Shown piece after piece: positions 1-64,000 of a stretch of 64,000 nt of DNA (positions are counted from its first letter, which is position 1; the number at the start of each line of letters is the position of its first letter). The notes under the pieces are model-generated. The model was not told where the DNA came from. It did no database searches and was given only the letters and a program-made list of their open reading frames with translations. Where the stretch lies: contig FMBT01000404.1 in NCBI GenBank assembly GCA_900095095.1, positions 62,001-126,000 on the forward strand, in the 5' to 3' direction. Position numbers and translations under genes: made by a program. The stretch comes from Fragilariopsis cylindrus CCMP1102. Taxonomy: Eukaryota; Bacillariophyta; Bacillariophyceae; Bacillariales; Bacillariaceae.

Positions 1-858
1 ACTCAATAATCTCCGTTCGAGATCCATCCGTTGTTCGTGTATAGTAGTAAATTCAATGGATGACGATGACGTAGAAGAAAATAATTCAATAAGTTGTTTT
101 TTAGTATTATTTGTTTTTTGTATTGTATCCTCATACAATAGTAAGGATTGTTTAGTTTGTAATCGGACTAATTCATTCTTTGTATGAATATCATGGAATT
201 CATTTTTTAATTGTTCATTTTCTTTGATGAAGGAATTCAAATTTTTCTGTAATGGTTGTAATACACCATCTAATATCTTATTTTGAGTATTCAGACTACG
301 ATATTCCGCTTGAAGACTTTCAATACCAAAAAATGAATATTTTTGTGGTACTTTCCTCCGACGATTTTTGTTTTGATCCATGATGTGGTAGTTTCTATTG
401 TTGTCGTCGTCGTCTTCACGTCGTTCAATATTAATGTCAGAAATCTGTTTCTTCAACGCATTAATGTTTCGACGTAAAACGAGACATTCTTTTCTTCGAT
501 TTTTACTTTTATCATCATCATCCTCTTTCTTGTGTTGTGGAAGTATTTGTTGACGACGACGACAACAACAACGACGAATGATTAGATACATTCGAATATT
601 TTTTTGGATTATTATTGCACAATCATGAAGTCTTCGTGTATTTTTCTCTTTTTGACGTATCTTCTTTAATACCTTTGCCTGAGATTTGATATGTCGTATG
701 TACAATTCATCTCGTTTGTTTCTTGACACAAAAATTCGTATAGCACACTGGATTTTTATTACTGCAGCAATAGTTGTAGCAGTAGCAGTAGAAGTAGCAG
801 CAGAAGTAGCAGAGTCCTGCTGCTTCACGAGAGCAGTTGGAGTCGTCGCTGTCGTCAT
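1..858 (-). CDS. IQ-motif / coiled-coil protein, 5' part only
   Basis: An open frame runs from an ATG at 858 to the left edge of the window (286 codons, no stop), so this is the N-terminal part of a larger protein. Residues about 30-50 (AVIKIQCAIRIFVSRNKR) and about 78-95 (CAIIIQKNIRMYLIIRR) each fit the IQ calmodulin-binding pattern IQxxxRxxxxR/I. A basic, Cys/Arg-rich stretch and then a Leu/Lys/Glu-rich region with coiled-coil character follow (ESLQAEYRSLNTQNKILDGV and on). No motor domain lies before the IQ motifs, so this is not a standard myosin; a calmodulin-binding cytoskeletal or centrosomal scaffold is possible. Gene identity is unknown. Confidence 0.72.
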   Translation of the reverse strand, partial: MTTATTPTALVKQQDSATSAATSTATATTIAAVIKIQCAIRIFVSRNKRDELYIRHIKSQAKVLKKIRQKEKNTRRLHDCAIIIQKNIRMYLIIRRCCCRRRQQILPQHKKEDDDDKSKNRRKECLVLRRNINALKKQISDINIERREDDDDNNRNYHIMDQNKNRRRKVPQKYSFFGIESLQAEYRSLNTQNKILDGVLQPLQKNLNSFIKENEQLKNEFHDIHTKNELVRLQTKQSLLLYEDTIQKTNNTKKQLIELFSSTSSSSIEFTTIHEQRMDLERRLLS

Positions 859-1633
859 AACGTAATTCGTCTTGAACCCTTATAATCATTTGTTATTTAT
901 TTATTTATTTATTTATTTATTTGTTATCCTGTATTCTACATTTCATCCTGCCTCGACCCATCGCGGATAGGAGTTTTCCGAAATAAGAAAAAAACAATTA
1001 GTTCATCATACACTACGACTAAACACTGCCTAAATACGGTATATGCTGTATATTAAGATTAGAAAGGTTCATTTTTCTTGATGTGTTGTTGTTGGGAGTC
1101 ACAAGAATGGAGGAATGAAAAAGAAGTGACTACGAAGTAGTATCCGAAGGCTACGTAGTAGCAAGAATAATGACCTGAAAGTGATTAAATCTAAGCAAGA
1201 GATACTTATGAACATATAATTTGATCGCGTTCGCTCAACTAAAGCGAATTAGGCGTTTTTTTTTAACGTCAGTATTTGGATTAATTGCACAATTAACTCG
1301 TGATGAAAAATATACACATCATGTTAATAAGAAAAGAATGTAAACAGGCAATATAATATTTAATCGATCACGAGACAAAAATGTGCTGTTGATCAAAGTT
1401 TTTGGAAAAAAGCGAATAAACGCACTTTATTCTGCTAGTGGCTGCCTAAATACGACTAGGTACTAAGTGTAGTAGGGTACAGTAGGGCTGGGGGGGGGGG
1501 GGGGCTCTGGTAAGGCGTTAACACTATATATTCTAAAAGAGGAAACTGTACAGGAGGAATTATTTTTTAACGTGGTTTAATTAAGTTGTCTATTCTCCTA
1601 AATTCTGATAATGATGATTCAATTACGATTGAT
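859..1633. other. Intergenic, with a G15 homopolymer
   Basis: No coding signal was seen. The stretch holds the (TTTA)n repeat and a pure run of 15 G at 1490-1504, about 130 bases beyond the stop of the minus-strand UTP23 gene. On the UTP23 sense strand this is a C15 tract in the 3' flank. Confidence 0.7.
893..922. repeat. (TTTA)n microsatellite
   Basis: About seven tandem TTTA units lie just upstream of the start codon of the IQ-motif gene. Confidence 0.9.
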
Positions 1634-2977
1634 TCAATTTTCAATGTTGTTGTTGTTGCTGCTGCTGCTTTGTTTTGCACGGTCTCTTCTTTTTTTACTA
1701 CTACTAATTTTACCACTACTACTACTACTACCACCATTATTACCACCATCTGATGATGGTCGTTTCCTTTTACAACTTAATGGATTCGGTTCTTTTGGTC
1801 CATGTATTTTACGTGGTTGTTTTTGTTTCGTACTACCAGCAGTAGCGGAATCATTGTTACTATTGTCGTTACCGCCACCACCACCTCTTGCACTGCTACT
1901 ACCACCACCACCACCTCTTTTTTTAGTGGTCACAATGGGCGTTGTCATTTTTTGAATTGATTTCTTAGCAGCATCCACTAATGCCTGTTCTGTTTCTTCT
2001 AATATATGACGTCCAAACCATTTTGCTTTTTCTTTACCAATATCATTTCTTTTGGTGGACTTCGATGGATTTTCTAATATTAATACTGTTGCCTTATTTG
2101 CTAATCTCATGATCGGTACCGTACCCTTATAACGCAATTCATATAATAAATCATCATCTTGACTAGCAACTATATATGTTCTTTCTGTACCTTTACTACT
2201 ACGAACATCATCTAATGCGATATGACGTCGTACTGCATCTGTGGCTGTAATAGTAATTGTCGTTTCTACTTCTTCTCCTTCTTCTTCATTATTTTGTTGT
2301 TGTTGTTGTTGTTCCGATTGTTGCGTTTCGTCGTCGTCGTTGTCGAATTTTGGTAATATCTCACAACGATTAAAATTAGTACTATTACCATTATTATTAT
2401 ATTGTTGTGCACGTTTTTGTTTATTAGAAATAGTATTTTTCTGAATCCAAGTTAATGCATTCTTAAAGAGTGATGCTTTCAATAAGTATTCTTCCCTTTT
2501 CTTTTTCTTTTTTGTTGCTGTCGATTTTTCTGTTAAACTTTGTATAATCATTTCTAATTCATTCACAGCTTCTTGTGGTATAAAATATCGTACATTATAA
2601 CGATTATGTTGTTGCTGCGTATGCGTATGCGTATTATTACTACCACTATTATCACTGTAGTTGCGACTGTGGTTGTAATCCATCGTCGTCCGATCATCGG
2701 AGGACGACATCGACGATGAGGAAGGACCACCAACTTGTAATACTCTTTCAATTCTTGATGCGATGTCATCCTCTTGACTTCGACTATTATGACTAGTCGA
2801 TGGATTACTGAAGCTTGAACTTGAGCTTGCGCCTGTTGTGTTTGTAGTAATTCGTACCATCGCAGTCAAAAATGTTGCATCCAATAACACTGAATAATAG
2901 GGTTTACTTTTTAAATTAACAGTACGTTCGAAATAACGTAATGTTTTACGTGCCGCTTTTGCTCGTCCATGTCTCAT
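1634..2977 (-). CDS. UTP23: UTP23-like rRNA-processing PIN protein
   Basis: A 447-residue single-exon frame starting at an ATG. The N-terminus MRHGRAKAARKTLRYFE followed by YYSVLLDATFLTAMVR is the UTP23/FCF1 signature (basic start, then the first PIN-domain strand with its Asp). The distal PIN block is YIVASQDDDLLYELR, then GTVPIMRLANKATVLILENPS, matching the end of the UTP23 PIN fold. UTP23 acts in the nucleolar small-subunit processome, around release of snR30/U17 from pre-rRNA (family knowledge). Low-complexity inserts (Gln, Asn, Glu, Gly/Ser) and a Lys/Arg-rich tail bring it to nearly twice the usual length of about 250. Only two cysteines are present, so the family's CCHC zinc site cannot form in the usual way. 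FCF1 is less likely given the long C-terminal basic tail. Confidence 0.85.
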   Translation of the reverse strand: MRHGRAKAARKTLRYFERTVNLKSKPYYSVLLDATFLTAMVRITTNTTGASSSSSFSNPSTSHNSRSQEDDIASRIERVLQVGGPSSSSMSSSDDRTTMDYNHSRNYSDNSGSNNTHTHTQQQHNRYNVRYFIPQEAVNELEMIIQSLTEKSTATKKKKKREEYLLKASLFKNALTWIQKNTISNKQKRAQQYNNNGNSTNFNRCEILPKFDNDDDETQQSEQQQQQQNNEEEGEEVETTITITATDAVRRHIALDDVRSSKGTERTYIVASQDDDLLYELRYKGTVPIMRLANKATVLILENPSKSTKRNDIGKEKAKWFGRHILEETEQALVDAAKKSIQKMTTPIVTTKKRGGGGGSSSARGGGGGNDNSNNDSATAGSTKQKQPRKIHGPKEPNPLSCKRKRPSSDGGNNGGSSSSSGKISSSKKRRDRAKQSSSSNNNNIEN

Positions 2978-4879
2978 ATCTTGATACTAACTTACTGATT
3001 CAATTTAATTTGAACTTAACCTAATTTTTCTAATTTTGGGGTATCTGATTGTTTGATTAGACTTGATTAGATACAATATATAATTGAAGAATAATGTGAT
3101 GTATTACAAGTACTGTAGTAAGAACCTTTTAGTCGGATGGATGTTCAATTGTATCGCCGGTATTATTACAATTGCTCGAGGAGGGAAATTAAAAAATTTA
3201 AATGGATGGTTGGCGCGATTCATATTAGTACGTCTGTCCAGAGACAGTGACGTGAAGTGTAAGTAAATAAAAGCAAGAAAAAAAAGCGACAGACCTACTA
3301 TAGTAGAAAGTTACAAATAGATAGATAGTTAGTTGTGCCCTTCACTCCTCTTTTACAAGGAAGAACAACACAGCAACTGCTGCTGAACAGAACACAATTT
3401 GACAGAGGCTACTGTACATAGATCAGGTAAGCGTTCACTTTTTCTGTTTCAATTGTTTCAAGTCTGGTCCCGGCTGGTTCAATTATGGATGGTTGGCATG
3501 CATGGCAGCGAAGGAGTCCTTCTCTTGCCTCATGTTCCAAACGACCCTCTGCTGGACATGATCCGCTTTCTTTCTGATCTGAGATCTGTGCTTTCCTTGC
3601 AGCAGTTTCTCATACAGTACATATGATAAAATCCTTCCAAGTAACGGAAAAAGTGCGCGGTGAGTATGTACCAGTTTTACATAGACAGCATTTAGGTATG
3701 ATGAAAAAGCTTTTTTAATTAAGGCATACGACAAACATCCAATTGCAACAACACACTGAGTACTGAAGGTTTTTAGCACTTATCCAAAAATAAACTGGGT
3801 GAAAAGCCACCAAGATGACAAGGTCTACACTACAATTAATTACTGAGATGCCATTAGATGCATATATGTTTTGAATTCAGAGGCTGGCAGAAAATTAGCA
3901 GTCACAGGACTGAAACTATTGCAGGAGAAACTAATTGTAGTAGCTTACCAATGAATCCATCCAATTCCACATAGGAGGAAGAACAATAACAGGAGAATTT
4001 ATAAAATTGATTTGAGAAATGATAGTTACAATTCTACTGTGAAAAATTTGAATGGAGCAGTAGCATATTTGACTCTATCAATTTGGACAGTTTTTGACAA
4101 GATTTGCATACATATAAGGTGTATTGTAGCACACAGTATTGCTTGAAAGCATAGTTAATAGCCCAAAAAAAGCATGCACACTGGGATTGAACACTTTGCA
4201 ACTGTATCATCAAAGAAAATTCAATTGATAAAATACTAGAATCACTAGCAGCCGGGACTAAGACCGTTAGTCCGTTACTTGCCAGCACATTAAACACTAA
4301 AGCCCAGTATCACAGTTGCAACCAGGCAAGTCATACCCAATCACATATTATTCACTTGGTGAGACAAATCGTCCATCTAATGGATAAGACAGGTGTAATA
4401 GGAATAACTACCCGGTTGAGTGGAAGCTAAGATAGACTCATAATAAATTTAGACATTAGTGTAATATCAAAGTACATTACACAATAGCTTAACATCAATG
4501 ACCGCTCATTCAATAAGAATCAGTCCATTCACGACAACACATACACCAAAAGCTGTCATTTTCTTTAGAAAATCAGAAGTCTTATTCCATTTCTATCACA
4601 TAGACTGTCTTAATTGTCAAAGAAGTTGACAATAAAGATGACATGGTGTTTTTAAGATCATTATTGTTGATTTGGAAGCAATTTATTGATCTCTTATTCG
4701 TATTCTTCCTGCATAGTAAAAGTAAGGCAGTGATGTGCTTATCTGAATGTAACGTTTTTTTGCCCTCATCGTGCTCTTTGCTATTCAATTTTAATTATTT
4801 GCTATACTGGGGTACTGATGATGATTGAGGTTATAGTTTTTGTTCTGAGATCTTTTGAGTCAAGATCTTGCTAAATTTA

Positions 4880-5060
4880 CTAAACCACTTAATTTAGCCG
4901 AAGTTGTTATGTGACTAAGTATCGTGAATTATTTTTTCGTGATACTGGTTTTGTTGAACATGTAGTGGGTCTAGATCTATCTAAGGGTATGTATATCATA
5001 AAAATAGGTTGATTGCTGTCAATTAACTGTGGCTAACTTGGAATTGAACTGATGTGGCCT
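4880..5060 (+). repeat. Diverged direct repeat, copy A
   Basis: Shares an ordered series of blocks with 5287-5465: AATTTAGCC, GACTAAGTA/AACTAAGTA, TTTTGTTGAACATG, CTATCTAAGGGTATG, AATAGGTT and GGCTAACTT. I judge identity at roughly three quarters by eye. Both frames are broken by stops, so any coding origin is lost. Confidence 0.7.
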
Positions 5061-5286
5061 ATTACAGGTGGACTGTGTATTCCTGAATGTATTTATTCTG
5101 GAATTCACTAGGTGCTAATGATACTAAAGATCCTTCCTCTAGGAGAGAGGATGGTTGTGGATGAAGAATCACTTTCTGCTTCTGCACAGCAAAATTGAAT
5201 GGTTCAAAAAGAATGATTCTATTTAGCTTCTAGTGCGTGTGCATTGGAAAAAACGATTTCCTTCACAGCTTTAACACTTCTTGACT

Positions 5287-5465
5287 AAACTCAGTAGGGC
5301 ACCAAATTTAGCCAAAGTTGCTATTCAACTAAGTACCGTGAATCTATCTTTCTTGATACCAGTTTTGTTGAACATGCAGTAAGTCTATCTAAGGGTATGA
5401 AGACCATAAGAATAGGTTAATTGTTGTAAGTCATGGCTAACTTTGGACTGAATTGAAGTCTACGG
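5287..5465 (+). repeat. Diverged direct repeat, copy B
   Basis: Partner of the repeat at 4880-5060, same orientation, about 400 bases apart. A weaker similarity at about 5985-6025 may be a third relic. Confidence 0.7.
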
Positions 5466-6786
5466 TAATTAGTTACTACTGATAGTTAGCTTTTCTATAG
5501 TTGTGTATCATTTATTTGTATAGTTATTGATGTAACATTAAGGAAAACAATGTATTATTGGGGTAGGTGTCAGTGAATAGTATAAGCACTTATAGGTGCT
5601 TGTCAAAATCTGCGATCCATTGACAATGCTTGTTGTTTGTGTATGGTCGTTGAAAGACTGTTTACAAATGTTATTGCTGTTTTGCGGTGCAATGAATACG
5701 GCACTGGTGAATTTCAGAGAAAATGTCATCCTTTTTGAGTGGGAAAACAAGCTTGCTGACTTATTTTTAAGAATGGTGCTATTGATTGGTGCAACAATGC
5801 TATCAGCTCTCCAGAACACAGGATGGTTATTGATTGCGTCCATTGTAATTTCCTGTGTTAGTAGTTTACCATTGTTCTCATCTTGTCCTTCAATAAACGC
5901 CATTTTTCTGTTAAATCTGGTTTGAGATGGCTACTCAAATTGGATTATGGGGTATAAACTAATTAAATTTTTCAAAAAGTTCTTTTTGGTTCTGAAACCT
6001 TTGTTCCTGACTCGTTTTATTGAGGTGGTGAGAACTATTGGCATGCCATTGGTATGCCATTGGCATATGATGAGTTGTTCCATCTTGAGAACCCATTGTC
6101 AGTCATTTCCTAATTATTGTTCTCAGTTAGGTAGAGTTGGTTGTTTTTTAGTGTACTAGGGTGAATTATTGTTTGTTGGTACGTGTTTGTACATGGGATG
6201 GATAACAAGGTTAGAAAATGTAATTTCAGAATTTGTCTGTTTGTATGCAGTAGGTGTTGGGCTTAGGTGTGCATGTATCTGAAAATTTCAGATTCCGTTC
6301 TAGGTGCACGTTGTGCTTACTAACATCAATTTTGTTGAGATATTGGTCCTGGACTAGATTAGGAGTTGGGTAAGATACTATGTCATTACTTATGGGCTTT
6401 TCTACACTACTTAGTGAGTGATTATGGTAATTGTTAACCATAGAGTATTTAGGAAATACATTTTTGTGGTGTTCTAGGTTGGTACTTTTCAATGGTTGAC
6501 AGGCGCTTCAACTGTGTCTATCTACAACCTGAAGTTTGAACGCATTTTGCATTTACAATTATCCACAGGAACAATTCAACTAACTGTCTACGCTACTACG
6601 GTAAATCATTATTCATCTCATATAAGAAAAGCAGACTATTTATTATACACAGTACTGTAGTATATAATATATAACACTACTACTATTACATTTGTTTTTG
6701 ACTGGGCTATTTATTTATGATCTATTGTGTAGATCAATACATTTTCTGAGTTTTTAAGTAATATCAAATAAGGTAAGATAAAGTGT

Positions 6787-6860
6787 AACAACATACATTT
6801 AAAGATAATTCATCATCTAATTTAACAACATACATTTAAAGATAATTCATCATCTAATTT
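6787..6860 (+). repeat. Perfect 37-bp tandem duplication
   Basis: The unit beginning AACAACATACATTTAAAG and ending CATCTAATTT occurs twice with no gap (6787-6823 and 6824-6860). The lack of differences implies a recent slippage or repair event. Confidence 0.93.
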
Positions 6861-7057
6861 ATTGTATTGTTTACTAATATGCATATAGTATTAAATGTAT
6901 AAATATATATCATTATTATGTTTATCTTCTCATCCAAACGACATAAATTTTACATTACTTTTCATTCAAATATGTTTCTCACAAGTTTAACAGTCCTAGG
7001 TCTCTTCAAATATCTCATCAAAATGGTAATTTCCATTTCCTGGCCGTAAGACTTGCT

Positions 7058-7237
7058 GTGGGCGAGACAGTTGACATTGAGCTCGATGCACTACTTGGAT
7101 CAGAACTAGGAACAGCACTGGGTACAGAACTAGGTGCGCTACTAGGATCCGAAGTAGGGTTAGTAATTAGTAATTGGAACTAAGCTTAGTCCATGACCAG
7201 GAGATACGCTTGGTGATTCCGTGGGAGAGCTTGTGGG
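7058..7237 (-). pseudogene. Decayed 3' tail of the ice-binding mucin gene
   Basis: Directly beyond the TAA of the giant gene, the same frame continues as PTSSPTESPSVSPGHGLSLVP and then hits more stops. The DNA matches the coding stretch at about 8011-8145 almost base for base (the blocks encoding NPTSDPSSAPSS and PSAVPSSDPSSA). Relative to that copy, a short TAATTAG-type insertion near 7173 shifts the frame. An ancestral version of the protein probably carried further PSSxPS repeats after the ice-binding domain. The tail was lost by a nonsense change plus an indel, or the annotated stop is recent or allelic. Confidence 0.75.
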
Positions 7238-10200
7238 TTAATCAATTGGACCATCGGTTGGTTCGCCACTAGGAATGGAACTTGGTTCTAATGAAGGGAT
7301 AGAACTCGGCAAATATGGCTGAGTGATGGTCGCCGCGTCGAGGGTTACCGCCGTTTGCGCCAACATACGGCCGTTCAAAGACGAACCGGTCTTGAGATTA
7401 ACACCTGTCTTGGACAAGATGATGCCCTCCAAATGCGCACGTGCTTCAACATCAACCTCTAAGGCGGCTGACCAGAAGATGTTCTTTGCCAGTGCACCGC
7501 CAGTGAGAGTCACATTGATTTCCGTGGCTTGCACAATGTTCTTCGATGTCCTGATGATGAATATATCCGTTGCGCTGCCAAAGAATGTGAGATGAGTGGA
7601 AATGTCAATCTTTACGGTAAAAGTATAAACACCAGCTGTCAACGTTTGATTACCGATTTTGCCTCCTTTGAAATTGGTAGAAGTGGTGGGATAGTTGGTC
7701 TCGGACTGGGAGTCAGTGTACGCGGTTTCCATGTCACTGACGGCGGTGGTCAATTCAGCGGGAGTAGGAGCGTTGTAATTTGCCGCTTTGACGATTCCTA
7801 TGACCTGAGTACTAGTCGAAAACTTACTAGTTGAACTTTCCCTGACCAAGACAAAACCAGTAATGGCTGTCGAAGTGATGGGCGAGACGGCGATGTCGCC
7901 AGTAATCGAGGTGGGTCCAGTGGAGGTGATACCAGACTTTGAAAGGATGACGAAGTTACCGGCAGTTCCAAGATCGACACCCACTAAATTGTGACTCGGT
8001 TCAACTGAAGAGCTCGGCGCACTACTTGGATCAGAACTAGGAACAGCACTGGGTATAGAACTAGGTGCGCTACTAGGATCCGAAGTAGGGTTAATACTTG
8101 GAACTAAGCTTGGTCCATGACTAGGAGAAACGCTTGGTGATTCCGATGGAAAACCCGTTGGAAAACCAGAGGGAAATCCTGTGGGACCATCTGTAGGAAA
8201 ACTTGTGGGTATATTAGTTGGCAAAATAGAGGGACTACTGCTTGGTAAAGTAGACGGATTGCTTGAAGGTGAGCCGCTAGGACTCGCAGAAGGCCCACCG
8301 GAAGGTGTGCCACTTGGATGAGCACTAGGAAAAGAGCTAGGAGCACCACTTGGTGTAAGACTTGGAATGAAACTCGGCAAAGAACTTGGTGAAAGACTGG
8401 GTTGTATGCTTGGACTTGAACTCGGTTCTGAACTAGGGATGGAACTTGGTGCACCAGTCGGATCAGCACTTGGTTCAGAGCTAGGAACAGAGCTTGGTGA
8501 TTCACTGGGCAGCGAACTTGGAACAGTACTCGGAATGGAACTTGGTTCCAAACTTGGCAATAAACTTGGTAGGGAGCTAGGTGCGCCACTTGGATCAGCA
8601 CTAGGACCAGAGCTAGGATCAGCACTTGGTAGAAGACTAGGGTCAGCACTTGGAATGAAACTGGGTAATGTACTCGGTTCTGAACTAGGGATGAAACTTG
8701 GTGATTGACTGGGCATTGAACTTGGAACAGCACTCGGAATGGAACTTGGTTCCAAACTCGGCAATAAACTTGGTAGGGAGCTAGGTGCGCCACTTGGATC
8801 ACCACTAGGTGCACCAGTTGGATCACCACTTGGTGAAACACTTGGAATGAAACTCGGCAAAGAACTTGGTGAAACACTGGGTTGTATGCTTGGACTTGAA
8901 CTTGGTTCTGAACTAGGAATGGAACTTGGTGCACCAGTCGGATCAGCACTAGGGAAAGAGCTAGGTTCAGAACTGGGTAAAACACTTGGCTCAAGGCTTG
9001 GAATTGAACTTGGTTCCAAACTAGGCAACAAACTCGGGAGTGAGCTAGGTGCACCAGTCGGGTCAGCACTAGGACCAGAGCTAGGACTAGCTCTTGGTGA
9101 AAGACTAGGCTCAGCACTTGGAATGAAACTGGGTAATGAACTCGGTTCTGAACTAGGGATGAAACTAGGTGCACCAGTTGGATCAGCACTTGGTTCAGAG
9201 CTAGGAACAGAACTTGGTGATTGACTGGGCATTGAACTTGGAAAAGTACTCGGAATGGAACTTGGTTCCAAACTTGGCAAAAGACTAGGTTCAAGACTTG
9301 GAATGGAACTTGGTTCTGCACTAGGGATAGAACTCGGTGCACCAGTCGGTCGAGCACTAGGATCAGAGCTAGGAGCACCACTTGGAAATAGACTGGGTTG
9401 TATGCTTGGACTTGAACTTGGTTCTGAACTAGGGATGGAACTTGGTGAACCAGTCGGATCAGAACTAGGGAAAGAGCTTGGATCAGAACTAGGTGAAAGA
9501 CTCGGTTCAAGGCTTGGAAAGGAACTGGGCAAAGAACTCGGTTTTGAACTAGGGATGACACTCGGCACGCCAGTTGGATTAGCACTAGGATCAGAGCTAG
9601 GGCCGAAGCTTGATAAAACACTTGGCTCAAGGCTTGGAATTGAACTCGGTGCAAAACTCGGCAAAAAACTTGGGACAGAACTTGGTGCACCACTCGGATC
9701 AGCACTTGGTTCAGAGCTAGGATTAACACTAGGTAGATGACTGGGTAAAAGACTCGGCAAAAGACTCGGAATTGAAATCGGTGCCAAACTCGGCAAAAGA
9801 CTAGGTTCAAGACTTGGAATGGAACTTGGTTCTGCACTAGGGATAGAACTCGGTGCACCAGTCGGTCCAGCACTAGGATCAGAGCTAGGAGCACCACTCG
9901 GCAAAAGACTAGGTTCAAGACTTGGAATAGAACTTGGTTCTGCACTAGGGATAGAACTCGGTGCACCAGTCGGTCCAGCACTAGGATCAGAGCTAGGAGC
10001 ACCACTCGGCAAAAGACTAGGTTCGAGACTTGGAGTGGAACTTGGTTCTGAACTAGGGAGAGAACTTGGTGCACCAGTCGGATCAGCACTAGGATTAGAG
10101 CTAGGAGCACCACTTGGAAAAAGACTAGGTTCGAGACTTGGAGTGGAACTTGGTTCTGAACTAGGGATAGAACTGGGTGCACCAGTCGGTCCAGCACTAG

Positions 10201-13200
10201 GATCAGAGCTAGGAGCACCACTTGGAAAAAGACTAGGTATGAGACTTGGAATTGAACTGGGCTGAGAGCTTGGTTTAGAACTAGGAACAGTAGTTGGGTT
10301 GAAACTCGGCACGCCACTTGGATCATTACTAGGAGAAGAGCTAGGACCACCACTTGGTCCGACGCTCGGTTCAGAACTTGGAACGGAACTCGGTGTGCTA
10401 CTCGGATCAAAGCTAGGCTCGAGACTTGGAAGAGAGCTCGGCTTTCCGGTCGGAAAAGCACTTGGAATAAAGCTAGGCTCCGAACTTGGCAAGAAACTGG
10501 GTTCCAAACTCGGGAAAGAACTAGGCACTGCACTTGGACTTGAGCTAGGTTTAAGACTCGGAACAGAACTTGGCTGAGTACTTGGGGTTGGGCTAGGGAC
10601 CAAGCTTGGTTGCTTGCTAGGCATTACGCTTGGACTCAAGCTAGGAACTGCAGAGGGATTTGTTGATGGAAGATCAGATGGATTAGAAGAGGGTTCGTCT
10701 GATGCAAACACCGTTGGTCCTGTACTTGGCACTGTACTTGGACTTGAGCTAGGTTCAAGACTCGGAACCCCACTTGGTTTTTCCGATGGAGCGCTAGACG
10801 GGGCATCTGATGCAAAGACACTTGGTTTTCCACTAGGCGATGCACTTGGTTCTAAACTTGGTTCTAAACTTGGTAACAGACTTGAAATTGTACTAGGAAT
10901 ACCAGATTCTGCAGAGGTTGGATTGTTTGATGCAAAGATAGATGGTCCCTCGCTAGACGCGACTGTAGGCGAATCTGTGGGTTCAATACTTGGAACAAAA
11001 CTTGGCTGAGTACTTGGGGTCTCGCTAGGAACAAAACTTGGTTGCTTGCTAGGCATTACGCTTGGACTCAAGCTAGGAACTGCAGAGGGATTCGTTGATG
11101 GAAGATCAGATGGATCAGAAGAGGGTTCGTCTGATGCAAAGATAGATGGTCCCCCGCTAGACGCGACTGTAGGCGAATCTGTGGGTTCAATACTTGGAAC
11201 AAAACTTGGCTGAGTACTTGGGGTCTCGCTAGGAACAAAACTTGGTTGCTTGCTAGGCATTACGCTTGGACTCAAGCTAGGAACTGCAGAGGGATTCGTT
11301 GATGGAAGATCAGATGGATCAGAAGAGGGTTCCTCTGATGCAATCACGGTTGGTTCCGTACTTGGCACTGCACTTGGACTTGAGCTAGGTTTAAGACTGG
11401 GAACAGAACTTGGCTGAGTACTTGGGGTCTCGCTAGGAACAAAACTTGGTTGCCTGCTAGGCATTACGCTTGGACTCAAGCTAGGAACTGCAGAGGGATT
11501 TGTTGATGGAAGATCAGATGGACTGGTAGATGGCCCATCCGATGTACTCACGGTTGGTCCTGTACTTGGCACTACACTTGGACTTGAGCTGGGTTCAAGA
11601 CTCGGAACCCCACTTGGTTTTTCCGATGGAGCGCTAGATGGGGCATCTGATGCCAAGACACTTGGTTTTCCACTAGGCGATGCACTCGGTTCTAAACTTG
11701 GTAACAGACTTGGAGTTGTACTGGGAGTATCAGATTCTGCAGAGGTTGGATTGTCTGATGCAAAGATAGATGGTTCCCCGCTAGACGCGACTGTAGGCGA
11801 GACTGTTGGAACAATAGTTGGCAAGGATGTTGGTGTATTTGTTGGTACCGGTGTTGGTGCTGATGTCGGAGCAGATGTAGGAGCGGCCGTTGGGATTACC
11901 GTCGGCGGTAAAGTTGGAGGCAGAGTTGGAGCGACCGTTGGTGCTGCTGTAGGAGCCAATGTGGGTGTATTCGTTGGTGTTGCTGTTGGTGCTGCTGTTG
12001 GTGCTGCTGTTGGTGCTGCTGTTGGCACTGCTGTAGGAGCCGCTGTAGGAGCGGCCGTTGGTGGTAAACTTGGTGTTAAAGTTGGAAGTAGAGTTGGCAC
12101 ATTGGTTGGCGCCCGTGTGGGTAGAGTGCTCGGAACAATCGACGGATCTACGCTTGGTTTAAGACTAGGTAAAATGCTCGGAACGATTGATGGATCTACA
12201 CTTGGTTCAAGACTAGGTATAGTGCTTGGCATACTTGATGGGACTTCACTTGGTTGAAGACTGGGTGTAGTGCTTGGTATACTTGACGGATTTTCACTTG
12301 GAACTTTACTAGGTGATAAACTTGGGTCAATACTTGGTAATGAGCTCGAAACGATACTAGGAGAGCTACTTGGTTTCCCACTGGGACTTGAGCTAGGTTC
12401 CGATGATAAGAGTTCTTTATTCCAATATAATTCAAAATTCTCAGTTATGCCCTTCCCTCTAAGTGCATCCCTGATTTGTGTTTCAACATCGGTGCTATTG
12501 ATCATTTCAATTGAAGGTGTGGGTGAACTACTAGGTAATTCACTAGGTGCTCCAGATTGTACATAGCTTGGTGGTAATGATGGGGATGGAGAGGGTGTAA
12601 AACCTTGCAACATCCTTGATACAAGATCGGGTGTATCAACTCCTAACAACCGCTCTTCAATTGGCACAGTTCCAAACAAGGGTTCTTCTGGACATGGGCC
12701 TTTGCATGCCACCGTTGAGTTCCAGTAAATGTCCAAATTTGTATCATTTATGGATGCAAGTTGGTATTCACATTTTTCCATTCGTCTCTGAAATGTCTCA
12801 AAACAGGGATCTGAAACACTATTATAAATTTCCATAATTTTCTCCCCAAAATCTTCTAGATCAATGTCTCCACTAAGATCGTTTTCTGCTGATTGATTAC
12901 TAGCAAAACTAAAACTAAATCTTATTCCTGCCATTGCCTCCACACGGTCTTCAGCTGGACAATAACCAGGAGCGAATGCTGGAGCAGGTGTTAAAATTTT
13001 CGATTGTGCCATCTGAGCGGCCGTGATCGCTCCAGTACTTGCGGCAACAGCGACCGCTGCAGTGGTGATAACCTGTAATTTACACCAAGAGTTTGTGAAG
13101 AGAGAGAGAGATAGGGAAAAATAATGTTCAGGAGTTGTATAAGACAATAGCAAAGCATAGCAATATATACACAACACAGACATGCATCAAAAAGTGAAAT

Positions 13201-16200
13201 TTTGACAGTAGCAAAATAGACACAAAAGTAGATTCCATAGTGTAGTAGTAATATATACACAAATACGTTAACTTACCGCTGTCACCGTTGTAGAGGCTGT
13301 TGCAGCTCCAGCAGCAGAAGCAACCCTGATTGATTAAATAAAAGAATATACACATTAACAAAAGTTTTGGATTGTACAATAAGAAAAATGAGGACCAGAA
13401 ATAGTGTTAGCCGTATGTGAAGCTATAATAATGTAGGAAAAGGGTTGTAGATAATTTTTAAAATAAACATGCAGGTAGATCGATAGATAGACAGAAATAC
13501 GTAAGCAACGGATACTTACACGGCTGCTCCTGCTATTGCTGCGCTAGCATTACCAGCTGTACTGGCAGCGGAAACGCTGATTCAAATAAAAGAAAAATAC
13601 GTAAATATTTAAATAGATCACAAAAATTAAATATTATGATTTTGTATATGTGTGAGGGTAAAGAAGGGAATAAGAAATTATTTACAACCTCATTGTCGCA
13701 TAATGTGATTTTTGATATTTTATTGTGTAACTTACGCCATGGTTTGCATTACAGCCGTTCTAAAGGTAAACGAATGGTAGAAAAATCGTGATGAAACAAT
13801 AGAAATAGCAGTTTGTATGTGAGCGTTATGTACGTAAACGTTGTTGTTGAGTAAAATACAATAAAATAAGCACTGCTTGCGCCACCATCACGACAATGAA
13901 TACGAATACAAATACGATGGCATGGTATTCAGTCAAATGCATCTATACACTTGTTACTTACTGTGCTGCTGCTGCTGACGATGATGCCGCACCTGGTTTG
14001 TAAAGCAAAAATTAATTAGTAAGAAACGCAAGCAGATATATAAACAAACAAAATACAAATAATAAGCAAACACATACAAACACATACACATAGCACACGT
14101 GTGAAGTAACTTACCAGCACTCGACCCGGCTGTACCGGATGCAGCTGACGAGGTTGTTGCTGAAGATGTTGTTGCTGATGCACTCGTCGATGATGCATGC
14201 AATATAGAAGAGGAACTTTGAATTGCACCACTAGAAGCATTTGCTGCTACTTCTGCGGCAATTTCAGCTACATGGGCAGCATTCTCTGCCGATGCTTGTA
14301 TAATTGTACTCGCACCACCATCACCACCACTCGTTCCTCCTTGTGCAAATGCACCAATGTTTAAGTCGTCATCATTTGATTTGCTAAATGCAGAAAATAA
14401 TTTTTGCACTCCACCAACCGCACCAACCATTGCCATTCCACCCAATGTGTACATCATACCTCGAATCACTTTCTTTTCAGGATTTTCTTCGTCTTCCTTT
14501 TCTTCATCAGAAGTATACATATCATCATTGTCGTAATCGTCATCATCGTACAGTGTACGAAGATTATTATCATAACAATCATTACTGTCATTATAATGAT
14601 CAAAACTGCCACTACCACCACCACCACCACCACCACCACCATTGTCATTGTTTCCATCGTATTGTGTATTGAATATATCTAACAAACGTATTGAATTTTC
14701 TGGACGTAATGCTGGGACTGCATGTAGACTATTATTACTGGTGTTGTTGTTGTTCGTTGTTGCTATTGCTATTGTTGCTGTTGCTGCTGTCGGTGCCAAA
14801 TTTGGAAATAAATCCTGTTCAATCAATTCAGGATTACCATCAGCAACATCCGATGCAAAACGAATAGTATATTTCCTTTCTACTTCATTGTTGTTATTAT
14901 TGTTGTTGTTTTCAATGTCGTAGTCATCGTTATTTCCATTGCCATTGTCATCACTATTTCTATCCTTATTGTTAACAGGAACAGGAACAGCAGCATCATT
15001 ATGATGTATCCCCTCTTCGTATTCATCTTGAAGTGTATCCATAAATGATTCATCATCAAATATATCAAAACTAATTTTATCAAATTTAGCACTAGAAGAC
15101 ATAAATGCTGCTGTCTTCTTATCAATAGCATCATCATCATCACCAGCAGTAGCATCGTAATAATCATCATCATCATCATCATCATCATTGTCGTTATTAG
15201 CATCAAAAGATGACATCGTTGTCCTTTGCCGTTGTTGATACAATTGATGTTGTTTCGCATGAGCCTTGTACAAATCCTTTTCCGATATTCCTACTGTTAT
15301 ACTACCACTATCTCCTCCCTGTGAAAAATCTTCAATAGCAAAACTACCATCATCGTTGATATTGTTAGGAATTATGTGGGCTGCTGCTGCTGATGGTGAT
15401 GCTGATGATACTATTGAACTATTAAACATTAAATCACGTAATGACATAATTTGATTACTACTCTGCCTTCTATTTCTTTTATTACTTCGTTGTTGATTTA
15501 AATTTTTATTGGAATGTCCTAACGGTACTAATAATGATTTAGAGGAATGTTGCTGTTGATGTTGTCCTTCTAAAGATGATAATAGTAATGATCTGGATGA
15601 ATCTGGAGGTAGTAATGATTCTAATGACTTGGATGAATTTGGAGGGAATAATGAATAGGACTTTGATATTGAAAAATTATCATCATCATCATCATTATTG
15701 TCTTTGTTATCATTATCATTCTTGTTATCATTCTTGTTATTGTTATTATGGAAAGAAGCATTAAATGAATTCCTTTTTCCACTAGTACTAGACTTAGTAC
15801 TTTCACTGAGACTACCGAGACTACTACTTTTAATATCTCGTCTACTACCACGTTGTCTGGTTCTTTTTGATGAGGATGGTGTACTATTAGTACCACCAGG
15901 ATTACCAGTTCCCATTGGTAATCCAATGCAACTTTCTTCTTCAAAGGATCGTACTGATAAACCACTATTAATACTGTCATGATTCGACATATAATCGTTA
16001 TTACTATTATTCAAATCGTTACCAAGGTTGTCAATGCGTGATTGGTAGTTTAACAGTTGAGAAATGAATGTTCCATCATTATCATCATCATCATCATCAT
16101 CATCATCGACTATTGCTACTATGGGTTGAGTAGTTGCTGTTGCTGTTGCTGTTGCTGTAGTTGAAGCAAATTCATCATCATCATCATCTACTGATATACT

Positions 16201-17105
16201 ATTCCTTCGTAATCGTTTATTTTCCCCTCGTAATCGTTTATGATTTCTTTTTGAGCTAATACTACTACTACTACTACTACTACGTTCTTGTTGTTCTTGT
16301 TGCTGTTGTTGTTGCTTCTGCTGATTATGAGGATGTTGTTGTCTTCTAATAATCCCACCACTTTTCGAAATAAGTAATGTACTACCAACACCGCTACCGC
16401 TGCCGCTATCACTACTCATACCTCGTCGCTTATTAGTAGGTGTTGTGGATGTAGATGTTGATGCAGCTGCAGTAGTAAATGAAGAAAAAGAAGAACCCTG
16501 CTGTTGCTGCTGCGTAGCCATCAGAAGTTTCATCACATCCACTTTATTTTGCTTTTTAGTATTACCATCAATCTGATTGAGACTCATTCCCATTGGTACT
16601 TCGTAACTGAAGTAAAGGAAGGAAGGAAGGAATGAAGGCAAAGGATTTAAAAGATCCGATTTTGAGATGAGATTAGAATTTTTTAGTTCATAGTTATTCC
16701 GATTCTATTTGCAAAAACTTACCTCCGAATGTTTCTACTACTAATACTACTAGGACTACTACCACTACTAGGACTACTACTACTACTATTCGTATTCATA
16801 CTCCTACCACTACTACTTCTACTTCTGAAACTACCGGTAATACTTCTACTACTTCTATTCCTCCTTGAAGCAGCCATCCTGGCTTTTCTTTGACATCTGC
16901 TACTTAGACTTCTTTGACTTTGACTTTCTAATATATCGCCTTCGATATCTTCACCATCATTATCATCAGCATTATCATCATCATCATCATTATTATTGTC
17001 GTCTTCAATGATATAAATACTTTTATTGCTTTCTTCCTTCAAATTATTATTATCATCATAATCATCCGTTGCTTTAGTTGCTGTTCGTGATGCTAAATTA
17101 TCCAT
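7238..17105 (-). CDS. Giant membrane-anchored PSSxPS mucin with C-terminal DUF3494 ice-binding domain
   Basis: Seven exons join in frame: 17105-16723, 16606-14115, 13992-13962, 13759-13736, 13576-13520, 13325-13277 and 13072-7238 (8871 nt, 2956 residues). Donors are GTAAGT; acceptors are CAG or TAG. Order of parts: disordered acidic/Ser/Asn/Gln region (1-840); one hydrophobic helix at 841-865 (VIRGMMYTLGGMAMVGAVGG); an Ala-rich segment over the micro-exons; a conserved-looking block at about 1013-1190 with five Cys (GYCPAEDRVEAMAG, SDPCFETFQRRMEKCEY, VACKGPCPEE); PSSxPS/PTxAPT repeats to about 2705; then DUF3494 at 2709-2931 (VGVDLGTAGNFVILSKSGI, TGDIAVSPI, NGRMLAQTAVTLDAATITQP). DUF3494 proteins bind ice and are widely held to have reached diatoms by horizontal transfer. 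No N-terminal signal peptide is visible, so a type II anchor is inferred: inside N-terminus, external repeat stalk, ice-binding tip. Upstream, TACAGTA/TACTGTA motifs lie at about 17183 and 17394. Confidence 0.78.
7990..12420 (-). repeat. PSSxPS / PTxAPT coding repeat array
   Basis: About 4.4 kb encoding Pro-Ser hexads, with a Thr-rich subdomain (PTAAPTAAPT type) at about 11,800-12,130. Higher-order DNA repeats are visible. A unit near 111 bp (37 residues, GAPSSDPSAGPTGAPSSIPS type) occurs about four times from 9,846 to 10,260. A unit near 190-200 bp (DPSDLPSTNPSAVPSLSPSV type) occurs at about 10,975-11,165 and 11,173-11,360, with a further diverged copy beyond. These indicate growth by unequal exchange of whole modules rather than by single hexads. 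Confidence 0.9.
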
Positions 17106-19045
17106 GGTGTAGCTTATTATCTCGTTTGTTTGTGTTTGTTCAGAGTAGATCTATCTATATCTATCTATTTCTCTTCCCTCTGTTACAGTACACTGTGATC
17201 TGTCTGAGTCTCTGTCTCGATCACTCTCACTCTCAACTCTCGCTGTGTGTGTGTGTGAGAGAATTCTTGAAGCGCTGTATATGCGGTTAGTCGTGTTGTT
17301 TCGTTTTTTTTTCTTCATTCGCTTACTTGCAGGTACTCGCGTCTTGTAACATCGTATTGTATCAATAATGACTTTTGATATAAATTTACTTAGTACTGTA
17401 GAGCGATGAGGTATGCAATATTATTTATTATGGAACTACTGCTGTACTAAAAAGAAAAAGAGAACCGAGGAAAAACACGTAAAGCGCTATTATCATATTA
17501 TGGTTTAAAAGTTAACGTCGACGGATAATGAGTCGACTTGACTCTCCTGGTACTGGAAGCGCGAGAGATTTGGGAGGTACGGTGGTTCGCCATATTAATT
17601 CCATATTAATTGAAATATATATACAAATACGGTATTTATCCCCCTGACAGACATCTCACACACATTTTCACGACTAGAATATTTTTGGAAGCCTTTCGGA
17701 CAAATTTTATTAGACATTATTGTTTATAAATAATAATGGTATTTATGGGTTTGTGCCCTTCATTTATTGCCTGGCGTAATTTGGAATACGCTACCAAAGA
17801 AAAGACGATAATGACGATGTGACTGGGATTCACTATCTGCTGCACAAAGCTACTGTACGGCACTAAAATTAATTCATTCTTCTAGTTGTAGAAACAACAA
17901 CAAAATTATACGCATTCTTGATGCTAGCTATGTGAGTAAACCAATTGTGTTTGTCATCATGAAGAGTGTGCATATTTTATTGATAACAGTTTTGTAATAT
18001 AAGCAAGTTCTACTAGTTATTGATCCAAGGTAGAAGATGTCACATCATCTCAAGCCATAGGGTAGGTAGGAGGGAATAGTATGTTTTCAGCCCTGGCCTA
18101 GCCTGATGATGGTATGGTTTTCAACATTTTGACTACAAGTAAAAGTAATGCACAACATGATGTTTGTTCACACTATTGAAAGGATATTATCAGACACCAT
18201 ACCAATTTTCAGATGAAATTGCGGAAGTTGTACCTTTTTATGAAGCATCAACCCATTAAAATTACACTATTATTTGTACTTTTCATTGTGACCTTCTTTT
18301 GAAAACAACCCAATCAAGTCCCTGTTATAGTATGTGATGGATATTACCCAAATCTTGTTCACCTATCTAGCCTGGGGGGCAACTCAATTGTGAAGATTGG
18401 TGGTATACACTCCTCAGTGCCGTACTCTGGCACCAGTGCTAGTGCAGCTGATAATAACTTGTTAATTCATCTTCCATTATACTCATAAATTGAATGACTT
18501 CCAATATTGAAGCCATGTTTGGGGTCTTACGTGCCTTCTAGTATTAAGTTAAAATAAGTCCCAATGGCTAGGTTCCTTTGTATGGCGTACAGCAAATGAG
18601 CAAGCTGCCGTGATTTACAAAAAATTCATTGGCAATGGTGCTCCTTCTGGAATGATTTTGTCTGCTACTATTCAGTCCTTGATGATGTCAACAGTACCAT
18701 CAATCTAGTCTTTGTCTGAACAAAAGTGGTACTGTACTAAAAAATGATACATGATTTGTGCACTGTAGCGATAGCATCATCAGTGTCATTGGCCACAAAT
18801 GTATCGAATCGAATGAATCGAATGAATCAGTCGTGAAGAATATCAAATTGCTACGGGAGTTAAAGTTTTGGTGTAACAGTGACTGCGCAGTGACAACCCA
18901 AAGAAAAAGATACTATTTTTTAAATTTCTGCTACAATATTTGAATATTCCTAACGAAAAATATATGCAGAAAATACAAGCGACAACAAATAACATTATAA
19001 ACTTTAACAAAAGCTAGCAGCAAAATAATACTAATATTTTTCACA
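17106..19045. other. 1.9 kb intergenic region
   Basis: No gene supported. The proximal 300 bases are the likely promoter of the giant minus-strand gene (pyrimidine-rich, with a short GT run at about 17245 and TACAGTA/TACTGTA motifs at 17183 and 17394). The rest is stop-rich AT DNA with no recognisable element. I found no remnant of the missing N-terminal half of PPDK here. Confidence 0.6.
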
Positions 19046-20067
19046 ATGAGTGGCACTACAGCAGATGCAAGGAAAGGACGTAAAAATGGTGCTAATGGTA
19101 TTGGATTGTGTCGCTCAGAGCAGATGTCTTTTAAGCCAGCAAGAATTTTGAAGCTTCGGCAATTTATTCTTGGTAGTGACAAACAAGCAGAAGAAGCTCT
19201 ACATGATCTTCTTCAGTTCCAACGAAAAGATTACGAAGGTATCTATAAGGAAATGGGTGGTCTTCCAGTTACTGTGAGATTATTAGACCCTCCTCTTCAC
19301 AAATTTTTACCTTCATTGAACGAAGAAGTGGTCCTTATTGGACTAGCGAAACAACTTGGATTCACTATCCACGAACTAAAAGAAAAAGTCCGTACGATGC
19401 AGGAGGTCAATTCGATGATAGGTCTGCGTGGTTGTAGACTTGGAGTAACTCGACCATTACTTGTTGAAATGCAAGTTAGAGCAATCCTTGAGGCGGCATT
19501 AAATTCCCTCGATGATGATATTGATGCAATGCCAGATATTATGGTCCCATTAGTTGGTACTTTCGAAGAATTCCATCATCAACGTAAACTGATCGAATCT
19601 GTTGCAAACAAAGTTTTTAAGGAACACAATAGAAGAACATGTTCCTTCAAAATCGGGACGATGATCGAAGTTCCACGTCCTGCATTAATTACAGATGAGA
19701 TTGCTGCTGCTAAGGATGGTGGTACCGAATTCTTTTCATTCGGTTCGAATTATCTAAATCAAAAGACAGCTAGATTATATTCTCGAGATGATGCTAGTAG
19801 AAGTTTTGTACCTGATTATTTGAAGAAAGGTATTCTACAAGATGATCCATTCGTTACAGGCGACACTAAAGGTGTTGGACAACTAATTAAAATGGCAGTT
19901 GATCGTAGTCATTCCGTTCAACCAGAACACTACACGGTGGTGATCCACGATCTGTTCACTTCTTCGCAAATGAAGCTGATTAATCATTATTAGTTGTTCG
20001 CCATTCCGTGTCCCTATCCGCAAGATTAGCAGCAGCGCATGCTTCTGTTGAAAACACACAAGAATGA
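19046..20067 (+). pseudogene. 5'-truncated, frameshifted pyruvate phosphate dikinase (PPDK) copy
   Basis: The open part (19046-19993, 315 residues) matches only the C-terminal PEP-binding barrel: NGANGIGLCRSEQM, VRLLDPPLHKFLP, GLRGCRLG, GTMIEVPRPALITDEIA, FFSFGSNYLNQ, GILQDDPF and GVGQLIK. The nucleotide- and phosphohistidine-domain halves are absent. Near 19,920 the expected catalytic-Cys motif VCGEHGG reads VQPEHY, so the Cys is gone and a small insertion shifts the frame. Homology continues out of frame past the stop: GGDPRSVHFFANEAD at about 19,935-19,980, then SCSPFRVPI, then after one extra base ARLAAAHA to a stop at 20,067. Several lesions plus a missing half mark a dead copy. The lack of introns and 5' truncation would fit a retrocopy, but no clear poly(A) tract was seen. 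Confidence 0.83.
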
Positions 20068-20890
20068 AAAACAAGCGATGCATAAGGAAAAAACAAGGGA
20101 TTCATATTACTTCTATTAGATGAAAGTAAAAAAAAGAGGAAAGAAGAATGAATCAAGAATCAAGAAATGATTTATGTAAAGAAAGAAGAAAAAATTATAC
20201 GGTAGTTAGAGAAAATGAAAACAGAACGAAATTAGTCCTATAACTCCGCAGCAACTAAGTATATATATATCAACTCATAGCAATGCAATGTAGAGCATAT
20301 AATTTGTCCCATTTAGTATTCACAACATAAGTATACTATCACTATTTATATCTGTTAAAATATAAGATTACCTTACTTTTCTTGGACTTTTTCGATTTTC
20401 GGTGCGCACATTTTCCCCACCACATCTTTCGCTGATAATTTTTAAATGAAATCAAACCGAGGACACGCTACGTCGTGCTTGAACACGTGCCCCTCAACAA
20501 GAATGAATTAAACGCGAACAAGAAGTTTTGAAAGTTAGGCGCGACAAGAATGCAACACTAAAATAGAGTGAAATGTGAAGCAATGCTGTATGGCATTACT
20601 GTACAAAAGTTGGCATCGTAGTAGCTCTCTCTCTCTCTCTCTCTGCGGTAAGCATGATACGGTAGATAGATAATAGGAAAGAATGTGCATAGTCTACACA
20701 ACAGTGCTGCCACATACGTTCGTCGACGACAAGAAACATCAAATTTAAGATAGTATACTAAACTACAGTTATCTACTACAACTATTAGCAGCCAGCAACA
20801 GAAAAGAGACGGACAAAAGACGCAAACAAGAAGACATAATAAAACACATCATATCATAGTCATATCATATTCATATTCATATCATATATC
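20068..20890. other. Intergenic, promoter side of the SET gene
   Basis: No coding signal. Contains a (CT)10 tract at about 20624-20643, a TACTGTA motif at about 20598 and an A/C-rich purine leader running up to the ATG at 20891. Confidence 0.55.
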
Positions 20891-21925
20891 ATGCCCCGTC
20901 GTATTTCTTTATCAAAGACGAAACGTAAAAATTTCAAAATCTTATTACGATTACTATTTCTTCGTTGGTATAAGAAATGTATATTATTTTTAGGAGGATT
21001 TGGTATCCTTACAATACTTTGCTACAACAACAGATCGCTATCATCCTCATCAACAACAACATCGTCAACTTCTTCTACATTTTTGCGTACACGAGGTGCT
21101 GAACATGCCGGTGACAGTGCTGGTAGTGCTAGTAATGCTCAAGATAATAATAATAATAACATTGCACTTCGTAAAGTAAAAAGTCGACCCAATAAGGCAA
21201 AATGGATGAATATGACAAGAAACGCGTGGCATGAAGAATTGGGTTGTGACAAACTTACTATTCGACCAGTGCATACACCTGAAGTTTGGATCGGTATGAG
21301 GGAAGCTTATATATCAGTTGTTGGACAAGAAATGGCTACGGTACCATCAACAACAACATCATCATTATCATCGTCAGAGTTATCAGAATCATCAGAATCA
21401 TTAAAAGCATCATTATTTAAGACTGCATTTCAAATTCCATTTGAGGTACGACAATCACCTGGAATGGGTCGTGGTATATATACATTAATAGATGTCAAGA
21501 AGGGACAACTCTTATATGACTTTTCACAAACAGCCCAATATCGATACGCGAATGAATTTGCGGAATTTTTACGTATCATTACACCAGATTTAGCCTGTGA
21601 TGTCTTAATGTGGAGTTACGTACAAGAGTTAAGTGAGGGATATACGGAAAAGATGTCAAACGACTATGGACCATTCCGTATTATGACAGATTTAGATCCT
21701 GGTAGTTTTTGCAATAATGGTGGTACATCAAAAGGAAATATGGCATGGATAATTACTACTACTACTACTAGTACTACTACAAATCATAAAACTGCACCTA
21801 TTATAGGACGATACGATACAGTCAAATCAGCACCATTAGTTGCATTACGTGATATTGATGCCGGTGAAGAATTGTTATGTATATACAGCCAATTTAGTGA
21901 GGGATTAAATAAAATGATAGAATGA
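20891..21925 (+). CDS. SET-domain protein with N-terminal membrane anchor
   Basis: A 344-residue single-exon gene. A basic N-terminus (MPRRISLSKTKRKNFK) is followed by a hydrophobic segment at about 29-44 (CILFLGGFGILTILCY), giving a signal-anchor or type II topology. The C-terminal half has SET-like blocks in order: GMGRGIYTLIDVKKGQLLYD, DPGSFCNNGGTS in place of the usual NHS/NHD motif, and ALRDIDAGEELLCIYSQF, which corresponds to the GEELxxxY closing motif. SET domains transfer methyl groups from S-adenosylmethionine to lysine. The changed NHS motif makes activity uncertain, and the membrane anchor points to the endomembrane system rather than chromatin. The linker is Ser/Thr-rich low complexity. 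Confidence 0.72.
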   Translation: MPRRISLSKTKRKNFKILLRLLFLRWYKKCILFLGGFGILTILCYNNRSLSSSSTTTSSTSSTFLRTRGAEHAGDSAGSASNAQDNNNNNIALRKVKSRPNKAKWMNMTRNAWHEELGCDKLTIRPVHTPEVWIGMREAYISVVGQEMATVPSTTTSSLSSSELSESSESLKASLFKTAFQIPFEVRQSPGMGRGIYTLIDVKKGQLLYDFSQTAQYRYANEFAEFLRIITPDLACDVLMWSYVQELSEGYTEKMSNDYGPFRIMTDLDPGSFCNNGGTSKGNMAWIITTTTTSTTTNHKTAPIIGRYDTVKSAPLVALRDIDAGEELLCIYSQFSEGLNKMIE

Positions 21926-22088
21926 ATAAATAGATAGATAAATGAATGAATACTACAAATCGCATTTACTGTACTACTAAGTTACTCTACCTACCCTATT
22001 GATAATTGCTGTCATACCGTCTCATTCGTCTGTCGGCTCGGTTGTCGTACTATATTGCGTTTCGAAGGATTTTTTTCTTCTTTTTTTT

Positions 22089-22101
22089 GGGGGGGGGGGG
22101 G
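22089..22101 (+). repeat. G13 homopolymer
   Basis: A T8G13 run between two convergent genes, the SET gene ending at 21925 and the DUF3237 gene ending at 22169. Confidence 0.95.
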
Positions 22102-22168
22102 TTGTCTGGAGGTAAAATACGTTTCCGAACTGGAATTGGTGTTATCTCAGTCAGTAACAGTTCTTCCG

Positions 22169-22621
22169 TTAAGAGGTATCGTAATACTCGACCTTGATCT
22201 TGTCTCCGGTCATGGTTCCATGCCCAAAAACGAACTTGTTATTCAGATACTGGTATTTGCCAGGGGAAGCCTCGAACGTTACACCCGATCGGATAATGAA
22301 GTTGGAAGGGTTGTCGGGCAAATCCTGTGCCGTTCGTCCAATCACATGCTGATAAATGAGTTGGCCGTCATCGGTCCGGATTACGGCTCTCAGATCGATT
22401 CCAGCCAACACACCGTTCGATCCTATCGTGGCCCATTCGGAGGTGGGGGCCACTACCTCGCCGTTGAGTGCCGGGCCGTACACCTTACCGGTGACGGCAA
22501 CGATCATTCTGGTACCCGCTGGTCCATTGGGGACCATCAAGCGCTCTTGGAGAGTGAGTTCGATGGTGTAGAACAACTTCCCTTTCAGCATGACCGGTTC
22601 GGCTTCTGTGTCGGAGCTCAT
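22169..22621 (-). CDS. DUF3237 (UPF0311) family protein
   Basis: A 150-residue complete frame from an ATG. It has the DUF3237 layout: an N-terminal strand (GKLFYTIELTLQERLMVPNGPAGTR), then MIVAVTGKVYGPALNGEVVAP, SEWATIGSNGVLAGIDLRAVIRTDDGQLIYQH and a C-terminal FVFGHGTM segment. The full length is close to family norm. The family is common in bacteria and fungi and lacks a firmly assigned function. This stretch is visibly richer in G and C than its neighbours, uses C-ending codons more, and lacks the homopolymer inserts seen in almost every other gene here. That fits later acquisition, possibly horizontal. Cytosolic by absence of leader or membrane segment. Confidence 0.85.
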   Translation of the reverse strand: MSSDTEAEPVMLKGKLFYTIELTLQERLMVPNGPAGTRMIVAVTGKVYGPALNGEVVAPTSEWATIGSNGVLAGIDLRAVIRTDDGQLIYQHVIGRTAQDLPDNPSNFIIRSGVTFEASPGKYQYLNNKFVFGHGTMTGDKIKVEYYDTS

Positions 22622-23301
22622 CCTTCTTAAAAAGTAGTTAGAATAAAAAAGCTTATGATTCTCTCGAATTCCGTGAGAACGATGTGAAACTAGAGAAACC
22701 TTAAAGAACTAACTAATTGGTTCTATTGATTAAGTAAATAAGGAAAAAATGAGATGCTGAAGGCATCAGTTTGTTGTGGTCAAATTTTTCTTTGTTGTGT
22801 TGATGTTGACACTCAATAAAGATTCTTGGAAAACGTGACAATCATGACAAGGACCCATAACCTGATGGCGCACAGACGCGCATTTCTAACAAACGAGTAC
22901 CGGTTAGTGAGGCTTATCGAACGAATTGATTATGATTCTTCCGCAAATGATACTTCAGGCAATATCGCTCCTCACAGTAGCAGAAGAGGCGTTAACGTCG
23001 GAAATTGTGGCACGGGGGGGGGGGGGGGGGGGGGGGGATTAAATGGATTAAGCCTACCGTATGCGTGTAAGGGAAGGTAATGAAACAAGTACAAGTAATC
23101 GATTAATGATAGACTACCTAGTTATATTGAAATTTGAGATGGAAATAATACTATAAAGCGGAAAATGTAATTGATAAAATTAATGTTGATATGCAATAAT
23201 TGCGCTTTTTTGTTTTCTTTTTCATTTCTCACTTTTGTTCTCCGGTCCGATGTCATCCATCCATCGTTCTATCCATAGTACTACGTCAGATCGACAGTTC
23301 C
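22622..23301. other. Intergenic, with a G24 homopolymer
   Basis: No gene supported. A pure run of 24 G occupies 23014-23037. It lies 3' of the JmjC gene and 5' of the DUF3237 gene (both minus). A reading frame at 22826-23080 passes through the tract as poly-Gly but has no other merit. Confidence 0.7.
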
Positions 23302-25494
23302 TTAATCTTTTGATGGGATACATAATTGGTTGACTTCTGCTGCACCACCAAAAACTGCATCACCCTCAATATCAACTCCACTTCGGACATTGCATTGTGC
23401 ACTTTTTTGGAGACTTGTAATATAATGGAACCATGACGTCGGTAGATACAAAACTTCTCCCGATTTCACTACTGTACTAACAGCCTCTGCTTTTGATGCA
23501 GCCTCCATCCATTCACGTTCTTCATGTGGCATATCATCACGATTTAGGTAATTGATATGTCCATAATTCAACATACTATGACGAAAACTAGAATGACCCT
23601 TGGATGTAACAAGACCAAGTTTTGGACAAGCACGTGGCGGACTTAATATGTACCGCTTAGCACCCGTAATCATCCCGATCATATTCCGACCACTATCATA
23701 ATGATTTGCAGCTGTTATACCCCGTTCACCAAATCGACATTGGATACCCTTTTGAGATTTTGGTTCAAAGACGATGAAATTCTTTTTCCTACTACTAAAT
23801 GATGGTAAATCTTTACTAACAAAGGACCACGACGATGAATCGGCTAATCGTTCTTCTCTTGGTACACCAGATTGCCAATAATAATGTGGTAAATTGGCAT
23901 TCAAACCGACCCGGTCCGCATAATGTGCATGTTTTACCCATGTTTTAAATGTCCAATCATTGTCACGAGTGGGTGGCATACCCATCATTTTAACATCCCA
24001 TAATGGTGCATTAAAAAATGCAAAGAAATTATTTGGACTTTCATTGGCTTTACCTTGTGATCGGGTAGAACTCGTAGTATCATCAAATTGACTACTCAGA
24101 TAGTCATCGGTCCATTTTTTATTCGCTGCAATTAATTCAGGTACATTAATCAATTTGAAAGGCAACTTAGCAATTCGAAATTTCAATGCTGCTTCCATAT
24201 CGTCTGGATCATTAAAATCAAAATGGATTAAATCTTCTTGGAGAACATCCGGTGGATGATCAATGTCGTCTTGTGGCCAACTTTCCATCAGTTCCTTGTA
24301 GGTACGTAACTTTGGGTAGTCTCCAAGTCGACTTGGTGGTTCCATCAGTTTTTCTGGATATTCGTATTTGTGTTTGGTATAATCCACATAGTCTCCTCTA
24401 GTGGTTGCCTCCTTCTCTTCTATTGCATCATATTCTTTTTCCCATGCCATATATTGTTTTTTCGGACGGTGAACCTGGAAGAATTTCTTAGGACTCTTAC
24501 GGTCTCCACCACGCACCATATTCTTCTTCGCATTTCTACCGGTCATCCCCATAAGCTCGCGTTTTTCTTCAGCTTCCGAAGAATTAGGATCTAAACATGG
24601 TACATCTCTCATATCGATCCATTGGATATGTTTATTCTTATTTGATTCCATTCGTTTTTCTAATTCAATTAATTCTTCCTCTAAATGTTCAATTTTGTAT
24701 TCAGTTATATAGGTATTTTTTTTCTCCCAATGATCTGGTCGGTCGGTAGCTTCATCAATTATTTTGATCTCACCTTGCCCCCTTTCTACATCCTCTTCTT
24801 CGTCATCTTCCTCGTCATCTTCTTCGTCATCATATTGTGGAAATTCTTGATGACTTAATTTTTTCACAGGTCTTTTTCTGCCATGATCCGTGGCGGTTTG
24901 TACTACACGCTCTCCACGTCCATGTCCACGTCCATGTCCCTGTCCATGACCACGTCCATGTTGTCCTCTTTCTAAATCTGCTGCTTGCAAACGCTTACGA
25001 CGCATTTTTTCCCGTTCAACACTGTCATCATCCTCATCATCATCATCTCCCTCCTCTTCCTCTTCTTTTTGCATTGCCTGATGACGCATACGTCGACTAT
25101 CATCTGTCTCATTTGGATCTGATCGATCATCCATTGGTGGTCGTATATTTTTCTTTTTTTCATCTTCATGTTTATTATTGTGTTTGTTAATATATTTAGC
25201 ACCTCTACCTTCTTCTTTGGATTGGACATGCCAAATTGTATATCCTAACAAACAAAGTGAAAGTACAAATAAAAGTACACTTACTTTCAATCGTCTTTGT
25301 TTTTTTTGATCATTTCGTTTCCCATATTTATTATCAAAATCTACTCCTCCTCCTCGTTGTTGTTTTCGGGCGGCCGACGTCGATGTCGATTGCGAGGAAG
25401 AAGACACGTCGACAACAGAATCACCTGGAGGCATTAAACCACTACTAGACGAACCAGAAATTCTATTGCCTCTACTGTGGACGGCGCTGGACAT
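23302..25494 (-). CDS. JmjC / cupin-8 type Fe(II)-2-oxoglutarate oxygenase, type II membrane protein
   Basis: A 730-residue single-exon gene. A membrane anchor at residues 70-90 (KVSVLLFVLSLCLLGYTIWHV) follows a short basic tail. A long charged stalk rich in Asp/Glu and Gly-His repeats comes next. The catalytic part lies in the last 300 residues. HxD iron ligands are H598 and D600 in GITAANHYDSGRN. The distal His is at about 690 in GEVLYLPTSWFHYI. AKRYILSPP lies between, as expected for a cosubstrate-binding strand of the JmjC/cupin-8 fold. The full facial triad is therefore present, and activity as a protein hydroxylase in the ER/Golgi lumen is likely, with unknown substrate. TACAGTA/TACTGTA motifs lie 74-144 bases upstream of the ATG. 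Confidence 0.78.
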   Translation of the reverse strand: MSSAVHSRGNRISGSSSSGLMPPGDSVVDVSSSSQSTSTSAARKQQRGGGVDFDNKYGKRNDQKKQRRLKVSVLLFVLSLCLLGYTIWHVQSKEEGRGAKYINKHNNKHEDEKKKNIRPPMDDRSDPNETDDSRRMRHQAMQKEEEEEGDDDDEDDDSVEREKMRRKRLQAADLERGQHGRGHGQGHGRGHGRGERVVQTATDHGRKRPVKKLSHQEFPQYDDEEDDEEDDEEEDVERGQGEIKIIDEATDRPDHWEKKNTYITEYKIEHLEEELIELEKRMESNKNKHIQWIDMRDVPCLDPNSSEAEEKRELMGMTGRNAKKNMVRGGDRKSPKKFFQVHRPKKQYMAWEKEYDAIEEKEATTRGDYVDYTKHKYEYPEKLMEPPSRLGDYPKLRTYKELMESWPQDDIDHPPDVLQEDLIHFDFNDPDDMEAALKFRIAKLPFKLINVPELIAANKKWTDDYLSSQFDDTTSSTRSQGKANESPNNFFAFFNAPLWDVKMMGMPPTRDNDWTFKTWVKHAHYADRVGLNANLPHYYWQSGVPREERLADSSSWSFVSKDLPSFSSRKKNFIVFEPKSQKGIQCRFGERGITAANHYDSGRNMIGMITGAKRYILSPPRACPKLGLVTSKGHSSFRHSMLNYGHINYLNRDDMPHEEREWMEAASKAEAVSTVVKSGEVLYLPTSWFHYITSLQKSAQCNVRSGVDIEGDAVFGGAAEVNQLCIPSKD

Positions 25495-26050
25495 GCTGAC
25501 TGATAGTCGTTATTTTGTTTTATTCTTGAGTATTGTATGTATCAGTTAATTCTTCGCTTTTTTCGGTACAGTAGATGGTATGGAGCTTAAACGCACCCTT
25601 CTTTGATCTTATTTTATGTTGTGCTTTATTATGACTTTACTGTATGTGTGGTTAGTTGGAATTCTTGAAGGGTATCATATGGATTTTTTTGGTGCGCCGT
25701 TTAAGTTTGAAGTTCTGAAGGCGATCCGTTAGGGCGCGAGTCCTTTTTAACGGGACTGATTAATACGTGATTGGACAATTTGCTCTGTTGAGCTGAGAAC
25801 TCTTTCGTTTCACGTTCATAAGAAAACTTGAGTTTCTCAACGTGTAACGGATAGATGCCACGGAAGAGATGTTCCAATGCTGCCGTGGACGGAAAAGACA
25901 AGACAAGACAAGGAGCTAGTACGATACGTGACCTTAAAATCATAAAGTCGAATACTATATATACACCTACCATCGTACAAGTACCTGTCTTTTGAAAAAT
26001 AAAATATGCAAAGGTCCATCGACAATAAATAAATAATAAATAGCCAACCA

Positions 26051-27202
26051 ATGATGATGATATTCTGGACCAGCAATGCAGTGTTGTTCTTAATGGTATT
26101 ATTATTAGTTGCTGCTGACAAATCATCATCATGTAACCTTGTGAAGGCTTTCGCTTTTGGTTACGTCAACTACAGGGGGAGTGATGTCAGCAGTACAAAA
26201 ACAATCTCTGCAAATTACAGCAGCAGCAGCAACAACAACAATATTAATTGGTATGCATCTTCCTATCGTGACACGACTGGTACTACTACTACTACTACTG
26301 CTGCTGCTCATTCTTCTTCTTCTCCTTCTGAATTAAAACGACGGAAACGACGACGCAAAAATAAAACAGGACGTCGAATTGGTGGTCGTCAGCATCGTCA
26401 TCGAAATCTACAACGAAAACCACAGAGAACAACGAAGCAAAATACTAATCCGTTTTTATCTTGGTTGCCCGATGAAGAAGTATATGCAACTACTATAACA
26501 TCACAAATTCCCTATAATTTTTTCAACAAGGAATTAGTTGTACGTGGAAAAACTACATTGGGATCGAGCATAGTAAGAGACCAGCGCAATCAACCCTGGA
26601 CAATTACGGTAGAATTCAATTGTGACCACGGTAGCATTTCACGGCCTTCTTGTTATTATCCATCTCATCCAGCTGCAGATTTGATTCGAGAAGTACCTGG
26701 GCTGGTGGACAAAAACAATAAGGATATGACGGATCCAATCAATACAAATAGTGCAGTATCAATCTGTTTAATATATAACGAAGATGAAGTGTATCGCGGC
26801 GAAAACAACATAAATAGTAAAATTATACTACCTATACGAAAATTACAAGGATCAAATCGTCGTCAAAAAGAAATATATCGTGGTGAAAAAAACAAAGAAA
26901 GTAGAATCGTAGTAACGAAAGGATCTATCCGGTTTAGAAATCATTCTGCGGAATTCCAGGATGGCTGTTTTACTCAACACGGATACGGGAGTCATCTGGC
27001 TACAGCTGGACGCGGTGGAGTATTAGCGGAATGGCCCTGGAATCAAATAGTGAGTGCCTGTGATCATGAGGGAAAGTTGACAGTTGTGGTCGATATTGAA
27101 TATAAGCTCGTTCCACGAAGCATACCAAAGATTGTGTTAGAACGTCTGCAAAATTATAAAGTGAGATATGTTGAATACGACGAAGACGAGGACAATAAGT
27201 AG
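26051..27202 (+). CDS. Unknown protein with bipartite plastid-type leader
   Basis: A 383-residue gene, family not recognised. The N-terminus is a strong signal peptide (hydrophobic AVLFLMVLLLVAA) followed at about residue 34 by VKA-FAFGYVN, resembling the diatom ASA-FAP motif with Phe after the cleavage site. A Ser/Asn/Thr-rich, Arg/Lys-rich stretch follows, as expected of a transit peptide. The mature part has a degenerate internal repeat (VYRGENNINSKIILPI and IYRGEKNKESRIVVTK) and a Trp/Gly-rich end (GVLAEWPWNQIVSACDHEG). No catalytic motif is apparent. Targeting to the chloroplast is inferred from the leader only. Confidence 0.6.
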   Translation: MMMIFWTSNAVLFLMVLLLVAADKSSSCNLVKAFAFGYVNYRGSDVSSTKTISANYSSSSNNNNINWYASSYRDTTGTTTTTTAAAHSSSSPSELKRRKRRRKNKTGRRIGGRQHRHRNLQRKPQRTTKQNTNPFLSWLPDEEVYATTITSQIPYNFFNKELVVRGKTTLGSSIVRDQRNQPWTITVEFNCDHGSISRPSCYYPSHPAADLIREVPGLVDKNNKDMTDPINTNSAVSICLIYNEDEVYRGENNINSKIILPIRKLQGSNRRQKEIYRGEKNKESRIVVTKGSIRFRNHSAEFQDGCFTQHGYGSHLATAGRGGVLAEWPWNQIVSACDHEGKLTVVVDIEYKLVPRSIPKIVLERLQNYKVRYVEYDEDEDNK

Positions 27203-27607
27203 TACTGTAGTAAATAACTCGACCAAGAAGGGGACGTTCCACAAAATGGATCGCTTGTTTCGTGACAAAGAAATAAATTGCAATAGAATCCAATAAAAGC
27301 AAAGGAAATTAAGTTACTAATGTCGAAACGTCAATAGATTATTATTAATTATATGTATTATTTGATTTATTTTAATTGTAGGAGAATCAGGAGAATATGA
27401 TATGGTAAATTCTGACGTGAAGTTCAGGACAAGTGTCGGCTGAAGTAGATGCCATATCGATATGATTTTTTAGTAGGCCTTTTTCTATCAGAACTTCGTA
27501 TTGCTGCATTAGGAACAGTTGCTACTAGAACCCGATTCTTCTTCACTTCTAGAACCTGGCCCCTTTGAAGGTTCTTCTTCTTTGCTCCGGAATCAATCCA
27601 TAAAATC

Positions 27608-28224
27608 TCAATCGGTCTTGTCCGACATACTATACTTTACGATTGCATCCCACAATGTGTTGACCATGATGACTGCTGCAATACAACCTGCAAGATTATC
27701 GACTGCTATTTCAAGATTATCGAATGCTGTTGCCAAATTGTCGACTGCTGTTGCATAATTTGTATAAAGCGTCCGCAATTCCACTTCTTGATTTTGGAGT
27801 GACATACCAGTTGTAAGATGGTATTGATCAAAATACAATCCAACACTAACACCAACACCAACCAAAATCCAACAACTACAAGCTAATCCTATAGCTTCTA
27901 ACCATACTTCTTTCGTATTACGATCTTGTTTCTTTTGTGGGTTCTTGTCCGACATACTATCCTTTACCATTGCAATACATCTGACAAATGTAATACAATT
28001 GAAGAATGCTATTGCATAACTGTAATAAAGCGTCCGCAATTCTATTTCTTGAATAAAACGTGACATACCAGTTGGAAGATGCTGGTGTTGATCAAAATAC
28101 AATCCAACTTCAACTTCAACACCAACACCAACCATAACCATAACCAAACAATAACAAATCAATCCTATAGCTGATAACCATACTTCTTTCGTATAACGAT
28201 CTTGTTTCTTTTGTGGGTTAATGA

Positions 28225-28265
<41 letters not shown>

Positions 28266-28564
28266 CAACAGCTACTACTAATATCGCTGCTGCTAGTAGA
28301 GGTACTGCTATCGCTATCGCTACTGCTATCATCATCATTATCATCATCACTATCGCTATCGCTACTGCCACTCGTCGTGAGGTGATGCTTGATGATAGAA
28401 GATGGTGTTCCTTGAATAATACGCAAATCCGTTCCGGTATTCACATGATACATGGAGTTTCTTGTGGCACGAAAGGATTGCGGCATAGTAAAACAGTCGA
28501 TTCCGCAATGGCAAATTGCACATAAGCCGATGAACGCAAAGGAGAGGACTTTTTTCATCGACAT
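27608..28564 (-). CDS. Secreted/plastid-type membrane protein with internal duplication
   Basis: Unknown family, 318 residues from the ATG at 28564; an upstream in-frame TTG at 28606 is not taken as the start. A signal peptide (KKVLSFAFIGLCAICHCGIDC) is followed by FTMPQSF, which may be a plastid-type Phe+1 site. An Asp/Ser repeat spacer follows. Two copies of a module of about 90 residues then occur. Each starts NPQKKQDR-TKEVWL-AIGL, carries a Val/Gly-rich hydrophobic helix, then GLYFDQ and ELRTLY, and ends with SMSDK. The second copy contains an extra heptad-like run (AVDNLATAFDNLEIAVDNLAG). The copies are so alike in DNA that the duplication must be recent. Confidence 0.6.
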
Positions 28565-29583
28565 CTTGAGTATAGTATTAGTAGTTTGTTCTTTTCTTAC
28601 AATCAACGAGTGTATTATAATGTGTAATAAGAATAATAAACATAAAGAAAAGGAGATGTTGATAGCTCGAGGGAAAAAAGCCGGTGGTCCGTGTTGTCTC
28701 CATTTTTTCGTGTTTTTTTTTTAGTGCACAAGTACAACTCAAAACTCAAAACACAAGAATTTAATTCATTTTTGATCGAGTAAATATTAGAATCTGTTTC
28801 AGTCTTCAGTCGTCAATTGTTTACTAGTAGACATTTTTCTTCATTATTTTGCTCTCATCCCACATACATCATCACATCATTTTCTTCTTTCTCACCGTAC
28901 TGTACAGCTCACAACTTGAACATACTTCCAGTACCGTTCTAGCCCAATATCAAATAACAAATAACACACCATCATGAGGACCAGAAATTTAAAAAACGAC
29001 GAGTAGATCACGTAGAGAAAAAAATTAAAAGTTACTAACGATGATAATGAATATGCTGTAGAGTATGAGCTAACGACTGATAAATCGGAAGATAGGAACA
29101 TTTCAATCGCTCGTATTCATCCTGATGTACATAAACTTAATATTGATTGTTTTATTCATCAAGAGGAGCCAAGAGGAGACAGTCCAGGCCCTTCAGTTGT
29201 CTCAAAAGCACAGATATATAACAGAAGCAATATCATCCAATCCTTCATCACAAAGATGTACCATTGATGAAAAGATGTACATACGTCTTGATCACTGGGA
29301 AGAATTGAAGGAAATAATTCTAGTAGATAAAAATAGATTTCACTTTAGTTGAGTGAGAATTTGGTTGCTATGATGAAGACAAGATTTTTTCCAACAATGC
29401 CCTGGCGGTTAATAAACGAGGGGAATTATAATACTTGAAAAATAATTATCAAATTCACTTGCGCAAATAATAGTCAATTCATTAGTTATAATCTAATTCT
29501 AGCTAATAGTGCATCTATACACCCCAAATTGCCAAACAATGAATTGAAAAAATGACACGTTGTTGTCAACTTTTCATATACAT
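28565..29583. other. 1 kb intergenic region
   Basis: No gene supported on either strand. It holds the divergent 5' side of the duplicated membrane-protein gene (a TACTGTA motif at about 28897) and the 3' side of the PMS2 gene. A 75-codon frame at 29125-29352 has no recognisable features. Confidence 0.5.
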
Positions 29584-30033
29584 TTATTCATCTGGCTGTT
29601 GTTGTGTGAGAGGAGTACAGGTTACAGTCGGAATCGCAATATGTTCTGCAGCACTACGTTCGTCCATCAACAAAATAGGTAATACGTTAGAAACATGTCT
29701 CATGGTGGGTCGCCCGTGAGCGCATGTCCATGGCATGTCAACGTATGCCAATTTTTGTACTACATTACTCATCTCCTTTTGTGATAAAGCAGTTCCGATC
29801 ATGACACTGGTCCGACACGCACGACTGGCAAACATAGCAATTGCCTTAGGTAGTCGTGCTAGGATGCGATCAGCATTGTCGCCCTGTGTTGAGGTGGCGT
29901 TGGTATGATTACGAACGGCGTTGTTTCCGTACATTCCCAGCCCGTCAGTTCCTGTCCCACCCGATCCTGCATCATAGGAAGATCCTTCTGTCAAAATCGC
30001 ACAGAGAGCGGAAACATCTGAAGGACCAAACTG

Positions 30034-30075
<42 letters not shown>

Positions 30076-33000
30076 GAAGAAAAAAGCAAACATTGTTAAT
30101 AACAAACACATATTATTATTCTTAAAGCAAAAACGACAACGACAACGACAACAAGATCCAACTCAGGAAGATAAAAGTAGGAAACATACCTGAACCGCCT
30201 TGCGACCTTCGTGAGCACCTGAATGAGGAAGAGCTGTCAGCGACAAACGATGACGAATGGGAGCCTCCGCATCAAATTTAAACCGAAATCCATTAGCTTG
30301 GAATATATCCATATGATCTAAGACGCAAGCTTCTTCGGATGGATTCAACTCAAGATGTAATGGTTGGATCAATGGTTGCTCGTGCATTACCGTTTTCTTA
30401 CAAAGTTCTTCAAAGTTGTATCGTTCCTCACAAGCGTGTTGATCTAATATCCAAAGATGATTTCGGGAACATCTAGCAAGAACAAAACCAAGATTGAATT
30501 GACCTATGACCTGCATTCCATCTCGAAATGTTGATTTGGATATTCGAATGAATGGATTCGAAGAATTCCGATCATTATCATCGTCATGTTCATCGTCAAA
30601 TCCAACTTCCTTGTCAAGTTCATTCATCGTTCTGGAGGGACTTTCCTCTGTACGTGACGGTGAATCCTCCACGATGGAAGTATTGCCATCTTTGGATTTA
30701 ATAATGAGATTTCTTCTAATTTCGTCGATGTCATGTTTACGTTTGCGCATATTCAAACGCTCCAAACGAGCATTATAGCACACATCCTGTGTGGAACTAA
30801 AGGATTCCCATACTACGACTTCATCGTCAGCGGTAGAACAATCGTCACTCGCATTTGAAATTTCCGAATTACTGGTGCTTTTAGTTTTGCCTTTTAAAGG
30901 GAGTGATTCGATATCATCCTTTCCATTATCCGTAATCGTACGGGATTCGCGAATCTTCTGACGAGCACGCGTATTAGATTGTTGAGAGGTATTAGTGGTA
31001 GAGGATGATATTTTGCTCGAATCTTCATCGTTTTTATTATATTTCGGTCGTGTTTGGTTTGAAGTAGGAATAGGTGGTGATTCTTTCGATGTTAAGCTAT
31101 TGATTCCTCGGCTTCCCATTGCAACATCGCCGTCAGAGTCTTTTCTATTGTTGTCGGATTGGAAGGCAAATTGCTGTAAATTACCCAATAGCGGACGACG
31201 ACGTGCAGAAGAAGAATACGACGATGACAATGTTACCGATGATGACGCAGCGAAAGAGGAAGAGGAAACCACTCTCGATGATTGTTCGTTTGATTTCTCG
31301 ATTGTTTGTTTTCCATTTCCTTCATTATTATTATCATCCTCAGGTCGTGTTTCTTTTCTATAGGATGGAGAGGATGACGATAGAGTCTGCTGTGATCCGG
31401 CTTGAAGATCTGTTGTAGTAGTAACGGATGGAGATTTCATTGTAAAATCATCTGGTGTTACTGGTTCTTTCGTTCTCGTATTCTCCGACGACGATCCGAC
31501 CCCGATAGAAATAGAACGTGAGATCATTGTTTGTAACGATTCCTGCTCTAGTTGCAATCCTCCGTCGTCATCGTCGCCACTATAAAATTTGGCCTGGATT
31601 TCATTCCATTTCCGTCGTTCTAAATCTGATATTGTATCCATCGGTGGTAGCTGTTGTTGTTGTTGTTGTTGTTGTTGTGTTGCGTCATTATCATTAATCG
31701 TCAACGCTATATTATTTTCATTTTCTAACACATCTGATTTGTTGTTGTTCGAGAATACTGTCGTAGAAGCTTCCTTCTCCTCAAATTGCTGCGTATCGGT
31801 AGATGACGACGTTATAGGCCCCTCTATTTCTTCTTCTTTCGGCAACACTTTTGCTTTCTTTTTAGGACGATTTTCTTCCGTTGATTCGTCTCCGTTGTTC
31901 GATGATAGGCGAATCTTTGCACCCGTTGTAGTCTCTGCCACTGTCATAGTTGACAGTTTTAATACAACAGTAGATAGCTTAGTCTGTTTCAGTGGACGAC
32001 GGTCTTCAATTTGATCGTCATCGTTGTTGTTGTTGAGCTCATTAGTTTCTTGTTGTCGTTCCTTTTGTCGTCCAGCTAGATCATGTTGCATCTTCGCTTT
32101 AGATAAATCATGGACGAATGCAAATCTTCGTTTGTGCTTCTGTCGGTTACCATTATCATCGACTTCACCATCGCCATCGTCGTCGTCGTCATCGTCATCG
32201 CTGTCCTGATAATCGTCCTCTTCGACCTCTATGTCAGTAACACCATTCCCATTAAACATCTGAGACAAGGGACAGGTAATATCATGACCATGCTTATATG
32301 AAGGACCTCTTGCACATCTTCTACAACTAGTATTAGCGCCAGTACTTTTACCGCCTACGCTTACTCTTGCTGCTGTTATTCGTTGTTGTTGTTGTTGTTG
32401 CTGTTGCTGTGATGACGGTGATTGTTGTTGTTGTTGTTGTTGCTGCTGCTGATTATGCTGCTGCTTATTCGGATTGTTTTGTTGTTGTTGCGTGGATGAT
32501 AAACTTGTTGTTCCTCCATCCACGAATATACCAGAGGATTCGTTCGACCATAGTTTTGTGACATGTTCTTCGATCATCCCCAAGAGATCGGATTCATTTG
32601 TCAATAATACTGTACGTTTATCTGGTGATAAATTAATATCAAATGAATTATTTGGTAAGGTAAATTCTAATATAGCAGATGGTTTTTTTTGTTTAGTATT
32701 ATTAGCAGTAGAATTTGAAAATGTGGTCCATAATTTACGTAATAATGTTGTGACCTTTGGTAAATCAACCACACGACCATTAATACTGTAATACTGTACA
32801 GATCGGACACGGTCACCAGCACCACTACCACTACCACCAGCAGCTGTTGACGTTATTCTCCCTCGTTTTTGACGTTGATGTTTCTGTGCAGCTGCTGCTG
32901 CCGCTATAAGTGATGGTTCAATAGAGATCAATCCCCTGATCCCCCAATTGTAACAAACATCGTCGTTTTTTTTGTCGTCATCCACTTCTTTTTTCTGTTG

Positions 33001-34429
33001 CTGTTGATGTTGTTGATTTGTATCATTATTATAATTCTTCTTATTCTTATTTATAGTTCTAAAATAGGATTCTAATGACAGTTCGAAGGATGATATACCA
33101 CGAACGAATGCTGATCCTAATAAAGTAGAGGATGTTTCTTGAATTGATATGGATGTGGAGGAGGTAGCTAAGGCAATTTCTTCACGATTTTGATTGATAT
33201 CCATTAAACGGAAACAGACACCCACATTAAAGATACCATAACTTTCTACTAATTTAAATATTTTGGTACGTTCTTGACGTATTCGACGTGTGATATCCGC
33301 TCGACGGGCTGGTAAATTTCCAAATGGTTTGACAACAGCCACTGTGGTACCAACCTTCCGTGCTAATAATGTATATTTTTGTGGTTGTTGTTGTGGTTCT
33401 GGTTGTTGTACTGATTTATTATTATTATTATTGTTGTCTCCTTCTTGATCGTTAGGTGGCAATTCACTACTACTACTACTACTATTTTTATTTTTATGAT
33501 TATCAAATATTAATTTTGTCGCTAAGTCATCGTCTTCGGTTCGTGAGGCCACCACGATGGAATCACTGACACAGGACATGGCAAATAAGGCTTCACCACG
33601 AAATCCCATAGTTAATCCTGTACCCGTATAGATATCCTGAATACACTCAATTTTCGAGGTGGCATGACGTGTCGCCATATACGGACGTGAATCAATTGGT
33701 ACACCATTCCCATCATCGGAGACTTCAATTATATCTAATCCTTGTCCAAACAAACGGACTTGTTTATAATTTAATTTTTTAAAGTTTTAATTTTTAAATT
33801 TTAATTTTGAATTTTAATGGATTGATTGGAATGATTGGAATGATTGGAATGAATGATATGAAATGAGAGAAGAAAATTAAAACAAACGAGTAGTGCACAA
33901 AAGTATTGTTTTATGAGATGATGATAATGATATATTTACAATAATATAAATAAGAATGGCCGCCCGAACCATTTTAATCCAAACCAAACCAAATCAAATC
34001 AAATAATGAAATCAATCAATAAATAATATTGTATTTGAATTCGATTTCAATTTCAATTTCAATACAATTCAATTTCAATTCAATGCTGACATATGTTGTT
34101 AAAACATGAGTTAAATTAAGAACATAAAACTTCATAAAACAAGAAAACTTACTTTTAATAGTGGTACTTTCCGCATCTAAGGAATTATCAATTAATTCTT
34201 TGACTATACTAGCTAAATCAGATATAGCTTGTTCAGCTGTTATTCGTCGTACTGTAGCATCATCCAAACGTTTGATATCCGATGTTTCTGGTATTACTAC
34301 TATTGATTGTTGTTCTTGTTCTTGTTCTTGTTCTTGTTGGGGAGGTGGTTGTTGAGAATGTTCTTTTTCTTTTCCTTCTTCTTTTTCTTCTAGCTGTTGC
34401 TGTTGCTGTTGCTCCGGTAGACTATTCAT
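29584..34429 (-). CDS. PMS2: DNA mismatch repair endonuclease PMS2 (MutL homologue)
   Basis: Three exons, 34429-34153, 33758-30190 and 30030-29584, total 1430 residues in one frame. Exon 1 ends in the first ATPase motif (ASIVKELIDNSLDAESTTIK). Exon 2 continues it (EVSDDGNGVP, TRHATSKI, GFRGEALFAM), then a very long linker of Gln, Asn, Asp and Ser runs, then the C-terminal domain with the endonuclease motif DQHACEERYNFEEL (DQHAx2Ex4E). Exon 3 supplies SRACRTSVMIG and CAHGRPTMRH, the remaining metal-site motifs. PMS2 pairs with MLH1 to nick the daughter strand in nuclear mismatch repair. All motifs are intact, so it should be nuclease-competent; the linker makes it much longer than the usual 850-900. 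The extreme C-terminus adds a short unrelated tail. Confidence 0.92.
30037..30073 (+). repeat. (TG)n in PMS2 intron 2
   Basis: About 18 TG units on the plus strand, that is (CA)n on the gene's sense strand, directly before the exon 3 acceptor. Confidence 0.95.
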
Positions 34430-35035
34430 TTTTGATATTTTTTATTTCCGATCGCTTTGTTCTTCTCTCTATCTCTCATTCCCTATCTTTCGTTTCTCTG
34501 AATCAAATGTTGAGTTTCGGAGAGGAAGCATAACACATTGAAGATGAAGATTTTTGCAAAAGAACAACAATTATTGTTATATAATTATAGGGTATTGACC
34601 TCTGCCTCTCTCTCTCTCTCTCTCTCTCTGCATGAGTGTGAAAGTAGAGCATTAAATGAACGTTCTCCGACGTACATCCATCGCGGTTCACTCCAAGACC
34701 GAGATTTATGGTGGCGCGCGCTTATAATTCACTTCTTGAACGGAAACGCGTCTGTCTGTCCATACATCAGAAGACCCGGCTTTATTTGAAATTCGGTTGC
34801 AAGACAGACATACACGCCACCTGGAATCATCATGATTTTTTTTTGGGAGGTTTACTACGTATTTATCGTTGAATGAAAAATCAAACAAAACATGATGATC
34901 AAGAAACAAATCTCTTTTATCAACGGAAAGACTAATGTTAATGAGCTGATGAAAATCGAACCACTAACCACTGTACATTGACATACTAGTAGTATCTCCT
35001 TCTTTCTTTCGAACCCAAATACTTTTGAGATCATC
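34430..35035. other. Divergent promoter region PMS2 / CPP1-like
   Basis: 606 bases between two divergently transcribed genes, so it should hold both promoters. A (TC)n tract lies at about 34603-34629, and a T8 run at about 34837. No coding signal was seen. Confidence 0.55.
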
Positions 35036-36345
35036 ATGGCGTCGTCATCAATGATAGTGCTACTCGTCGTGGTGGGAGGCGTATGTTTGGCCGGTAGTAG
35101 TAATGCATTTGTTCCATCATCTACTACTTCTTCTTATAATTCGAATGCGATGAGAACATCAGTATCAGTATCATCATCATCACCTCTTCAGGCAACAAAA
35201 TCTCTTACTATTCCAAATATTCCTAATCCCTTTCAACAATTACCATGGAATGTCGAAAAGGCACAACGACGTACAGCCCGAAAATTAAAATTAGAACGTT
35301 CGAAGTTACATCGTGAATTAGGTATTGCCGAGGATGCGACCTATGAACAAATCTTAGTCGCGACACAACTGTTAACAGAACGTGCCGAAGGGGATAAAAA
35401 ACGAACCATTCAAATTGAAGTCATTAAAGATAAAATTTTACAAATTCGATTAAATGAACGATTAGCAGGCTTGATGTCAGATATTGTCACCAAGGATGCC
35501 AAAGCACAATCCGGATTTGAATCGACTGGGTACGTATCGTATTATTTTCGTTCTTGCTTCTGTTTCTTCGTTCTTTGATTACAGTATTTATTTTTGATAT
35601 TGAATGTTGAATGTTTTGTTGAATTCTTATGTGGGTGGGTGTCTATCTATTATCTCCCTGGTAGATTTGTTATGCATGCTTATGTATTACCTGGAGCTGT
35701 TGTCGGTTTTTATTCTATCTCTTTCTTCTCTCATTCATTCATTCGTTGTCTCTTCATTATTTTTTCGTTAACTTCAACGTCATCGTCGTTTTCTCTATCA
35801 TTACTATTTAATAATCGATCTTATTACAAACACACATTCTAAACCGAATAAAAAAAAATAGAAACGCATTGGAAGATGGGCTATTGGAGGCAAAAGCGGA
35901 ACAAGCGAAGGATAAAGGTTGGAATGCACCAGCATGGACAAATGGATTGATTGTCAAGCCTGATCAGGCACAAATCAAGGGACAGGTCCGTCTTTGGGGT
36001 ATCCTGTCATTGATCGGATTAGCATTACCACCATTCATTCAGTATTCGAATCGTTTTACCTGGTTGGTGTGTATTGCACAATTATCATTCCGTGGTATGC
36101 CGAAAGAACAATTAGAAGGTGGTGGGATTGCTATGTCATTTGGTGGCGGACCAGGTTCTAAGTCACATATCAAAACTGCATGGGTAATTGGACTGGCAGT
36201 CTCCCTTGCTGGTGCATTCTTAACGTACGGTTTGATGCCAGAGTGGGCAAAAGGTCAACGTATGACTCCATTTTGTGTTTACACAATGAGAAATTTCCTT
36301 TACGGAACTGCATGTTGTTACTTCCAACCCTACAAGAATAAATAA
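35036..36345 (+). CDS. CPP1-like (DUF3353) plastid J-like membrane protein
   Basis: Two exons, 35036-35529 and 35862-36345, join in frame to 325 residues. The leader MASSSMIVLLVVVGGVCLAGSSNA ends at an ASA-FVP-like site (SNA-FVPSS), a canonical diatom plastid bipartite signal. The middle is a J-like domain without the HPD motif (LGIAEDATYEQILVATQLL, then KKRTIQIEVIKDKILQIRLNERLAG). The C-terminal exon carries several hydrophobic segments (LWGILSLIGLALPPFIQY, FTWLVCIAQLSF, TAWVIGLAVSLAGAFLTYGL). In plants and cyanobacteria CPP1/DUF3353 proteins act as chaperones for light-dependent protochlorophyllide oxidoreductase or in membrane protein insertion (family knowledge). The same role in the diatom plastid is inferred. 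Confidence 0.82.
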
Positions 36346-39300
36346 AAAATAAAATAAATAAAAACAGAGGTAGTGCACGTAGTAGTAAATCAATAGAAGC
36401 ACGGTAGTACCAAAAGACTGCTGCCCTATTTTGCTCTGTCGCTGATACAGTGAAGTGCTTTCTTAAGACTATTTTCGTTTTGGTCTTAACGGAAGAAGAA
36501 AAAGCTAAGAGAAAAAGAATTAGAGGAACTTGGCACTAGTAGTGAAAGAAATATTATAACAATATAGATAATGATTTATTTGTTTGATTTTTGACTGGAT
36601 GTTGAATTCATTTCATTTCATCTTATTTGTAGATAGTATTGGCATACCATCGCATAGCATAAGCATAAATACCTGCATGCATGCCACAGCATTAGATGAT
36701 ATTATATTGAAAGTATTATATGTGTCTCTGTCTGCAGGACTTGGGCTGGGAGTCGAAATAGTCTGACCTTCCTTTGTGTGAAGATGCCATATTTCTTTCT
36801 ATATATGTTCCAATTCTTGTACATGGCTCATAGATAGATGTGCCTCCCATTAGAATTCTTCTTCTTTATTCTAAAATATCTATGGAAGAATAACACATGC
36901 CATGCATGTATCGATGTAATCTGCATAGTTCAGTTATTAGCTTAGATGGAAAAAGAATATAGAGAGCTCAGAACGCAGAGTTGCACATGACCAGGCCTGA
37001 AGGATCTCTTCGGAATGAGGCTATAAATGCGCCTGGAAAGATTGGTTGGTGGGGAGGTGGATGGCAATTGACCCAAAGGGTAAACCAAATTAAATCAACC
37101 CATAGGGGGTTTGATGTGTAGTGTGTTACCATGAATACAAGGACTTTTTTTGTTTTTACCTTGAACACAAAAGTGTTTGATGGCGTCATGTGCAACTCCT
37201 GCGTTCTGAGCTGTCTATATTCCTTTTCTGCAGATACTAGCTTTACAGAGCTACCCACAAAATTGACCAGGTAGTACAAAAATATGCGTGACCATTCTAA
37301 TATCTAATTAGTGAGTGGCCTTCATAGGTCAATAGGCGTGATTGCTTTTGAGTTCCTGCTAGCTGCAAACAAGAACAGAAGCAGAGGCTCGTCTTGCATC
37401 AAACAGCAAAACTGTCAGAAATATACCTGACTTATTTACTGCACTTGAAGACTGTGGTTTTGAATTGCACATGGTGGATAGAGCTACTACTCTCACAACA
37501 AAAGGCCTGTTCTGGATGGTTCCAAATTATTAAAATTAGAAAAGTTATGTAAAGTACGTATAGTTGCCCATTTTTGCTGAGGTCTTTAGCACTATGGAGA
37601 GCTTGCAATCATCCTAGACCACCCATACAACTTAATTTCTTGCATTGTGCTGCTGTAAGTTGTATGAGCTGTCCTTGGTGCTATATAAAACCATAGCAAA
37701 ATCACTCATCAAATTAGAATTGAACATAGCAATTTACTGCCCATCCTGACAGTAACAGGCGGAGACAACTCGCATTATTTGAGTTGAAGCTGTTGTAAAT
37801 CCGGTCAATTTTGAGTAACATAATATAAGCTCGCTTTGAAAAAGAGACAAATAAATGATTGTATTTTACAAGCGCAAATTACCAGCAAATTTCTTACAAC
37901 ACCAATCCTGTTAAGCAAGACAACAGGAAGGAAGAAGAGATTATTATCTATATAATGAAAGGAAGGCTACATCAAGTCCTGGTGGCATAGTAGGGCTCAG
38001 AGTAGAGTGCCCATAGCTGAATCAATGTTATTGTGTGTGAGTTCTTGATCAGATAGGGTACAGGTATGTAATATTATAACATCATAAAGGTATCACATTA
38101 ATAGTGTGTGGGTGTTGTGTTAACACTCTCTCAATATATGCAGTAACATTTGAAAGTCTTAGTACAGCATTATTAAAAAATTGTGAAGGGGTATATACTC
38201 AGCTAGCTAAAGGGGGGAGAATTAGCTAGGGTGATGTGCTATGAGCATGCTGATTTTACTTTGACCCTAATGGAACTCTAACCCACACAGGACATAAAGT
38301 GCTGACCTATAGTACCAAGAATATTCAAAAGCCAGATTGGATCATCATGCACTTATAATAGTATTTTGGCAAGTGGCCAATGAGATAATAAATAATATGG
38401 TCATCTCCTTCTTTGGACCACCTCTAACACATAAATGCAGCAGGTGTGAATGATATGAACTTAATTAGGAGAAAGCCCACCACTGCCACATGAACTTGCT
38501 TGATGGATATAGAATAACTCTCCTAGTTCATTCCATCATATATTTTGTTTGTACATGATATGCTTAGAAGCATTTATTTGGCGATAAAGAACCAAGACTA
38601 GCAAGAAAATCTGTATTCTATTATAACAAATTCTTGCTGTGCATCTTCAATATACCTGTTTTAAATACAGATCCGTTCCATTAGGACAGCAATGCTGCAG
38701 AAGTAATAATACCAGAAGTGACAGTACCTCTCAAAACATTTGGTTGGCAACAATATCAGAATGCAGAAACTCCATGGACTGGTACTTCTTGAAATGACTG
38801 TAGATGCAGAAGCACGCAGCAGGAAAGCCTCCCTAGATAGAATTAATTAGCCTGGCCATAGCAATGTGCTAGAGAGTATTAGTCATATCTTGATGTTGTA
38901 GTCAGTATTATAAAAGTAATGCAACAAAACAACACAGACTTTAATTGGAGATGAATCACTACCTAATGACCTCACTTTATTATTTGATTAGACTGTGTTC
39001 ATTTCTTTTATGCTTTCTTCACAAATTGTTTCAGTCAAATAGGTGCGATAAAGAGATAACCAAGAACAAAGATACAGTAGGTATCAGAAGGCTGAACAGA
39101 AAAAAACAGCAAAGCAGGACCACTTTCCATCATAATATTGCAAGAAGAAAGAAGAAAACTTACCTTCTGTCCGTTGATAAGTACTTGGTTAGTGCCTTCT
39201 GCTTTTACGCCTTCGGCGATCAGATCAATCATTAGGGCGCCCCCAAATCCGTTGGCTTTGTTTTCTTGCTTGTGCGAACTCTACCTGCTGTTTGACGTCA

Positions 39301-39516
39301 TCGTCATCACATAAAATAAAATAGAAAATTCTACATTACCGTATTCTATGTTCTCAAACAACTCCAAAACAGTATCTTCAAATCTATTGGCAATAGCACG
39401 ACAACCAACATAACACCACCACCATTACTACAGGAAAGACGGACCACGAGTGTGACATTGAGAGAGAGAGAGAGAGAGAGTTTGCTGTGGAATCATATGT
39501 AATCATATCAAAAATT
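36346..39516. other. 3.1 kb gene-poor intergenic region
   Basis: No gene supported. It contains the MITE-like element at 36948-37228, stop-rich AT DNA, and a (GA)n tract at about 39461-39480 just upstream of the CK2 beta-like gene. Its texture resembles the 3-7 kb and 17-19 kb gaps. Confidence 0.55.
36948..37228. mobile_element. MITE-like element with ~42-bp terminal inverted repeats
   Basis: The left arm 36948-36990 (GAATATAGAGAGCTCAGAAC, then GCAGAGTTGCACATGA) and the right arm 37186-37228, read in reverse complement (GGAATATAGACAGCTCAGAA, then CGCAGGAGTTGCACATGA), match over about 40 bases with only a few differences. The 195-base interior has no coding capacity of note. Size and structure fit a non-autonomous DNA transposon or a foldback element. 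A target-site duplication could not be fixed because the arms fade gradually at their outer ends. Confidence 0.75.
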
Positions 39517-42192
39517 ATGAAGCTTTCCGTCGCTACAAATGTATCTTCTGGAGCATCCGCCGTCGTCCTCCTCTCTGTTGTGATTGTATTATTCTCAACG
39601 ATGGAAGTAGCAAACGCGTCTTCTTCTCACTATAAAAACTCTCGACGGGACAGCATATCACGCTGTAGTAGTAGAAGAACTTCCTTCGTCGCCGGAGAAA
39701 GCGATGATAACAACAATGACGATGATGCTCACTTTCATTCACTTTCTGAAGTCTTGGAGGACGACGAAAGTTCCCCTTCCTCGTCGTCGTACTCGTCTTC
39801 CGATAGATCTTCCCGTCCGTACAGGAATATAAATAGCAATAGCAATAGCAATACTAGCAACAACAGTTTGTGGAAAGTCGTAGAATCTTCCTCGTACGAT
39901 GACGATGACTACGACGATGATAACATTTACAAAAAATATACTCCTAATATCAACACCTATCGCAGTAACAATAATGGCGAAAACAAAAAAATCGACGACG
40001 AAATGGAGCGTATCCTTCAAGCCCTTGAACATAACGGCCAAGATGAAGAAGGAGAAGAAGAAGAACAGCAAGATAACAACAACATCGACGACGAAATCGA
40101 TGAGGATCGACGAACATTACATCGATCTGTACCAAAAAGAAAAAAGAAGAGGAAAATAAAAGATAATAATGAAAGTAACAATAATTTGTCACCATTATCC
40201 TCGTCTGGAAAAAAGAAACAACGACGACGTAAACGTCAACTTCCTTCTACATCTAATACAACTCCCATCATAACAACGAAGAACAACAAGGTGCCCGCAA
40301 AATTGAAGAAGAAGAAGAAGAATAGGAAGAAAACACCAATAATAATACAGTCGTCGTCGTTGACGTCGTCGTCGATCAATTGTAGAACTAATAATGATGC
40401 CATTATCGCTGGTAGTAATAAAGATGATACTAGAAGTGGTGGTAAGAAAAGCTCGGTAGCAGCGATGGAAAAGACAAACAGTAGCAGTAGGAATAAAATC
40501 AATAATAGTAGGGGTAGCACATCCACTAGACCACCACCCAAATCTCATCCTGATCGAACAATGTGGGAGGTACCATCCTATTCAAATATTTCTACTTTGA
40601 TTAGTAATAAATCGACAACAACAACGTCGCAACAAATACAACAACAAGAACGAACAACGAAATTACAAACTACTCAAAACCATCCCATAACAACAACTGC
40701 ACCCCCACCATCAATAGCAACAAAATCTCAGACTCCGAGGATGACACAACAAGGACGTGGGGTAGGTGTTATAAGAGCTACAGGTAGTAGTGCTGTAGAT
40801 ACAAAAACAGCTATAAAACCAAGGATGTCTACTTCTACTTCTACTACTACAAATACAATAAAACCACCAACAGCAACAACATCAACTACTGGTACTACTC
40901 ACACCGCTCGCACGACGTCATCCTCATCCTCATCAACGAGTATGACAACACCTTGGGTTCGAAAGTTCTTAGCGGGACGACCGAAAGGTAAGAAAAGAAT
41001 TATTAGTAGTGATTGTTGTGAAATAATATGACCTTCTGCTCATGTATTTTTTTGTTTGTTTTCTACTTATGTCTTGTTCATTTCTGACATTATTGTTTTA
41101 TCTATATATATTTATTTGCCAACGATTTTAGATCGTTTGTTACCACTTCCGAAGGATTATATCTCTGATAACTTCAATTTGGCACAATTACCACCGATTG
41201 TTGAACGGATAGGATATCAAGCAATGGGAGATGATGCCATTCATGTTGCTAAGGCCCTTCAACAACAACGAATTGCGACCACAGAAGCAGCATCAGCATC
41301 AGCATCAGCAGCGGTGATAACGAATAGTGGAACGAGCAGCACAGCAGCAGAGCCGCCAATAAGAACAATTGCACAACAGAAATCATCATCGTCATTATCG
41401 TATCCTATCTATAGACGTGCACTTCGTCTTATATTGAACGAAGGAAGAGAAGATGATCAAGACGATACAAAGACTGATGAAGACTCACTTATTCCCCCTT
41501 ACGCGATCCAAAAGGCTGCGGAGGCTCTATATCTTATGATCCATGCTAGATTTGTAATCAGTCCACGTGGGTTGGAGGCAATCCGTCAAGTGATGACGAT
41601 GGATAACACCGTCTTTGGTAAATGTCCTAGATCGACTTGTCGAGGGACCGGTCTTTTGCCGTATGGTTATTCGAATGACTACACGAGTGCTAATACTGCG
41701 TCTGCTACTACTAGTAAGTCTTCATTATGTCATCGGTATTGTCCATTTTGCGGTGAAGTTTGGATCTCATGGGATTCGAAAACAGATGGATGTGCATGGG
41801 GTCCGAGTTGGTGCCATCTATTTTTAATGTGTTTTGGTAGTCAAGTATACGCTAAAGAACTAATTGCTGCTGCAGCGGCTGCGGTGACGATGACGGCAGT
41901 CAGTGCACCTACTACACCAACCAACGCTAGTATGAGAACACCCTACTACAATACTTCCTATGCACCAACATTCTTACCTCGTAGCAGCAGCAGCAGCAGC
42001 AGCAGCAGTGGTGCTACAGATTTCATTGATAGTGATAATTCAGTAGAGCAGTCTTCTGATTCATCATCTTCTTGTCCAACTCCATCGGTGTTCGGTTTTC
42101 GAATTCATCCCGCTACATCTTTCGGACGTCCATTGAACGAGCAGACAAAATCTTCTCTAAGGGGAGGTTCATCAAACGAATTTCAGGAATAA
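39517..42192 (+). CDS. Casein kinase 2 regulatory (beta) subunit-like protein with signal peptide
   Basis: Two exons, 39517-40987 and 41132-42192, join in frame to 843 residues. The start is the ATG giving MKLSV; an upstream GTG is not taken. The CK2-beta core begins at about 479: TPWVRKFLAG, PKDYISDNFNL (the WV..FL..DYI.DKFNL signature), YRRALRLILNE, IQKAAEALYLMIHARFVISPRG, and the zinc site C655/C660 (CPRSTC) with C694/C697 (CPFC). DGCAWGPSWCHLFLM and, after a Ser-rich insert, VFGFRIHP follow, matching the family's ending. CK2 beta dimers tether the kinase's catalytic subunits. Oddities: a clean N-terminal signal peptide (SAVVLLSVVIVLFS, cleavage near ANA-SSS), about 430 residues of disordered Ser/Asn/Lys-rich sequence with KKKRK-type clusters, and an Ala/Ser insert inside the dimer region. 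Usual length is about 215. Confidence 0.8.
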
Positions 42193-43049
42193 AAGAAGAA
42201 GAAGAAGAAGAACGGAGCAACAACAATAGGGAAAAATCCCGAAACGCACATTTACTTGTTGCTACGGCCTATATCCATCACATAAAATACAGTCAGAGGA
42301 CTTAAAATACTCAGAGATACTCAACAGAACGTTTAGTTGTTGCGAAAAATATATGAACTTTGCAAGCTGGGATCAATATCAATCTCGGGGACAACGATGT
42401 CAACGATCGACAGCAACAGTTGTCAGCAACAACAAAAAAAAGTCGTCAGCAATACAACATTGTAACATAGGAAAAGGAATTTGCATCTGATTTGGGTGGA
42501 CCAATTGGATTAGCCAAATTCTTATACTAATGGATGAGCAAGAAAAGTAATATAGCAAAAACAACATATTTGACGTGATTTAATAGTAAATGATTTATTA
42601 AATGGGATCTGAGTGGAGTAAAACAGAAAAAAATCAAGACTGCTACTGATTCTCATCTTCTTCTGCTGTATTCTTCTTTTTTCTTGTGAATGATATTGTT
42701 TTCGTTATTATGGCTTGTTTTTGTTTATTTTCGTACATATACTACTGTACTAGCTACTGAAAGAAGGAGTAATGATTAGACATTTTCAATCTTTTCTTAT
42801 ATAATATGATATTTACATTTAAGTTGCAAAAAAATACCGACACCTCTCTATTGACTTTTATTTTCTACTATGGTCGTGTGCAACAAAATTTGTCCACGAG
42901 GATAAGCGCGAAGAAGAAACTTATACGATAAAAGCACTCCTGATAATGATCGTCGATCGCCTTTTAGAGATTTATTAATTATTTTTTAATTCTCTTTTTT
43001 GATTATACTAAGTTCCCCCTATATTAAATCAGTTAATGACTTGACTTCA
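42193..43049. other. Intergenic with partial duplications of the neighbouring gene
   Basis: Convergent 3' flanks. It holds the direct repeat 42871-42990 (copy of 43971-44108) and a degenerate copy of the next gene's C-terminal coding segment at 42996-43057. Otherwise no coding signal. Confidence 0.6.
42871..42990 (+). repeat. Direct repeat flanking an unknown gene, left copy
   Basis: Near-identical in blocks to 43971-44108: GTGTGCAACAAAATTTGTCC, GCGAAGAAGAAACTTATACG, ACTCCTGATAAT, GTCGATCGCCTTT and TTTATTAATTATTTTTTAA. The right copy has a short ATAATGACATGCATGGGC-type insertion. Confidence 0.9.
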
Positions 43050-43057
43050 TTATGATC
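42996..43057 (-). pseudogene. Relic of the C-terminal segment of the adjacent gene
   Basis: Reading minus, CATAATGAAGTCAAG, CTGATTTAATA and AACTTAGTATAAT repeat the coding stretch at 43184-43245 (HNEVKPLSDLIKLELSIIEKE). The relic sits immediately after the stop codon and carries its own in-frame stop. The functional gene therefore abuts a decayed piece of a second copy. Confidence 0.75.
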
Positions 43058-43796
43058 TTTGTTCTGCTTCATCTGTAGTAGACTTCGTTGGAGTGGTGGG
43101 GTTTGCAGTAGCAACACAAGTTTCAGTTGTATCTTTATTTTTGAGACAAACTTCCAATTTAATTCTGCTATATGACGGATTCTCTTTTTCAATTATACTA
43201 AGTTCCAGCTTTATTAAATCAGATAGTGGCTTGACTTCATTATGATTTTCGTGATTGACATTAATTGGAAATGCATGCTCTTGCCATCCCGCTGTCCACC
43301 AGAGGGGTAAGCAAGTAAATGGAATCATCGACCTCAAACATTGACTCAGGTGGTCAGATAGGTTGCCCCACAAATCAAGGACATCATCTTCTTCACTTAA
43401 AACATGTTTAACAAATAAAAAAGAGACAAATCGTCGTTCACTGATCACCAAAGCTAAACGAATTAAGAGAAATCTTTTTGTCCAATCCTTGATCTCACTA
43501 GATGTTGATAACAACCATGTATTGTGATCCAATTCCCAGTTAGCAACATTGTATACATTATTTAATATTGATTCATCATCAACTATTGCATCATTTCTAA
43601 GATTATATTCTATAATTTGAAGTTGCTTTAAATTTGAATATTGGTTTTGAATTTGTTCCACAACTTCAGGGTAGGATGTATGCAATTTCATGTAAGAGCA
43701 GTTTTCAAGTTCATAAGTTGGCCATTGCCTTTCAAATAGAGTAGTACCTGTACTACTATAACTACCCCCACTTGATTCGTCATCGTCTCGTTCCAT
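43050..43796 (-). CDS. Unknown acidic cytosolic protein
   Basis: 248 residues from the ATG giving MERDDDESSGG. A longer frame to 43832 would need a TTG start. Family not recognised: no signal peptide or membrane helix, largely alpha-helical composition with a Trp-containing centre (LLSTSSEIKDWTKRFLLIRLAL, CLPLWWTAGWQEHAFPI) and a Thr-rich tail. Just upstream, a GTGAGT donor at about 43886 and a CCATAG acceptor after a pyrimidine run at about 43823 suggest a spliced 5' leader, but the joined frame holds no earlier ATG. The gene lies between two direct repeats (42871-42990 and 43971-44108). Confidence 0.55.
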   Translation of the reverse strand: MERDDDESSGGSYSSTGTTLFERQWPTYELENCSYMKLHTSYPEVVEQIQNQYSNLKQLQIIEYNLRNDAIVDDESILNNVYNVANWELDHNTWLLSTSSEIKDWTKRFLLIRLALVISERRFVSFLFVKHVLSEEDDVLDLWGNLSDHLSQCLRSMIPFTCLPLWWTAGWQEHAFPINVNHENHNEVKPLSDLIKLELSIIEKENPSYSRIKLEVCLKNKDTTETCVATANPTTPTKSTTDEAEQRS

Positions 43797-43970
43797 AATA
43801 ATTGTAAGATACGGCGCACACCTATGGAACAATTGATGGATAGTAAAGAAAAAGAGGTGGAGTTGTAATTGGGCTGTTAACTCACTCTGATGGATCGATT
43901 ATTAATACGTGGAACGATCGGGACCAGTGGATAAGAATGGATCGTATCGATCTTAGAGATGTCAATATTG

Positions 43971-44108
43971 TGGTTGTGTGCAACAAAATTTGTCCTCGAG
44001 GATAGAGGGCGAAGAAGAAACTTATACGATAAAAGTACTCCTGATAATAATAATGACATGCATGGGCGATTTGTCGATCGCCTTTAAGATTTATTAATTA
44101 TTTTTTAA
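43971..44108 (+). repeat. Direct repeat flanking an unknown gene, right copy
   Basis: Partner of 42871-42990, same orientation, about 1.1 kb apart. It covers the upstream (probable leader/promoter) side of the gene at 43050-43796. Confidence 0.9.
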
Positions 44109-44586
44109 ATTTATTTCAGACGAACATTTTCGTGCATTTCAATCGTGCGAGAGAGTGAGTCGATTCGATTCATTCGATTCGATTGAGTCATGCCCATGAT
44201 GTGACTGTGCCTTCTTTTACGACGAACCGGTACTGTATAATATGAATTATTGAATTATTACAACAACAACATTCATTGAACAAAAGACAGAACAAGAGTA
44301 CAATAAGTTGCTTACCATTAATGAAGCTAAGTAGATGACATAAGAAAAACAGTGCACCAGCATTGATAAGAGCATTGATAAGAAGGCTTTGAATCTAGAA
44401 ATTACTACTAAACTTGTTTCGTCCAAAATACCGAAAGATATCAAATAGAAGAAGAAGAAAATAAAGAAGAAGTTACTCGGCTCTGGAAAAACTATTCTAT
44501 CTTTTCTATTGGAATAATAATAATCATAACAGAGTAACAATACAGAAACTTAAAGCAATAATAATACAATACAATACAATATAATC

Positions 44587-45073
44587 ATGTTCAATAGTAA
44601 TGGAAAAAAGAAAGATTATTCACAATTAAATTTAGATGATTTTAGTGACGATGATAGTGAAACTGGAAACGGTGTTAGTAATGGCAATGGTAATGGCAAT
44701 GGTAATAATAAATTCCGTGATGATGACGATGATGGCAATGGATATATAGATGGCGACCCTAATGAATCTGACGATTATATTCGTAATCAACAGGTACGTA
44801 CGTAAAATAAAAAATAAAAACCCATAATAACAATATAGCAATATAGCAACAAGAACAAGGACAAGGACAAGTAAACATACGACGACACAACAACAACGGA
44901 CGGCAACGGCGATGTTCAAACGAGATGATGATGATAATGGTAATGATGGGAAGCAAGGATACAAATCTCTCATCTTCGAACCAAGTAGGCATACAATAGC
45001 GACAATGATAATGACGAAGACAACGACTACATCATCGTTGACATCATTGACTGATGGCTTGACCGTTCATGAC

Positions 45074-45112
<39 letters not shown>

Positions 45113-45576
45113 CATATCTGTCAGTGGTGTTTGTTGAGAGTCAAGTCGAGTTGGGACAGCATCTAAAAAAGTAGAAGAAACGATCCTCGACTACCACTTT
45201 TTATCATTTTGAACCATTCTCTAAACCAAATCTCCTTTTTTCTTTCTCTCTCTCTCTCTCAAAATAAATATAAATAAACACATTTATAAAAAAAAAGGTA
45301 CTAATGAAACAACAAGATGAAGGATTAGATGTATTGTCACATACAATAATGAGATTAGGTGATATGTCCACAAATATATCCGAAGAATTAGGACAACAAA
45401 ATAAAATGTTAGATTCCATGGAAACTGATTTAGATACCGCCAATGAAGATTTGGATTTAGTCACTAGATCCACAAAACAATTGATAGCAAAAAGTGGTGG
45501 TACCACTAATTTTTGTATCATTGCTGCGTTATCAATAGCAGTTTTTGTATTATTATTCTTAATAATATATGTATAA
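44587..45576 (+). CDS. Qc-SNARE, syntaxin-6/8 type
   Basis: Two exons, 44587-44793 and 45298-45576, give 161 residues in frame, joined as DDYIRNQQ-VLMKQQDEGLD. The second exon is a complete SNARE motif (QQDEGLDVLSHTIMRLGDMS, NISEELGQQNKMLDSMETDL, DTANEDLDLVTRSTKQL) with the central-layer Gln in LGQQN. A single C-terminal anchor ends the protein (FCIIAALSIAVFVLLFLIIYV). Qc-SNAREs of this type drive fusion at the trans-Golgi and endosomes (family knowledge). The N-terminus is short, acidic and Asn/Gly-rich, with no Habc helical domain, so the protein is smaller than syntaxin 6. The intron contains a (TA)n run. A 44912-45166 frame inside it does not fit the splice phase. Confidence 0.85.
45076..45107. 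repeat. (TA)n in SNARE intron
   Basis: About 15 TA units inside the single intron of the SNARE gene. Confidence 0.95.
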
Positions 45577-45659
45577 GATATAAATGAACGAATCGAATCA
45601 AATGGAAAGATATAAGAATAATAGAAGTAAAATTAAAATAGTAGAACTAAAATTCCAAC

Positions 45660-46652
45660 TCAGACATGAAAAATAAATACTAGGTATAGCAGGAGTAATA
45701 ATTTGAAAAGGTTTAAACAAGAAAGTAAAGGATTGTCGCGATTATTGGATTTGTGTGATCCCACATGAATGCCGTCTCGTTCATATGTACCATTTACATC
45801 TTCATTGCCCCCACCATACACACCAATTATCTTTGAAGCATTAGCAATAATGTATTCCTTCAACCGTTTTGCCAGCATTTCGCGGCTACCGTCGACCTTC
45901 AACCGCTTTACCAGCATTTCACGGCTACCGTCACAGTCTAGATTGGCCATTTGAAGTCGTTCCCGGAGAGATGTGACATCTAAAGTGTCGAGATCTTCTA
46001 ACGGACTACTGTTGGCAACGGATGAATACGTTTTGCGATCTAAGTTTATGTAGACCAAGAGCTCTATGATGAGATCTTTCGATTCTGTCAATTTTGACCA
46101 ACCGCCTTCGGATGCCATAACAATTTTGGGGTCCGTAGCGTATTCGTTCATCGAGGCTTCTTTCAACAAAGCAAACGAATGAGAATCCGCAAACAACATC
46201 ATCTCGGCAGCATTTGAAGAAACGAGGTGTTTTTCGATGAGGACTGATTCTGCGTACAGCTTCAGATCCGTACAATCAAGTCGATCAGCTGTAAGGAAGA
46301 TATCTTTAACAGATTCTTCGTCATATTTACTAATATCAGGGTATTTCCCAGTATAGATGAATTCCAGAATCTTCTCAAAGACAGTCTCATCAATATCTGC
46401 CAATGTGATATTTATTTCATGACTTTCCTCGTTATTATCGTTCGATTTTGTCAATACAAGCTCATACAAAGTTGCCGAGGAAAGCGCTAGAACACATTTG
46501 TGAGCCTTGAACAGCTTGCCCGAGCTACCAACGGTAAACGCAACATCAGATTCTTTGTTTGAGCGAAACAATTTGGTACCAATATGATTGAGAACGGTCG
46601 ACTTGGGATACCATACACTTCCACGCCTAAAACCATCTGGTGAGAGAACCAT
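45660..46652 (-). CDS. BTB/POZ-SAP domain protein, possibly C-terminally truncated
   Basis: 330 residues. BTB/POZ fold at about 25-130 (SDVAFTVGSSGKLFKAHKCVLA, SSATLYELV, FEKILEFIYTGKYPDI, LTADRLDCTDLKLYAESVL), a BACK-like helical part (NAAEMMLFADSHSFALLKEASMNEY), then a SAP-like helix pair (LDVTSLRERLQMANL) with a duplicated DGSREMLVKRLK / DGSREMLAKRLK unit. BTB proteins usually serve as CUL3 adaptors or dimerisation platforms; SAP motifs bind DNA. The end (GVYGGGNEDVNGTYERDG) looks like the start of a further domain that is cut short. It is replaced by a Leu-rich hydrophobic tail (LLSCLNLFKLLLLLYLVFIF), so a frameshift, missed intron or tail anchor should be considered. Confidence 0.75.
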   Translation of the reverse strand: MVLSPDGFRRGSVWYPKSTVLNHIGTKLFRSNKESDVAFTVGSSGKLFKAHKCVLALSSATLYELVLTKSNDNNEESHEINITLADIDETVFEKILEFIYTGKYPDISKYDEESVKDIFLTADRLDCTDLKLYAESVLIEKHLVSSNAAEMMLFADSHSFALLKEASMNEYATDPKIVMASEGGWSKLTESKDLIIELLVYINLDRKTYSSVANSSPLEDLDTLDVTSLRERLQMANLDCDGSREMLVKRLKVDGSREMLAKRLKEYIIANASKIIGVYGGGNEDVNGTYERDGIHVGSHKSNNRDNPLLSCLNLFKLLLLLYLVFIFHV

Positions 46653-48873
46653 TGTAAAGTAGTAAATCCGAAGGTTGTATTTGAATGAATGGATGGTAGC
46701 AAATAATCGGGGTTGTAGCTGACATTCTAAATTTTATGTCATTCGAGATATCAAGCGAGAATTCATAAAGAGTTATTGTTTCACGTCGCTGGGCCTGTAT
46801 GTAGAACTCATCCAATTTCGTTATTATTCCGTGTCGTCTCCACGCTCCACGCTCAACATCCAACATATTTTTAGCTTACTTGACACGATCTATCCGTTGA
46901 GAGATATACAAGTGTTGAAATCCAATAAGTCCCAGGAAGCTCTTTTAAGATTTGCTCGTCTACAGTAAGTTACGTAAAGCAATATATATTATAATAATAA
47001 TTCACAAAAAAATGCGATGCTATTTTACAGGGCCTTCAGGCACTGTTAACAGCATGGGGGTTGATCGAAAACTAATAATTAATTTCAAATTGCTTTTTAT
47101 AATAAAGTGGGGGGAGGCGCACTGTGAAGACTAGGTTTTCGCCACTTTTTAGGGAAGCGGGTACGGAAATTATTTTATAGTGTGTTTCTACGTGCTAAGG
47201 CAAGGGGTAACTGCTTTTTTTCCAAAGAGGGTACCAAAAGCGGGTACCCCTATTCCACGTAAGCAGGCACCCCTACCCGCTTTTTAGGGAAGCAGGTATC
47301 TCTCATGGTGAATAGGGATATCTATGATTGTTATTGGAGTAAAAATTCAAATGACCAGAGCAGCATGGGAAAAAGTAGCTGCAGTTGTAGCCATTGATTT
47401 GACTACCAGCCAGTATCTGTACACATGACATGCATACAATGGCACATGAAACCTATGCACATAATGTTGTAAGTATGTCATATTACATGAATGTGATGCA
47501 GTGTAGTGTATCAGGACCGGTAATCCCTAGGTAGGTAGGGTATTGTATGACAAGTAAGTAGACACATTTTCAACATCATCCTTGTGGTGATGATTTCTCT
47601 CAATCATCTTTTATCTCAGGTTAAATGACATCCAATGACCATGTGCAAGAGATAGAATTGTAGCTACTTGATTGAGGCCAAAAAGCCGACCAACCAACAC
47701 TCACATATATAATCCCTCCAGTTACGCACGATGATGCTGACCCATTTCTTCTATTTATGCTATTATTACCTTAATTTGCTTCATTCTATTCTGTATCTAT
47801 TGTTATGTGTGTTTGTGACACAAGCTGTTGCTACTGCCATTATCATAATCCTTGTCATCATCCATATCAGTTGACTGTAAAGCTAATCTTCTGCACACTA
47901 ATTTGTGTTTTTCTTATCCATTGAATTAGTGTTTCACTTAAAACCCGACTCGTTTTGACTACTTGGATTCATATAAAATTGTTAGCAGAAGGGACTGTGC
48001 TTATCTCATTTTCTCTTACGTGATGCATCTTCATACAGGAGTACCACTGTAATTGTTTCTGTAATCATATAATACTTAAACGACACTTCATCAAATAATA
48101 CTTACAGTACTTACTACTTGTTCAACCGGTAGCTCGGCATAATTCGCCTTCCCGACGCGAAAATAAGGTTGGAAAGAAGAAGAAAAAAAATAAGGACTGG
48201 TAATTAAAAATTGGATTTAGTCGATATTAGCGGGTGGATTTAATGGGATCTCCTTTATGTAGTGTTAACTAAAAAAATAACTCACTACAGTACCCGAGGA
48301 ACCCTTCTATATGTAATTGTTATTTTCCTTCTTCTTTTTGAAGTTGACATCTTATTGTAAGCGAATGATTTGACAGATTGTTTATCTGCTTGAATTTTGT
48401 ATGTCACATACGACATATAAGATGTCAGAACCCTAATTACATTTAACCCCAATATAAACTTCCTAAAATGTTTTCGCAGTTGGAAGAAATTAATAGAGAA
48501 TACTGTAGCTTGAATAAACGCAAACCATCAAAAAATGTCGATAGTACAGAAACCATCTCAAATCTAAGATACTGCGGTATTTAGACTGAAGAATTCAGGC
48601 TAGCTAATAACCTCACGTAAAAGCCAGTGAACGCTACTTCCTTCTATTACTACCCTCGAAACGGAGGCCTTGAACACCGTTCATTTCCTACGTCAATTCA
48701 TTTATCTGCAGTTGCAGTTGCTCTTGACACTCTTGATCCAAAAATAGCACAAACTGTACAACAACAAACACGTTCACACAAAAAGTGTTGAATAAGTTAC
48801 CAAAAAGCTTATCGTTTTCGTTTTTCTACTAAGCAATATACATCAGCAATCATCATCATTATCATCAATCAAC
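46653..48873. other. 2.2 kb intergenic region, divergent promoters
   Basis: Lies between the divergent BTB and AMT genes. No coding signal. At 47144-47300 a short G/C-rich patch repeats CTTTTTAGGGAAGC and has an inverted pair AAAAGCGGGTA / TACCCGCTTTT, perhaps the end of a mobile-element relic. TACAGTA/TACTGTA motifs occur at about 46966, 48102, 48286 and 48502, the last two 370-590 bases upstream of the ammonium transporter. Confidence 0.5.
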
Positions 48874-49946
48874 ATGTCCGAAATCGAATCCCTTTCGGTC
48901 TTTGAAAGTTGTACGGCTCAGTATACTACTGCTGAGTTGGATAATTTACTACAGTGTATTTCAGATGGTTCGGCTGAGGTAAGTAAAAAGAAAACGATTT
49001 GTTTTGATCGGAATGCTTGCTTGCTTGTGCTTTTCCTTTTCTTTTCGACAGTTAAATGATGATACAGAATACAGAACAACTGAAAGCGTCTCTCATAATT
49101 GAACCTCTTCTTCTCTTTGCTTGTTATTATATGCGTCTTTCTATTTTTCTTTCACACATCATACACAAACATACATACATTCGACGACGACGACGACACA
49201 CACATACATACCCACTACCCACCCACCCACGCAAATACACACACAAACACACACACACACACACACAAACACACAAACACATGAATACAGGCAACTGCCG
49301 CTGCTGCACAAGATATTTCTACCGGTTTGGATCATTTTTATTTGATCTATGCTGGTGCATTAGTATTCTTTATGCAACTAGGATTTGCTATGTTATGTGC
49401 AGGATCGATCCGTGCCAAAAATGTGAAGAATGTATTGTTGTGGAATCTAATGGATTCCTGTGGTGGTGGACTTGCATTTTGGGTCACAGGATATGCATTC
49501 GCATACGGTGGTGAAGATGATTCACCTACATGGACATTTATTGGTTATAAAAATTTCTTCTTAATGGGTGATGATGTTAATCTAAGTTATTGGTTTTTCC
49601 AATTCGCATTTGCCTGTGCCGTATCGAGTATCGTGGCTGGTACTATTGCCGAACGAACACAAATGAAGGGATATTTATTTTATTCCTTGTTCTTGGTGGG
49701 ATTTGTGTATCCTGTCGTCGCTCATGCATTCTGGTCGACCAATGGATTCCTAGCAAATACGAATGCGGAACCATTATGGAATAGTGGTGCCATTGATTTT
49801 GCAGGATCCGGTCCGGTGCATATGTTAGGTGGTGTTACTGCATTGATGGCAGCAATTGTGTTAGGTCCACGTCTTGGTCGTTTCCATGACGACGATGGTC
49901 AAATTCTTGAGGTACCGAATGATATTCCTGGACATAGGTATGTAAA

Positions 49947-49981
<35 letters not shown>

Positions 49982-51000
49982 GTATCCATCAATCGCAATA
50001 ATCTTTCCCCTTTACATGTATAAATTTCCAAAAAGAAGAACAATCATACTGTTCTAACGATAGCTTTCTTCTACCCCTATCTCCCACGTATGGTATTCTC
50101 TCCGTGTTATTGATCTATTTTTCTATCTCTACTAGTACACCATTGGCAATCCTTGGTACATTCGCACTTTGGTTTGGTTGGTATGGATTTAATCCTGGAT
50201 CGACCTTCAGTGCGTCGACGGCAGTTGCCGGTGAAGTTGCTGCCTTGGTGGCTGTTAATACTACATTAGCAGCAGCTGCAGGTGCTATTAGTGCTATGTT
50301 CACAAGTACATACTTCAACTATCGTATTGAGGGTGTACATACATATGATGTTGCATACACAATGAACGGATTATTAACTGGATTGGTTGCAATCACGGCA
50401 CCATGTGCATCTGTTGATAGTTGGGCTGCTGTTGTGATTGGAATTGTTGCTGGTTGGGCATATCTTGCTGGATCGAAATTATTAGTGAAACTTCGTATCG
50501 ACGATGCTGTTGATGCAATCCCGGTACATTTGGTGGGTGGTATGTGGGGTCTTATTGCAGCTGGTTTATTCAGTACACCAGAATTATTGGAAAAAGCATA
50601 CGGCCAATCGGAACATGTTGGATGGTTTTATGAATGGGGTCGTGGTTCTGGGAACTTCACTTTGATTGGTACACAATTGATTGGTATCCTATTTATTTTT
50701 GGATGGACTACAGCAATTATGTATCCATTCTTTTGGCTCTTAAACGTTTTTGGATCACTCCGTGTTGATCCAATGGAGGAACATGCCGGTATGGATATTA
50801 GTCGTCATAACGGATCAGGCTATATTATTGAAAAACAAGATAAGTTATTAGATGCTAGTACCTCACTTCATCAGAGAAGATCAATTGCACTTGCTTTGAA
50901 AACGACCGAGAAAGCTGCTACTGAACCTGATGCTGTTGCTGCTGTGGATAATGGTGGTTCTAAGGAACCCAAAACAGAAACTGCCGAAGTAGAGGCCTAA
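48874..51000 (+). CDS. AMT1: Ammonium transporter, AMT1 type
   Basis: Three exons, 48874-48978, 49291-49937 and 50136-51000, join in frame to 538 residues, normal for AMT1. Recognisable elements: LIYAGALVFFMQLGFAMLCAGSIRAKN, AGTIAERTQMKGY, the first pore-His motif DFAGSGPVHMLGGVTAL, LGTFALWFGWYGFNPGST, and the second pore-His region DAVDAIPVHLVGGMWG. The cytosolic C-terminus EEHAGMDISRHNGSGYI holds the conserved trimer-gating segment with its phosphorylatable Thr replaced by Ser in DISRH. It imports ammonium across the plasma membrane. Intron 1 ends in a long (AC)n tract before the acceptor; intron 2 holds a (TA) run. In diatoms such genes are typically nitrogen-responsive (inference). Confidence 0.93.
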
Positions 51001-51169
51001 AGAAGAACAATAAACTCCGACGTTAAAGAAGAAAAATAGACTCTGAAGAAAAATGAAAATTCGTTACGTCTTAATCTTAACGGTGGGAAGATTGGCTAGC
51101 GACTATCTATACAAATGGATACATCCGATACCGACCTTGACGAAAGGATGTGGGGTTGTGCACGGGTAT

Positions 51170-51209
<40 letters not shown>

Positions 51210-51470
51210 TATATGTTATTGATGAATAGCTATTACAGGAATTAAAAATCAGCTACTTTTAGATAAAACTCACGATTGTTACTATTATCAGTATTGTAGT
51301 GTGAACGAGTTAATCTTTCTCAGTCCTCCTCTCCGACTTGTCTGCCTGTCTGTCTGCCTGTCGTTCTCTCCTTCCTCTCTCTCTCTCTCAGCCCTTATAT
51401 TGTACGTGTGCATGTTATATTCCTAGTTGTAGCTCACTCTGTTGATGAAGAGGCATTGATAATGTCCTAT
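51001..51470. other. 3' flanks of convergent genes, with (AT)n
   Basis: No gene. A run of about 17 AT units spans 51173-51206, and a CT-rich tract lies at about 51340-51390. Confidence 0.7.
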
Positions 51471-51968
51471 TTATCTACTTCTACTCCTTACCATGAATGC
51501 GGTAAAGACTAGAGCGGTTACGATCACGACTGCTGTGCCAACCACAATGTCCCATGATACCAATCTGTCAAGGTCTTCTTCTTCTTCGTTGTTGCCGTCG
51601 TCATTGTTATTATTGCGATGGGTGACGATGTGGTGAACGGTTCCTTCTTTATTCGCAGCTACAATATTTCCATTTCCATAGGACGCGTTATCGCTGTTGT
51701 TGTTGTTCTTGGGACGTGTCGTCAATCCGAGTTTGGTTACGTAATAGCTGCAATTTAATTTTTGGTATATTACGATCACCTCGAATAACAGTCTCAGGAA
51801 TTTCTTTCGCAAAATATGGTTCATAATATTAATTTAGAATTTGCAATTGATTCGATGATTCCACTCAACCTCTATGATTTACCTTCCCTCCCAGAGTAGT
51901 TCCTTGCGCAAATCTTTGCTACAGTATATGATTAGAATCTCACACATTTTGCATTCTCTCAACGGCAT
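51471..51968 (-). CDS. Small single-pass membrane protein, two exons (unknown)
   Basis: Exons 51968-51883 and 51747-51471 join (AG|C) to a 120-residue protein starting MPLRECKMCEILIIYCSK and crossing the splice as LLWEG-SYYVTKLGLTTRPK. An Asn/Asp-rich middle follows, then a C-terminal membrane helix (WDIVVGTAVVIVTALVFTAFM) with a basic end (RSRSR), as in tail-anchored proteins. The GTAAAT donor and TTGCAG acceptor with a 135-base intron support the model. The alternative is an unspliced 117-residue frame from 51824 with an implausible N-terminus. Family not recognised. Confidence 0.5.
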
Positions 51969-52400
51969 CGTTTTGTGTTCTGTCTTCTTACCGCCACTGT
52001 TTTTTGATTTTTTTTGGATCTTGATTTCGATTTTCAATAATGTTATGTACTCTGCCGCTGAAAGGTAATTTCCTTATCATCGCAACAAAAAGTATTCCTT
52101 AGAAAAAGTATATATGGATTTTTTTAGAAATTTTGATCTTGCCAATAATCGGTCATATTATATCCTCACCGCCTAAAAATTGATGTACGATATTTAACCA
52201 ATATAGTATTGTAATGATAACATAGATACTACTGTACCGGCTTTTTAGGCTTGTTCTATTTCGTTGCAAGACAAGACAAATCAAATGAAATCAAATAAAT
52301 CACTCCCGGAAACTTAAATGTTTTACTCAACTCACATATACAAGAATAACTACCTCTTATATTGCAGCACCCTCCCCAGAGATACGGAATAGCTAACGCA

Positions 52401-52850
52401 TTATCTCTTTCTAATACTCGCAGTCACATTTGCATCTGCATTTGCATTTGCATTCGCATTCGCATTCGCATTCGCATTCGCATTCGCATTCCCATTCGTA
52501 CTATTCGTCGACGAAGCTTCATTCTTCATTTTCACTTTCGTTTTTGTTTTAACTGCAGTTATAGTTGTTATAGCTTGAATTAAATCGTCATCAACTTCAA
52601 GTTTTTTAATAGTTAGTGCGTCAACAATTGGTTCAACATTAGAATTTTTTGTTTTAGTTGGATCATGTATCATTGATAAATATACATTTAATCCAAATGC
52701 TAAACAAATTAAACAACCTAGTAAAATAAGTACACGAGATGAAGTAAACTCCGTATGACCGCTGCTGCTGCTACTGTTGCTTTTATTCTTGTTACTGATA
52801 CTGTTACTGTTCCTATTACTGTTGTTCTTGCGTTGATTATCACGAACCAT
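52401..52850 (-). CDS. Small type II membrane protein with (Asn-Ala)n tail
   Basis: 149 residues from the ATG giving MVRDNQRK; an upstream TTG start is rejected. An Asn/Ser-rich cytosolic head, one membrane helix (SRVLILLGCLICLAFGLNVYL), a short possible lumenal domain (DDDLIQAITTITAVKTKTKV) and an alternating Asn-Ala tail encoded by a hexanucleotide repeat (about 52437-52495). No family recognised. An upstream exon is possible through an acceptor CTTAG near 52949. Confidence 0.5.
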   Translation of the reverse strand: MVRDNQRKNNSNRNSNSISNKNKSNSSSSSGHTEFTSSRVLILLGCLICLAFGLNVYLSMIHDPTKTKNSNVEPIVDALTIKKLEVDDDLIQAITTITAVKTKTKVKMKNEASSTNSTNGNANANANANANANANANADANVTASIRKR

Positions 52851-53513
52851 TTTTGTGTCTGTGTTAATGTTTGTATCTACTGTATTCTTAGAGTCGCCGA
52901 TATATCTTATTGCTGCACCTCCATCCGTCCGCCGTCTTCTTTTCCTAAGCAAGAACGACACGACACCCAAAAAAAGCAAAATTTAAAATGCAAAGATTTA
53001 CGACTCGGTTCTTTTAGTGACAAGTGTACAAGCCCGGTATGTTGGATAATACTCAATACGCTGAATAAATAAATAATATAGGCCCTAAGCTAAAGTACTA
53101 CGAGTATTATGGCGTCTTACGTACGAATATCAGACGACGTTGTAAGAAAACGACACGACGAAATAAATATCAAATCGGAACTTCCGTAAAAGCGTGTCAG
53201 AGTAGTACAAGATGTACGCTAGAGTATCGTAGGGGTCATAAAAAAGATTTATTACCACTGCGCTATCGTTCATTTCTTTTATTTTTAACACATCGCCCAT
53301 ACAAAAGCGACACAAACTCAATACCTTGCTGGAGTAAACAGTAGCCTAAATCCCAATACGACACATGCATCATACATAAACCGATACAATTAGTCCTACT
53401 ACCAGATAATTTTTGCACTACTAATTGATAACATTTGTTCTTTAATTCTATTGGCAAAAAATCAAAGGAGCGACGCGACTGTACCGATATTTAATAACAT
53501 TAGCAGTAGCAGC

Positions 53514-53545
<32 letters not shown>

Positions 53546-53673
53546 TAGTGATATCAGTGATAGCTGAACGAATCCAATATATCATCTAATCGAATCGAAT
53601 CTTATCGAATCTCTAAAAGTCAATTCAAATCAATATATCAAATTCAAATTATTCAAGTCAAAATATTGCCATT
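52851..53673. other. Intergenic, with (CAG)n
   Basis: No gene supported. A run of AGCAGC/AGTAGC triplets spans about 53500-53548, 125 bases before the sulfotransferase ATG. Confidence 0.6.
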
Positions 53674-55320
53674 ATGCCTTGGTTAGAAAAAGATAATATA
53701 CATAAACATGATAATTTATTATTTATACATGTACCACGATGCGGGGGTACATCATTAATGAAATCACATAATGTACCAATGAAGGCAACAATACATTCTA
53801 GTTTATATCATAAATTAGGTATGAAAATTTTCTTTCATCGTTATAAATTATTAGAAAGTGCTAATTTTCCATTATATACCAGTGGGAATGCTGTTTGTAT
53901 AGTTATGACTATATTAAATATCTATTTAAGATTTATTTATTTACCAACCCTAAATAATGATAATGATGATGATAATTCAAATGAAAATGAAAATTCAAGT
54001 TTAAAAATATATAAAGTAATAACAAGTTTTTGTATTGCATTCTTTATAACATTATTTATTGGTTTAACATATGTATTTGTGGCACCAACCATTGGACGTA
54101 TCATATACGTAAGACGATTTTTTTTAGTAATGGTTCAATATGCATTAGGTGGATTGATGGAAAATTTAGAATATTTAACTGGTGCGAATATACATGGATA
54201 CTTACCACATTTGACCGCCCATAAGATGTTACATTATGGATATGTGACACCAAAACAAATGGAGGATGTGTCATCATTAGCTATTGTACGTAATCCATAT
54301 TCAAGAATGGTCAGTATATATATGTACAATCGATTTGGTTCGTCAGAAACATTTCGTGACTTTATTAATTCATGGTATAAGAATATGAAATATTATAGAG
54401 ATAGTGGCGAGATGGAAGAATGGTATACACCATGTCATGTTATACCACAATTTGAATATACACATTTTGAAGGATCACAATTAGTACAATCGATCGTCAA
54501 ACAAGAAGAATTAAAATATTTAAAAATTCGTCATGATAGTAAAAATAATGATGGACAGTATTGTGAAGATAATTCGGTACGTGACTTACCACAAACCGTC
54601 CGTGATGCATTATTGGGTATGCCACATGACAATAAGCGTAAAACAATTAAACCATGGTATGACTATTATGATCAGCATACATTAAATTTAACCTATGAGA
54701 TGTATCAAATTGATTTTGAAATTTTCCAATATTCATCATCCATTGATAAAAGACCTGATTTACATTCACCACAACAAGTATCAGAAACATTGTCAGCACA
54801 ATCTGTATCAAATTCAAAATCAATGACTACTGCAAACACATCACCACCAACAACACCAACAAGACTATCTGCAACGCCGCTGCCGAATAGTATTGAGATA
54901 ACAACACCAACAACACCGATGAGTACTACTAAACTAACTCATGACGATTTATATATAACAACACCACCCCATAGTCCTACACTGCAATCATTCGGTATAT
55001 TATTTGAATCATTTTCACGTGATGTAGCCAGTGAAACAAAAAGTAATGTCGATGCTGCATTACGTCGTAGTTCACTTTTAACAAAATCAGCCCGTGTATC
55101 AGCACGACGTTCATCTATGGTGGATAGTATCCGTAGTAGTCGTAGTAGTAAAAGTAGTACAACACGTATTATATTTACTAATAGTCCAACAGATCGTGCT
55201 TTATTAGAAAATGAATTTTCTAAATTAGCTGATAACGATAAAGACGATAGAAGAGCTGCTGATGGAAATGGAAATACAAACAATGAAGATGATGATGATG
55301 AACAAAAGAAAAATGATTAA
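53674..55320 (+). CDS. Sulfotransferase-family protein with membrane helices inserted in the catalytic domain
   Basis: 548 residues, single exon. The 5'-phosphosulfate (PAPS) loop is at 16-29 (LFIHVPRCGGTSLM) and the 3'-phosphate-binding motif at 202-214 (LAIVRNPYSRMVS), both as in the Sulfotransfer_2 class. Between them, where the class is normally soluble, lie two hydrophobic helices, at about 70-91 (SGNAVCIVMTILNIYLRFIY) and 114-140 (KVITSFCIAFFITLFIGLTY and on), joined by an Asn/Asp/Glu loop. The remaining core runs to about 345 (LTYEMYQIDFEIFQYS). A Ser/Thr/Pro-rich disordered tail of 200 residues follows. Such enzymes sulfate polysaccharides or proteins in the Golgi; here the N-terminus carries no signal anchor, so the inserted hairpin may do the anchoring. 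Confidence 0.8.
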   Translation: MPWLEKDNIHKHDNLLFIHVPRCGGTSLMKSHNVPMKATIHSSLYHKLGMKIFFHRYKLLESANFPLYTSGNAVCIVMTILNIYLRFIYLPTLNNDNDDDNSNENENSSLKIYKVITSFCIAFFITLFIGLTYVFVAPTIGRIIYVRRFFLVMVQYALGGLMENLEYLTGANIHGYLPHLTAHKMLHYGYVTPKQMEDVSSLAIVRNPYSRMVSIYMYNRFGSSETFRDFINSWYKNMKYYRDSGEMEEWYTPCHVIPQFEYTHFEGSQLVQSIVKQEELKYLKIRHDSKNNDGQYCEDNSVRDLPQTVRDALLGMPHDNKRKTIKPWYDYYDQHTLNLTYEMYQIDFEIFQYSSSIDKRPDLHSPQQVSETLSAQSVSNSKSMTTANTSPPTTPTRLSATPLPNSIEITTPTTPMSTTKLTHDDLYITTPPHSPTLQSFGILFESFSRDVASETKSNVDAALRRSSLLTKSARVSARRSSMVDSIRSSRSSKSSTTRIIFTNSPTDRALLENEFSKLADNDKDDRRAADGNGNTNNEDDDDEQKKND

Positions 55321-55671
55321 GATAAATAGATAATTTGAATGTTTCATACTAGGTAAAATAAATATTGATTTGTGTTTTTGGTCAATATAAATAAGTAACA
55401 CAAAAAATAAAACAATAATAATACACGTAAGAAGAAAAATTTGATAGTAACTAATATCATTAGTTCAATAATATTTTAAAGTGTACAAGACTAAAATTTC
55501 TGATGGCCGTCGACCAGGCCAGACTCTACTATCATTTTTGTTGTTCACAGCCTGCCATCATTTCTGTTTTTATGTCTCCTTTTCCTGCAGTACTTGAATA
55601 TTGTCCCTTTGTAGAACACGAACAACTGCAATTGCAACTGCAAAAGGTTTCAACATTAACATTCTAGTTCT
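55321..55671. other. 3' flanks of convergent genes
   Basis: 350 AT-rich bases between the ends of the sulfotransferase and START-like genes. Nothing recognised. Confidence 0.7.
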
Positions 55672-57253
55672 TCATCCCTCTTCTTTTAATAATGCTCGTC
55701 TCATATTCAAAACGGATCGTGCACCTGTTATACCAATTGTTTTTACATATAACCACATTGGGATACATCCGCCACCACCACCACCACCACCACCACCATC
55801 ACTTGTGGAAGATGAAGAATCATTCAGATCAATTCTACATATAATAGTTAATTTTGTTCTTTCTCCTGATAATGACGTTGACGATGACGATGACGATTCA
55901 GATGGTGGTATGGGTTTATAAAATGCAATCGAATCTTGAAATGCTCTTGTATATGATTTATTCCGATATGGTAAAGAAGTTGCTATTGTTGTGGTATCAT
56001 TTTCATTTTCATTTTCGTCGTCTCCTTCATTGCCATTGCCATCACTATCACTCTCAGTTTTAGTTTCATTAAATTCCACACTCACAGTACCTGATACCCA
56101 TGTCCCATCGTCTAATGGTTTGTCTCCAGTAACACTCACAAAAACAAATTCACGTTTACCAAATGCTAATATTCGTTTCGTTCTTTTTCTTGCTAATATC
56201 ATATGAATTGTACTATTATCAATTGAATTATTATCATTGTCATTGTCATTGTTGTCGTCAGCTGCAACCTTATAATTACCATATATATCTTTGAAAATGA
56301 TTTTTTAGAAGGGGGGGGGGGGGGGGGGAAAGAAGAATGATGACAATGAATGGGTGTTATTTTAGATAGTAGTAAGTTGTCGTTTCTCCAGCATTCTCAC
56401 ACAAACAAACAAACAAACAAACAAACAAACAAACAAACAGACAGACAGACAGACATAATGCAAATGTCACTTCAACGTACGTACCTAATCCTTCATAAAA
56501 TGGATCCATTGTTGGCATAGTTTCATCCCATTTATCTAATGATAAAAAATTCCAACATTTTTCCACCGATTTTGGTATTATTGCTTCCATTTTCACATAT
56601 GGACATAATGGATCAGATGGATGTTCTAACATCGATACGCGTATAATTTCATCATCACTCTCATTATCATCGTTAGTATTCTTTTTATTTTTATTAGGAT
56701 TCATTGTAGTTAAAACCTTCCATTGCTGTTGTTGTTGTTGTTGTTGTTGTAAAGCTGATGATGACGATGATGATGATGATGATATTTCTTCTTCTTCTTC
56801 TCCATTATTATTATTAGAATAATATTCATCACCAAATGCCTTATTACGATATTCAGATTGAATTTCACGATAGGCACGTAATAAATCATGTTCATTGAAT
56901 TGTTTCTCTAAAACTTTACCTCGTTGTAGTTTATTATTACCGGTAGTACTCGCAGCAGAAGCAGAAGCAGCAGCAGTATTGCTACTAGGACTAGTACCAA
57001 ATGGACTAAAAGAAATTGCCATTACAACACCAACCGATGATGATAATGATGATGGCACAATGACGGTAACGATCATCATTACGACAATGACAACATCAAC
57101 GAGCCTACTACTAAAACTACTACTACTACTACTACTACTTGCAAATAATTTGTTGAGTATCGATTCTCCTCCTCCTCCTCCGGAAGAAGAAGGAGAAGAA
57201 GAATCACGACGATGACGGTGACGGTAATGACAGAAGTTAGTTGTATATACCAT
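55672..57253 (-). CDS. START-like lipid-binding domain protein
   Basis: Two exons, 57253-56485 and 56288-55672, join in frame (G|AT) to 461 residues. The N-terminus has a hydrophobic segment (LVDVVIVVMMIVTVIVPSSL), low-complexity Gly, Ser, Glu and Gln runs and a helical spacer (FNEHDLLRAYREIQSEY). The START-like part begins SMLEHPSDPLCPYVKMEAII and includes VEKCWNFLSLDKWDETMPTMDPFYEGL, then in exon 2 RKRTKRILAFGKREFVFVS, WVSGTVSVEF, FQDSIAFYKPI, TKLTIICRIDLND and IPMWLYVKTIGITGARSVLNMRR. START domains bind sterols, phospholipids or ceramides in a helix-grip cavity. Low-complexity inserts (Asp/Asn/Glu, Gly10) break the fold at loops. The intron holds a C18 tract (sense) and CAAA/CAGA repeats. 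Confidence 0.8.
56311..56328 (+). repeat. G18 homopolymer inside an intron
   Basis: On the sense strand of the START-like gene this is C18, ending about 20 bases before the acceptor at 56289-56290, so it can serve as the polypyrimidine tract. Confidence 0.95.
56399..56456 (+). repeat. (CAAA)n-(CAGA)n compound microsatellite
   Basis: About nine CAAA units followed by about four CAGA units, in the intron of the START-like gene. Confidence 0.95.
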
Positions 57254-58642
57254 AATGCTATTATTTGGATGATTAGAGATCGTTTACTTGTATTTGTACT
57301 TGTCCTTTTGTGCTTGTACTAACTTGACACTCAACTCAGTTTCGAGGATGATTTGATTCGATTCAATTCGATTGGCAGTTTGTCTTTTTGAATGAAGAGA
57401 TGATAAACTCGTGATTCATTCAAAAGGACTAAGTAGGTCCCAAATATATCATTGCCTTATAGAATACTTTTCTCAATACCGGTAACACCTTTTCATGATG
57501 AGCATTTCTATAATTTAGGATATCCTATTTTCCTACTTACAATCTATTTGAATATCTTTGTCAAAACGAATATATACAAAGAAGTGGTGCATCTAATGCA
57601 GTATAGTGGATTGTTCTCCTAACTAACTAACTAACTAACTAACTAACACTACTTCTTATTATATGAGCCCGCCCAACCAACAAGTTGTTGAAGGCACCAT
57701 TTTTCACCTGAATTTTACTTGTGTCAAACATAGTACTGGTACCATAGATGATACTACTGCTAGGCTAGAAATTATTGGCTGATTTTGCCAGTCATAGAAA
57801 TTTGTCATGCATGACTAAAATTATTATTAACCTCATTCATTCATTCATCATTATTGTGAATTTTGATGGGATGTATGTATGTGTGTGTGTGTTGGCTATT
57901 ATATTATGAGTATTAGAGTAGGTGCTAATCTGTTATGCTCTTCACCGCAGACCTGTATATCTCCAGACCACTACCGGTTCTGTCATCTATAGAAATAATA
58001 GTGCACTAATCCTTAGGAGTGAGGGATGGATGGGTTAGAGAGAGAGAGAGAAAAGGGTAAAAAATGCATATTTGAATCAATTGGCGATCTTTAGTTTTAT
58101 CGCGCACGGTACGCGCAGGTTTTTTCACAAGCGATGTTCGTCATGTTCTTCATTCTTTTGCGGATCTTCGCGTCAGTACGCCAAACAAAATTTGCCATGT
58201 CGCTCATGTTTCGCGCAAAAACGAATACTTGCTTTTATTGACTTCTACTAAAACTTACATTTAAAAAAATCAACGACTCTCAACGTTCGTAATTTTATCT
58301 CTCAACCGATGACAATTCGTGATCGAATCTCTCGGTGCACCTAAAGTTGATAGTGCACGAACGTTGAGAAGACATATATTATCATGCTGTATGTTGAGAA
58401 TGTGTATCTTTGTTTCGCGATTACTTTATAGATACATTTTTGTATCTATTGACTGATTTTTAGGTGTAGATATCACCTAAACAGTACGAAAGGAAAAAAT
58501 GAAAAGAAGCCAAGATAATGCAAATACCGTAAAGAATGTTCCGCCGTACGATTTAATTGTCTCATAAAATAGTCTTAAAACAAACAGAGAGATTCAGTAT
58601 TTATCTATCCTTCCTATCAATCATCCTATCGTATGACATCTC
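57254..58642. other. 1.4 kb divergent intergenic region
   Basis: Lies between the START-like gene (minus) and the fasciclin gene (plus). Contains (CTAA)n at about 57618-57647, a TG run at about 57880 and a GA run at about 58040. No gene seen. Confidence 0.6.
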
Positions 58643-59772
58643 ATGAATAACTATACTCTCTTCGTCGCTTTATGGCTGGCGGCAGTATCCCTTTCCTCCA
58701 AGAGCAGTATTGTACAAGCAGTAACCTTTAAAAAATGCGTTGAATCAGACACGCCTGTTACAGCCCCTCCTCTGTTGTTTCAACCCGAACAATTTGTAAG
58801 TATTGTGTGTGTGTGTGTGTGTGTGTGATTATTCCTATGGATTGTTCTATCTCGCAATTGTTGAAGCATTGTAGGTATCGAACAACACGGCAAGGTAGAG
58901 TATTTTGCCAACAGCAGTAACTCCTCCAACAAATTCGAACCAATACATCTTATATAATTATCACTATCTACATTTTTTTCCTTCTATTTTCCGTGGCAAC
59001 AGATGAGAATCTATGCGGTGCTGGTGCTCCTATCTCCACATTTACAGCTTTTTGCGGTATTATTGATGATGATGACCGGATTTGGGCCCATCAAAGCCTT
59101 ACTTAAAGCTTCGACGGGGTCTAGAATAACTGTTTTTGCTCCAATCGACGGTGCTTTCACTCTTCCACTTCCTACAACTGATGATGAGAAACAACAGCTT
59201 ATAGAGCTGCACATTGTAGCTGATCCACTTACTTTAGATGATCTTATATGCGACGGAGTAGTTTCCACTATCAATTTCTTGACAATGGAGTACAATCACA
59301 GAAAACTAAATGTATTACAGGAGGGCAACCATTTCAAATTGGTGGTGGTAACAAAGGGAAGGAAAATTGGCCTCAAATTGGTACAAGTATAGCGCAGGTT
59401 TTTGAGAAATTATTTTTTAGTGATTTTACAAATCCCATTGCCATTGATCCCATTACACCCTTTAATTTTGATGCTAATTCTGTCGAATTATCTACCGGTT
59501 CAAATGTCGTCAGCTGCAATGGAATCATCCAAGTTGTGGATAAACTTCTTCGTCCAGCGGAGGATAGTGGCAGTAAGAGTGGCAGTAAGAGTGGCAAGAG
59601 TGACAAGGGTGGCAAGGGTAGCAAGAGCAGTTTTGACGACTTTCATCGTGAACTTGAGACTGATAATGACAATGATAGTGACAACAAAAGAAGTAGTGAT
59701 TCATTACAACGACGCAAACGCCGACTTGAGGCCTTGATAGAACCTAATGGTAACATCGAACGGTTGAACTAA
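58643..59772 (+). CDS. Fasciclin (FAS1) domain secreted protein, several short introns or frameshifts
   Basis: Exon 1 (58643-58795) is a signal peptide (YTLFVALWLAAVSLSS, cleavage near VQA-VTF). After a GTAAGT donor and a (TG)n intron, coding resumes near 59003. FAS1 blocks: LCGAGAPISTFTAFC (one frame), then KALLKASTGSRITVFAPIDGAF and TLDDLICDG (second frame), then KTKCITGGQPFQIGGGN and VSCNGIIQVVDKLLRP (third frame). A 44-base GT-AG intron at 59258-59301 restores the frame exactly (DG-KTKC). The first shift can be bridged by a 40-base GT-AG segment (59057-59096) or is a real indel in a GAT repeat. The join from exon 1 is unresolved. FAS1 proteins are extracellular adhesion or matrix proteins. 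The tail is Ser/Lys/Gly-rich then Asp/Asn and Arg-rich. Pseudogene status is the alternative. Confidence 0.62.
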
Positions 59773-59799
59773 AAATGTTGTTTGAATAATCAAAAAACT

Positions 59800-59868
59800 A
59801 GCAGATGGGTCGGGTGCAATATATATATATATATATATATATATTGTGCTGTTTACCGACCTGCTGCT
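59800..59868 (+). repeat. Hairpin repeat 1 of 5
   Basis: Arms TCGGGTGCAAT and ATTGTGCTGTTTACCGA surround an (AT)n core that pairs with itself. Outer bases AGCAG..GGGTCGG and CCGACCTGCTGCT extend the stem. It lies about 30 bases after the fasciclin stop. Confidence 0.85.
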
Positions 59869-59910
59869 AATAATATTACCTGTATACATCACAACAACGT
59901 CACATGAATA

Positions 59911-59960
59911 TCGGGTGCAACAAAATAAATGATTATTTTTTGTTCCACTGTTTACCGATT
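59911..59960 (+). repeat. Hairpin repeat 2 of 5
   Basis: TCGGGTGCAACAAAATAA, a short loop, then TTATTTTTTGTTCCACTGTT and TACCGA. The inner arms are complementary although their sequence differs from the other copies. Confidence 0.8.
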
Positions 59961-60031
59961 TTTCGTGTATAATGATGGTATAATGTATACACTATTATGA
60001 GTGAAGAAAAGAAAAAATAATAATACTAAAG

Positions 60032-60075
60032 TCGGGTGCAATAATAATCAGTAATATATTGTGCTGTTTACCGAT
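60032..60075 (+). repeat. Hairpin repeat 3 of 5
   Basis: TCGGGTGCAATAATAATC, then GTAATATATTGTGCTGTT and TACCGA; CAATATATTAC-type pairing in the inner stem. Confidence 0.82.
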
Positions 60076-60140
60076 TTTTGTTTTACATAGAAAAAATATC
60101 TGTATAATGTCCATGCCAATCGTGATGACCATCCTGAATA

Positions 60141-60208
60141 TCGGGTGCAACAACTTAATGATAGTAATTATTATTACTATTTATTCTATTGTTGCGCTAT
60201 TTACCGAT
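60141..60208 (+). repeat. Hairpin repeat 4 of 5
   Basis: TCGGGTGCAACAA on the left and TTGTTGCGCTATTTACCGA on the right, with an inner pair ATAGTAAT / ATTACTAT. GCAACAA pairs with TTGTTGC, a compensated change relative to the GCAATA/TATTGTGC pair of copies 1 and 3. Confidence 0.85.
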
Positions 60209-60241
60209 ACATGTAAAGAAAGAATAATTAAAAATAACAAG

Positions 60242-60281
60242 TCGGGTACAATAATATTATATTATTGTGCTGTTTACCGAT
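60242..60281 (+). repeat. Hairpin repeat 5 of 5
   Basis: TCGGGTACAATAATAT on the left, then ATTATTGTGCTGTTTACCGA. Inner pair ACAATAAT / ATTATTGT. This is the shortest copy. Confidence 0.85.
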
Positions 60282-60663
60282 TTGATAGGATTAAATTAAA
60301 ATAAATAGTTATCAACTTACTTGTTTTTGTTAACTTGTTAATTATCTCTACTACTTCACTGTAGCCTAAAAAAAGTAGGAGTACTTCCAATATTTAGTAG
60401 GGGGTGCATTATCTTTTTCACTGACTATTGTTGCTTGGAATGGATTTTCACTGCCAGTAAAATATCACGGAGATTTGTTTTTCCGAACAACTATTTTGTA
60501 CGTAAAATTTTGTTTCGCCGTCATATTTGATGTGGAAGATAATAATTTCACATACTTAACCGTATTCGACGATGGTAATTCAGTAGTGCTTCTTTGAAAT
60601 CATCAAAGAATTATTGATTGATTCATTCCCATGATCATCCGTGACGAAAGGAAACAAAGAAAA
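60282..60663. other. Intergenic
   Basis: No gene or repeat recognised between the hairpin array and the small acidic reading frame. Confidence 0.6.
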
Positions 60664-61013
60664 ATGACAACAGCCAACAGCCAACAGAGAGAGGTAGGTA
60701 AGCCTTCTTGTTGACACAGCACGCACAACTAGCTAGCAAAATCAAGAAAACGACGAAAAGGATAATGAAAATGGACAGTACAGAAACTTCTCATGCTAAT
60801 TATGATGATGATAATGATGTTGTTCGGTGTCTCACATTGGCAGGGAATAAGCTACAAGAATCGATAATACAAATACTAACAGGAAAAAATGCTAAAATAG
60901 ATGATGATGATGATGATGATGATGATGACAGCAACAGTAACAGTAACAGTAACAGTAACAGTAACAGCAACAACGAAGAGTTGTTTAAAAGTTGTCGTCA
61001 GGGCCTTCGCTAG
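60664..61013 (+). CDS. Possible small acidic protein (uncertain)
   Basis: A frame from the ATG at 60765 gives about 82 residues: MKMDSTETSHANYDDDNDVV, a short helical stretch (RCLTLAGNKLQESIIQILTG), Asp10, then (Ser-Asn)n. It is open further upstream to 60720. An ATG at 60664 (MTTANSQQRE) would join it if 60694-60719, bounded by GT and AG, were a 26-base intron, shorter than any I would expect. No family recognised. It may be a non-coding stretch with trinucleotide repeats. Confidence 0.3.
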
Positions 61014-61161
61014 TTTTTAAAAACACTACATTAGCTCCAAAAATCAGTCGTGTTTAATTTTTGAGTCAAAATAATCTATTTTATTTGAATTTGAATTTGA
61101 ATTTGATTAATACACATAGCATGACATATCGTTTTCGTTTCTTCTACTACTACTTCTTCTT

Positions 61162-64000
61162 CTATTTATTTTTAGCATTCCTTGCTTGAAATTCTTTACG
61201 ACGTTGTAAAGCAGCTTGTCGATTAGCTTCGATCCGGTTTTTTTGTTCTGCCGTTAAGCCGCCACCACCACCACCGCTGCTGCTGCTGCTACCAGAGGAA
61301 GAAGAAGGTACAGGTTTTCTAACTGGTGGTAGTGGTAGTGGTGCAGCAGCTGGCGCAATATTCGGCGGTAGCATCAATGATGTGGCACTGTTACTATTAT
61401 TAAGTTTCATATGATTGTTCCCGCTATGATTCGTCGAGATTTGTCTTCCAGGAATTTTGTTATTGTTATCATGATTGGTACGTGTGCTACGAATGCCACC
61501 ACCACCACCACCACCACCGCCGTCGGTATTAGTCCTAGTAGAATTTTCATTATTCTTATGTTCAGGTGTTGATAAATCAATCACAGGATGATTATTATTA
61601 TTAGTTGTTGATGTTGTACCGTGAGCCGTCATGATTGAGGTCGGTGGTGTCCCATGCGTAGCAGCAGCTGCTGCTGCTGCTGTTATGAATGGTGATGGAA
61701 TCTCATTTTCAGTTCCTCTTCTCTCTTCGCCCGTCATACGATTATAATATGTTTCAATTTGGTCGCAATCCCCTCCTTCTCTATGATGTTCCAATACACT
61801 ACGAATAAAGTTCATATTTCCTAGTCCACGTTGCGAAGATGGTGCATTGTTATCGGATGAAGAAGAACCCGGCTGCTGTTGATGTCGCATCATCCGACGG
61901 TTGAAGTTTGGTGTTCTGAATTGATTTTCAAATTCCCGACGTGTATCTAAGACACGGTGATGGTTTTGATCGTCATCGTTACTAGCGTGAGCGTAACTTA
62001 TAGAATTACCATAATCAAATTCGGTTGCATCAGTTGCGTCCGGATCGATCCGTCCGAGATGGTCTTGGGAAAAGTGTTGTGTTAGAGCTGCATTGTCGTT
62101 GATAAAGCTATCTTGGGAGCAATGTTCTTCCTCCTCTTCGATTCGCCGAACCTCCTCCTCCTCATCATCTCCTTCCTGATCGGAACCAACCTCCGCTTCC
62201 TGTACAACGAATCGAGCTAGACCTTGTCGACGACGCTTGAGACGTTCTTTTTTAGCAGCTTCTTCATCAAAATTTGCTTCTTTATTCTTGCTTCTGGTTG
62301 ATACCGTCGTAGACATCTGCACTTTTGTACTCTTTTTCTGAAGTTTCTTTGGTCTTGCCTGCTGATCCGCGTTATTCGTCTTGTTCTTGCGTTTCTTCTT
62401 TATGATTCTAACTCCTGACAATTGAGTCAAGTTACCACTGTGTTTCGAACAAAAAATCTGCGACGATTGATCTGTGGTAGAGTGTGCATGAACGACAGTC
62501 CATCCAGACGACATACCACAGTATGGGTGGATGGCATCGGAACACTTATTCCCATCGCATTGTAATGCACCGTGCAACGAGCATGTAGAACAAGTAGCAG
62601 ACGAAATCTTCGACGAAAAGACTGAGCACATGGGATGATACCATACATTTTCTGATTTCAGAAGAGCGCCCTCTCGCTGGCAACAATAAGTACATGTGAC
62701 GGTCGTCGAAAGACTTACAGTCGAACGATTTTTGCAAGGATCACAGAACCATGGTTTCTCATCTGAGTCCACGTTATCAATTTCTATCGAGTAGCAGTGT
62801 TTGTGGAATCCTAAATTGCACGCATCACATAGAACAATAGGATCTTCGTCTGTTGAATCAACGGACGTACAAACTTGGCAGAATAGATCGTCAACGTCAA
62901 CGTCAATATTGGTGGATGGTGTATCGGTCAAGAAATCGGCTATGGAGCGTTTTCTATCTTTATTAGATTGATTGTGCACATTTTTCCTACTAGGTTACCT
63001 TCGGGGGTGTCTTCCAATGTACTTAATCTTGATTTGATGCCAGTTGTTTCGGGAGTGTCTTCTAACACGTTCAAACTGTTGGCAAAAGTGGAAGGGGTCA
63101 TATCTTGGTAGAACTGCTTAGATTCATCGACGTTGAAAATATCTGAAGCAATTGATGTACCATTTTCTTCGTCGCTATCAGTGGTTCCGATTCGAATGCG
63201 TTTGTATTTTTTTCCTGCTTTCAAATGGTTAATTATGCTATTTTGACTTGCAATCTGTGATGATGAACCAATATTCGACTGAATACACTTACTGTCTGGT
63301 GTTTCCAAGATTCGGTTACGACTGCTAGCTAGAGCATTTTTATTATGATTTACGATGACATCTTGACTGTTACGATCTGAAAGTTCGTGGTCGTATCTAT
63401 GCTTGTTGCCACACGTGTTATCGACCTGGTTTGTTCCTTTTTGCATTTTCGATTGCGCATGTTTAACTTGGCTTTCTTCGGCTTCTGGTTCGCCTTCTTC
63501 TTCTGGTGTATAATGGGAGCTTTTTGATGGTCTCTCCCTAAAATTCGATAGAGGTACATCATCGTCGCTCTCGCTTTCGTCTCCTACCTTCTCTTCATTG
63601 CTCTCTATTTTCCTCTTTTTACTACTATGTTCGTCATTGTCGTGATTAAAGTTGTGGCTTCTACAGACAGAATCAAGGGGAAGTTTGTCGTCTAGCTCCT
63701 TTGAGAGAGGAACCATTTTCTTATTACATCCGTCATTATCGTCAAGGGGGGCGGCTTCTTTCGCAACAAACAGTTTCTTCGAAATCTTCGATTTCTCTTC
63801 CCTTTCGCTCTCATCGCATTCTAACTTACGGAGTCTGCTTTCTTTCTTGTTGACAATTGACTTACATTTTAAGGAACTGAGTGCAGAATCTGCTCTGCCA
63901 TCAAAGCCGAGGGAACATTTTACCTTATTTTTACTAGTCGAGGCAAGCTGGTCTTTTGCCTTATCAGTTGGCTTTATTTTTTCGTCGTCGGCAGATTCTT
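61162..64000 (-). CDS. PHD / extended-PHD chromatin protein, N-terminus beyond the window
   Basis: Open from the right edge, exon 64000-62999, then a 41-base intron (62998-62958), then exon 62957-61162. The join reads LEDTPE-DRKRSIADFL. The upstream part is charged and disordered. The second exon has a PHD finger (LFCQVCTSVDSTDEDPIVLC, CNLGFHKHCY, PWFCDPCKN), then an extended PHD (CTYCCQREGALLKSENVWYH, MCSVF, CSLHGALQCDGNKC, AIHPYCGMSSGW, FCSKHSG). This pair is typical of the JADE/BRPF/AF10 class of histone-tail readers. The rest is low complexity, ending in TAEQKNRIEANRQAALQRRK, which resembles the RPA32-binding helix of SMARCAL1-type proteins. If correct, it links chromatin reading with DNA repair (inference). 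The 41-base intron is the least certain part; two unjoined genes are the alternative. Confidence 0.75.

Follow-up and report, generated by a model that had tools for sequence, protein, structure and literature searches.

Gene structure and splicing

One long gene on the minus strand occupies positions 7238..17105 of the window, by which we mean the whole 64-kb stretch of Fragilariopsis cylindrus DNA that was analysed. Its predicted joined coding sequence of 8871 nt (2956 aa) consists of seven exons (383, 2492, 31, 24, 57, 49 and 5835 nt from 5′ to 3′) and has its sole stop at the last codon. The features are as follows.

16723..17105, minus: exon 1, start codon and acidic, Ser-rich disordered N-terminus; GTAAGT donor; 401 nt in the allele
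14115..16606, minus: exon 2, D/N/S/Q-rich disordered region, Gly-rich helix and beginning of the Ala-rich segment (joined CDS, allele dN/dS, paralogue alignment)
14395..14475, minus: Gly-rich helix KKVIRGMMYTLGGMAMVGAVGGVQKLF, residues 839-865, weak membrane candidate, strongly conserved in the paralogue
13962..13992, minus: micro-exon 3, 31 nt (joined CDS, allele, paralogue)
13736..13759, minus: micro-exon 4, 24 nt, likewise 24 nt in allele and paralogue
13520..13576, minus: micro-exon 5, 57 nt (joined CDS, allele, paralogue)
13277..13325, minus: micro-exon 6, 49 nt (joined CDS, allele, paralogue)
7238..13072, minus: exon 7, end of the Ala-rich segment, Cys block, repeat stalk, DUF3494, short PSS tail and stop
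13001..13072, minus: last part of the uncharged Ala-rich stretch (residues 932-1036)
12569..12967, minus: Cys block, residues 1048-1180; residues 1046-1180 contain 5 Cys and 3 N-glycosylation sequons
8009..12406, minus: PSSxPS/PTxxPT repeat stalk, about 1465 residues (1235-2700), PF04886 PT repeat
8010..8149, minus: repeat-coding copy directly before DUF3494, duplicated beyond the stop
7310..7990, minus: DUF3494 (PF11999) ice-binding domain; Pfam match 7322-7948
7079..7224, minus: second copy of the repeat DNA, beyond the stop codon (7238-7240)

A sequence-only reading of this DNA had proposed a single gene whose seven exons, four of them micro-exons, join in frame over 8871 nt. Both parts of that proposal held: the coding sequence is open, and all six introns start with GTAAGT and end with AG. 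In the second allele (C631), micro-exons 3-6 are identical at 31/31, 24/24, 57/57 and 49/49 bases. Their counterparts in a paralogue measure 52, 24, 60 and 70 nt with the same phases and with length differences that are multiples of three, and the paralogue, spliced likewise, forms a single open frame up to its last codon. Because the micro-exons are identical in the allele and have four counterparts in the paralogue, they are beyond chance, and their preservation in both a divergent allele and a paralogue strengthens the single-gene model. On the plus strand, frames of the LGxELGxxLG type occur (at most 279 aa long between 6000 and 18500); they arise as the complement of the repeat and were rejected as genes. 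Rfam and tRNA scans of the 64-kb window gave no matches.

DUF3494 tip, Cys block and stalk

The C-terminal domain was confirmed as DUF3494 by profile search. In the genome search, the window domain matched PF11999 over its full length (profile 1-208) with 193.8 bits, compared to a curated cut-off of 28.7 bits, and it scored 188 bits (E 2.2e-55) inside the whole exon-7 protein. For NCBIfam IBP_CFB (NF045625), it reached 190.2 bits against a cut-off of 400 set for the whole protein, so by this score it is a relative and not a member of that equivalog. The best solved relatives of the tip are 6A8K (1.2e-60) and 4nu3 (7e-59). In a tree built from 37 of 80 bacterial loci (43 were omitted for size) and 14 F. 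cylindrus rows including the 6A8K chain (the genome profile search gave 53 match rows), the window domain fell within a 10-row F. cylindrus clade with support 100/100; the remaining 4 F. cylindrus rows formed a separate group. On the basis of this clade, a recent direct horizontal transfer of the window domain from bacteria was rejected.

The long PSSxPS stalk suggested earlier was also found. It matches PF04886 'PT disordered repeat' in a Pfam scan of the whole exon-7 protein (E 9.2e-88), 330 of 358 proline-to-proline steps in residues 1181-2700 are exactly 4 residues, and its estimated contour length is about 470-550 nm; as a Ser/Thr/Pro-rich tandem repeat, it is a mucin-like stalk. No Ig/beta-sandwich extender, RTX repeat or vWD domain was found in the exon 2 and exon 7 products (Pfam, E 0.01). 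The Cys block is 57% identical to that of the paralogue across an aligned 194-residue stretch. Among viral contigs, 88 pattern matches to the Cys block yielded 0 confirmed relatives.

Inner region and membrane candidates

Short motifs in the exon 2 product (SINSGLSxRS, LRDLMF, RFAxDxxDGxPELIExDL and LDIFN) are common to the window gene and the paralogue. Pfam and NCBIfam gave no match over the cut-off for this product (SART-1 scored 17.2 bits where 31.5 are required) and thus no kinase or other signalling domain. No signal peptide was apparent by eye at the N-terminus.

The claim of one membrane helix was not borne out as stated, since there are two weak candidates. The Gly-rich helix has a KD maximum of 1.24 (residues 841-859), and the most hydrophobic segment, VTAVITTAAVAVAASTGAI (residues 1010-1028, of which 1010-1012 come from exon 6), reaches 1.81. 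For comparison, maxima of 2.38 and 2.95 were obtained for membrane segments in two relatives from this genome. Approximate summed Hessa-scale values were +5.2 and +2.0 for the candidates versus -4.2 and -1.7 for the two relatives. In composition-matched shuffles of residues 941-1036, a KD of 1.81 was reached in 231 of 2000. The paralogue keeps a segment matching VTAVITTAAVAVAASTGAI (KD 1.93). With no apparent signal peptide, and with two candidate helices whose hydrophobicity falls well below that of the two membrane-type relatives, the membrane step is the weak link of a surface-anchor reading; judged from its sequence, a membrane-tethered state of the protein is plausible.

Paralogue and proposed domain capture

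The paralogue is 54-63% identical to the window gene, with which it shares the inner region, the Cys block and the repeat stalk. Its tip is different: it is Cys-rich, has no DUF3494, and shows only a resemblance to Somatomedin-B (PF01033; 16.4 bits, cut-off 23.1, E 0.012). The inner block and the Cys block co-occur on the same 4 contigs of the genome (4/4 matches each). Repeat DNA is directly duplicated on either side of the DUF3494 domain (147 columns, 89.8%, E 1.2e-49), and the copy after the stop is also present in the C631 allele translation. Since the tip differs between the paralogues and the duplication flanks DUF3494, we suggest a domain capture, and the duplication looks as if it were the scar of that capture into a mucin. 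In window positions 5001-7240, tblastn found no remnant of a second DUF3494 or of the paralogue tip, the latter giving only two matches of 10 and 13 residues (E 1.2).

A second giant mucin-DUF3494 gene lies on the same contig and strand (C425:43149-30602), 26 kb from the window gene. Like the window gene, it has a Cys-rich part, a PSS stalk and a C-terminal DUF3494, but its anchor and Cys part are of another kind and its DUF3494 is 54% identical to the window domain. Its membrane helix is strong (KD 2.95), and the assembly shows a single frame break near 34.1 kb. Tree testing gave no evidence for independent capture of DUF3494 by the two giant mucins, as a grouping of the window domain, its allele and the domain at C425:30.6 kb was not rejected (p-AU 0.485). 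Two shorter DUF3494 proteins have clear membrane helices, one on C456 (by hydropathy) and one on C297 (by eye, from the translation). With a second such giant in the genome, tethered ice binding looks like a theme of this diatom and not a freak.

Proposed role of the protein

The window gene is best read as encoding a putative surface ice adhesin. We tentatively favor, at somewhat short of even confidence, a single gene encoding a cell-surface mucin-like ice adhesin with a weak membrane anchor, whose DUF3494 was captured into a mucin. The open frame, the splice structure, the PxS stalk and the DUF3494 tip are established by the sequence; the remaining steps go beyond it. A weak signal-anchor, rich in Ala or Gly and located between residues 840 and 1036, would insert the protein into the plasma membrane and leave the D/N/S-rich N-terminus inside the cell. 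The Cys block and the stalk, presumably O-glycosylated, would cross the silica wall, and the DUF3494 tip would bind ice and so fasten the cell itself or its wall to the ice surface. The capture would have put DUF3494 onto a mucin of which a version lacking this domain and bearing another tip still exists. If this is right, a eukaryote arrived at a giant surface ice adhesin through the addition of DUF3494 to a pre-existing mucin, and the question of how sea-ice diatoms hold to ice could be tested on a single gene, with the paralogue and its other tip as a natural control.

The weakness of the membrane helices also suits a protein of the mucilage or wall coat that is secreted, possibly in a shorter form, and whose DUF3494 makes mucilage stick to ice or shape it; we regard this as unlikely, yet the most serious of the alternatives. 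In both alleles, translation from an ATG at 13183 in intron 6 would begin with the hydrophobic sequence MSVLCIYCYALLLSY and continue in frame into exon 7. In addition, secreted IBPs are credited with helping brine channels to stay liquid (PMC8991070), and sea-ice diatoms are described as producing polysaccharide-rich extracellular polymer (PMC5932028). However, a stop directly before exon 7 closes the same intron frame in the paralogue, and the long form is favored by an exon 2 conserved between alleles and by micro-exons kept in both allele and paralogue.

Rather improbable is a membrane shield or ice sensor, in which the tethered DUF3494 would block ice or signal contact via the inner region instead of holding the cell. 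Such roles have been proposed for transmembrane F. cylindrus IBPs in a review (PMC8991070), and the paralogue retains the short motifs of the inner region. Nevertheless, a stalk of about 1465 residues seems long for membrane shielding, and the exon 2 product carries no signalling domain over the cut-off.

Comparison of the alleles bears on whether the gene is decaying. Exon 2 has a dN/dS of 0.31 over 817 codons, and the 194-codon stretch holding the Cys block has 1 change. In DUF3494, there are 18 nonsynonymous and 4 synonymous changes versus 57 and 47 in exon 2 (Fisher p 0.03), with no difference from the neutral expectation (p 0.62). Compared to the paralogue, dN/dS is 0.28 for the helix block, and 0.63 for the Cys block and 0.64 for an N-terminal stretch, which indicate mild constraint only. 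We give little credence to a non-functional gene, that is, a mucin struck by the domain insertion and now drifting. It would account for a 1-nt frame break within the stalk of the C631 allele, the repeat remnants beyond the stop and the 18:4 ratio of allele changes in DUF3494, but the break could be an assembly error in the repeat, all 2956 codons of the window gene (the C425 allele) form an open frame, and exon 2 and the Cys-block stretch are conserved.

It is a long shot that the protein serves a gliding or attachment complex as its ice-specific foot. In such a complex the inner region would connect to raphe actomyosin, the stalk would pass through the raphe slit, which measures 300-500 nm in Craspedostauros, and DUF3494 would grip ice, with the paralogue serving another surface. 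If true, this would provide a concrete candidate for the missing cytoskeleton-membrane-substrate link in diatoms and account for diatom gliding on ice. Finally, a false join of two genes, one for a disordered N-terminal protein and the other for a mucin-IBP, can hardly be credited: linking both halves does require four very small exons, but the blocks, their order, the micro-exons and the phases are the same in allele and paralogue.

Comparison with known systems

The earlier statement that diatom IBPs are usually small and secreted is half right, as several F. cylindrus IBPs have transmembrane domains according to a review (PMC8991070), and the C456 and C297 proteins and the second giant add to these. 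That a membrane-bound algal IBP may anchor a cell to ice has also been suggested in print (PMC6892780). Thus, membrane-bound F. cylindrus IBPs and ice anchoring are already published as proposals; our literature searches turned up no description of an architecture with an inner region, a giant mucin stalk and a DUF3494 tip.

The closest solved F. cylindrus protein, fcIBP11 (6A8K), belongs to the same DUF3494 family and clade (100/100) and is 56% identical to the window domain. Its chain is encoded in the same genome at 100% identity as a small protein (333-aa open frame), whereas the 2956-aa mucin-like protein of the window has an inner region of its own and bears the domain at its tip. CaTrailin4 and CaFAP1, from the adhesive-trail and mucin-like proteins of a raphid diatom, are likewise very large or mucin-like surface proteins (PMC11420354); ice binding is not part of their description in that account, and the exon 2 and exon 7 products of the window gene gave no vWD match.

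The idea of a eukaryotic counterpart of bacterial ice adhesins is fair as an analogy of layout and does not extend to homology. The 1.5-MDa adhesin of Marinomonas primoryensis (MpIBP/MpAFP) has been demonstrated to attach the bacterium to ice, and its cell-surface anchor, very long repetitive extender and ice-binding domain near the far end (PMC5014055) resemble the layout proposed for the window protein. It differs in its ice-binding domain, which is reported as non-DUF3494 (PMC6892780), and in its RTX units, other kind of repetitive extender and bacterial secretion; we claim no homology. The Shewanella frigidimarina type also carries DUF3494 on a tether, but its tethers are described as Ig-like (PMC9957290). 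Among the best 80 of 488 bacterial and archaeal DUF3494 loci, the longest frame is 828 aa, none exceeds 1000 aa, and 0 have at least 10 PxS-type units. If the surface ice adhesin reading is right, domain shuffling in a diatom would have arrived at the layout that bacteria reached via RTX or Ig extenders.

Gene structure, allele and paralogue

The sequence-only reading described a single giant gene, and its seven exons do join in frame, giving a coding sequence of 8871 nt (2956 aa) whose sole stop is the last codon. All six introns start with GTAAGT and finish with AG, and the exon-7 frame by itself runs for 1982 codons from stop to stop. When the exon-2 inner block and the exon-7 Cys block were searched separately, each gave exactly four matches in the genome at E ≤ 0.001, on the same contigs: C425, whose bases 62001–126000 make up the window, C631, C441 and C683. 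At the sequence level, the inner block and the exon-7 mucin part are thus predicted to be one gene, not two.

Outside repeats, contig C631 aligns with the window's first 22 kb in blocks of at least 200 bases at approximately 82–96% identity, with a few short unaligned gaps, and micro-exons 3–6 and their splice sites are equal base for base. We read C631 as carrying the other allele of the window gene; the F. cylindrus genome is reported to keep divergent alleles apart (PMC7764121), as in this genome. Contigs C441 and C683 look like the allele pair of a paralogue, with 61% identity to the window gene in the inner block and 57% in the Cys block. The micro-exons of the paralogue measure 52, 24, 60 and 70 nt compared to 31, 24, 57 and 49 nt in the window, and each of the differences (21, 0, 3 and 21) is divisible by three. 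Splicing the C441 copy, with exon 2 taken from the open-frame start, no start codon modelled and the C683 copy left out, yields 2378 aa with a single terminal stop. Since the five introns compared are themselves 71–82% identical between paralogue and window (shuffled sequence, 62–65%; exons, 77–90%), exon identity alone is insufficient to prove the micro-exons, which are proven instead by their kept lengths, phases and splice sites. The allele and paralogue comparison gives the gene model stronger support than the window alone, as evidence from sequence rather than transcripts.

Other frames in the window resemble known proteins, by eye from translation:
19001–19993, plus strand, frame resembling pyruvate phosphate dikinase
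30163–33786, minus strand, frame resembling a MutL-type protein
50002–51000, plus strand, frame resembling an ammonium transporter

Origin of the ice-binding tip

The proposed ice-binding domain (DUF3494, PF11999) was borne out: the C-terminal domain matches the profile at full length with 193.8 bits in the genome search (cut-off 28.7), and with E 2.2e-55 when the entire exon-7 product is scanned. For the stalk, Pfam gives PF04886, "PT disordered repeat" (E 9.2e-88). The search for PF11999 covered 67.9 Mb in 818 contigs and returned 53 rows, some being pieces of one gene. For the chain of PDB 6A8K, the genome gives a match of 100% across 233 residues; the chain's entry name is "Ice binding protein 1", and we take it to be fcIBP11 of F. 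cylindrus.

The paralogue has no DUF3494, with no PF11999 row on C441 or C683. Its protein terminates in a tip rich in Cys, CFCDxxCxxxxDCCADIC, at the C-terminal ends of loci L021 (C683) and L024 (C441), 84% identical between the alleles. The tip resembles somatomedin-B, at 16.4 bits against the Pfam profile, below the cut-off of 23.1, and its only two matches in the genome are the paralogue's own alleles. In the window gene, directly duplicated repeat DNA lies on both sides of DUF3494 (8149–8010 and 7224–7079; 147 columns, 89.8% identity). The second copy sits past the stop codon, and the C631 allele translates alike after its stop. The stalks of the window gene and paralogue can be aligned up to this duplication region (49% over 187 columns of low-complexity sequence). 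Most simply, a mucin that already existed would have captured DUF3494, whose stop then cut off the old end; a remnant of the paralogue-type tip was looked for at the window gene and none was found.

A 51-row tree places the window domain, paired with its allele, in a clade of 10 F. cylindrus rows (support 100/100); the position of this pair as sister of the other eight rows is weak (87/55), and four further F. cylindrus rows group apart. This nesting indicates that the domain most likely derived from the diatom's own stock of ice-binding proteins (IBPs). The tip of a second giant gene falls in the same clade, and a single capture event for both giants is possible (joint grouping, p-AU 0.485).

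Other DUF3494 designs in the genome

The second giant (C425:43149–30602, minus strand; loci L026 and L027) lies outside the window, approximately 26 kb on, on the contig and strand of the window gene. It has a strong membrane helix near the N-terminus, several Cys-rich units, possibly ShK-like, long near-identical PSS repeats and DUF3494 at the C-terminal end. Its assembled frame has a single break (3016 + 1177 codons), and the C631 stretches matching it contain stops in the N-terminal part. The first 690 residues gave 104 match rows in the genome, mostly to the Cys-rich part; in a Pfam scan of these 690 aa no family exceeded its cut-off (PBP1_TM, 19.1 bits, under 27.8).

Besides the window and its allele, DUF3494 frames were read at 17 further places, out of the 53 rows, as a sample rather than a census:
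L008 (C456), 524-aa frame, short DUF3494 protein whose first third holds a clear membrane helix
L125 (C297:25600–27600), 521-aa frame, short DUF3494 protein whose first third likewise holds a clear membrane helix
L034 (C513), L035 (C640) and L042 (C202), DUF3494 with PS-rich linkers and WNTSQVTNMASMF-form units (DUF285)

The products of L008 and L125 are likely membrane-type IBPs. In L034, nine DUF285 stretches are joined to DUF3494 through a PS-rich linker, the DUF3494 frame of L042 is broken, and a long PSS stretch precedes DUF3494 on C19. Locus L041 (C674:243.4–245.4 kb) holds three tandem DUF3494 domains in a single 760-aa frame. The copies at L036 (C445:4458–12512), on C590 and at C307:566 kb are fragmented or carry internal stop codons, and are probably decayed copies or intron-bearing genes.

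Probable membrane tether

No signal peptide is apparent by eye in the acidic N-terminus of the window protein. In place of the one membrane helix first described, two candidate segments were found, both with hydropathy (KD) below that of controls from the same genome (second giant, 2.95; short membrane-type IBP on C456, 2.38). The first, a Gly-rich helix, KKVIRGMMYTLGGMAMVGAVGGVQKLF, scores only 1.24 but shows strong conservation in the paralogue. The second, residues 1010–1028, lies in a 105-residue stretch without charged residues or His and scores 1.81 (1.93 in the paralogue), above the classical membrane line of 1.6. Shuffles of residues 941–1036 attain 1.81 in 231 of 2000 cases, and therefore its hydrophobicity reflects composition rather than a sharp helix. 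If the second segment is the anchor, the Cys block would follow directly, outside the cell, which would suit the presence of five Cys and three N-glycosylation sequons in residues 1046–1180. On balance, a membrane tether is favoured for the window protein; a secreted mucilage protein stays in contention. An ATG inside intron 6 (13183, minus strand) begins a hydrophobic stretch that reads in frame into exon 7; both alleles retain it, and in the paralogue a stop closes the frame.

Proposed function

Of the readings considered, a surface ice adhesin puts every part to use. The stalk is approximately 1465 residues long, with a contour length of 471–547 nm (computed for the 1520 residues 1181–2700 at 0.31–0.36 nm), and the ice-binding domain carried on it could reach approximately half a micrometre. 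A tethered DUF3494 acting as a shield or sensor stays a rival.

Against the adhesin reading count a frame break and the allele changes in DUF3494. The C631 stalk has a one-base frame break, the sole one among six internal gaps with a length that is not a multiple of three; with a 12-nt repeat unit, however, gaps in multiples of three come cheaply. DUF3494 shows 18 nonsynonymous and 4 synonymous changes between alleles (dN/dS 1.53) compared to a dN/dS of 0.31 in exon 2 (p 0.03 for the contrast), and by itself cannot be told apart from neutral (p 0.62). Relaxed constraint and selection for change each fit this pattern. Also against the adhesin reading are the dN/dS values to the paralogue of the Cys block (0.63) and of an N-terminal stretch of 79 codons (0.64); the helix block has 0.28.

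Fragilariopsis is a raphid diatom. No mucin-like or giant diatom DUF3494 protein was found in the searched literature; the F. cylindrus genome paper, which lay outside that search, may list this gene as a model. A review attributes transmembrane domains to several F. cylindrus IBPs (PMC8991070). Gliding on ice has been reported for ice-dwelling diatoms (PMC13104615, citing Zhang et al. 2025). In another raphid diatom the raphe slit is given as 300–500 nm thick, and the same source calls the linkage of cytoskeleton, membrane and substrate an open question for diatoms (PMC11420354). In 2016 the Marinomonas adhesin was called the sole adhesin known to bind ice (PMC5014055), and a chrysophyte paper proposes that a membrane-bound IBP could anchor the cell to ice (PMC6892780).
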